In this document: one piece after another, positions 1 through 40,601 of the stretch
Layout of the letters: every line of letters starts with the position of its first letter
How positions within the stretch are numbered: position 1 is the stretch's first letter
Source: Saprospiraceae bacterium
Lineage (GTDB): Bacteria; Bacteroidota; Bacteroidia; Chitinophagales; Saprospiraceae
Reading direction: 5' to 3'
Length of the DNA stretch: 40,601 nucleotides
NCBI GenBank assembly: GCA_021299835.1
Contig: JAJTER010000033.1
Span: 1 to 40,601 of the forward strand
Translations under genes and position numbers: made by a program
Notes under the pieces: generated by a model
What the model saw: only the letters and a program-made list of their open reading frames with translations
The model's database searches: none
What the model was told of the DNA's origin: nothing

Positions 1-1419
1 GGTATGAAAGATGCCACCAAAGATGTAATATTAGGAAAGGCATATTTCTACAGAGCTTACCATTATTATAGGTTAGTTCACCAGTTTGGTGATATTCCTA
101 CCTCCTTTAAAGAATTGGCTGAACCAAAACTCGATTTCCAAACGGTAAAAAGAGAGGTGATTTTACAAAAGATTAAAGCTGATTTAGATTTTGCAGTTAA
201 GGTAGTACCTTTCGTTGGTAACAAGGGAGATGTAAATAGAGGAGCTATCGGCCATCTTTTGACGAAGGTTAACCTTGCTTTAGGCTTATACGATGAGGCT
301 ATTGCTTCAGCTGATTTGGTGATTAATTCAGGTACCTTTAAATTGATGACCGCACGCTTTGGTGCCGATGCGGGTAACCCAGCAAGAAATGTTATCTGGG
401 ATCTTCACAGACCAGTTAATAAATTTCTGCCGAATAATACAGAAGTATTATTCTCCTCAACAGATAGATTTGGTTTAACCAGTGCGACAACTACCGGCAC
501 AACATCTATGCGTCAGGCTGTTCCTTTTTATACAAGTCCTAATATATTAACTCCAGATGGCAGGCAGGGTATGAATCCTAACGTAGTTGAAATAGACTTA
601 GGAACCAGATTTGGAAGAGGAATTGGTCGTTGCAGAGGTACAACTTACAGTACTTTAACTATCTGGGATGATGAAAAGGATTTGAGACATGATGTCAAAT
701 CTGGAAACTGGATGAATATGGAACAATTGGTTTATAATAATCCATCTATTAAAACTACCTCTCCTTTTTATGGTAAACCATTGCAATTAAGAGATGCTAC
801 AGGTAAATTGCTCATCTCTGGAGGTGATACCATAAGGAATTGGTTCAGCTGGCCGCATTATAAGCTGTATATTGAAGACGCCATTCGTATTCCTTTTCAA
901 GGAGGTAACTCAGATTGGTATATTTTCAGATTGGCGGAAACGTATTTGTTAAGGGCGGAAGCTCATTTCTTTAAAGGTAATATTGCCGCAGCTACTGCCG
1001 ATGTAAATGTGGTTAGATCCAGAGCAGGTTGTTCTCCTTATGCTGGAAATGTTGACATAGGAACAATTCTGGATGAAAGAGCGAGAGAATTGTATTATGA
1101 AGAACCAAGAAAGACGGAATTAACCAGAATTGCTTATCAAATGGCCAAATCTGGAAAATCTTATAATGGAAAAACATATTCCACAAACAATTTTTCAGCT
1201 GCCAATTTCTTTTACGATAGAATTATGGATAAGAATATTTTTTATAAGAATAATATTAAAAATGTTCGGGGTGATGCCTATACCATAAGTCCATATCACG
1301 TCCTTTGGCCGATTCCAAGGAATGCTATTTTAGCAAATAGCCTTAATCAGCTGAATCAAAATATTGGTTATGCAGGAAGTGAAAAAAATAAACCGGCATT
1401 AGATAAAATTCCAGAATAA
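1..1419 (+). CDS. SusD/RagB-family outer-membrane nutrient-binding protein, 5' truncated
   Basis: The frame is open to the window edge, so the true start and the lipoprotein signal lie upstream; the ATG at 4 is internal. About 470 residues are visible, against 500-650 for the family. Near the new N-terminus is the SusD TPR-type segment RAYHYYRLVHQFGDIP. Near residues 300-345 is the family C-terminal region WYIFRLAETYLLRAEA followed by a second helical hairpin (DVNVVRSRAG), then LDERARELYYEE. SusD proteins sit on the outer-membrane surface and pass oligosaccharides to a SusC TonB-dependent channel, whose gene would be expected just upstream outside the window. Two exported oxidoreductases and a sulfatase follow on the same strand, so the complex probably imports a glycan or glycoside processed by those enzymes. 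The family call is firm; the ligand is unknown. Confidence 0.93.
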   Translation, partial: GMKDATKDVILGKAYFYRAYHYYRLVHQFGDIPTSFKELAEPKLDFQTVKREVILQKIKADLDFAVKVVPFVGNKGDVNRGAIGHLLTKVNLALGLYDEAIASADLVINSGTFKLMTARFGADAGNPARNVIWDLHRPVNKFLPNNTEVLFSSTDRFGLTSATTTGTTSMRQAVPFYTSPNILTPDGRQGMNPNVVEIDLGTRFGRGIGRCRGTTYSTLTIWDDEKDLRHDVKSGNWMNMEQLVYNNPSIKTTSPFYGKPLQLRDATGKLLISGGDTIRNWFSWPHYKLYIEDAIRIPFQGGNSDWYIFRLAETYLLRAEAHFFKGNIAAATADVNVVRSRAGCSPYAGNVDIGTILDERARELYYEEPRKTELTRIAYQMAKSGKSYNGKTYSTNNFSAANFFYDRIMDKNIFYKNNIKNVRGDAYTISPYHVLWPIPRNAILANSLNQLNQNIGYAGSEKNKPALDKIPE

Positions 1420-1467
1420 AATTTTCTTAACTTGTAAGCATTCGAAAAATTGCAAAACCAATTTTAA

Positions 1468-2847
1468 ATGAAAAGAAGAGATTTTATAGAAAAATCTATT
1501 GTGGGCGTAGTAGGTGCCATTGCGGTACCTACTATTGTTCCTTCCAGCGTTTTTGGAAAAAATGCACCAAGCAATAAAATTAATGTGGGTCAGATTGGTT
1601 GTGGTCGGATTGCCCGCGATCATGACCTCCCAGGTACGATGCAACACGAAATTGCCCGTTTAGTGGCAGTTTGTGATTTAGATAAAAATCGTCTCCTCGA
1701 TGGTAAAAAATTGGTGGAAGCTTACTACACCAAAAAAACAGGAAATGCCAATTATGTCGATGTTAAAATGTATGATGATTATCATGATATGTTGAATAAT
1801 AAGGATATTGATGCAGTCATCATTAGCACCCCTGACCATTGGCATTCTCAACCTGCTCTCGAAGCTGCATTAGCTGGAAAAGATGTTTATCTTCAAAAAC
1901 CTACTTCTTTAACGATCGCTGAAGGTCGTTTATTAAGTGATGTTGTTAAAAAGAAAGGGATTATATTACAAGTTGGCACCCAACAAAGATCTTCGCCTCA
2001 GTTTAGAATTGCTGCCGAATTAGTTAGAAATGGTCGGATTGGCAAACTTCATACCGTTAAAATAGGCCTGCCAGGCGACCCTTCCGGTCCTCCCGCTCCA
2101 GCAATGCCTGTTCCAGCCGGCTTTAATTATGATATGTGGCTTGGTTCTACCCCGGAAGTGCCTTACACGGAAATTGGTGTACATCCCCAAAAGGGCTATG
2201 ATCGTCCAGGTTGGCTTCGATTGGAACAGTATGGTGCAGGTATGATTACCGGTTGGGGTCAACACCACTTTGACTCCGCTGCATGGGGTATGGATACAGA
2301 ATATACAGGGCCGATATCCGTTCAATCGGTAGCAGAATTTCCTAAGGCTGGACTTTGGAATGTTCACGGCGATTTTATGGTGAAAGCTGAATATGCTAAT
2401 GGTATCACTATGTTAACCAGTGGCGGATATCCCAACGGTATTAGATATGAAGGTACAGAAGGCTGGATTTTTGTTTCCAGAGGGAATTATGTGGCTTCGT
2501 CCAGTGATCCGGTAACGGCTGCAAAAAGTAGCAAAGCACTCGATGCCAGTGACCCCAAAATCCTGACCTCCGTAATAGGTGCAAATGAAATTCACCTGTA
2601 TAAAAGCGATGAACACCATGGTAATTGGTTAGATTGTATTCAGAGCAGAAAAGAACCGATTTCTCCTGTGGAAATTGGTCACAGAACTTGTTCCGTTTGT
2701 TTAGTAAGCCATATTGCAATGAAGTTACCCAGAAAGTTAAATTGGGATCCGAAAGCAGAAAGATTTGTAAAAGATGATGAGGCAAATGCTATGCTCAGTC
2801 GTTCACAACGCAAACCTTATGGTACGACTAACGTGAAAATTTCTTAA
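1468..2847 (+). CDS. Tat-exported Gfo/Idh/MocA-family oxidoreductase (first of two)
   Basis: The protein has 459 residues. The N-terminus MKRRDFIEKS plus a hydrophobic stretch ending near SSVFG is a twin-arginine export signal, so the enzyme acts folded in the periplasm with its cofactor bound. A Rossmann segment follows (VGQIGCGRIA, about residues 42-51), then STPDHWH and LQKPTSL near residues 117-145. The LQKP segment replaces the classical EKP motif, a variant common in exported members. The C-terminal half carries the alpha/beta substrate domain (GWGQHHFDSAAWGMD). The family oxidises or reduces sugars and inositols with NAD(P); exported Bacteroidota members have been tied to 3-keto-glycoside chemistry, but no 3-keto-glycoside hydrolase (DUF1080) is seen here. 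The start is the ATG 48 bp after SusD; the next gene follows after 8 bp. Confidence 0.93.
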   Translation: MKRRDFIEKSIVGVVGAIAVPTIVPSSVFGKNAPSNKINVGQIGCGRIARDHDLPGTMQHEIARLVAVCDLDKNRLLDGKKLVEAYYTKKTGNANYVDVKMYDDYHDMLNNKDIDAVIISTPDHWHSQPALEAALAGKDVYLQKPTSLTIAEGRLLSDVVKKKGIILQVGTQQRSSPQFRIAAELVRNGRIGKLHTVKIGLPGDPSGPPAPAMPVPAGFNYDMWLGSTPEVPYTEIGVHPQKGYDRPGWLRLEQYGAGMITGWGQHHFDSAAWGMDTEYTGPISVQSVAEFPKAGLWNVHGDFMVKAEYANGITMLTSGGYPNGIRYEGTEGWIFVSRGNYVASSSDPVTAAKSSKALDASDPKILTSVIGANEIHLYKSDEHHGNWLDCIQSRKEPISPVEIGHRTCSVCLVSHIAMKLPRKLNWDPKAERFVKDDEANAMLSRSQRKPYGTTNVKIS

Positions 2848-2855
2848 TATTTTTT

Positions 2856-4025
2856 ATGGAAAAACAACCAAATAGGCGACGTGATTTCTTAAAGGAATCC
2901 GTCGCCTCTGCGGCTGGTCTCTTAATAATCCCAGCGCTTCCTTCTCTGTCTTTCGGGGCAATAAATACCGAAGTAGTTCAACCTTTATCGGTTAATCCTT
3001 ATCTGGCTCCCAGAATTAAATTTGCGGTCATTGGCGTGAACCATGGTCATATTTACAGTCAAACCGATGCAGTGATCCGGGGTGGAGGTGAATTGGTTGC
3101 CTGTTTTGCAAAAGAAGCAGATTTATTGGCCGAATTTTCCAAAAGGTATCCCCAGGCTAAAGTGGCTAACAGTGAAGCGGCTATTTTAGATGATCCCTCC
3201 ATTCAGTTAGTTTTAAGTTCCATTACTCCCGTTGAAAGAGCTCCCTTAGGCATCCGTGTGATGAAAAGCGGAAAAGATTATATGGCTGATAAGCCTGGAA
3301 TTACTACCCTTTCGCAATTAGCTCAGGTAAAAAAAGTACAGAAAGATACAGGTAGAATTTATTCTATTATGTATAGCGAACGGTTTGAAAACAGGGCAAC
3401 AGTAAAAGCCGGTGAACTCATTCAGGCTGGCGCTATCGGTAAGGTAATTCAAACCATAGGTCTTGGACCTCATAGAATGAACGTAAAGTCAAGACCTCCC
3501 TGGTTTTTTGATAAACAATATTTTGGAGGCATAATTTGTGATATTGCCTCCCATCAATTTGATCAATTTCTCTTTTTTACTGGCTCAACCAAAGCAGATA
3601 TTATCGCTGCACAAGTCGGGAATACGCATTTTTCTCAGTATCCTCAATTTGAAGATTTCGGTGATGTGATGGTGAGAGGTAATAAAGGGATGGGTTATAT
3701 AAGAGTCGATTGGTTTACTCCCGATGGTCTGAAATCATGGGGAGATGGCAGGTTAACTATCCTCGGAACCGATGGATTCATTGAAATAAGGAAAAATATA
3801 GATCCTGCGGGTCGCTCTGGAGGAAATCATCTTTTTCTCACGGATAATAAGGAAACGAGATATTTTGATTGCAAAGATCAAGATTTACCTTATGGAAGAC
3901 AATTAGTGGACGATGTTCTGAATAGAACGGAAACGGCAATGTCTCAGCATCACTGTTTTCTGGCAACGGAACTTGCCCTTAAAGCGCAAAATACAGCAGA
4001 GAACGTTACTTTTGAAACCAATTAA
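2856..4025 (+). CDS. Tat-exported Gfo/Idh/MocA-family oxidoreductase (second of two)
   Basis: The protein has 389 residues and begins with a clear Tat signal (NRRRDFLKES, then an Ala/Leu-rich core up to about residue 35). The nucleotide-binding segment is FAVIGVNHGHIYSQ, which is less canonical than in the preceding gene, and the EKP-like motif reads ADKPGITTL. A C-terminal substrate domain includes GGIICDIASHQFDQF. It is clearly a diverged paralogue of the preceding gene rather than a recent copy: length, Rossmann loop and catalytic motif all differ. Two exported oxidoreductases in tandem suggest sequential or complementary redox steps on one imported sugar, for example oxidation and re-reduction at one carbon. 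That is inference from order and spacing (8 bp upstream, 19 bp downstream). The substrate is unknown. Confidence 0.92.
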   Translation: MEKQPNRRRDFLKESVASAAGLLIIPALPSLSFGAINTEVVQPLSVNPYLAPRIKFAVIGVNHGHIYSQTDAVIRGGGELVACFAKEADLLAEFSKRYPQAKVANSEAAILDDPSIQLVLSSITPVERAPLGIRVMKSGKDYMADKPGITTLSQLAQVKKVQKDTGRIYSIMYSERFENRATVKAGELIQAGAIGKVIQTIGLGPHRMNVKSRPPWFFDKQYFGGIICDIASHQFDQFLFFTGSTKADIIAAQVGNTHFSQYPQFEDFGDVMVRGNKGMGYIRVDWFTPDGLKSWGDGRLTILGTDGFIEIRKNIDPAGRSGGNHLFLTDNKETRYFDCKDQDLPYGRQLVDDVLNRTETAMSQHHCFLATELALKAQNTAENVTFETN

Positions 4026-4044
4026 AAACCTAATCTAACTTATT

Positions 4045-4944
4045 GTGAATTATAAAAGTTCTTTTTTATTTATTTGCCTGTTGACTTTTTTCCTGCCAGG
4101 ATATGGTCAATTGAAAGTTTCTGCCGTTAAGCACAACGAAAAAATTGATATCCTCATAAATAAAAATTTATTTACTTCCTATCTGTTTTCAGAGGAAGAA
4201 AAATATCCGTTTTTCTTTCCTGTAAATGGTCCTTCTACCTCCGGCGTAACCTCTATGAGAAATGCCAATTACCCTCATCACAGCTCCCTTTTCTTTGGTT
4301 GCGATAGGGTGAATGGTGGTAATTTTTGGCAGGAAGGACTGGAAAGGGGGCAAATTATCTCCTTGCGTGCCGATCTTGTGCCCTCGGGAGAAAATAAAGT
4401 AGTCATTGAAAATGAATGTATCTGGAGAAGGCCCGGAGCCAATGCGCCTATTAAAGATTTTAGAAAAATTACTATTTCTGCTCCATCCAATGAACTGTAT
4501 CTAATCGATTTTGACATTACCATGGAAATGTTGGAAAATGTGGTCATAGAAAAAACAAATCATTCTCTTTTTAGTGGAAGAATGGATCCTGATCTGGCCG
4601 TAATAAATGGTGGCATCATGGTAAATGCTGAAGGGGCACAATCTGAAAAGGGTACATTTGGCCTCCCTTCACCCTGGATAGATTGCTCGGGAAAAAGAGG
4701 AGATAAAATGGAGGGCATGGCCATTTTACAACACCCATCAAATCCAGGTTACCCTGCTCCCTGGTTTACCCGCGATTATGGCTTTTTTTCACCTACCCCA
4801 ATGTATTGGCCTAAAGATGAAAAACTGGGTTCGGTGTATAGTAAAGGCGAGAAATTAACGCTCCGTTATCGTGTGATTATTCATTCAGGGAACCACGAAA
4901 CCTCAAATATTGCCAGACATTTTGAGGCTTATAAAAGGGATTAA
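4045..4944 (+). CDS. Secreted DUF6807 (PmoA-family) protein
   Basis: The protein has 299 residues with a GTG start at 4045, chosen because it gives a complete Sec signal peptide (charged start, hydrophobic core, cleavage after GYGQ near residue 22). The body carries features typical of DUF6807 proteins: NANYPHHSSLFFGCDRVNGG near residues 75-95, a repeated acidic/aromatic beta-strand pattern, and a C-terminal segment with PWFTRDYGFFSPTP. Databases often label the family 'methane oxygenase PmoA', a misleading name; it shows no resemblance to membrane methane monooxygenase and is usually found in carbohydrate-catabolic clusters. An all-beta, galactose-mutarotase-like fold is likely. It probably acts in the periplasm with the neighbouring oxidoreductases and sulfatase. 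Molecular function is not established. Confidence 0.85.
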   Translation: MNYKSSFLFICLLTFFLPGYGQLKVSAVKHNEKIDILINKNLFTSYLFSEEEKYPFFFPVNGPSTSGVTSMRNANYPHHSSLFFGCDRVNGGNFWQEGLERGQIISLRADLVPSGENKVVIENECIWRRPGANAPIKDFRKITISAPSNELYLIDFDITMEMLENVVIEKTNHSLFSGRMDPDLAVINGGIMVNAEGAQSEKGTFGLPSPWIDCSGKRGDKMEGMAILQHPSNPGYPAPWFTRDYGFFSPTPMYWPKDEKLGSVYSKGEKLTLRYRVIIHSGNHETSNIARHFEAYKRD

Positions 4945-4970
4945 TATCCTTCTCGGGTAATAATATTTTT

Positions 4971-6473
4971 ATGTATAAAATTCTTTTTGCGCTCGCCGCC
5001 TTTTCATCTCTTTTTGGTTCCATAAACGGGCAGGTAAAAAAGCCCAATATCATTATCATCAATCTAGACGATTTGGGTGTCGGAGATGTAAGCGCCTATA
5101 AAAAAGGATCACTAAATACCCCCAATATTGATTTTTTAGCCAATAATGGGGTTCGTTTTAATAAAGGATATGCTACTTCGGCTACATGTACACCCAGTAG
5201 ATATGCCCTGCTTACAGGATTATATCCATGGAAAAATAGTCAGGCTAAAATATTGCCTGGTGACGCTCCCCTGATTATAGATACCTCACTGATGACCTTA
5301 CCAAAGGTTTTAAAAAAGGCAAATTATACCACAGCAGTCGTTGGGAAATGGCATTTAGGTCTGGGTAATGGTACGATTGACTGGAATAAAAAGATATCGT
5401 TTGCTCCTTCCGAAGTAGGCTTTGATTATTCATTTATCATGGCCGCTACCACAGACAGAGTGCCAACCGTATATATTGAAAATAATAAGGTAGTGGGCTT
5501 AGAAGAAAAAGACCCATTATTTGTTAGTTATCAGCAAAATTTTGACAATGAGCCAACGGCCATTACTCACCCTGAGTTAATGACCAAAATGAAGTGGCAT
5601 CATGGGCATAATCAAAGTGTTCATAATGGTATTCCAAGAATTGGATACATGAAAGGAGGGAAAAATGCCCTTTGGGTGGATGAGGATATGTCTGATGTTT
5701 TTTTGGAAAAAGCACTGGCTTTTATTCAGAATGCAAAATCGACGCATGCTGAAAATCCGTTTTTCTTATATTTTGCCCTTCACCAACCCCATGTTCCTCG
5801 GGTTCCTCATCCCCGGTTTGTAGGTAAATCAGGAATGGGGCCAAGAGGCGATGCTATTCTTGAGGCCGACTGGTGTGTGGGAGAATTAATGGCAAAATTG
5901 AAGGAATGGGGTGATCTGGAAAATACATTCATCCTTTTTACAAGCGATAATGGGCCTGTTTTAAATGACGGTTACTATGACGACGCGGTTGAAAAAGTGG
6001 GAAAGCATACCCCATTTGCCGATTTGAGAGGCGGAAAATATAGCCTCTATGAAGCGGGAACCCGTGTGCCTTTCATTACCTATTGGAAGGGAGTGATAAA
6101 ACCAGGCGTATCAAATGCCATGGTTTGTCAACTCGACTTTACGGCCTCGTTTGCTCACTTGCTCGGTCTTCCACTGCCAGCAGGAGATGGCGAAAATCAA
6201 CTGAATGCCTTATTGGGAAAAAGTAAAAAGGGTCGCAGGGAACTCATGATTGAAGCAACGGGAAGATTAGCTTATAAATATGACGATTATGTATATATCC
6301 CGCCTTACAAGGGTAGCCCAATCGTTGAAACGGTGCAAATAGAAAATGGAAATGCGCCGGAAGATCAGTTGTTTAATCTGAAAAAGGATATTGGCCAAAG
6401 GGTGAATTTGGCGAAAAGTATGGAAAGTAAGTTGGCCTTTATGAAATCTAAGATGGCCTTACTAAAAAATTAG
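4971..6473 (+). CDS. Secreted type I sulfatase (formylglycine-dependent)
   Basis: The protein has 500 residues. A Sec signal peptide ends near residue 20 (SINGQ). The metal-site aspartates are in NLDDLGVGD (D33, D34). The maturation and active-site motif is CTPSR at residues 73-77, where Cys73 would be oxidised to formylglycine, followed by YALLTGLYPW. The downstream sulfatase landmarks GKWHLG, HQPHVPR and FTSDNGP are present, as is RGGKYSLYEAGTRVPF. All key residues seem intact, so an active enzyme is expected. The dependence on Cys-type maturation means an anaerobic or aerobic sulfatase-maturing enzyme must be encoded elsewhere. Its place in the SusD-led operon points to desulfation of a sulfated glycan or glycoside in the periplasm; the substrate cannot be read from the sequence. 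Confidence 0.95.
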   Translation: MYKILFALAAFSSLFGSINGQVKKPNIIIINLDDLGVGDVSAYKKGSLNTPNIDFLANNGVRFNKGYATSATCTPSRYALLTGLYPWKNSQAKILPGDAPLIIDTSLMTLPKVLKKANYTTAVVGKWHLGLGNGTIDWNKKISFAPSEVGFDYSFIMAATTDRVPTVYIENNKVVGLEEKDPLFVSYQQNFDNEPTAITHPELMTKMKWHHGHNQSVHNGIPRIGYMKGGKNALWVDEDMSDVFLEKALAFIQNAKSTHAENPFFLYFALHQPHVPRVPHPRFVGKSGMGPRGDAILEADWCVGELMAKLKEWGDLENTFILFTSDNGPVLNDGYYDDAVEKVGKHTPFADLRGGKYSLYEAGTRVPFITYWKGVIKPGVSNAMVCQLDFTASFAHLLGLPLPAGDGENQLNALLGKSKKGRRELMIEATGRLAYKYDDYVYIPPYKGSPIVETVQIENGNAPEDQLFNLKKDIGQRVNLAKSMESKLAFMKSKMALLKN

Positions 6474-6508
6474 TCACCTCCTTCCTATCTTGTTCGAAAA
6501 ATATTAAA

Positions 6509-7324
6509 ATGACAGCAATAAAAAATAGTGTTTGTGTTATTACAGGAGGTGGTTCGGGAATAGGACGTGCGCTGGCCATTGAATTAGTAGGCAAAGGGGC
6601 GAAAGTGGTAATAGGTGATATTGTCCCCGAAGAACTGCAGGAAACGGTGCAATTGGCAGGCTCAAATATTTATGCGTATAATTTAGATGTCAGTAAAATG
6701 GATTCAATCCATGCCTTTAAGGAAAATGTACTTAGGGAATTTCCTGATTCTCCCCTCATTTTATTTAATAATGCCGGCGTAAATTTAGCTTCCGGCTATT
6801 TTATGGAGACACCTCTTGACGATTTTGAATGGTTGATAAATATTAATCTTTGGGGCGTGATAAAAATGACCCATGCCTTTTTACCGCACATCTATCAAAG
6901 AAAAGATGGGCATATTGTCAATATTTCAAGTATGTTAGGGTATGCCGCTACCCCTCGTTCTTCCGCATATTGTACCTCGAAATTTGCCGTTAAGGGTTTT
7001 ACCGATGCGTTAAAAGTAGAACTTTTGAACTCAGGAATTGGTGTAAGTTCTGTTCATCCAGGTGGTATAAAAACCAATATTATCCGTAAATCTAAATTAT
7101 CTGATCATTTAGACGAAAAACAGACCTGGAATTTATTGAACAAAATTGAAAAAAAATCGCTTACCATGCCGGCTAAACGAGCTGCGGAAATTATAATTGA
7201 TGGCGTTGAAAGAAATAAATCAAGAATTCTTATAGGTAAAGATGCTAAAGCCGTAGATTGGCTGGTAAGAATTTTTCCGGATACCTATTTCAAACTTCTT
7301 GAAAATTTATTGAAAAAAATGTAA
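6509..7324 (+). CDS. Short-chain dehydrogenase/reductase (classical SDR)
   Basis: The protein has 271 residues with no signal peptide, so it is cytoplasmic. The classical SDR layout is complete: TGGGSGIG cofactor loop at about residues 12-19, NNAGVN near residue 90, catalytic Ser in VNISSM near residue 141, and Tyr154/Lys158 in the YCTSK box, followed by SVHPGGIKTNI. The C-terminal tail is hydrophobic and basic (LLENLLKKM). An acidic residue ends the second strand (GDIV), which usually favours NAD over NADP. The substrate is not predictable. The stop codon lies inside the first copy of a 77-bp tandem duplication, so the last residues appear again downstream in a spurious mini-frame. It is co-oriented with the sulfatase gene (35 bp gap). 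Confidence 0.93.
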   Translation: MTAIKNSVCVITGGGSGIGRALAIELVGKGAKVVIGDIVPEELQETVQLAGSNIYAYNLDVSKMDSIHAFKENVLREFPDSPLILFNNAGVNLASGYFMETPLDDFEWLININLWGVIKMTHAFLPHIYQRKDGHIVNISSMLGYAATPRSSAYCTSKFAVKGFTDALKVELLNSGIGVSSVHPGGIKTNIIRKSKLSDHLDEKQTWNLLNKIEKKSLTMPAKRAAEIIIDGVERNKSRILIGKDAKAVDWLVRIFPDTYFKLLENLLKKM

Positions 7325-7447
7325 ATCGTTAAATTATGGGACTTTTAATATACGGGGCGAATGGCTATACACTTCTTGAAAATTTATTGAAAAAAATGTA
7401 AATCGTTAAATTATGGGACTTTTAATATACGGGGCGAATGGCTATAC
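7294..7447. repeat. Perfect 77-bp tandem duplication across a gene junction
   Basis: Bases 7294-7370 are repeated exactly at 7371-7447. Each copy holds the last codons of the SDR, its stop, the 11-bp spacer, and the first codons of the next gene (start codons at 7336 and 7413). The duplication separates genes that would otherwise be 11 bp apart and creates a 21-residue mini-frame (7336-7401) joining the start of the downstream protein to the SDR tail. The two copies show no differences, so the event is either very recent or an assembly artefact. Identity ends sharply on both sides (7293 versus 7370, 7448 versus 7371). Confidence 0.97.
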
Positions 7448-8468
7448 TGGTAGGATTATGGTTGAAGATGCTCATACTTTTGGGCTAAAACCTATTCTAG
7501 GCGGTCGATCAAAAGAAGCTATAAAGGAATTGGCCGATAAAAAAGGGTTAGATTATCTGATATTTGACCTTAATAATGCCGCTGAAACAGAAAAAGCGCT
7601 ACAAAATATAAATGTTGTTATCCATTGTGCTGGCCCTTTCAGATTTACCGCCCGGCAGATGATGGAGGCTTGTTTGAAAACAAATACACACTATCTGGAT
7701 ATTACGGGGGAGATTAATGTTTTTGAACTTGGCGCCAGTCTAAATCAAAGAGCTATAGAAAGAGGTATTCTATTGATGCCCGGCGTGGGTTTCGATGTGG
7801 TGCCAACAGATTGCCTTGCTTCGTTTTTAAAACATCAACTACCCTCGGCTACTTCCTTGAAACTGGCATTTGCCGGCCTCGGTGGTGGTATGTCGAAAGG
7901 AACAACTCTAACTATGGTTGAAGGAATGGGAGAGGGAAGTAAAGTGAGGGAAAATGGTAAAATTGTGTCTGTTCCCCTCGGTTTTAAATCAATGGAGCTT
8001 CAACATAATGGGAAAAATCTGTTTTTTATGACCATTCCCTGGGGTGATGTCTCCACCGCTTATTATACTACGGGTATTCCAAATATTGAAACATATACGA
8101 CCGTTTCAAGAAAAAGATACAGTAAGCTGGGTTGGATGAATGCTTTTAGCTGGCTGTTAAAACTTGATTTTATTAAAGAATTTGCCCGAAAAAAAGTTAA
8201 GCAAGGACCTGCTGGGCCTACCGATGAGGCAAGGCAAAATTCAAGAACCTATATTTGGGGTGAGGTTAGCGATGCAGAGGGTAAAAAGGTTCAAGCTTAT
8301 TATACGACGCCAAATGGATATACCGTTACCTCTTTAACGGCTTTGCTTATTGCTAAAAAGGTATTGGAGGGCAATTTTAAGACTGGTTTTCATACGCCAG
8401 CTGGCTTATATACTGAATATCTGATTGACGAAGTACCTGATGTTACCCCATTTACTATTATTTCCTAA
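7413..8468 (+). CDS. Saccharopine dehydrogenase-like / trans-acting enoyl reductase-type oxidoreductase
   Basis: The protein has 351 residues. The N-terminus begins at once with the NADP-binding Rossmann signature (IYGANGYTG, residues 5-13), followed by GGRSKEAI (an Arg/Ser loop favouring NADP) and VIHCAGPF near residue 71. This is typical of the saccharopine dehydrogenase NADP-binding family, which includes lipid enoyl reductases acting in trans. GVGFDVVPTDCLA near residue 130 is also characteristic of that subgroup. No signal peptide is present. The start used is the second copy of a duplicated ATG, because only that copy reads through; the copy at 7336 terminates after 21 codons. It is the last gene before a strong terminator hairpin. 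The substrate is unknown, and a role in lysine metabolism is unlikely. Confidence 0.88.
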   Translation: MGLLIYGANGYTGRIMVEDAHTFGLKPILGGRSKEAIKELADKKGLDYLIFDLNNAAETEKALQNINVVIHCAGPFRFTARQMMEACLKTNTHYLDITGEINVFELGASLNQRAIERGILLMPGVGFDVVPTDCLASFLKHQLPSATSLKLAFAGLGGGMSKGTTLTMVEGMGEGSKVRENGKIVSVPLGFKSMELQHNGKNLFFMTIPWGDVSTAYYTTGIPNIETYTTVSRKRYSKLGWMNAFSWLLKLDFIKEFARKKVKQGPAGPTDEARQNSRTYIWGEVSDAEGKKVQAYYTTPNGYTVTSLTALLIAKKVLEGNFKTGFHTPAGLYTEYLIDEVPDVTPFTIIS

Positions 8469-8523
8469 GGAGAAATATTTAGATTCAATAAGTTATACCT
8501 GACTTGTAACCTATTATTAAAAA

Positions 8524-8560
8524 CGGAGCCACTTGATAAATCATATCAAGTGGCTCCTAA
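8524..8560. terminator. Strong hairpin between convergent genes, bidirectional terminator
   Basis: A 13-bp perfect stem (8525-8537 pairing with 8545-8557, GGAGCCACTTGAT arm) closes a 7-base AT-rich loop. An A-run lies on the left and an AT-rich tract on the right. It sits between the plus-strand operon ending at 8468 and the minus-strand rpiB ending at 8591, the usual place for a terminator serving both strands. Confidence 0.88.
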
Positions 8561-8590
8561 TAATTATAATAAGGTACCTTTATCAGGGTA

Positions 8591-9022
8591 TTAACAGGGG
8601 ATTTTATTAACTCTAAGAGCATGTCGTCCACCCTCAAATGGGGTATCTAAAAAAGCGGTTACAATGTCCTTTGCTTCATTGGCGGTAATATAGCGTACGG
8701 GCAAAGCCAGCATGTTGGCATTATTGTGTGAACGGGCCAAGGTCGCTATTTCTGCATTCCAACAAAGAGCGGCTCTTATGTTTTTATGTTTATTCGCCGT
8801 CATAGCTACTCCGTTTCCGCTGCCACAAAGGAGAATTCCCATGGTAGCCTTTCCATTTTCAATGGCCTCTGCCGAGGGATGCACAAAATCTGGATAATCT
8901 ACAGAATCTTCAGAATGAGTTCCAAAATCCAGAATATCCAATCCCCGCTCGATGAGCAGGGATTGGATGACTGATTTTAATGGAAATCCCGCATGGTCAC
9001 AGCCAAGGGAAATTGCGGTCAT
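8591..9022 (-). CDS. rpiB: Ribose-5-phosphate isomerase B
   Basis: The protein has 143 residues, the normal size for RpiB. It interconverts ribose 5-phosphate and ribulose 5-phosphate in the non-oxidative pentose phosphate pathway, in the cytoplasm. The diagnostic segments are GCDHAGFPLK at the N-terminus, LLCGSGNGVAMTANKHKNIRA (catalytic Cys plus the phosphate/anion loop; about residues 64-84) and ARSHNNANMLALP near residue 95-107. Some members act on allose 6-phosphate instead, which cannot be excluded by eye. It lies 4 bp downstream of the DUF2723 fragment on the same strand, so it is probably read from the same transcript. Confidence 0.95.
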   Translation of the reverse strand: MTAISLGCDHAGFPLKSVIQSLLIERGLDILDFGTHSEDSVDYPDFVHPSAEAIENGKATMGILLCGSGNGVAMTANKHKNIRAALCWNAEIATLARSHNNANMLALPVRYITANEAKDIVTAFLDTPFEGGRHALRVNKIPC

Positions 9023-9026
9023 ACAT

Positions 9027-11270
9027 TTATTGTTGTAATGGTTGGGTAAGGTTATTTCCGTCGGTAGGTTTTACCTGGAAAGGGGCAAAAGTATTTTGCA
9101 GTTTCTTTAAAAAGGCTTCATCCTTGTTAGAAGAGGCATCTTGTAAAAGAATATCTACGGTTCTTAGTGCCAGATTATAATCTTCCTGATAACTGAGATT
9201 TAACACCTCCGGTTCCAGGCCAGAATAGAAAAGAAGATCCTGACGGATATTTTCAGCTAATTTCTCAATCACGGGTTTAGCCTTTTTGTATTCACCAGCC
9301 TTTAAATACACATCAATTAAAAAGTGAGTACGATAGTTATATCGGAAGTTGAAATCGGGAAATTTACTGAAATAAAGATCTACAAGTTCTAATGATCGTT
9401 TTTTGTCGCCTTGGTTGAGCAGTTCTAAAGCACCTCTTAGAATGACTAATTGTAAACTCTGAACGCTGGGCTCATAACTTTTGTTAATGAAAGTAGGTTC
9501 TTTGTCAAAATTACCCCATTTAAATTTCTTAGTAACGTTTTCATAGATTTTTTCGGCATCTACTTTTCCACTACCAATAATACCATAATTTGGATCCGTT
9601 GGGTACTTTGTCGGTACCAAACGAAGACCAAGGCCTTCTAAACGGAGGTAATCCTGTAGCCCAAAAAGTTTGTCAGGTCTGTTAGTTACAGCAAAATAAA
9701 TAGGTCTTTCCCAGATATTAGAGCCAATTACATCCAACATGGCTAAATCGTCCTTGGTTATATAATTGTCACTTCCTAACAACTGTAAGGGAATAACATC
9801 GACATAATTTGAATCATTTTCAGAAACGGCACCATACTTGATAGCATCTTTCCTGTTAACGGGTATAAACGCGTCCCTGGTTGGAACATACGTTTCCGTC
9901 TTATTTCCGTCCTGCGTAGTCAATCCATTTTCCTGAGACATAAAATTCAATACATCTTTCAAGGTCATAGGGTTTGACGTAAGACCTTCCGGATACATGA
10001 TCTGGTTTCTTTTACTACCCCGATAATCGTCGGCTGTCAGCGTTAATTTTATGGGAGGAGAGTCATTGATTTTTCTTCTCAAGCCCTCAATATACCAGTC
10101 AACGGCAATTAAACTTAGATTGACTACCCGAACATCTCTTCTTATTCCCTCTACTTCCTGGGAATACCAAAGAGGATAGGTGTCATTGTCGCCGTAGGTA
10201 AAAATAATGGCATTTGGCGCGCACGATTCAAGGAAGTTACTTGCATAATCTCTTGAACCATAATGCCCCATACGGCTATGATCGTCAAAATTCTGCGTTC
10301 CCATCAATATCGGTGCAACCAATACCAATCCGGCGGCTACAGCGGCAGACATTGAAGAATTCAGTTTCACTCTGGCCATTAAAAACTGCATGGTTGCCAA
10401 AACACCCATACCCATCCATACACAAAAAGTAAAGAATGAACCAACGAGTACATAATCACGTTCGCGGGGCTCGTTGGGAGGTTGATTGGAATAAACAATG
10501 ATACCAATACCAGTTATTATAAAGAATCCTAATAAACCAATAAATTCATCTTTTCTTTTCCTATAGTGGAAAATCATACCAATTACTCCAAACAAGAAGG
10601 GTAATAAGAAATAACGATTCCTTGCGGGATCATTTTTCATGGCATCTGTCAGATTATTTTGAGAACCAAGTCTCGCTTCATCAATGAAAGGTATACCTGA
10701 CAACCAATTCCCATCTGATTTATCCCAGGTATAATAACCTTGTTCCCCATTTTGGCGACCTGAAAAATTCCACATAAAATAACGCCAATACATCCAATTC
10801 AACTGGTAATTTAAAAAGAAACTAAAATTATCAGCACCATTTGGACGTCCGAAAGGTAAAGCGGCATTTGGATCTAAACCCATCCATTGCTTGTATATAG
10901 CAGGTCTGCCCATACTTCCATCATACATTCTGGGGAATAATTTCTTGCTGGCCTCCGGATAAATATAGGTCATTTTCTGATCCACAACCTCATACCTGTC
11001 ACCTACTCTGCCATATCTGGGCTCTGTTTTAACATCGATTGGATTAGCTTCAAAATTTGGTCCTCTAAACAAGGCTCTTTCTCCATACTGTTCCCTGTTC
11101 AAATAGGGAATAAGGCGCATGGCATCAGAAGGGTCGTTCATGTTGATAGGAGGATTGGCAACGGCACGGGTAATTACCATGCCATAAGTTGACAAAGCAA
11201 CGATAATCAATGACATAGCTACTACTAAATTGTGTAGCATGACATTATTTTTCTTCCTTGCATAGGCCAA
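9027..11270 (-). CDS. DUF2723 (GT117-like) membrane protein, C-terminal piece of a broken gene
   Basis: This 747-residue frame is the larger part of a DUF2723-family protein, a GT-C-like multi-span membrane protein thought to transfer glycosyl groups to protein (often named glycosyltransferase family 117). It contains the family's conserved periplasmic and membrane blocks: NPPINMNDP and YLNREQYG near residue 40-60, QPPNEPRERDY near 265, TYGDNDTYPLWYSQ near 360, and a C-terminal helical repeat region. The apparent start is a TTG and the first ATG is at 11240; neither looks like a true start, because the frame begins in the middle of a hydrophobic segment. The upstream piece (11272-11934) belongs to the same protein but is in another frame. 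Confidence 0.88.
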   Translation of the reverse strand: MAYARKKNNVMLHNLVVAMSLIIVALSTYGMVITRAVANPPINMNDPSDAMRLIPYLNREQYGERALFRGPNFEANPIDVKTEPRYGRVGDRYEVVDQKMTYIYPEASKKLFPRMYDGSMGRPAIYKQWMGLDPNAALPFGRPNGADNFSFFLNYQLNWMYWRYFMWNFSGRQNGEQGYYTWDKSDGNWLSGIPFIDEARLGSQNNLTDAMKNDPARNRYFLLPFLFGVIGMIFHYRKRKDEFIGLLGFFIITGIGIIVYSNQPPNEPRERDYVLVGSFFTFCVWMGMGVLATMQFLMARVKLNSSMSAAVAAGLVLVAPILMGTQNFDDHSRMGHYGSRDYASNFLESCAPNAIIFTYGDNDTYPLWYSQEVEGIRRDVRVVNLSLIAVDWYIEGLRRKINDSPPIKLTLTADDYRGSKRNQIMYPEGLTSNPMTLKDVLNFMSQENGLTTQDGNKTETYVPTRDAFIPVNRKDAIKYGAVSENDSNYVDVIPLQLLGSDNYITKDDLAMLDVIGSNIWERPIYFAVTNRPDKLFGLQDYLRLEGLGLRLVPTKYPTDPNYGIIGSGKVDAEKIYENVTKKFKWGNFDKEPTFINKSYEPSVQSLQLVILRGALELLNQGDKKRSLELVDLYFSKFPDFNFRYNYRTHFLIDVYLKAGEYKKAKPVIEKLAENIRQDLLFYSGLEPEVLNLSYQEDYNLALRTVDILLQDASSNKDEAFLKKLQNTFAPFQVKPTDGNNLTQPLQQ

Positions 11271-11271
11271 A

Positions 11272-11934
11272 CTACCATAAATAATTCTTTTTGGTCTTTT
11301 TGAAATAGTAGAATAATGATATAGCAGGGAAAGTTAATATACTTAATAAGTGAACGCCAATAGATAATCCAGTCATATATATGGCTAATATGAGCAGGCG
11401 GTCGTGCTTGGGTTCGTCAGGAAGACAGTACCATTTGATGGTAATCCACAAAGTTAATGCCGTAAAAAAAGTAGACAAGGCGTAAACTTCACCTTCAACG
11501 GCGGAAAACCATATAGAAGTGCTAAAGGCAGTAGCCAAACCAGCGACTAAACCTGCACCTGCCAAAGCTATAATTTCAGAGGTATCAGGCTCTTCTTCTC
11601 TACCTTTTAGGGCTAATTTTCCTAAAAGCATGGTAATCCAGGCTACAAACATGGCAGCAAAGGCTGAAGATAAACTAGACATAAGGTTTACCGCAAAGGC
11701 AACATTCTCCGGATTGTCAGAAAGGATCTCAGCTATCCATGCAAACATTCTGCCAACTAACAAAAATACGGGTGCCCCAGGTGGGTGAACAATTTGTAGC
11801 TTGTAGGCTCCTAATATGAATTCACCGCAATCCCAAAGACTTCCTGTTCTTTCAGCGGAAAAATAATAAACAACGGTACTGATTAGCAAAACTAACCAAC
11901 CGGTCGCATTTAAAACTTTTTTGTATAATGACAT
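11272..11934 (-). CDS. DUF2723 membrane protein, N-terminal piece of a broken gene
   Basis: This 220-residue frame carries the DUF2723 domain itself: a first membrane helix, ERTGSLWDCGEFILGAYKLQ (acidic residues typical of the GT-C first loop), VHPPGAPVFLLVGR, VEGEVYALSTFFTALTLW and GLSIGVHLLSILTFPAI. It stops at TAG immediately after FKKTKKNYLW. Intact homologues, as I recall them, continue for roughly 80-110 more residues, including a segment resembling FELLFVNxxGLPFNSG, before the part found in the next frame. That block is absent in all frames here. A single-base frameshift therefore cannot restore the protein: there is both an internal deletion and a frame change. The start at 11934 is an ATG with a candidate promoter 30 bp upstream. 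Confidence 0.87.
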   Translation of the reverse strand: MSLYKKVLNATGWLVLLISTVVYYFSAERTGSLWDCGEFILGAYKLQIVHPPGAPVFLLVGRMFAWIAEILSDNPENVAFAVNLMSSLSSAFAAMFVAWITMLLGKLALKGREEEPDTSEIIALAGAGLVAGLATAFSTSIWFSAVEGEVYALSTFFTALTLWITIKWYCLPDEPKHDRLLILAIYMTGLSIGVHLLSILTFPAISLFYYFKKTKKNYLW

Positions 11935-11963
11935 CGGATGCTTTTTATTCTTTTTATGGTTAA

Positions 11964-11971
11964 CAAAAATA
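11964..11971 (-). promoter_or_regulatory. Candidate Bacteroidota -7 element for the DUF2723 gene
   Basis: On the minus strand this reads TATTTTTG, matching TAnnTTTG, and lies 29 bp before the ATG at 11934. I see no convincing -33 TTTG at normal spacing. Confidence 0.45.
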
Positions 11972-12106
11972 ACAATTAAAAATTTAACTGCGAATTTAGA
12001 TAAAAATTATGATTAATTTGTCCAAGGTCAAGCACTCTTTACCCTCACAAAGGTCTATTTTATAACGATGGCATCATTAATCTTTAAATATTTGCACTTT
12101 TTCACC

Positions 12107-12114
12107 TATATTTG
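12107..12114 (+). promoter_or_regulatory. Candidate Bacteroidota -7 element for the DUF4834-like/RluA operon
   Basis: The sequence TATATTTG is an exact TAnnTTTG match 18 bp before the ATG at 12133. A TTTG at 12091 is present but closer than the usual -33 spacing, so only the -7 part is persuasive. Confidence 0.55.
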
Positions 12115-12132
12115 TATTCTTAATTTTTACTT

Positions 12133-12303
12133 ATGTTTAAATTATTAATTACAGCAGGGTTAATCTATGTGGCGTATAAGTTCTTCTTCGCCAAATCCGT
12201 TCGTATTGAATCTTTTCAAAATAAACAACAGGAAAAGGTAACAAATAACGGAAAGGAAAATAAAAAAGAAGGAGAATTTGTTGATTATGAAGAAGTAGAA
12301 TGA
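12133..12303 (+). CDS. Small DUF4834-like membrane-anchored protein
   Basis: This is a 56-residue protein. One N-terminal hydrophobic helix (MFKLLITAGLIYVAYKFFF) is followed by a highly charged, Gln/Asn/Lys-rich linker and the C-terminal tail EGEFVDYEEVE. A short anchor plus a terminal (G)E-F/Y-V-D-Y-E-E motif is characteristic of Bacteroidota DUF4834 proteins, whose function is unknown. Its stop overlaps the start of the pseudouridine synthase gene (ATGA at 12300-12303), which implies translational coupling. An exact -7 element lies just upstream. The reading frame, context and family-like tail all support a real gene; the family name rests on the pattern as I remember it. Confidence 0.8.
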   Translation: MFKLLITAGLIYVAYKFFFAKSVRIESFQNKQQEKVTNNGKENKKEGEFVDYEEVE

Positions 12304-13019
12304 TAGCAGACGTTCCAGAATGGCGAGTGGGTGATAAAGTGATTTATCGCAATAACCAGTTCATAGCTTTCAACAAGCCAGTGGCCGTAGCCACACAACC
12401 AGACAAAACGGAGGATGTTTCGCTCATTACCTTAGCAGAAAGGTATGCCCGTTCTCCTTTGTTCCTTACCCATAGAATAGACAGACCTGCAAGTGGTGTT
12501 GTCTTGTTCGCTAAAACGAAAAGGGCGTTACAGTCTATTAATCAACAGTTCAAGGATAGAACCATTCGGAAAAAGTATTTGGCCATCGTGGGGAATCCCC
12601 CACCTGAATCAACAGGTATTCTGCACAATCAGTTGATTAAAAATAGTAAAACCAACAAAACAAGTACCGTTAACGAGGATAATGAGAGGGGTGTTGCCGC
12701 TGAACTTCGTTACACCGTACTGGCAAAAAGTGAAAAATATGTACTTCTCGAAATCGATTTGATTACAGGAAGACACCATCAGATCAGGGCTCAGTTAGGT
12801 GCTATCGGTTCACCTATCAGGGGTGACGTAAAGTATGGTTTTAAAAGGGGAAATAAGGATAGATCCATTCAACTTCACGCATGGAAATTATCTTTCATTC
12901 ATCCTGTGTCTAACGAAGAAGTAAGCATTGAAGCACCGCTTCCTTCTGATCCATTATGGGACTATTTCAAACCTTTTTGTGAAAAGCCAATGCTACCTCC
13001 TACCCAGTCAAAGGAGTGA
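12300..13019 (+). CDS. RluA-family pseudouridine synthase
   Basis: The protein has 239 residues and isomerises uridine to pseudouridine in rRNA or tRNA. The catalytic motif is HRIDRPASG at residues 58-66 with Asp61 as the nucleophile. Other family blocks are FNKPVAVATQP near residue 24-34, KKYLAIVG near 104, and GRHHQIRAQLGAIGSPIRGD near 162-181. No N-terminal S4 domain is present, so it resembles the short RluA/TruC-type members; which RNA site it modifies cannot be decided. The start is the ATG overlapping the upstream stop. The last 58 bases overlap the 3' end of the convergent ATP-grasp-like gene, and the extra tail after DPLWDYF is not conserved-looking. Confidence 0.93.
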   Translation: MIADVPEWRVGDKVIYRNNQFIAFNKPVAVATQPDKTEDVSLITLAERYARSPLFLTHRIDRPASGVVLFAKTKRALQSINQQFKDRTIRKKYLAIVGNPPPESTGILHNQLIKNSKTNKTSTVNEDNERGVAAELRYTVLAKSEKYVLLEIDLITGRHHQIRAQLGAIGSPIRGDVKYGFKRGNKDRSIQLHAWKLSFIHPVSNEEVSIEAPLPSDPLWDYFKPFCEKPMLPPTQSKE

Positions 13020-14161
13020 TTGTATCTAACGCCTATCATTTCCCCACGGCTCAATCGGGTGATGTTTGTAGCTAACGTAGGTCTGGCTTTCGTTTTGTCC
13101 CATACATACATTAACCTTAATTCAGCCTTTACCTGACCGTTCAAGGATTCAATAACAGGCTCGTAACTTACCTTTTCTTGCAGCAAATATTGACTTTTGT
13201 CTTGTATTAAGGCTAGTTTCTCTGCTGTTGGATGCAAGTCAACACCAGATCCTGCGAAAGAGTAAAGTGGTTTTAGCACATATTTATCCAAGTCTTCTGT
13301 CTGGAGGTTAAAGTCATTAAGAAAATAGGATTTTGGCATGTATTTCCCTTTCAAAAAGGGTAATAAATACTTACTTATTCTAAAAAACCAATTAGGATGT
13401 GCTACCCAGCTTACATCCACATCATCGGTAAATTGAAAGGAAAGATCAAGATTTTGGTAAGTTGCCAACTCATCCAGAATGACCCGATTATATATTCTGC
13501 TGATTTTTTGAAGTTTACCATCCTTCAGGTAAAACAGGTTTCTGTCCTTTTTGATTATTTGAGTCAGGCAAACCGTCTCAATACCAAAATCTCTCTTCGC
13601 CAAAACAAAATCAATCCTTGTTTTTTGTTTATCCGGAAATAATTCCAGCAGGATAACTTCCTCCGCTGGAAATTCTGCTAACAGGGTATTTTTCAATAAA
13701 GACAAAAATCCCTGTCGATTTAAACCATTAAAAAAAGGAGTTAGGGTATCAGGAATACTAAAATGGGTAACATATTTTTCTGCCAAATAGGACTGATAAT
13801 TAAATAAAGTAGCAAATCCTTGCAGCTCAATTAAATAAGGTGTTAATTCACCCATTTCATTTCTGCTGATGGCAAAATCGATAGATAGTAATTGGGGACA
13901 ATCATCTTCATTTGGCGTAAACATCCCTGCTGGAATCGCTTTTTCTGTTTGTTTTTTAAAATCGGACCGAACAATAAAATCTATTATTTCTTCACCAGCC
14001 GCAGCACATTTTTCAACAAAACTATCCGTTAAAAATATAGGTGTCTCAGCAATGCGAAAATCAAGGACACCAGGAAAATCCTGGTGAATAGATTCCAGGA
14101 AGGATTGGTATTTATCATTGGAAAATTGTTCGTTGAATGTATTTCTGAAGTCCTGATGCAT
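12962..14161 (-). CDS. Uncharacterised ATP-grasp-like ligase
   Basis: The protein has 399 residues from the ATG at 14161; a TTG at 14188 would add nine. The C-terminal half looks like an ATP-grasp fold: KYVLKPLYSFAGSGVDLHP (nucleotide-binding Lys and glycine loop), YLLQEKVSYEPVIES (Glu of the hinge strand), then KAELRLMYVWD and ATNITRLSRGEMIGVRYN, where Mg-ligand Asn/Arg positions would fall. The N-terminal half resembles the substrate region of glutathionylspermidine-synthase-like proteins only loosely. Such enzymes form amide or peptide bonds from a carboxylate and an amine with ATP. No signal peptide is present. It follows the cyclase-family gene by 33 bp in the gltX operon. I do not recognise a named family member, so the substrate is open. 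Confidence 0.72.
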   Translation of the reverse strand: MHQDFRNTFNEQFSNDKYQSFLESIHQDFPGVLDFRIAETPIFLTDSFVEKCAAAGEEIIDFIVRSDFKKQTEKAIPAGMFTPNEDDCPQLLSIDFAISRNEMGELTPYLIELQGFATLFNYQSYLAEKYVTHFSIPDTLTPFFNGLNRQGFLSLLKNTLLAEFPAEEVILLELFPDKQKTRIDFVLAKRDFGIETVCLTQIIKKDRNLFYLKDGKLQKISRIYNRVILDELATYQNLDLSFQFTDDVDVSWVAHPNWFFRISKYLLPFLKGKYMPKSYFLNDFNLQTEDLDKYVLKPLYSFAGSGVDLHPTAEKLALIQDKSQYLLQEKVSYEPVIESLNGQVKAELRLMYVWDKTKARPTLATNITRLSRGEMIGVRYNHSFDWVGGSIGFSQKGLK

Positions 14162-14194
14162 GGGAGAAAATGTATTGAAGGTAGGCAAATGAGT

Positions 14195-14953
14195 TTAAAA
14201 AAGGGCATAGATTAATGGTCGAGACGGAGAAGCGTCCATAGGAAATGGATAATATTGCAGATTGACAAGGTAATAGCCGTCTGGAATATGGTTTGGTACA
14301 TAAATAAGTTCCGTTATGGTCGCATTTTTTCTGGTGTTAAAAGGAAATTGCCAAAAAGATTTATGAGCCAGTAATTTCCCCCCGTCCTGTTCCCTATCGA
14401 CAGAGGGAATATCAACGAGTAAATGCTCAATTTGGTTAGCAACTATCCATTCCATGGCGTCTTTTGCAAAATAGGGCGGATTAGTACCGGAATATTGTCT
14501 TTGTTTTTTACTTTCCTCGTTGGGTAGGGTTCTGATAATTAAGCCTTTGGTTCCGATGTTGAGATTCATAGTTTCCAATGAAGAGAGGGTAATGACCTGG
14601 TCTCCATTAGCTTGAATTTCAGGAGTAACACTGTTAAGAAGAGAAACAAAATGAAAATCGTGCGTACAATCTGGCAAATGCATTCTCTCTTCACTGATAT
14701 GTCCAACACATTCTGTATGTGTTCCATTGCCATGAGGGTTGCAATGAATGTTCATAAAATTTACCGGACTTCCAAAGCGGGTATCTCCAATAAAATCACC
14801 ATTTTCATAAGGTAAAACAGATAACTCGGGGGCATAGAAACAATTGAGATTACCTGTAATATCTGGGGTAATCCCAATGTCTATGGGTTTCAATAAGTCA
14901 GCTTTAGCGTTCCATTCGCCCAGCGCTATGGTAACGCACAAGGAATTATCCAT
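14195..14953 (-). CDS. Cyclase-family metal-dependent hydrolase (kynurenine formamidase-like)
   Basis: The protein has 252 residues and no signal peptide. The metal-binding motif of the cyclase/kynurenine-formamidase family is recognisable as HGNGTHTECVGH at residues 74-85, with a second conserved region LLVDIPSVDREQDGGKLLAHKSFW near residues 180-205. The motif differs from the textbook HxGTHxDxPxH: there is one extra residue before GTH, Glu replaces Asp and Val replaces Pro. Histidines are retained, so activity is plausible but the substrate may differ. Family members hydrolyse amides or lactones such as N-formylkynurenine. It starts 1 bp after the gltX stop and is followed by the ATP-grasp-like gene. 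No other kynurenine-pathway genes are nearby. Confidence 0.85.
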   Translation of the reverse strand: MDNSLCVTIALGEWNAKADLLKPIDIGITPDITGNLNCFYAPELSVLPYENGDFIGDTRFGSPVNFMNIHCNPHGNGTHTECVGHISEERMHLPDCTHDFHFVSLLNSVTPEIQANGDQVITLSSLETMNLNIGTKGLIIRTLPNEESKKQRQYSGTNPPYFAKDAMEWIVANQIEHLLVDIPSVDREQDGGKLLAHKSFWQFPFNTRKNATITELIYVPNHIPDGYYLVNLQYYPFPMDASPSRPLIYALF

Positions 14954-14954
14954 T

Positions 14955-16496
14955 TTAGCTTAGCAGTGTTGTGTCAAAATGTTCAAAAGCTTTATTCATT
15001 CTGTCGGAAACTTCCTGCATTCCCCAAAGTTCGATCAGATCGAAAACAGCGGGACCCTTCATAGTTCCTGCAAGGCCAATTCTAAAAACGGGTAAAATAT
15101 CTCCGGTTTTTAATTGGTTGTCCTGCATAAAGGTATCAAAAGAAAGTTGTATTTGTTCCTGATTAAAAGGGGAACAAGCGGACCATTTTTCTATCAGGTG
15201 CTGTATGGTTTGCTTTAAGGCAGGTGACCATTTTTTTGCTATGTTTTTTGTATCAAATGTATGAACAGGTTCAAAGAAATAGTATCCATTTTCAAAGAAA
15301 TCATTTATTGTAACAACTCTTTCCTGCATTAATTTGCAAAAAGAAATAAGATAGTCTTGAGAAACAGGCTTATATTTTTCGGGTAAATGAGGGAGTAAAA
15401 GATTAGCCAGATTTTCAGGACTGGAATGAATAATATATTGCTGGTTAAACCATTTTGCCTTTTCATAGTCAAATCGCGCTCCGGCCTTACCGATATGCGC
15501 TATGTCAAATGCTTCTACTAATTGGTCAATGGTAAAAATTTCTTGCTCAGTACCTGGATTCCATCCCAGAAAAGCCAGAAAATTAAGCATAGCTTCGGGA
15601 AGAAATCCTGCTTCACGGAATCCGGTAAAAGAAGATTCTTCTGTTTCTCCTACCCAGGAAATGGGAAAAACGGGAATACCCAGTTTCACCCCGTCTCTTT
15701 TGCTCAGTTTTCCGTTACCGGTAGGTTTTAGGATAAGAGGAAGGTGGGCAAATTCGGGCATGTTATCCTCAAGGCCTAATGCTCTGTACAATAAAACATG
15801 GTGCGCGGTGCTGGGCAACCATTCTTCTCCGCGAATAACATGAGAAATACCCATTAAGTGGTCATCTACAACGTTTGCCAGGTGATAAGTTGGAAGGCCG
15901 TCCGCTTTTCTCAATACCTTGTCGTCTAATTCCTGACTATGAAAAATAACTTCTCCTCTGATTTTATCCTGAACATGAATGCTTTCATCCTCTGGGACCT
16001 TTAATCGAACGGTGTAAGGCATATTCTTTTCTAAATATTCTTTTACGGTTTCAGGTGGTAAAGCAAGGCTATTATTCAATTGAAGTCGGGTAAAAGAATC
16101 GTATTTGAAGGGTCTGCTGGTGTTTTCTGCCTCAGTCCTGTATTTTTCAAGTTCTTCTGAGGTATCAAAAGCATAATATGCGTGCCCGGAGAGAATGAGC
16201 TTGTCGATGTATTCGTCATAAATAGCGGTTCTTTCCGATTGCCTGTAAGGGCCGACTTCACCACCAAAGCCAGGACCTTCAGCCGGCGTTATTCCGCACC
16301 ATTTTAAAGAGTCAATAATATATTTTTCAGCGCCTTCCACGTACCTCGATTGATCCGTATCCTCTATTCTAAGGATAAATGTACCGCCCAGTTTTTTTGC
16401 CAGTAAATAATTGTATAAAGCCGTTCTGATACCTCCAATGTGGAGTGCTCCTGTCGGACTTGGGGCAAAACGAAAACGTAAAGATGAATTTTTCAT
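14955..16496 (-). CDS. gltX: Glutamyl-tRNA synthetase
   Basis: The protein has 513 residues from the ATG at 16496. This start was chosen because RFRFAPSPTGALHIGG follows at once; the frame runs 33 codons further upstream without conserved sequence. It charges tRNA-Glu with glutamate in the cytoplasm. The class I HIGH-type motif is HIGG at residues 19-22, followed by RIEDTD, and the KMSKS-type loop is KLSKR near 263-267. YHLANVVDDHLMGISHVIRG is the conserved catalytic-domain segment. The C-terminal anticodon-binding helical domain is complete. Two metabolic genes follow with 1-bp and 33-bp gaps, an unusual pairing for gltX. A TACTTTTG element lies about 54 bp upstream. Confidence 0.97.
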   Translation of the reverse strand: MKNSSLRFRFAPSPTGALHIGGIRTALYNYLLAKKLGGTFILRIEDTDQSRYVEGAEKYIIDSLKWCGITPAEGPGFGGEVGPYRQSERTAIYDEYIDKLILSGHAYYAFDTSEELEKYRTEAENTSRPFKYDSFTRLQLNNSLALPPETVKEYLEKNMPYTVRLKVPEDESIHVQDKIRGEVIFHSQELDDKVLRKADGLPTYHLANVVDDHLMGISHVIRGEEWLPSTAHHVLLYRALGLEDNMPEFAHLPLILKPTGNGKLSKRDGVKLGIPVFPISWVGETEESSFTGFREAGFLPEAMLNFLAFLGWNPGTEQEIFTIDQLVEAFDIAHIGKAGARFDYEKAKWFNQQYIIHSSPENLANLLLPHLPEKYKPVSQDYLISFCKLMQERVVTINDFFENGYYFFEPVHTFDTKNIAKKWSPALKQTIQHLIEKWSACSPFNQEQIQLSFDTFMQDNQLKTGDILPVFRIGLAGTMKGPAVFDLIELWGMQEVSDRMNKAFEHFDTTLLS

Positions 16497-16549
16497 AGTA
16501 TATTTTGGAAAAATGAAAATAAAAGGAAAATAAATAAATTTTTGAGCAG

Positions 16550-16557
16550 CAAAAGTA
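16550..16557 (-). promoter_or_regulatory. Candidate Bacteroidota -7 element for gltX
   Basis: On the minus strand this reads TACTTTTG, an exact TAnnTTTG match 53 bp before the gltX ATG. I do not see a good -33 element. Confidence 0.5.
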
Positions 16558-16630
16558 AAGGTTTTACGTTTAATGATATAGATGATTTTCGACAATCATT
16601 TTTTTTTATCCCTGAACAAAACAAAACATT

Positions 16631-17284
16631 ATGTATCTCGTAAAAACGCCCAAGTTTATACAAGGGCTATTTCCCAACTATGTTTGGCGGGTTCCCAATC
16701 AAAAAAAGGTTTTATACCTTACTTTCGATGACGGGCCCAACGAAAATATCACGCCTTGGGTCCTGGATCAACTAGCTCAATTTAATGCGAAAGCTACCTT
16801 TTTTTGTGTTGGAAAACAAATAGATTCAAATCCAGAAATTTATCAAAAGGTAAAATCTTCCGGTCATTGTGTGGCAAATCATTCTTTTACTCATTTAAAC
16901 GGGTGGAGTTCTGAAAATATTACCTATTTCCACGATGTTAGACAAGGGGCTACCCGGGCGAAATCTGAATTATTCAGGCCACCTTATGGACATTTGAAGG
17001 TTAAACAAGCTCAATTTTTACAAAGACATTATCAAATTATAATGTGGGATGTAATGAGTGGCGATTTCGATGAAAGTATTGATGCAGATCAAGTTACGTC
17101 AAATGTTATTAATCATGCGACGGGTGGGTCCATTATCGTTTTTCATGACACGCTAAAAGCTTTCCCCAGGCTGGAAAAAGCTCTTCCCGCCATTTTATCT
17201 TATTTCAATCATTTAGGTTATCGATTTGAAATCCTGGCGGAGGAAAAATTTAAAGTTACCCATAGTAAAGCAATGTACGCGTAA
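16631..17284 (+). CDS. Polysaccharide deacetylase (NodB homology domain)
   Basis: The protein has 217 residues, essentially one NodB domain. Motif 1 is YLTFDDGP near residue 31-38, with the catalytic and metal aspartates. Motif 2 is HSFTHLNGW near 84-92, giving the metal-binding histidines. Motif 3 is RPPYGH near 117, followed by WDVMSGDFD, and motif 5 is IIVFHDT near 170. All metal ligands are visible, so an active carbohydrate esterase family 4-type enzyme that removes N-acetyl groups from a polymer is likely. I see no Sec signal or clear anchor; cytoplasmic or non-classically exported action remains open. It is transcribed divergently from gltX and followed by its own terminator. Confidence 0.94.
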   Translation: MYLVKTPKFIQGLFPNYVWRVPNQKKVLYLTFDDGPNENITPWVLDQLAQFNAKATFFCVGKQIDSNPEIYQKVKSSGHCVANHSFTHLNGWSSENITYFHDVRQGATRAKSELFRPPYGHLKVKQAQFLQRHYQIIMWDVMSGDFDESIDADQVTSNVINHATGGSIIVFHDTLKAFPRLEKALPAILSYFNHLGYRFEILAEEKFKVTHSKAMYA

Positions 17285-17308
17285 TAGATTTATATTGCAG
17301 TACGCACT

Positions 17309-17342
17309 AAAAGCCGTTCGGAATTTTCCTGCGGCTTTTTTT
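17309..17342 (+). terminator. Intrinsic terminator after the deacetylase gene
   Basis: The arms AAAAGCCG (17309-17316) and CGGCTTTT (17332-17339) flank a 15-base loop, and the stem runs into seven T residues (17336-17342). It lies 24 bp after the deacetylase stop and ends 14 bp before the next gene. Confidence 0.82.
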
Positions 17343-17356
17343 AAATCTGATAAAAT

Positions 17357-18337
17357 ATGAGTATTCAAAGAAAAATAAGGGCTTTATGGCGACCTGAAAT
17401 GTATCATGGTTGGGGTAAATCAACTTCCTATTTTGAAGGTTGGTACCTAAAAATGATTGATTCAACGCGTTCTCATGCATATGCCATTATTCCGGGGATT
17501 AGTTTAGGGGATAATGGTGAAAATCACGCTTTTATCCAGGTTTTAGACGGTATGGCTAAGAAAAGCTACTACTACAAGTTTGATATTGCAGCATTTCAAC
17601 CGGGCGAACACGATTTTTCCCTGACATTGGGTGATAATCATTTTGGTAATGACGGGGTAATACTCAATTTACCCATATTGAAAGGAAATATCCGGTTCCA
17701 TAACCGGGTGGGTTGGCCAGGGTCCTTTTTTTCTCCAGGCGTCATGGGCCCATATAGTTTTGTTCCTATGATGGAATGCTATCACGGAGTCCTAAGTATG
17801 AACCACGATTTATCGGGTACATTAACCCGAATAGACAGAGAGGAGGAAGTTTCTTTTGACCAGGGATTGGGTTATATGGAAAAAGATTGGGGTAAATCTT
17901 TCCCTTCCTGGTGGATATGGATGCAGAGTAATCATTTTTCTGAAAATAAAAAAGCTTCCCTAATGGTGTCCATTGCCAGGATTCCTTTTTTGGGAAGTCA
18001 CTTTAATGGCTTCCTCGGAGGGTGGTATTTTGAGGGGAAATTGTATCGGTTTACGACCTATACTGGCGCAAAATTAAAGACAAAAATTGTCGGTGATTCT
18101 ATTCACATTACATTGAGCGATAAAGTATATCGCTTAGAAATTCAGGCGAAACACGAGCCTGGAGCAGGTGAATTGAAGAGTCCGATCAAGGGAGAAATGA
18201 CAGGAAAAGTGAATGAAAGCTTGCAAGGAATTTTACAAGTGTCTTTCTTTCAAGGAGATAAATGTTTGTTCCAGGACAGGGCCGAAATGGCAGGACTTGA
18301 AGTGGCCGGAGATGTTCCCAATGAACTTTTTATTTGA
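17357..18337 (+). CDS. Tocopherol cyclase-family protein
   Basis: The protein has 326 residues. The family landmarks are YFEGWYLKM near residue 23-31, AYAIIPGIS, FFSPGVMGPYSFVPMMECYHG near residue 128-148, and the signature GYMEKDWGKSFPSWWIWMQSN near 174-194. The fold is an all-beta lipocalin-like barrel pair. Plant and cyanobacterial members close the chromanol ring of vitamin E. Bacteroidota do not make tocopherol by that route, and no prenyl-quinone genes are seen here, so the homologue probably acts on another hydrophobic molecule or has a structural role. No signal peptide is evident. The gene stands alone after a terminator, and its biochemical role is unknown. Confidence 0.87.
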   Translation: MSIQRKIRALWRPEMYHGWGKSTSYFEGWYLKMIDSTRSHAYAIIPGISLGDNGENHAFIQVLDGMAKKSYYYKFDIAAFQPGEHDFSLTLGDNHFGNDGVILNLPILKGNIRFHNRVGWPGSFFSPGVMGPYSFVPMMECYHGVLSMNHDLSGTLTRIDREEEVSFDQGLGYMEKDWGKSFPSWWIWMQSNHFSENKKASLMVSIARIPFLGSHFNGFLGGWYFEGKLYRFTTYTGAKLKTKIVGDSIHITLSDKVYRLEIQAKHEPGAGELKSPIKGEMTGKVNESLQGILQVSFFQGDKCLFQDRAEMAGLEVAGDVPNELFI

Positions 18338-18456
18338 AGGATTCCAAATCAGGTCTTTTTTTCATTGGCATTGTTGAAAAAAATAGGTTAATTTGTACTT
18401 GATTTTCTGAATTTCAAGTGGTTCCGTTAAGACCATTCCAAAAAACCTGTTTGCTC

Positions 18457-21400
18457 ATGAGCCGATCAATTATATTGTTCGGGTCTTCCCCTGTAAAAGG
18501 AATTCCTGCCTTGATTATTCTCTTTTATTTACTTTTCAGTTTTGAAAGTAAAGCCGCCCCGGGAGATACCTTAGTGGTCAATTGTTCGGTGGGAGAATCG
18601 ACTTATCTGAACTGGCTGGATAACCTAAGTATTAAATACAAGGTGCCAGTAGTCCAGGCGGGTGGTTCCGTCTCAGTGGTTCCTTTGCCTGATGGCTATC
18701 CTTATATGCAGACTTGCGAGGACACGATCAGACATACATTCACCTATTTTAATGCACAAGGCAGGCAAACAGGGCAGAATGTTTTTCTGTTTATTCGTAG
18801 AAATCTGCTCCCGCCAACTATCGTTTCTCCTTTTCCCGATACCCTTCGATTGTCATGCTCCGAGGTGGTTCCCGATCGAAATTCTGTCTCTTTTGAATCT
18901 TGTCAATTAGCATCAGTAACTTATAATGAGGTAATTACAAAAGATTCTCTATGCTCTTTTTCAAGTAAAATAATAAGTACCTGGACTGCCTTAGATAAAT
19001 GTAACAGGCAAACTACCTACCGATTAGTAATACTTATCGCCCCCCTTGAAAATTCGTTATTTTTAAAACAAGCTCCCGATATTACGATATCGTGTGGTTC
19101 TTCTACGAATCCTTCCGCTACGGGAAGACCTCTTTTATTAGATCTTTGTGAGTCGGTTACCCTAACCTATCAGGACAGTATTGTTGGTTCATTATCTAAT
19201 AATTGCTCAACATCTTATGTAATTCACAGAAAATGGACGGCCAATGGAAATTGCTCATCTTCTTCGGTTTATACCCAAAAAATAACGGTATCCAATACAG
19301 CTTCGTTAAAGGTTTTATGCCCCTCAGACAGAGAAATAAAGGTCTATAATAATTCCTGTGCCGCATCGGTATCTCTTCCGTATCCTCTTAGCGTAGGACT
19401 TTGTCCATCAGGAAGGGTGTTTTATAAAATAAATGAGGGAAATACGGTGCGTTGGGTAGATGAAAACGAAAAAAATATCACATTATCCGCTGGCTTTCAT
19501 AAAATCACCTATTTGATAACAGATTGTGAGGGAAATTCCACTTCCTGCATTTGGTTTATCTCAGTTAAAGATTTTTATGCTCCCGAAATTAGTTGTAGTG
19601 CAGACAAAACAGCAGTAGTTTCAACGGGTGAGTGCATAGCGCCGGTTCCTTTACCCAGGCCTTCTATTTCAACAGATAACTGTAATCAAAATTTTATATA
19701 CCAACAAAAAAATGCACTGGATAGTAGCGTTGCCCTGTCCATTTTTAGTGATGTCCTCCTCCCTTTCTCCGTCGCTTTCAACGATGTGCCTACTTCAACG
19801 CAAGACAGTGTGACCATATCCTTTGATTTTAGACTTAATATGTCCAGTCCATCGGTAAGATTAAATATTCGGGGAGAAAGAAATGAATTCATTGGTACCA
19901 TTCCCTTTGATGCCGCAGGTTGCAATATTAGAAGAAGGATTTCCTTTAAAATAGCTCCCCAGATAGCAAAAAATTGGCTTGCCGACGGAAAAGTCAGCTT
20001 TTCAATCGAAACCGTAGGGCAGATTAGCCCTTGCGATAATGTGGATATTTTTACCAAATTTGATAATAAATCATTTTTTCTGGCCGAATTAAGCGTAAAT
20101 CGGATAAACCCCTATTTTTATATTAGAGGTGTCACTACTTATCCCAATACTTTGTTTGATTTAGATAAACCAGTGCCGGTGGTGCAATTGAATCCGGGAA
20201 CCTCCCAGGTTTATTATGTTATCAGTGATGCCAATGGGAACGCGGACACCTGTACCTTTAATATCGTAACCATTGACGATCAATTTCCAGTAATTCAATG
20301 TCAGCAGGTTACAAAAAAATATAGCCCTGGAGATCTTTTATTTCCTGTCATAACTCTCGACGAGGTAATTTTAAGTCTTAGTGATAATTGTCCGATTTCC
20401 CGTAAAGAACTAAATATTAGTCGCTTGACTTGCGAACAAACGAATGGGGATGTTCCGTTGATACTGACGGTATATGATCAGGCGGGTAATAAAAATACTT
20501 GCAATACGGTGGTTAAAGTACAAAAGGAAACGCCAAAGCCTGATTATCGGGTAAATATATGTGGCGGGGACACTCTTTTCCTTTTTGCAAATCCACCCTC
20601 ACAGGCGATTGGAAACACATTTCAATATAGATGGGTAGGACCCAATGGATTCTCTTCAACGCTGCAAAATCCTAAAATTCCGTTTAGCCGCGGCATTCAC
20701 AGCGGAAACTATACGGTCGAAGTTACAGGTACAATGGGCTGTAAATCAAGTGGAACCGTGAATGTTTTTATTGCTGATTTACCTACTCGCGCTATTATTC
20801 AGGGTGCACAAGTTTATTGCACAGGTTCAGCGATCAATATGCGTTCTGGTGCCAATCCGGTAGGTGCCAATATCAAATATCATTGGTATAAAGGCACTTA
20901 TCCTACGGGAAATCTTCAAGCCATAACAGAGCTACCTCTTTATAGTGTAGTCCAAAATCAAGAAACCGCGCTTTCATTTTATCTGATGGTTGAAAATAGC
21001 GGCTGTTTCTCAGAGCCATCTGTCGCAAGAAATATAAAAGTATATGCACAACCTGTAGCAAAACCATTACAAGATTCTGTGCAATTATGTGTTGGAGGTA
21101 CCTTGAATTTAGGAACTAATGTGCAAGGAGAGGCAATAACTTATTTATGGACAGGTCCGGAAGGTTATAGTTCCACGCTTAGGGTGCCTGATCCCATAAC
21201 AAATGTTGGCTTGAAAAATGCAGGAAATTATAAATTAACCGTTTCCAGAACAGGATGTTCCTCTTCTGAAGCTTTGGTAAAAGCAGCTATATCGGAGGTG
21301 CCCGCAAAACCTTCCGTTATTAGTAATAGTCCGGTTTGTGTCGGAGATACCTTGTTTTTGCAAAGTACCTTTTTCCCTGGTGAATACACGTGGATTCGAC

Positions 21401-24177
21401 CCGATCGTTCAGAGGTAAAAGGCCTTTCCTCTACCTTGTCTGTTCCCAATGTCAGTACCGCCCTTTCCGGCGATTGGCGGTTAAAAGTATCTTATTTATC
21501 TTGCCCCGATGTTTTTTCAGATTTTATTCCGATGGTAGTCAATGCTTTTGTAAAGCCTAATATTCTTCTTCCTGCGCAGGAGGTTTGTGCTGGTACTCCC
21601 GTAAGGTTATCTGTTTCTTCCCCTCAGGAAAACGGAACGTATCAGTGGACGGGACCATTGAATTTTCAACGGTCGGGGTCAAATATTGTCATTGATAGTG
21701 TTGAATTAACGCAAAGCGGTAAATATACCGTTCGATTTACCACCAATGCCGGTTGTCAGGGAGATGCAGTGACAGAACTTTTTGTAAAGCAATCTGTCTT
21801 GATTACTTCCCTAGATTTGCTAGGAGATCCATGTGCATCAGGTAGTAATACGTTATCCTTAAGACCTAAATTACTACCCTTAGATAATGGATCCTATTCC
21901 TATTTCTGGACAGGTCCAAATGGGTTTGTCGGAAGAAATAATCAGGTAAATCTGACAGGATTGGGTAGTGTAGCCAACGGAACCTACCAGTTATACATTC
22001 AATCGGCGAATAATTGTCAATCCAAAACAGCAAGCTATCAGGTTAATCTTGGAAGCAGACCGGCAAAGCCCGCGCCTCCTTTTAATCAGGAACAGGGACT
22101 TACCGCTTGTCTTAACAATTCCTTTGTTTTAAGAACATCCCCATTTTTAGGCTCGGGAAATACCAGTTATCATTGGCGTTTACCTGATGGGCGTATGGTC
22201 GAAACCCAATTACCCGTTTTGGAAATAAACAAAGTTTCTTTTTCTGACGAAGGAGATTATAGTGTATTTATTCGGAATAATGGATGTAATTCCGATACCT
22301 CGCTGGTTTCCAAAGTATCGGTAAAGCCACTTCCTATTCTCTCGGTTACTTCTAATACCCCGGTTTGTGCGGGTTCGACCCTACGTTTAAATGCAAGTCA
22401 GTTTGATGGGGCTACCTATAAATGGACGGGACCAAATAATTTTACCTCTACCAGTGCCGGGGTTATAATCTCTCAGATTCAACAAAGTAATGGAGAGGGA
22501 AATTTCTCCGTCGTTATGACCGTAAATGGATGTTCTACCGATCCTATCATTGTTCCGGTGACTGTACTTCCTGCTGAGGTTTTGCCTGCGCTTGAACCTG
22601 TGAAGGATGTCTGTACGGATAAACAAACCAGTATTTCTTTAAAAATACCGGCCGCAAATTATCTGGTAGGCGCCACTTATGTATGGTATGCTGACGGTGT
22701 ACCTATTGATTCAGGTAAACAATCGTTGACTACTATTCAAAATTTAACTCCTTTTATAGGTAGATCGGTCGTCTTTTCTGTAAAACAGAAGGGTTCTTTA
22801 TGTTCTTCAGAATCAACAACTTCCCTTCCCGTAACCATTTCTGCTATACCAAATGAAAGGGCTGTGGTGGAAAATAATTTTGCCATTTGTGCGGCACCAA
22901 CCATCAATATAAAAGCACAAGCTACCTCCTTTAGCCAGGGAAGTTGGAGGTTATGGAGAGCAAGTGATAATTCGGTGGTTAACATAAATAATGCAAATGC
23001 TCCTATTGCCAGTGCAGAAAATCTTAGATCAGGCAGAAGCTATTCCTTTATTTATTCTCTTTCCAGTGGTGCCTGCACTCAATTTTCAGAAGATACACTG
23101 ATCATCAATATTAAACCTCAGAGTGAATCGTATGCAGGATTAGATATTAAACTTTGTGACGCAAACTCATTTTCCTTAAACGCCAGAGAGGTTAATCAGG
23201 AGAAAGGATTATGGTCTCAGTCCGAACTTCAAGCGTCGAGAGGGGTAAGAATTCTTTCCCCGGAGAAAAATAATTCAGGGGTTTCTGGCTTACAACCAGG
23301 TAATAAATACAATTTTATCTGGACCGTTTCCGGTGAATGCGGCGTTTCTTCCGATGAAGTCGATATCGTTTTTTCTCAAAAAAATCCTTTCGCAGGTATT
23401 GATAAATCTATTTGTTTGGTTGATGGTAAAATTCAGCTGGAGGGCGAACCAGTCAACGATGGAAGCGTTGCTCAATGGAAATCACTGAGCACAGGTGTGC
23501 GTTTCTCTGATAGCCAATCGCCCGTTACTTCTGTTTTCGGATTAACAGGCGGAAGTCATTCTTTTGTATGGGAAGTGGATGAGGGTATTTGTGGCCAACA
23601 GTCAAGAGATACGGTGGTGGTGAAAATATTGAATCCACCAACCTTGAAGAGAGACACTTTTAAAATGGATTTCAATACCTTGCTGAAAGCTCCTCTGTCA
23701 ATTACGGCCGCCAAAGACCAACTGCTTACTTATAATTTATTGAACAAACCTTTCCGCGGTGAAGCTATCATTAATTCATCGGGTATATTGGAATATAAAC
23801 CTAATGCTATTTTAAAAGGAGATGAATTATTGGTTTATCAGGTTTGTAATAAGGATTGTGGGTGCAGCACGGGAGAAATCTTTATTGAAATAGGTAACGA
23901 TAAATCATGTATTGCTCCGTCTATCATTACACCAAACGGGGACGGTGTAAATGATGTTTTTGCCATACCATGTTTGTTTGGAGATAAATTTCCCGATAAT
24001 AAAGTGACCATTTATAATAGAAGGGGTGATATTGTTTTCCGTTCCCAGGGGCCTTACCAGAATAATTGGGGCGGAAAATATTCAGAAGTGGCCTTGCCAG
24101 GTGGGACTTACTTTTTTGTGGTTGACTTTGGTAATGGTGAAAAACCACAGTCTTCCTTCTTAATCATTCAATACTAA
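18457..24177 (+). CDS. Giant multi-Ig/HYR surface protein with T9SS type-B sorting domain
   Basis: The protein has about 1,906 residues from the ATG at 18457; a GTG at 18418 would add 13. A signal peptide ends around SKAAPGD. Next come HYR-like modules with paired cysteines (DNC and DANGN motifs), interrupted near residues 430-575 by a cysteine-poor beta-rich insert. At least six Ig/PKD-like modules follow, each built around W(T/V)GP(N/E)GF and GC near residues 740-1340, and then more diverged modules. The C-terminus has the CHU_C type-B sorting signal: ITPNGDGVNDVF, IYNRRGDIVF and LPGGTYFFVVD. Such proteins are exported by the T9SS and held on or released from the cell surface, often as adhesins. 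Genes for PorP/SprF and OmpA/PD40 proteins follow, a common pairing with type-B cargo. Confidence 0.93.
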   Translation: MSRSIILFGSSPVKGIPALIILFYLLFSFESKAAPGDTLVVNCSVGESTYLNWLDNLSIKYKVPVVQAGGSVSVVPLPDGYPYMQTCEDTIRHTFTYFNAQGRQTGQNVFLFIRRNLLPPTIVSPFPDTLRLSCSEVVPDRNSVSFESCQLASVTYNEVITKDSLCSFSSKIISTWTALDKCNRQTTYRLVILIAPLENSLFLKQAPDITISCGSSTNPSATGRPLLLDLCESVTLTYQDSIVGSLSNNCSTSYVIHRKWTANGNCSSSSVYTQKITVSNTASLKVLCPSDREIKVYNNSCAASVSLPYPLSVGLCPSGRVFYKINEGNTVRWVDENEKNITLSAGFHKITYLITDCEGNSTSCIWFISVKDFYAPEISCSADKTAVVSTGECIAPVPLPRPSISTDNCNQNFIYQQKNALDSSVALSIFSDVLLPFSVAFNDVPTSTQDSVTISFDFRLNMSSPSVRLNIRGERNEFIGTIPFDAAGCNIRRRISFKIAPQIAKNWLADGKVSFSIETVGQISPCDNVDIFTKFDNKSFFLAELSVNRINPYFYIRGVTTYPNTLFDLDKPVPVVQLNPGTSQVYYVISDANGNADTCTFNIVTIDDQFPVIQCQQVTKKYSPGDLLFPVITLDEVILSLSDNCPISRKELNISRLTCEQTNGDVPLILTVYDQAGNKNTCNTVVKVQKETPKPDYRVNICGGDTLFLFANPPSQAIGNTFQYRWVGPNGFSSTLQNPKIPFSRGIHSGNYTVEVTGTMGCKSSGTVNVFIADLPTRAIIQGAQVYCTGSAINMRSGANPVGANIKYHWYKGTYPTGNLQAITELPLYSVVQNQETALSFYLMVENSGCFSEPSVARNIKVYAQPVAKPLQDSVQLCVGGTLNLGTNVQGEAITYLWTGPEGYSSTLRVPDPITNVGLKNAGNYKLTVSRTGCSSSEALVKAAISEVPAKPSVISNSPVCVGDTLFLQSTFFPGEYTWIRPDRSEVKGLSSTLSVPNVSTALSGDWRLKVSYLSCPDVFSDFIPMVVNAFVKPNILLPAQEVCAGTPVRLSVSSPQENGTYQWTGPLNFQRSGSNIVIDSVELTQSGKYTVRFTTNAGCQGDAVTELFVKQSVLITSLDLLGDPCASGSNTLSLRPKLLPLDNGSYSYFWTGPNGFVGRNNQVNLTGLGSVANGTYQLYIQSANNCQSKTASYQVNLGSRPAKPAPPFNQEQGLTACLNNSFVLRTSPFLGSGNTSYHWRLPDGRMVETQLPVLEINKVSFSDEGDYSVFIRNNGCNSDTSLVSKVSVKPLPILSVTSNTPVCAGSTLRLNASQFDGATYKWTGPNNFTSTSAGVIISQIQQSNGEGNFSVVMTVNGCSTDPIIVPVTVLPAEVLPALEPVKDVCTDKQTSISLKIPAANYLVGATYVWYADGVPIDSGKQSLTTIQNLTPFIGRSVVFSVKQKGSLCSSESTTSLPVTISAIPNERAVVENNFAICAAPTINIKAQATSFSQGSWRLWRASDNSVVNINNANAPIASAENLRSGRSYSFIYSLSSGACTQFSEDTLIINIKPQSESYAGLDIKLCDANSFSLNAREVNQEKGLWSQSELQASRGVRILSPEKNNSGVSGLQPGNKYNFIWTVSGECGVSSDEVDIVFSQKNPFAGIDKSICLVDGKIQLEGEPVNDGSVAQWKSLSTGVRFSDSQSPVTSVFGLTGGSHSFVWEVDEGICGQQSRDTVVVKILNPPTLKRDTFKMDFNTLLKAPLSITAAKDQLLTYNLLNKPFRGEAIINSSGILEYKPNAILKGDELLVYQVCNKDCGCSTGEIFIEIGNDKSCIAPSIITPNGDGVNDVFAIPCLFGDKFPDNKVTIYNRRGDIVFRSQGPYQNNWGGKYSEVALPGGTYFFVVDFGNGEKPQSSFLIIQY

Positions 24178-24188
24178 AAACGCAGGGG

Positions 24189-25136
24189 ATGAACAGGATT
24201 ATATACTATTTTTTAATTTTATTAGGGTCGCTCTTTTTGCCGGTACAAAATCTTTCAGCTCAACAGGAAGATGCTTTTGCACAGTTCATGTACTACAAAC
24301 AGGCAATAAATCCGGCACAAACAGGAAGCAGTCAGGGAATAAATATTACTGGCCTGGTGAGGAATCAGTGGATTGGCCTGAGTGGGGCTCCAAAATGGCA
24401 ATCTCTTTTATTTTCTATGCCACTCCTCAATAATCGTGTGGGCGTGGGCGGAAATATATACCGACATACGATAGGAATTACCCAAATAACAGGTTTAGAC
24501 GGTTCTTATGCTTATCGGCTGCCAGTACCCAGAGGTTTTTTAAGCTTTGGTTTACAAACGTCAGTGCGTTTTATGCAGCAAAATTTTGGTCTCGTTACGG
24601 GAACGCAACCTATTGAGCAAGATGAATCTATTCCTGTAGGTTTGCAGTCTAAATATCTTCCCAATTTTGGTGCAGGTGTCTATTATGAATCAAAGAGAGC
24701 CTACGTTGGCCTATCCGTTCCCCGCTTGTTAAGGTCAAATATTGATTTTTCCGATAAGGGGCAGTTGATAACCAGAGAAACACAGCACTATTATTTCATG
24801 GCAGGTGCCACCATCCCATTGGGTGAAGCCTGGGAATTAAATCCTCAGACTTTATGGCGATATTTACCCAATGCACCTTTTGACGCGGATATAAATCTGT
24901 CGGCTATTTTCAAGAAAAAGATTTCAGGTGGACTCAGCTATAGGATTGGAAGTGAAACCGCAATCGTTTCTACCGGACTTCAATTGGGAGATCATCTGCA
25001 TCTTGGTATGGCTTTCGAAGCTTCTTTTTCTGATATTCAAAAATATAATAGCGGTACCGCAGAAGTGATTATTCGTTACTTTTTAGCGTCTAAAAAGGGG
25101 GAAAATGCAGAAGCTGTCACCCCCCGTTTTTATTAA
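24189..25136 (+). CDS. PorP/SprF-family type IX secretion outer-membrane protein
   Basis: The protein has 315 residues. A signal peptide ends near LSAQQ (about residue 25). The family opening QFMYYKQAINPAQTGSS follows, then RNQWIGLSGAPKWQSLLFS, which is diagnostic for PorP/SprF. The remainder alternates aromatic beta-strands expected of a 14-strand-type barrel and ends with IIRYFLASKK. These proteins work with the T9SS; SprF-type copies are needed for surface display of their neighbouring type-B-CTD cargo, as SprF is for SprB in Flavobacterium. The gene begins 11 bp after the giant cargo gene and 24 bp before the OmpA gene, so the three are probably one transcript. Confidence 0.94.
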   Translation: MNRIIYYFLILLGSLFLPVQNLSAQQEDAFAQFMYYKQAINPAQTGSSQGINITGLVRNQWIGLSGAPKWQSLLFSMPLLNNRVGVGGNIYRHTIGITQITGLDGSYAYRLPVPRGFLSFGLQTSVRFMQQNFGLVTGTQPIEQDESIPVGLQSKYLPNFGAGVYYESKRAYVGLSVPRLLRSNIDFSDKGQLITRETQHYYFMAGATIPLGEAWELNPQTLWRYLPNAPFDADINLSAIFKKKISGGLSYRIGSETAIVSTGLQLGDHLHLGMAFEASFSDIQKYNSGTAEVIIRYFLASKKGENAEAVTPRFY

Positions 25137-25160
25137 TTCGGAAATAATAATAAGATCATT

Positions 25161-26798
25161 ATGAGCCAACGCTCCCCTTACTTACTCTTTTTATTTATTT
25201 TTCTTGCTATGGGAATCACTGGCTTCAGTCAGTCAGGGGAAGTGAAAAATAAAATAAATATTTTTCCCCTTCAAAGCCTGAACTCGGAAGAAAGGGAATT
25301 TTCACCCGTTCTCTTTCAAGGGAAATTGGTTTTTGTAACTTCCCAACTAAAAATGGGTTTGCCCGACCCTATTTCTGATGAAGCATACTACGATTTATTA
25401 GTGGCCGATATGAAAAAGGGCTTGCCCTCAGGTAAATCAAAAAATTTTTCTGTCGATATAAATACACCTTTACATGAAGGTCCCTGTAGTTTTTCAACCG
25501 ATGGGAAGAAAATATTTTTTACCCGGAGTAACCAGTTAAATGGCGCCCCCATTTTAAATGAAGAAGGAAAAATTCAATTACAAATTTATGAGGCGTCTTT
25601 CAATGGAACGAATTGGGGAAATGTAAAACCTCTTTCCTTCAATAAAGGGAATGACTCTTATATGCATCCTTCCATTAGTCCCGATGGTGAAAAACTATAT
25701 TTTGCATCCAATAAATCGGGTGGATATGGGGGATTTGATATTTATTTCGCTGAAAAAAATGGGGATAATTGGTCTGAACCCATTAATATGGGACCGGAAA
25801 TTAATTCAAATGGGAATGAAGGATTTCCTTATATGCCTCCAAACGGCGTACTTTTTTTCGCGTCAAATGGCCATAAGGGACTAGGTGCTATTGATCTTTT
25901 TATGATTGATATCAGTAGTAATCGCTGGGGTGATTTGCTTAATCTCGGTGCTCCAATAAATTCTTCTTCCGACGATTTTGGGATTACCTTAAAGGATTAT
26001 TCTTCAGGTTTCTTCTCTACCAACAGAGAAGGGGGAAGGGGAAAAGATGATATTTATGCATTTGAAAGTGAATTTCCATTGACTGGAATCCTTTTACAGA
26101 AAAAACCCGCAGTACCTCAATTACAGTTTTTTGATCAACGTCTGGGTTCTCCCGTGGAAGAGGTTCAGGTGAATTTCTTAAATGTGGAGAATATGGATAA
26201 ATGGGATCAGGTATATACCTCAAATAGTAATGGAATCATTCAATTCCAACCCTTTTTTGATGAGGATAGATGGTTGAAAATTCAAAAAACGGGCTACAGG
26301 ACACAGGAGATTTTATTGGAAAAACAAATGCTGGGGCAAGAACCCAGATCTATCTTTATTCTCCTCGATTCTATCCCTTCTGTTTCCCCAGCAATTACAT
26401 TACAGGAGTTACCCACTCCTCCACCTGTGGTTGACATACCAAAATCATTTACTCTGGATAATCTTTATTATCCTTATAATGATTATAATGTACCTGCAAA
26501 TCAAAAGGAAAAATTAAAGGAATTGGCCCTTGCTTTAAAATCGAACGCTTCCATGAGGGTCAAAATTTCTGCCCACACTGATTCAAGAGGTTCTTCCGAA
26601 TATAATAAGGGACTTTCTTTAAGAAGAGCAACGGCTATTCAGCAGTTTTTAATCCTTCAGGGGGTTGCTGAATTTCAACTGAAAGTCTTTGGTTTCGGCG
26701 AATCCCAGCCAAGAAATCGTTGCGTAGATGGAGTAACTTGCCCGGAATCAGACCATGCATTCAATCGTAGGGTTGAGTTCACCGTGCTGGAAAATTAA
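25161..26798 (+). CDS. OmpA-family protein with PD40 beta-propeller (PorE-like)
   Basis: The protein has 545 residues. A signal peptide ends at TGFSQ (about residue 24). Residues 35-300 are WD40-like PD40 repeats: SFSTDGKKIFFTR, SPDGEKLYFASNKSGGYGGFDIY and PPNGVLFFASNGHKG. A short beta-sandwich or carboxypeptidase-regulatory-like segment follows, then a linker rich in proline (near residue 415). The C-terminal OmpA peptidoglycan-binding domain has HTDSRGSSEYNKGLSLRRA near residues 473-491 and two cysteines close to the end. It resembles PorE-type or GldM-neighbour proteins that tie T9SS components to peptidoglycan. Its position after PorP/SprF fits a role in anchoring that apparatus. The stop codon abuts the start of the radical SAM gene. 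Confidence 0.93.
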   Translation: MSQRSPYLLFLFIFLAMGITGFSQSGEVKNKINIFPLQSLNSEEREFSPVLFQGKLVFVTSQLKMGLPDPISDEAYYDLLVADMKKGLPSGKSKNFSVDINTPLHEGPCSFSTDGKKIFFTRSNQLNGAPILNEEGKIQLQIYEASFNGTNWGNVKPLSFNKGNDSYMHPSISPDGEKLYFASNKSGGYGGFDIYFAEKNGDNWSEPINMGPEINSNGNEGFPYMPPNGVLFFASNGHKGLGAIDLFMIDISSNRWGDLLNLGAPINSSSDDFGITLKDYSSGFFSTNREGGRGKDDIYAFESEFPLTGILLQKKPAVPQLQFFDQRLGSPVEEVQVNFLNVENMDKWDQVYTSNSNGIIQFQPFFDEDRWLKIQKTGYRTQEILLEKQMLGQEPRSIFILLDSIPSVSPAITLQELPTPPPVVDIPKSFTLDNLYYPYNDYNVPANQKEKLKELALALKSNASMRVKISAHTDSRGSSEYNKGLSLRRATAIQQFLILQGVAEFQLKVFGFGESQPRNRCVDGVTCPESDHAFNRRVEFTVLEN

Positions 26799-27899
26799 AT
26801 GGACTCATTCATGAAAAAGATTTATTTTGCCTTTCACTTTCTAAGAAAATTTACCCTGAGAAAGGCGCTAAATCTTTTTATCGTCTGGCTGTCATATCAA
26901 CTCACTATGCTCTTTAAAAAACCCATTCATTGGGGAAATGTGGTTTCGTTGTCTATTGAACCTACTACCGCCTGTAATCTGCGTTGTCCAGAATGCCCCA
27001 GTGGACTCAGGCAATTTTCCAGGGAAACGGGAACCCTTAAAATCGATTTTTTTAGAAAAACAATTGACGAGGTTTATAAGGATTTGTCCTTCCTTATCTT
27101 TTATTTTCAAGGGGAACCTTACCTCAATCCTAATTTCCTGGAAATGGTTGCTTATGCCAATAAAAAGAACATATTTACAATTACCTCAACCAATGCTCAT
27201 TTTTTGTCGCCTGAGGTGGCAAGAAAAACGGTCTTGTCTGGTTTGGACAGATTGATTATTTCTATAGATGGAACAAGCCAGGAGGTTTATGAACAATACC
27301 GAAAAGCAGGTAAACTGGCCAATGTTCTCGAAGGTACTAAAAATATGGTTGCAGCCAGAAAATCACTGGGGGTAAACCATCCGGAGATTTTTTTTCAATT
27401 TCTGGTCGTAAAACCTAACGAACACCAAATGGAGGAGGTAAAGGTACTGGCGAAATCAATGGAGGTGGATGGGGTGCTTTTCAAGTCGGCTCAGGTGAAT
27501 GATTTTGAAAATGGCAATCCCCTGATTCCTTCCATCACTCGGTTTTCCCGTTATAAGGAAGTGGGACCTGGTAAATTTGAAATTAAAAATAAACTGAAAA
27601 ACCAATGTTGGAAATTATGGCATGGTTCCGTCATTACCTGGAATGGCCTGGTCGTTCCTTGTTGTTTCGATAAAGATGCAAAATATGTCATGGGCAACCT
27701 GAATGAGCATTCCTTTAAGGAAATCTGGACCAAAAATGCTTTTCTTTCCTTTAGAAGGCAACTGGTGAATAACAGAAAAAAAATCGATATCTGTCAAAAT
27801 TGTACCGAAGGGTGTAGTAAAGATAATGCGCTTTTTTCCTCCGGCGTATTCACATTCGTCAATCCCTCAGGATCAAAAGCAGTTACTAAAGATATATGA
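26799..27899 (+). CDS. Radical SAM/SPASM domain protein
   Basis: The protein has 366 residues. The radical SAM cluster motif is CNLRCPEC near residue 59-66 (CxxxCxxC), with a GEP segment (FQGEPYLN) near residue 105 and ISIDG near 153. A C-terminal SPASM-type auxiliary cluster is supplied by VVPCCFDKDAKY plus ICQNCTEGC near residues 286-345. The N-terminal 35 residues are basic and hydrophobic. SPASM enzymes modify peptides, proteins or small molecules; this subgroup is unassigned. The ATG begins at the base directly after the OmpA stop (TAAATG), so translation is probably coupled; an alternative ATG is at 26811. The last 106 bp overlap the convergent mobA gene. Confidence 0.93.
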   Translation: MDSFMKKIYFAFHFLRKFTLRKALNLFIVWLSYQLTMLFKKPIHWGNVVSLSIEPTTACNLRCPECPSGLRQFSRETGTLKIDFFRKTIDEVYKDLSFLIFYFQGEPYLNPNFLEMVAYANKKNIFTITSTNAHFLSPEVARKTVLSGLDRLIISIDGTSQEVYEQYRKAGKLANVLEGTKNMVAARKSLGVNHPEIFFQFLVVKPNEHQMEEVKVLAKSMEVDGVLFKSAQVNDFENGNPLIPSITRFSRYKEVGPGKFEIKNKLKNQCWKLWHGSVITWNGLVVPCCFDKDAKYVMGNLNEHSFKEIWTKNAFLSFRRQLVNNRKKIDICQNCTEGCSKDNALFSSGVFTFVNPSGSKAVTKDI

Positions 27900-28387
27900 T
27901 TATTATTTAATATATTTAATAGGCTATAATTACCTTCTTTATATTGCTGTTCCAGGAGGGGGAATGCAGAGGGTTCCCAAATGCCAATCAAAGGTTCAGG
28001 AAAATCATGATTGGAAGATTTAAAAACGGTGGCAATGCCTTGTGCATCTCTTTCTTTTAACAGTTGCGCTATATTTTTCACAGAAAATAGGGGCAAATCA
28101 CAAGGAATAACCAACCAGGCTGCATTTGGATGCGTTAAAAAAGCAGAAATCAAGCCACTCATTGGACCTTTGGAAGGGACAAGATCAAATAAAGGATTGT
28201 ATCCATCCAGGTTTTCTGATAATTGATCTTCCTGACAGGAGATATATGTATTTTCGCAAAAGGGGGCTATCAATTTCGCCAAATAGATACGGTGTTCCAA
28301 TCCAAAGTAGGAAATGAGACCTTTATCTTCTCCCATTCTGGTACTTTTGCCACCTGCAAGAACCAATCCGTATAGCGGATATTCCAT
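27794..28387 (-). CDS. mobA: Molybdenum cofactor guanylyltransferase
   Basis: The protein has 197 residues. It attaches GMP from GTP to molybdopterin, making the guanine dinucleotide cofactor used by DMSO-reductase/formate-dehydrogenase-type enzymes. The nucleotide loop LAGGKSTRMGEDKG is at residues 10-23. GPMSGLISAF near 73-82 and IPCDLPLF near 94-101 (metal-binding Asp) are typical, and the C-terminus has LTNVNTPEE. The start codon directly follows the moaC stop with no gap. A dinucleotide-cofactor enzyme (the FdhF/YdeP-type protein) is in the same operon, which matches MobA's product. Its 3' end overlaps the radical SAM gene by 106 bp on the other strand. Confidence 0.95.
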   Translation of the reverse strand: MEYPLYGLVLAGGKSTRMGEDKGLISYFGLEHRIYLAKLIAPFCENTYISCQEDQLSENLDGYNPLFDLVPSKGPMSGLISAFLTHPNAAWLVIPCDLPLFSVKNIAQLLKERDAQGIATVFKSSNHDFPEPLIGIWEPSAFPLLEQQYKEGNYSLLNILNNNHISLVTAFDPEGLTNVNTPEEKSALSLLHPSVQF

Positions 28388-28867
28388 TTAACCTTCCTTT
28401 GAGATATAAGACGATTTACCTCCTGTTTTTGAAAGAAGGCTAATTTCTTTAATCATCATTTCCTGAGAAAGGGCTTTGCACATATCATAAATGGTGAGTG
28501 CGGCAATGCTTGCCCCGGTAAGCGCCTCCATTTCAACGCCCGTTTTTCCTGATACCTTGACGGTGCAATCAATCCATATTTCACTTTCCCCCTGTACATA
28601 AATATTTACATCACATTTTTCAATGGGAAGAATATGGCATAATGGAATCAAATCTGCTGTTTTTTTTACCCCCATGATACCCGCCAGCATAGCGGTTTGA
28701 AATACAGCACCTTTTTTGGTTTTAAAATTATTTTCTATTAAAAAAGGCATAATATTCGGGGGCATATAAATTTTTGCCCTGGCTACCGCTTCGCGTTGGG
28801 TGACTGATTTGTCACTCACATCAACCATATTTGGATTATCATGATCGTCAAGATGGGAAAAGGACAT
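28388..28867 (-). CDS. moaC: Cyclic pyranopterin monophosphate synthase
   Basis: The protein has 159 residues from the ATG at 28867, the normal MoaC length. The longer open frame back to 28969 would overlap moeA and has no conserved sequence. It converts the MoaA product (3',8-cyclo-7,8-dihydro-GTP) into cyclic pyranopterin monophosphate. Signature segments are MVDVSDKSVTQREAVA near residue 14-29, KTADLIPLCHILPI near 73-86 and KTGVEMEALTGASIA near 115-129. The gene lies 10 bp after moeA and abuts mobA, so it is an internal operon member. Confidence 0.96.
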   Translation of the reverse strand: MSFSHLDDHDNPNMVDVSDKSVTQREAVARAKIYMPPNIMPFLIENNFKTKKGAVFQTAMLAGIMGVKKTADLIPLCHILPIEKCDVNIYVQGESEIWIDCTVKVSGKTGVEMEALTGASIAALTIYDMCKALSQEMMIKEISLLSKTGGKSSYISKEG

Positions 28868-28877
28868 AAACGAAAGA

Positions 28878-30083
28878 TTAGTTTTGTAATTTAAATGGCC
28901 AGAAAGTGAAAAATTGCCCGGCTTGAAATTCAGTTTCATTTTCAGGTAATTCAATGAATCCATCGGCATCTAATAAATTGGCAAAATCACCGGAGCCATT
29001 TCCTGGCAGTGGATAGGCCTCTAAAATAGGTGTTTCTGGGTTAGTTGTTAATTTTACAGGCACAAAAAACGTCAGAGGGGCATTAAAAACTATAGTTTTC
29101 AACAATTTGACTTTCGGTTGAATGGAATGTGCTAAACTTAAGCTTTCTTTTAACCACGGAATTAGGTATCGAGTGACACAAAGCAGGGTAGATACGGGAT
29201 TACCGGGAAGGGCAAAGACCCGGGTTTTCTCGTTGGATCCAAAAAAGAATGGTTTTCCGGGTCGCTGGGAAACCTTATGAAAAAACGACTGTATGCCTGC
29301 CTCTTTTAATGCTTTAGGAATATAGTCGAATTTACCAGCCGACACGCCTCCACTTAGTACAATCAGGTCGTAATTATCGAGGAGTTCTTTTATTTTATGT
29401 TGAACATATTCTTCATTATCAGGCAAGTGAATCATTTCAGCTGCAATCCCCCATTTTTTTAAAAAGCTAAAAATGGCATAACTATTCGAAATTCTTATCT
29501 GATGTGAAGCGGGAATTTCTGAAACAGGAACCAGTTCATCTCCAGTGGAAACGATGACCGTTTTTGGATATTGCAGCACTTTTAAGGTAGATTTTCCCAC
29601 CGATGCGGCAACGCTCAATTCAACAGGACCTAGTAATACCCCTTTTTTCATTAAGACAGTACCAGCAGCTTTATCGGAACCACAGAGGTGAATATTCTGA
29701 AATGGTTCTACCTGTTGGATATTAACGCTAGCCGTTCCCTCCGAAATCGTAATATCTTCGACACGGATAACCACATCTGTATTTTCGGGTAAAATAGCGC
29801 CGGTCATAACTTCTACACAATGCCTTTCATTCAATAGCCGATAAGGTTCATCCCCGGCGGCTTGTACTTTTTCAATGGGGAAATCTCTTGTTCCTGTGGA
29901 AAAGGTATTAAAACGAATGGCTATTCCGTCCATGGTAACCCTATTGAATGGTGGGAATGGCCTGTCAGCCAAAATATTCTCATCGAGAACCCTTCCCAAA
30001 GCTTCGATTAATGGAACCTCAGTACTTTTTAAGCTCAATTTATTGGCAAGTACGAGCTGATAAGCCTCTGTTACAGTAATCAT
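28878..30083 (-). CDS. moeA: Molybdopterin molybdenumtransferase
   Basis: The protein has 401 residues, normal for MoeA. It inserts molybdate into adenylylated molybdopterin. Conserved blocks are PPFNRVTMDGIAI near residue 44-56, EVMTGAILPENTDVVI near 90-105, VSTGDEL near 178, LSGGVSAGKFDY near 245, QRPGKPFFFG near 275, and ALPGNPVSTLLC near 293. The short C-terminal beta domain is present. The ATG overlaps the stop of the FdhF/YdeP-type gene by 4 bp, a sign of coupled translation of the cofactor inserter with its likely client. Confidence 0.96.
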   Translation of the reverse strand: MITVTEAYQLVLANKLSLKSTEVPLIEALGRVLDENILADRPFPPFNRVTMDGIAIRFNTFSTGTRDFPIEKVQAAGDEPYRLLNERHCVEVMTGAILPENTDVVIRVEDITISEGTASVNIQQVEPFQNIHLCGSDKAAGTVLMKKGVLLGPVELSVAASVGKSTLKVLQYPKTVIVSTGDELVPVSEIPASHQIRISNSYAIFSFLKKWGIAAEMIHLPDNEEYVQHKIKELLDNYDLIVLSGGVSAGKFDYIPKALKEAGIQSFFHKVSQRPGKPFFFGSNEKTRVFALPGNPVSTLLCVTRYLIPWLKESLSLAHSIQPKVKLLKTIVFNAPLTFFVPVKLTTNPETPILEAYPLPGNGSGDFANLLDADGFIELPENETEFQAGQFFTFWPFKLQN

Positions 30084-32353
30084 GTAGTGGGTGAAACCGT
30101 TATTATGGATGATTTATATATAGGGGTTTGACTGGTTTTAGCCGTGTGCTGGATGGAAATAAGGGCATTGGCCTCAGGAAAATAGGTAGCAATACATCCT
30201 TTTGGAATGGGATATGGAACAACACTAAATCCAGATAATTGAAGCGTGTCAGGTGAAAAAGGGTTAGAAAGATTCACCTTTTGTTTCGATTTTAATCCTA
30301 ATGCATCCATATCTTTTTTATTCATCATGACTATTTGTCGGTCATTTTTAATGCCTCGGTACCGGTCGATCAAACCATAAATGGAGGTATTAAATTGGTC
30401 ATGACTTCGAATGGTCATCATTCGGAATGATCTTTCTGGCAAAGAAAGGTTAGGCACCTCATTAATCGTAAACTGAGCCTTTCCGGAAGGGGTTGGAAAG
30501 GTTTTTTCCCTTAGAGAATTAGGTAAAATAAAGCCTCCTTTTTTTCGTAACCGGGTATTAAAATCTTGAAAACCAGGTATTACCTTCTCAATGACTTCCC
30601 TGACTTCATCATAATTAGCAGCCCATGATTTCCATAAAGTTTTAGTCTCCGTCAGGGTATGTCGGGCAATGCCTGCTACTATGTCGGGTTCGCTTTTAAG
30701 ATGAGGAGAACAAGGGGGCAATACTCCTTTAGAGGATTGTACGATACCCATCGCATTTTCCGTACTCACTACCTGAACATTTCCATTGGACTCATCCTTT
30801 TCTGAACGAGCGAGGCAAGGGAGCATAAGTGCCGTTTCTCCGGTTTCGAGATGACTTCTGTTTAATTTGGTTGAAATTTGAACCGTTAATTTACACTTTT
30901 GTAGTGCCCTGGCAGTAAATGAGGTATCGGGCGCAGCATTCGCTAAGTTTCCTCCCAAGCTAACAAATACCTTTGCTTTACCTATTTTCATAGCCTTTAT
31001 GGCTTCAACAACGGTGTAACCCGGTTTTTCTGGTGGGGCAAAACCTGCTGTTTCCTTTAAATTTTTCAGGAATAATGCGGAGGGTGCTTCTGTAATACCC
31101 ATGGTCCTGTCTCCTTGTACATTGCTATGCCCACGAACGGGGCAAGGCCCGGAACCTTCCTTTCCGAAAGCTCCTTTCACAAGAAGTAGATTTATGACTT
31201 CCTGAATATTTTCAACGGCATTTTCATGTTGCGTTAAACCCATAGACCAACAGATAATCATCTTTTCTGATTTCCGGATCATCTCTGCTGCTTGTTTAAT
31301 CAGCGCCCTTTCCACACCCGAAGCATCGGCAAGAGTATTAAAATCTTGTTGCAACAAATGATTGGCAAAGGCTTCATACCCTTCCGTGTTTTCATAGATA
31401 AAAGGGATGTCAAAAGCAGCATCAGGCCTTTTCCTTTCTTCATAAAACAGGAGCTGAAGGATGGCTTTCAACAGTGGTACATCTCCATTGATGGTAACAG
31501 GTAAATATAAATCGCTGAGAATGGTTCCTTTACCAAAAACCTTTAATAGTTTTTTTGGATTTTTAAAAGCCGAGAGACCTGCTTCGGGAATAGGATTAAT
31601 ACTGATGATTTTCCCTCCATTCTTTTTGCATTTTTCTAAAGACGTTAGCATTCTTGGGTGATTACTCCCCGGATTTTGTCCTAAAATGATAACCAGATCT
31701 GTTTTTTCAAAATCATTCAGCGTAACGCTTCCCTTAGAAACGCCAATCGTTTTCATCATAGCTTTGGCTGACGACTCATGGCATAAATGGGAACAATCGG
31801 GTAGATTATTCGTGCCAAATTCCCGGGCAAACCATTGATACATAAAGGCAGCTTCGTTGCTGGTTCTGCCGGAAGTATAAAAAACAGCCTCATCGGGCGA
31901 AGAAAGGGATTTTAGATTTTTAGCAATTAAGGCAAAGGCTTCTTCCCAGGCAATGGAAGTGTAATGCGTGGCGCCAGGTAACTTTACCATGGGTTCGCCA
32001 ATTCTGCCTAATTTCCCAAGTTCCATTTCCGTTTTGCTCTTCAATTCATCAATGGCATGATTTTTAAAAAAATCGGCATAGATCGTTTTTGAATCAGCTT
32101 CCGTGGCTATGGCCTTTATGCCATTTTCACAATACTCTCCAAAGGGGGTTCTTTCATCGTCAGGGTCGGGCCAGGCACATCCCGGACAATCAAACCCATC
32201 AAATTGATTCATTTTCCGCATGACGCGAGTCGATTTCCCCGGACCTAAGTCAAAAAGACCCATGTTTAACGTAGATAGAATAGCAGGTAATCCTACAGAA
32301 GATTTTTTTATACTCCCCAAACCCGGACCTTTTTCTTTGTTAATTTTTGACAT
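30080..32353 (-). CDS. FdhF/YdeP-family molybdopterin oxidoreductase
   Basis: The protein has 757 residues from the ATG at 32353; the open frame extends 37 codons further upstream over moaA's 3' end without conserved sequence. Near the N-terminus is FDCPGCAWPDPDDER, typical of the YdeP branch of formate-dehydrogenase-like enzymes. Further on are WEEAFALIAKNL, FYTSGRTSNEAAF, PDCSHLCHESSAKAM and ILGQNPGSNHPRML, the cofactor-binding core, then GHSNVQGDRTMGI near residue 445. The usual four-cysteine N-terminal Fe-S motif of true formate dehydrogenases is not seen, and no Tat signal is present, so it is cytoplasmic. The C-terminal MopB domain includes HDQFNTSIYG. E. coli YdeP is linked to acid tolerance, but its reaction is uncertain. 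It is placed between moaA and moeA. Confidence 0.94.
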   Translation of the reverse strand: MSKINKEKGPGLGSIKKSSVGLPAILSTLNMGLFDLGPGKSTRVMRKMNQFDGFDCPGCAWPDPDDERTPFGEYCENGIKAIATEADSKTIYADFFKNHAIDELKSKTEMELGKLGRIGEPMVKLPGATHYTSIAWEEAFALIAKNLKSLSSPDEAVFYTSGRTSNEAAFMYQWFAREFGTNNLPDCSHLCHESSAKAMMKTIGVSKGSVTLNDFEKTDLVIILGQNPGSNHPRMLTSLEKCKKNGGKIISINPIPEAGLSAFKNPKKLLKVFGKGTILSDLYLPVTINGDVPLLKAILQLLFYEERKRPDAAFDIPFIYENTEGYEAFANHLLQQDFNTLADASGVERALIKQAAEMIRKSEKMIICWSMGLTQHENAVENIQEVINLLLVKGAFGKEGSGPCPVRGHSNVQGDRTMGITEAPSALFLKNLKETAGFAPPEKPGYTVVEAIKAMKIGKAKVFVSLGGNLANAAPDTSFTARALQKCKLTVQISTKLNRSHLETGETALMLPCLARSEKDESNGNVQVVSTENAMGIVQSSKGVLPPCSPHLKSEPDIVAGIARHTLTETKTLWKSWAANYDEVREVIEKVIPGFQDFNTRLRKKGGFILPNSLREKTFPTPSGKAQFTINEVPNLSLPERSFRMMTIRSHDQFNTSIYGLIDRYRGIKNDRQIVMMNKKDMDALGLKSKQKVNLSNPFSPDTLQLSGFSVVPYPIPKGCIATYFPEANALISIQHTAKTSQTPIYKSSIITVSPTT

Positions 32354-32394
32354 TTGAAATAGCTGAAATTTTTGCTCGCGAAAATAACATAATT

Positions 32395-33393
32395 CTAACC
32401 GCCAATGGTTGACATCGACTCTGTGGCAGGAAAAAAGGCTTCCCTGTTTTTTTCTGCCTCCCAACCATCTTTTGCTCTATGGGAAAAACTTTGTTTGAGT
32501 GCGCCTTTAATTTGATCGTCTGTAGCATCATTGCGCATTAAATCCCGAAGATTAAATACCCCATGATCATATAAACAAGTTTTTAATGTGCCTTGTGGCG
32601 TAATTCTTATCCTGTTACAAGTGCCACAAAAGGTTCGACTGTAAGCAGCGATGATACCGATATCTCCCTTATAACCCGGAATCTTATAATTACTTGACGT
32701 GGAATACCTTGGGTCTTCCAATTTTGATAAAGTAGGAAATTTCTCTTTTATATAGTTTAAAATATTAATATGATTCCACTGAAGGTGCTCGTAATGACTA
32801 CCTGTCCCATTAAATGGCATTTCTTCAATAAATCGGACACTTACGGGCGTGTTTTTAGTAAGTTCACAAAGGGGAATCAGATCATCTATGTTCTTATTGG
32901 CCATAACCACCGCATTTATTTTCGTTGGGATACCATGATGAATTAAAGCCTCCAGTGTATTATAAACCGTTGAAAACAAATCTCTTCTGGTGATTTCAAA
33001 AAAACGGGCAGCATCCAAAGTGTCTAAGGATAAATTGACCGATTTAATACCTAAGCGTTTCAGTTCCGGAATAATATCTGCCGTATGGGTTCCATTGGTC
33101 GTGATATGGATTTCCTTCAGATGGGGTAAAGTATGAATACTTTCTATGAATTTCATGATATCCTTTCTCACAAAAGGTTCACCTCCGGTAATTCTTAACT
33201 TGGAAATACCTAGTTCCGTGAGGATTTTGGTCAGTCTTTCTAATTCCTCAAATTGCAATAATTCTTTTTTGGGCATATATTGAATGCCTTCCTCTGGCAT
33301 ACAATAAAAGCATCGTAGATTACAGCGATCGGTTACTGCAATGCGCGCATAATTTATGATTCTTCCGTGATTATCAAAAATAGATTCGGTCAT
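32395..33393 (-). CDS. moaA: GTP 3',8-cyclase
   Basis: The protein has 332 residues from the ATG at 33393, chosen over the longer frame to 33537 because that would overlap the upstream esterase-like gene and MoaA homology starts at IFDNHGR. It carries out the first radical SAM step of molybdenum cofactor synthesis. The N-terminal cluster is CNLRCFYC (Cys24, 28, 31). The C-terminal cluster is FCGTCNRIRIT plus a Cys in LKTCLYDHG. The protein ends in the conserved Gly-Gly tail (MSTIGG), essential for activity in the family. It heads the moa part of the operon, 8 bp after the esterase-like gene and 41 bp before the molybdoenzyme. Confidence 0.96.
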   Translation of the reverse strand: MTESIFDNHGRIINYARIAVTDRCNLRCFYCMPEEGIQYMPKKELLQFEELERLTKILTELGISKLRITGGEPFVRKDIMKFIESIHTLPHLKEIHITTNGTHTADIIPELKRLGIKSVNLSLDTLDAARFFEITRRDLFSTVYNTLEALIHHGIPTKINAVVMANKNIDDLIPLCELTKNTPVSVRFIEEMPFNGTGSHYEHLQWNHINILNYIKEKFPTLSKLEDPRYSTSSNYKIPGYKGDIGIIAAYSRTFCGTCNRIRITPQGTLKTCLYDHGVFNLRDLMRNDATDDQIKGALKQSFSHRAKDGWEAEKNREAFFPATESMSTIGG

Positions 33394-33401
33394 ATTGGTA
33401 T

Positions 33402-35123
33402 TTAATAGCGCCACGATGTTAGATCGACGTTTTTTGGCGCTGATTTTAGAATTCTGGCAGTCCATTTTGGAATGAACATCTGATGGTAACGGAGGCGGGA
33501 AATATAATTTGGTTGGGTATGATCCCCATTCCAGCAATGTTCGGCCCTGTCGCCGTAGTCAACTTCTCCGTCATAATGAGGATTTTTAGTTTCCTCTAAA
33601 ATTTGTTCTGTAAAATAAACCGCATTATTCAGGTAAAAATTATCCATATCACCACAATAGATATAAATTTTACCTTTCCAATCCTTACCATGTTTCGGCC
33701 AGTCACGCTTTAAAATATAGGATAAGTCATAATTTTCCTTCCAATATTGGGCCACTTCAGGAAAAATCTCACCACTATATTTATCCCAGATTCTCTTTGG
33801 GTACCCATCTTCTCCAACGGGAGAATACACTGCTTCCCATATATCCCACTGTTGTCCAGACCTTGTTTTGGTTCCTAAGGCCAATTCCCTGTGGTTAGCT
33901 TCCTGAATAGTGGCAGAAATACGACCCAGGGAATCTCTGTGTGCGGGACGGGGAGTTTGCTTATAATCAGAGGCTATAAAATAGGCATTTTTATCTTCGT
34001 ATAAGTTAAAAACGGTATTTGCCCTGAAATCAATTGGGTCGGGACAAGCCGCATAACAACCATTATATTCTGTTGGATATTTTACCTGGACGGCAAGTGC
34101 TTCCCAACCCCCTGTTGAACCACCATAAGTGAAACGCGCCCATCCTTCTCCAATGCCACGATACATTTTTTCAATGTAAGGAATTAATTCATAGGTGATT
34201 GCATCGCCATAAGGACCCAGATTTTCTGAATTAACAGCATAAGAATCGTCATAGAATGGATTCGCATGCTGTATTTCAATAGCTATGACGCGAGGGAAAT
34301 TTGGCCCTGTCCACTGTTTGTAAAACTTATAGGCTTCCTCTTGAACTATTCTGTTATAACAATCAACGCCAAATCGGGCGGAATATTCACATGGAATGGT
34401 CGTATCCGGCGGCGTAGTGCGGAAGCCACCAAAATCAGAGGGAAAATGTCCGTGATAAATGGCCAAAGGATATTTTGCCTTCGGATGGGTCTCCCAGCCT
34501 TCAGGTAAAAGGACGTGAGCACCCAGATACATGTCCCTTCCCCAGAACTTAGAAAGGAGTTCACTTTTTATCTTAACATGCTTCACATATTTGGTATCTT
34601 CCGGTTCTTTGATGGGTGGAATAATCTTGTCTAGCAACAACGAAATGATTCGGGCACTCCCCGGGTTAAATGTAATTTTTTGGGGGGTGGAATACAAGTT
34701 GCCAGGAGCTAGATTCCATTGCTGGCCTTCCCCTCTATCCATCGGTAATTTTACAATATGACCGTCCGCTTTCTTAAATGTTTCGTATTTGTGAAACAAA
34801 ACCTGCACATAATAATCTCCGGCAGGTACGTCAGATAAACTTTCTATGGGATAACCAAAAGCATTGGAGCCATCCACAACAATAGGTTTGCTTGCCTCCC
34901 ATTCTTCTACATCCATTCCAAAAACGAGTTGGGATTCGGGTCCGTCAACAATTTGAAAACGGGGTTCAGCCTTATCATTTTTCGAAAGCATAATCAATAA
35001 TCTGCCGTCCAGTTTCTCATTATTACCTTTATAGGTAACTGAAAAATATGGGGGTTTACCTTGGCCAAAAGAGGCGCTGAAAATAATCATACATAGGGTA
35101 AAGAGGTAAAATACTTTTCTCAT
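33402..35123 (-). CDS. Secreted alpha/beta-hydrolase, putative esterase
   Basis: The protein has 573 residues. A Sec signal peptide ends at SASFGQ (about residue 21). Residues 25-180 form an N-terminal beta-rich domain. The remainder is an alpha/beta-hydrolase of the putative-esterase (esterase D-like) type: LAIYHGHFPSDFGG, then the nucleophile elbow YGGSTGGWEAL with Ser near 336, and a late IYCGDMDNFYLNNAV region with a likely acid Asp. AEHCWNGDH near residue 540 supplies a candidate catalytic His. It probably cleaves an ester on a glycan or peptide in the periplasm. It is the first gene of the minus-strand run and lies only 8 bp before moaA, an odd neighbour for a secreted hydrolase. Confidence 0.85.
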   Translation of the reverse strand: MRKVFYLFTLCMIIFSASFGQGKPPYFSVTYKGNNEKLDGRLLIMLSKNDKAEPRFQIVDGPESQLVFGMDVEEWEASKPIVVDGSNAFGYPIESLSDVPAGDYYVQVLFHKYETFKKADGHIVKLPMDRGEGQQWNLAPGNLYSTPQKITFNPGSARIISLLLDKIIPPIKEPEDTKYVKHVKIKSELLSKFWGRDMYLGAHVLLPEGWETHPKAKYPLAIYHGHFPSDFGGFRTTPPDTTIPCEYSARFGVDCYNRIVQEEAYKFYKQWTGPNFPRVIAIEIQHANPFYDDSYAVNSENLGPYGDAITYELIPYIEKMYRGIGEGWARFTYGGSTGGWEALAVQVKYPTEYNGCYAACPDPIDFRANTVFNLYEDKNAYFIASDYKQTPRPAHRDSLGRISATIQEANHRELALGTKTRSGQQWDIWEAVYSPVGEDGYPKRIWDKYSGEIFPEVAQYWKENYDLSYILKRDWPKHGKDWKGKIYIYCGDMDNFYLNNAVYFTEQILEETKNPHYDGEVDYGDRAEHCWNGDHTQPNYISRLRYHQMFIPKWTARILKSAPKNVDLTSWRY

Positions 35124-35147
35124 TTCATCTGATTTTTATGAAAATGT

Positions 35148-35155
35148 TACCTTTG
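35148..35155 (+). promoter_or_regulatory. Candidate distal -7 element upstream of the DUF5916 gene
   Basis: TACCTTTG followed by CGGGG is a close match to Bacteroidota promoters (TAnnTTTG), 105 bp before the DUF5916 ATG. It may act with a second element at 35227. Confidence 0.42.
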
Positions 35156-35226
35156 CGGGGATTGTTTAAAATTAATACTATTTAGGAATATTAGCGTACT
35201 TTTTAAACTATTACCTTTTTTGAATG

Positions 35227-35234
35227 TACTTTTG
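35227..35234 (+). promoter_or_regulatory. Candidate proximal -7 element of the DUF5916 gene
   Basis: TACTTTTG matches TAnnTTTG exactly and lies 26 bp before the ATG at 35261. The -33 region is T-rich without a clear TTTG. Confidence 0.52.
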
Positions 35235-35260
35235 TATTCTACTTTTCTGAAATTTTGAAT

Positions 35261-37495
35261 ATGACACCTGAAATTCAACGTTGGCCTCTAGTGCTATTAT
35301 CAATAATTTACTTTTTTAAGTTAAATGCACAGACACCTGGCATCACTTACGAGGAACAACCGAATATGAGGGTCTCCTTTACCAGTGAAAAACCTGTTAT
35401 AGATGGTAAAGTAGACGAAGATTGCTGGAAAAAAGGTAGAGGGGCCAAAGATTTTTGGCAACTCTTTCCCACCGATAGTATTAAAAATCCTGTGCAAACA
35501 GAAATTTTTATGGCTTATGATAAATACAATTTGTACGTCGCAGCCATTTGCCATTCAAAAGGAAATAAATACATTATACCTTCCTTGAAACGTGATTTTA
35601 GGGCAGGGGGAAACGATAATGTTACGTTTGTTTTTGATTCCTATAATGACAGAACCAATGCTTTCGTATTTGGTATCAACCCTCTTGGTGTCATGAGAGA
35701 AGCTGTTATCGCCAATGGAGGTAGGGAAAGATCTGATTTTAATGAAAATTGGGACAATAAATGGCATGGTGAAGCCTTCATAGGTGAAAATTATTGGTCT
35801 GCTGAAATAGTAATTCCTTTTGCTGCGCTGAGATTTAAGGAAAATTCAAGCTCCTGGAATTTTAATGCTTACCGTTTTGATACCCAGTCCAATACCCAAT
35901 CAACCTGGAACCATATTCCTCAAAATCAACTACCTATGAGCCTTGCTTTCATGAGTAAAATTGAATTTGAGAAACCCATAGAAAAAACAGGTTCTGCCTT
36001 TACCGTTATACCTTACATTTCAGGGGGAAGTACGAAGGATTTCACTTCCAATTCACCTACAAACAATACCTTCGGAATAGGGGGAGACGCTAAAATTGGA
36101 CTGTCACCTTCCTTAAATTTAGACCTGACCGTTAATCCCGATTTTAGTCAGGTAGAGGTAGATCGTCAGGTTATTAATTTAGATCGTTTTGAAATATTCT
36201 TCCCTGAAAGAAGACAGTTTTTTTTGGAAAATGCAGACCTCTTTTCTGGGTTTGGTGATCAGCGAAGTAATCCTTTTTTCTCCCGGAGAATCGGAATCGC
36301 TAAAGATGCCGATGGAAATAATTTTCAGGTGCCTATTCTTTATGGTGCCAGATTGAGCGGTAAATTAGATAATAACTGGAGAGTAGGTTTGTTGAATATG
36401 CATACCCAGTCCGATCCTGATAATAAACTGGCGGGAGCAAACTATACAGTGGCTGCCGTCCAGCGCAAATTGTTCTCCCGTTCAAATATTGGTTTCATTT
36501 TTGTTGATAAAGAAAATTTTACTTCTGACCTAACTTTTGAACCTGTAGATCCTGAAAGATTTAATAGAGTAGTTGGTGTCGATTATAATCTGGCTTCCTC
36601 TGATAATCGCTGGAATGGCCGTACCTTTTATCACCAGATGTTTAATTCCGATAAGAATGGTAAAATGTCTGATCGCTTTGCTCACGGAAGTACACTGGTG
36701 TACCAGGACAGGAAATGGAATTTTACTTATCAACACCAATGGATAAAATCGGAGTATGCGCCTGCCGTGGGTTTCGTACCTCGTAACAACTATTTTGCAC
36801 TCAATGGAGAAATTAGTCGATTTTTTTATCCCAAAAATAGTCCTATTAATCAATATTCTTTTGGGTTAAAAAGTGGACAAACCTGGCAACCAGAAGACGG
36901 TAGAACCGATCAGGAATTTTCCTTTTCATTTGAAGGGCAACTTAAAAACTCAGGGTTCTTTAATGTCGCCATCAATAATAGTTACATCTATTTGTTCGAT
37001 GCTTTTGATCCTTCCCGCACCGATGCAAAAGCCCTTCCGGCAGGTTCTCAATTCAGGAATACTTTTGTAAATGGTTTTATTTCGTCAGATCAAAGAAAAC
37101 AGATAAACTGCAGGTTAGAACCGTTTTTTGGACAATACTTCAACGGGAATATTATAGGTATTGAAGGAGGATTGGTTTGGCGATATCAACCCTATGGATC
37201 TATTGAAATGTCGTTCAATTATAGCGATATAAAACTTCCAGCGCCTTATGGTTCCGCTAAATTACTATTGGTAGGACCAAGAATTGATTTTACATTTACA
37301 AAAAAGTTGTTCCTGACCACTTTTATTCAATACAATAATCAAGTTGAAAACTTAAATATAAATGCCCGTTTACAATGGCGGTTTGCACCAGTTTCTGATT
37401 TGTTCATAGTTTACACCGATAACTACGATACCTTTTATGGAACTAAGAAAAACAGGGCACTTGTGGCTAAATTCACCTATTGGCTGAATTTATAG
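35261..37495 (+). CDS. DUF5916 outer-membrane protein with CBM9-like N-terminal domain
   Basis: The protein has 744 residues from the ATG at 35261 (a TTG two codons earlier is less likely). A signal peptide ends around LNAQ. Residues 35-230 form a carbohydrate-binding family 9-like beta-sandwich: KPVIDGKVDEDCWKKG, FMAYDKYNLYVAAICH, and WSAEIVIPFAALRF. From about residue 240 the DUF5916 region follows: NPDFSQVEVDRQVINLDRFEIFFPERRQFFLENADLF (split here only by my reading of it as one block), then repeated amphipathic strands ending WLNL, which suit an outer-membrane beta-barrel. Function is unknown in the family. It is monocistronic; its last 6 bp overlap the convergent kinase gene. Confidence 0.9.
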   Translation: MTPEIQRWPLVLLSIIYFFKLNAQTPGITYEEQPNMRVSFTSEKPVIDGKVDEDCWKKGRGAKDFWQLFPTDSIKNPVQTEIFMAYDKYNLYVAAICHSKGNKYIIPSLKRDFRAGGNDNVTFVFDSYNDRTNAFVFGINPLGVMREAVIANGGRERSDFNENWDNKWHGEAFIGENYWSAEIVIPFAALRFKENSSSWNFNAYRFDTQSNTQSTWNHIPQNQLPMSLAFMSKIEFEKPIEKTGSAFTVIPYISGGSTKDFTSNSPTNNTFGIGGDAKIGLSPSLNLDLTVNPDFSQVEVDRQVINLDRFEIFFPERRQFFLENADLFSGFGDQRSNPFFSRRIGIAKDADGNNFQVPILYGARLSGKLDNNWRVGLLNMHTQSDPDNKLAGANYTVAAVQRKLFSRSNIGFIFVDKENFTSDLTFEPVDPERFNRVVGVDYNLASSDNRWNGRTFYHQMFNSDKNGKMSDRFAHGSTLVYQDRKWNFTYQHQWIKSEYAPAVGFVPRNNYFALNGEISRFFYPKNSPINQYSFGLKSGQTWQPEDGRTDQEFSFSFEGQLKNSGFFNVAINNSYIYLFDAFDPSRTDAKALPAGSQFRNTFVNGFISSDQRKQINCRLEPFFGQYFNGNIIGIEGGLVWRYQPYGSIEMSFNYSDIKLPAPYGSAKLLLVGPRIDFTFTKKLFLTTFIQYNNQVENLNINARLQWRFAPVSDLFIVYTDNYDTFYGTKKNRALVAKFTYWLNL

Positions 37496-38554
37496 AATAA
37501 GTTTCTTTAGCTCCGTTTCTTGTTCAAGCAGCGATTGAAAGAGTTTTAATTGGTTTTTTGCTCTTACGAGATTATGATCGGGATATTTTATCTTATAATA
37601 TTTGTCCCCTACAAGATAATCTCCTAAAAAGCGGATGGCCTGTTCTAATATCAACCAATGGGCGCCTAAAAGCAGATTTTCCCTTTCCACAGAGGTTAAT
37701 ATACTTCCTACTCCGTCTAACCATCCACTGGTTAGTGCTTCAAACCGATGGTAATCGACGTGTACCTCCGACAGATTTGGATCGTCCTCTGCCGTTGTGG
37801 TGGAAATAGTTCGTACCATATCGCCAAAATCACTTAAAACGGATCCTCTCATGGTGGTATCCCAGTCAATGACTGCGCAAGCCTGTCCACTGTTTTTATC
37901 AAAAAGGATATTCCCAATCTTTGCATCGTTGTGAACCGCTCTGAAAGGCAGGGATAATCTGGTGATTTTTATAAAGATTGATTGGTGCTCCCTGACCCAT
38001 TGTATTTCCTTTTTTGCTTCCCTGATCCTTTCTGGTATGCCATATTTGACCGCATAAGAAAAGGCTCGGGTCCTTAATATGCTGTTGTGGAAGTTTGGAA
38101 TCGTATCATATAATTTTTCAGCAGATAAAGAGGATAATTCACGGAGGTATAAACCCAGTATTTTTGCCGCTGGATAAATGATGTCTGCAGAACTGGCTGA
38201 CTCAATGGCAAAGGTATCAGGAATATACGTTATAGCTCTCCACGCATTTCCATGAATATCCTTATACAAATATTCACCTGATTGACCTACAATGGGTTGT
38301 AATAATTTTAAGCCGGATGGTTGTAATGTCAAATGATTATAGATGGTCAGGTGATTTTCAACCACCTTCTCTGGTTCACGAAAAACATGGGTGTTTATCC
38401 TTTGGAGGACTACCTGGGTGCCTGTATTTTCGTCAGTGGCCAAAAAAGTATCATTAATATGTCCATTGCCTAAGTTAGGAATCGTTTCCTCAGAAGGAAA
38501 ACATAAAAAGGCATTGGCGACCTCATGGACTGAAAAATCGGGATTCTCTTTCAT
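37490..38554 (-). CDS. Phosphotransferase of the aminoglycoside/choline kinase superfamily, NahK-like
   Basis: The protein has 354 residues from the ATG at 38554; a GTG at 38587 would overlap the preceding gene. The kinase core shows IPNLGNGHINDTF near residue 25-37 (nucleotide loop), VLQRINTHVF (Lys-equivalent strand), the catalytic loop HNDAKIGNILFD (His208, Asp210), and the metal loop VIDWDTTMRGSVLSDFGDMVR (Asp230). TTTAEDDPNLSEV after it closely resembles N-acetylhexosamine 1-kinase (NahK) proteins. A sugar-1-kinase function for amino sugars is therefore a reasonable guess, but related subgroups of this superfamily act on other alcohols. It follows the CYTH gene by 13 bp on the same strand. 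Confidence 0.85.
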   Translation of the reverse strand: MKENPDFSVHEVANAFLCFPSEETIPNLGNGHINDTFLATDENTGTQVVLQRINTHVFREPEKVVENHLTIYNHLTLQPSGLKLLQPIVGQSGEYLYKDIHGNAWRAITYIPDTFAIESASSADIIYPAAKILGLYLRELSSLSAEKLYDTIPNFHNSILRTRAFSYAVKYGIPERIREAKKEIQWVREHQSIFIKITRLSLPFRAVHNDAKIGNILFDKNSGQACAVIDWDTTMRGSVLSDFGDMVRTISTTTAEDDPNLSEVHVDYHRFEALTSGWLDGVGSILTSVERENLLLGAHWLILEQAIRFLGDYLVGDKYYKIKYPDHNLVRAKNQLKLFQSLLEQETELKKLIL

Positions 38555-38567
38555 AATATTCCAGACA

Positions 38568-39077
38568 TTAGATTTGTAACAGGTCACTATAGGAATTCTC
38601 CATCAGATCTTCCTTTTGAACATCAAGTAATTCCACGTAAAATTGACATTGTTCCTTCATTTTAATAATATCCATCCCATCAGTAGCATCTATAACCTCT
38701 ATTTCAAGAAAACTTCCAAGCGCTGTCAGCGTATCGATATGAAACTTAATGTGATCAATGAAATAAATTTCCCTTTTCTTTTCAACAACAATCAGTGTAG
38801 GCAGGGCGGCTACCAAAACTGCTTTTAAAGAGGCCACTTCGGCAGGTTTGTACAAGGTCACCTCTGATTTTTTGGCATCCTTTTTATTTTCACGATCGTA
38901 GTATATCAAACTGTTTTCAATGTTTCCTTCCCTTAATTTCAATCGCCCGGAGGGAATCTTAAAATAAGTATCCACTTGTGCATCGACACCGATAAACTGT
39001 ATTTTGGGTTGTTGAAGAAGCAGTTGTCTAACTTTTAATGGATTCGAACAACGTGCCTTAATTTCAATCAGTTTCAT
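38568..39077 (-). CDS. CYTH-domain protein (class IV adenylate cyclase-like)
   Basis: The protein has 169 residues, one CYTH domain. It opens with KLIEIKARC (ExExK-type signature, here EIK). DTYFKIPSGRLKLREG near residue 42-57, SLIYYDRE, YKPAEVASLKAVL, and FLEIEVI near 122 are typical of the triphosphate-tunnel fold. Family members hydrolyse inorganic or organic triphosphates or form cAMP. Database names say class IV adenylate cyclase, but many homologues are triphosphatases, and nothing here shows cyclase activity. No signal peptide is present. It is first in a two-gene unit with the NahK-like kinase. Confidence 0.88.
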   Translation of the reverse strand: MKLIEIKARCSNPLKVRQLLLQQPKIQFIGVDAQVDTYFKIPSGRLKLREGNIENSLIYYDRENKKDAKKSEVTLYKPAEVASLKAVLVAALPTLIVVEKKREIYFIDHIKFHIDTLTALGSFLEIEVIDATDGMDIIKMKEQCQFYVELLDVQKEDLMENSYSDLLQI

Positions 39078-39201
39078 TTTCTTACAAATTAGGGGTTGAA
39101 ATTAGCTAAATAAAGAAAAGGTATAAAAATTCTTTTCCATTTTAAATAATAAAATTTGTAGTTTAGTACATCAAACCTATTAAGAACCTTAAAATCTGGA
39201 T

Positions 39202-40601
39202 ATGAATCGTTTTGGTAGATTTAGTTTATATGTATTTTTGCCTCTAATATTATTGGCCGCCAGTTCCTACAGCGTATTTAAATACGTTAATACCTCAGAA
39301 GACCCTGAGGTGGTCAATATTAAAGTGCCCGAAGGATTTGCAGCGGAACATTTATATAGCTCCTCGGAAAATAACAAAGGATCCTGGGTTTCCATGTGCT
39401 TTGATGACAAAGGTAGAATGATTGCCTCTGACCAATATGGAGGTATGTATCGGTTGACCATCCCTCGGATTGGTGAAAAACTGGATACGAATATGATTGA
39501 AAAAATTAAACTTGAAAATGACACCTTGAATTTTGGTGCTGCCCATGGTTTATTATATGCTTTCAATAGCTTATATGTTATGGTGAATAATCGCCCAAGT
39601 AAAAATCTGCCTAAAACAAGCGGTTTTTACAGATTACAGGATACCGACGGCGATGACCAATTTGATAAGTTGACCTTGCTTAAAACCTTAGTAGGCGAAG
39701 GGGAGCACGGACCGCATAGTATCAAGTTGTCACCTGATAAAAAATCGTTATACGTAATTTGTGGAAATTATACAGATCTCCCTGAAATGGATAGTTACAG
39801 ACTTCCAAAAACATGGAAATATGATAATTTATTTCCAGAAATCAAGGATCCAAGGGGTCATGCCAATGATAGAAAAGAACCTGGTGGTTGGGTCGCTAAC
39901 GTAGATCCGGAAGGCAAAAAATGGGAATTAATCTCCGCAGGTTATAGAAATCCATTTGATTTAGCTTTTAACGACGTGGGGGATCTTTTTGTATATGATG
40001 CAGATATGGAATGGGATTTTGGTCTTCCATGGTATCGCCCAACCCGTATTTGTCATGCGACAAGTGGTTCTGAATTTGGTTGGAGAACAGGAAATGGTAA
40101 ATGGAGTCCTGCTTTTCCAGATAATCTTCCACCGGTTATCAATATCGGGCAAGGATCGCCGACCAATTTAATGTATCTCAAGGAGGCTAAATTTCCTACA
40201 AAATATAAGCAAACCTTGTTGGCATTCGATTGGAGTTTTGGTATCGTCCATGCCATTCATCTTAAGCCAAAAGGTGCAAGTTACACGGCCGTGCAGGAGG
40301 AATTCTTATCTGCTGCTCCGCTACCACTTACAGATGGAGCCATTGGTCCTGACGGTTCCCTTTACTTTTTAACAGGTGGACGAAGACTGGAATCTAATTT
40401 ATATCGGGTGTATTATAGAGGAAATGAATCAACTTCCGATGGCGAAATGACCCAAATTACGGAAGAAAATAAGTTGCGCAGACAATTGGAAGACTTTCAC
40501 GGTGCACCAAATGCTGCAGCCGTTGCAACGGTTTGGCCTCATCTGAATCATGTAGACAGACATATCCGATATGCTGCCAGGATTGCATTGGAACACCAGC
40601 C
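39202..40601 (+). CDS. Sugar-dehydrogenase-like beta-propeller protein (DUF7133 type), 3' truncated
   Basis: The frame starts at the ATG 39202 and stays open to the window end (466 codons visible). An N-terminal membrane or signal segment (LYVFLPLILLAASSY) precedes a soluble domain. VPEGFAAEHLYSS, MCFDDKGRMIASDQYGGMYR, GAAHGLLY, GEHGPHSIKLSPD, AGYRNPFDLAFND, and DADMEWDFGLPWYRPTR form the beta-propeller seen in PVC and Bacteroidota proteins named 'membrane-bound dehydrogenase' or 'PQQ-dependent sugar dehydrogenase'. Near the edge helical HEAT-like repeats begin (DRHIRYAARIAL). Complete homologues usually carry a c-type cytochrome domain further on, which lies outside this window. The physiological substrate is unknown. 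Confidence 0.82.
   Translation, partial: MNRFGRFSLYVFLPLILLAASSYSVFKYVNTSEDPEVVNIKVPEGFAAEHLYSSSENNKGSWVSMCFDDKGRMIASDQYGGMYRLTIPRIGEKLDTNMIEKIKLENDTLNFGAAHGLLYAFNSLYVMVNNRPSKNLPKTSGFYRLQDTDGDDQFDKLTLLKTLVGEGEHGPHSIKLSPDKKSLYVICGNYTDLPEMDSYRLPKTWKYDNLFPEIKDPRGHANDRKEPGGWVANVDPEGKKWELISAGYRNPFDLAFNDVGDLFVYDADMEWDFGLPWYRPTRICHATSGSEFGWRTGNGKWSPAFPDNLPPVINIGQGSPTNLMYLKEAKFPTKYKQTLLAFDWSFGIVHAIHLKPKGASYTAVQEEFLSAAPLPLTDGAIGPDGSLYFLTGGRRLESNLYRVYYRGNESTSDGEMTQITEENKLRRQLEDFHGAPNAAAVATVWPHLNHVDRHIRYAARIALEHQ

Follow-up and report, generated by a model that had tools for sequence, protein, structure and literature searches.

When two edges of a de Bruijn graph are joined without trimming the k-mer that they share, a duplication of k-mer length results, a recognised kind of artefact, and 77 is the default top k in a widely used assembler. 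A join whose estimated distance is zero or negative can be free of Ns. At the breakpoints of natural tandem duplications, microhomology is common, but not obligatory. Contigs overlap by n in some assemblers and by n-1 in others, and these two values are also assigned to IDBA-UD and metaSPAdes in the opposite way to the published rule given at the end of this paragraph. A literature search at title level for k-length duplications, scaffolding errors and microhomology returned no fitting title. Chen et al. 2020 (PMC7111523) state a contig overlap of n for IDBA-UD and n-1 for metaSPAdes, describe in section 9 that Ns were inserted despite overlapping flanks in IDBA-UD and CLC assemblies, and suspect local errors to be prominent in IDBA-UD. 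A published IDBA-UD setting (PMC8204110) is -mink 65 -maxk 115 -step 10.

Here, an exact two-copy tandem repeat of 77 bp at the boundary of two genes is compared with these systems. It lies in a contig (C136) that makes up the entire stretch of DNA analysed (40,601 nucleotides, the window) and that belongs to a draft genome (G000) of a Saprospiraceae bacterium with 4,043,840 bases in 205 contigs.

Materials and methods

Exact end-to-end overlaps were sought among 203 contig ends, taken from 110 of the 205 contigs. The congeners were searched for the locus with 5 candidates scored per genome. Tandem repeats were compared with those of 80 control loci (1.30 Mb), which came mostly from draft genomes and had four congeners among them. 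For the count of possible repeat placements, 30 ORFs were picked from the 44 listed in the window.

Results

Anatomy of the repeat and its neighbouring genes

Tandem Repeats Finder reported 7294-7447 as a repeat of period 77 with 2.0 copies and 100% match, and a second repeat search returned the same pair (Table 1). Chance origin is negligible, with an expectation of about 5e-41 at one period under the base composition. At period 77, matching positions follow one another for exactly 77 bases, and the repeat ends therefore carry no extra homology; accordingly, microhomology was not found at the 7370/7371 junction. There are no Ns at this join or anywhere else in the window. The unit has a GC content of 28.6%, a value that 5.3% of the 77-bp segments in the window do not exceed. 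Searched against its own genome, the 77-mer matched at the two repeat places only, and a third copy or branch partner elsewhere in the genome was rejected on this ground.

Table 1. Coordinates of the repeat copies, the flanking genes and the frame created between them
Feature	Position in window	Strand	Description
Short-chain dehydrogenase (SDR) gene, 271 aa	6509..7324	+	Frame open from start to stop; stop at 7322-7324 in copy 1; Pfam PF00106, E 5.8e-47
Copy 1 of the 77-bp unit	7294..7370	+	End of the SDR gene up to and including its stop, then the 11-bp spacer and 35 bases from the start of the reductase frame
Putative 21-codon frame made by the junction	7336..7401	+	Opens with 12 residues of the reductase N-terminus from copy 1 and closes with the 9 C-terminal residues of the SDR frame and its stop from copy 2
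Copy 2 of the 77-bp unit	7371..7447	+	Identical to copy 1; the full-length reductase gene begins here, with its ATG at 7413
Saccharopine-dehydrogenase-like NAD(P)-binding protein (reductase) gene, 351 aa	7413..8468	+	Uninterrupted frame that begins in copy 2; Pfam PF03435, E 2.8e-10

The duplication leaves both the SDR and the reductase gene whole. Among all window placements of a 77-bp segment, 4,120 of 40,524 (10.2%) are not contained within a single one of the 30 ORFs taken as genes, and the repeat is one of them. The frame across the junction was computed as 21 residues and a stop, the latter 11 bp ahead of the reductase ATG; nothing supports this putative frame as a gene. The first-pass annotation of the sequence had described two identical, adjacent copies at these coordinates, spanning the stop/start junction of two genes, with a 21-residue fusion frame ahead of the reductase gene, and it was correct in each of these respects.

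Elsewhere in the window, the upstream genes at 4-6473 encode, by Pfam, SusD, two Gfo/Idh/MocA oxidoreductases, DUF6807 and a sulfatase, and resemble a carbohydrate-use cluster. The longest listed open reading frame of the window (1919 aa) lies at 18418-24177.

Comparison with related genomes

The nearest four named records are draft assemblies from environmental samples with 96-99% protein identity, two of them labelled Saprospiraceae and two only Bacteroidota or Bacteroidetes. When aligned, all four have the single-copy layout with the flanks of the repeat exactly 77 bases apart and 11 bp between the SDR stop and the reductase ATG, which is the spacing that had been predicted from removing one copy. 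A single copy was found in five of the six congeners searched, with the query halves overlapping by 77-78 bases in each target; for one minus-strand match (L007) this rests on match coordinates. The sixth (G003) had no match at the locus among the 5 of its 44 candidates that were scored, which is weak evidence of absence. The comparison with related genomes, proposed in the first-pass annotation, recovered the duplication in none of those that matched.

The SDR stop region reads ATGTAA in both copies and ATATAA in the four aligned relatives. Since the copies share a base that these relatives lack, the second copy is new or artificial. An old duplication was rejected because the copies are identical and both carry the differing base.

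N gaps elsewhere in the same assembly

Three N gaps are present in 1.65 Mb of this genome, on contigs C2, C138 and C131. The gap at C2:2099-2162 consists of 64 Ns, and both of its flanks repeat the same 13 bp. This place is continuous in 6/6 congeners by match coordinates, on which two of the six depend, the letters confirming it in the other four: the flanks overlap by 13 bases and nothing is missing. The C2 gap is therefore a false scaffold gap, which adds 77 nt net (64 Ns and 13 repeated bases). G001, the one congener inspected for this, has a 483-aa ORF across the place, as against two ORFs here, of 414 and 144 aa, that overlap and differ in frame. A gene of this public draft genome seems to be broken by the false join.

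The gap at C138:7137-7163 has 27 Ns, where four congeners have 163 bases and one has 166 (the sixth had no match), a comparison that rests on match coordinates for six minus-strand congener rows; the join error is -136. Judged by inspection only, the bases lost there include a stop/start junction in the congeners. For the gap on C131 (25 Ns with 8 bp repeated on both sides, sum 33), the stretch searched matched none of the six congeners. C131 is a short contig with diverged internal repeats.

From the excess at C2 and the shortfall at C138 it follows that join distances in this assembly are unreliable and err in both directions. The 13-bp flank repeat at C2 and a run at C138 that is shorter than the congeners' sequence seem to fit gaps better than stretches masked by an operator. 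A constant scaffolder offset of +77 appears not to apply, as the value is +77 at C2 but -136 at C138. The recurrence of 77 at C2 was noticed after the fact and rests on one other gap; it may be due to chance.

Possible assembly error by a false join

We give about an even chance, with a slight leaning in its favour, to the second copy being an assembly error that came about by a route other than a k-mer of 77. Two contig pieces would share sequence at the low-GC gene boundary and would be joined by read-pair scaffolding or local assembly at a mis-estimated distance, so that 77 bp of their overlap would be left unremoved as the second copy. If the estimated distance was zero or below, such overlapping pieces would probably yield a duplication without Ns. 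By analogy with C2, an overlapping join of that kind may also have happened at 7370/7371, and the assembler was presumably IDBA-UD-like. The reading draws support from the C2 place, a false excess of 77 nt in the same genome, from copies that are identical, have no congener counterpart and lack microhomology at their junction, and from relatives in which the locus is unbroken and single-copy (5/6 congeners, four records aligned). Join distances that err both ways, the faults published for IDBA-UD and CLC assemblies, an IDBA-UD ladder that agrees with 114-bp overlaps and the low GC of the unit also count in its favour. Against it count the lack of Ns at the junction and the preservation of both genes, as in 10.2% of placements. 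Common false joins would moreover be expected to leave a spread of spurious duplications, and the 1.65 Mb (41% of the genome) shows no such spread.

Possible recent natural duplication

The rival that survives best, at somewhat less than even chances, is that a tandem duplication of 77 bp truly arose, very recently, in the population that was sampled. The same fraction of placements (4,120/40,524) speaks for it, in that both genes stayed whole at a position where this is the minority outcome. The overlaps of 114 bp between contigs (see below) suggest a graph able to render a duplication of 77 bp faithfully, as k near 115 should be enough to resolve a true one. At periods 15-600, the only tandem repeats of the 1.65 Mb besides that of 77 bp are a 48-bp repeat array and a duplication of 24 bp, with no further exact tandem duplication of period 50-600. 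This rate is ordinary and no higher than in the control loci, of which 9/80 contain exact tandem repeats of at least 15 bp and one a repeat of at least 50 bp (54 bp). That one is a two-copy exact tandem duplication at 12981-13088 of locus L044 in a congener (BJGN01000077.1), absent from the five other genomes searched. Its length is a multiple of three, and it lies about 2.2 kb downstream of the SDR gene, without microhomology.

Set against a natural origin are the single copy in five of six congeners (the sixth without a match), the false excess of 77 nt at C2 and the missing microhomology at the junction. The last is weak evidence, because the 24-bp duplication here and the 54-bp duplication in the congener also lack microhomology. 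The argument from the position of the repeat is itself weakened, since the C138 gap, by inspection, is also at a stop/start junction.

It is thus plausible, if a little less so than not, that a genuine young duplication of a stop/start junction, with a 21-codon frame of reductase N-terminus and SDR C-terminus between intact genes, was caught before loss or divergence. If so, it would be close to neutral: copy 1 would keep the SDR stop, copy 2 would keep the reductase start together with 42 upstream bases, and at most one 21-residue peptide would be made between the two genes. It would probably be short-lived, because adjacent direct repeats are easily lost.

Proposed untrimmed graph join at k=77

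The first-pass annotation had attributed the repeat to the untrimmed concatenation of two graph edges sharing a 77-base k-mer, on the ground that the period is exactly 77, which a widely used assembler has as its default top k. The contig ends speak against this. Among the 203 ends, 13 pairs overlapped exactly end to end, 12 of them by 114 bp, one by 65 bp and none by 77 bp, so that the proposal is without support and k=77 was rejected as the overlap of this assembly. Both ends of the window's own contig behave in the same way, with exact 114-bp overlaps of positions 1-114 and 40488-40601 with contigs C1 and C145. As contig ends share 114 bp, the trace of an untrimmed graph join should here be about 114 bp long. 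A second exact tandem duplication of period 77 was not found in 1.65 of 4.04 Mb. Taken together, a join at k=77 is very unlikely.

The natural reading of the overlaps is a top k of 114 or 115. The -mink 65 -maxk 115 -step 10 ladder (PMC8204110) fits the 114-bp overlaps and contains no 77. The sole exact end-to-end overlap of another length, that of 65 bp, joins the 3' ends of G000:C171 and C160, and is close to the lowest k of that ladder. An earlier pass over 159 ends had also turned up repeats, matching over 30-108 bases but breaking off before the contig end, and one pair of ends starting with the same 114 bases. In three congeners (G002, G004, G006), contig ends were searched for overlaps of the SPAdes type (n or n-1), and no partner contig was found.

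Hypothetical selected tandem element

A tandem element kept by selection, such as a translational leader or switch, could be imagined from the sequence, as the junction frame is open and its closely placed stop could couple translation to the reductase, but it is absent from the five congeners that match the locus, such a frame arises automatically when a stop/start junction is duplicated, and we regard the idea as extremely improbable.

Discussion

The gene content of SDR and reductase is the same with one copy or with two, and the finding is ordinary under either main reading. Between an error and a real event, an assembly error leads, with odds that are only about level. The first-pass annotation as a whole holds for the anatomy, for the effect on the genes and for its suspicion that an artefact is involved, the last slightly favoured by way of joins made without overlap removal, as at the C2 gap with its +77 nt; what fell is k=77 as the reason, in view of the 114 bp shared by contig ends.

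The observation is useful mostly for data hygiene. Whether a duplication is a k-mer artefact can be tested without raw reads, from the contig-end overlaps and the false gaps within its own assembly, and in this case the test speaks against k=77 and reveals a false join elsewhere, at C2.

Compared with natural short tandem duplications at gene boundaries, the locus is alike in having two exact copies and preserved flanking genes, and differs in a junction without microhomology and in that there is no second assembly with the repeat. With an untrimmed de Bruijn join it shares exact adjacent copies with sharp ends, but the length is 77 bp here and 114 bp at the contig ends common to this assembly. 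The scaffolding error with overlapping flanks, as described by Chen et al. 2020 (PMC7111523), is similar in that sequence is duplicated where relatives are continuous; the join at 7370/7371 differs by having no Ns, and the correspondence is drawn through an analogous place elsewhere in this genome. That place, the C2 gap, fits the published description, with Ns plus duplicate sequence.
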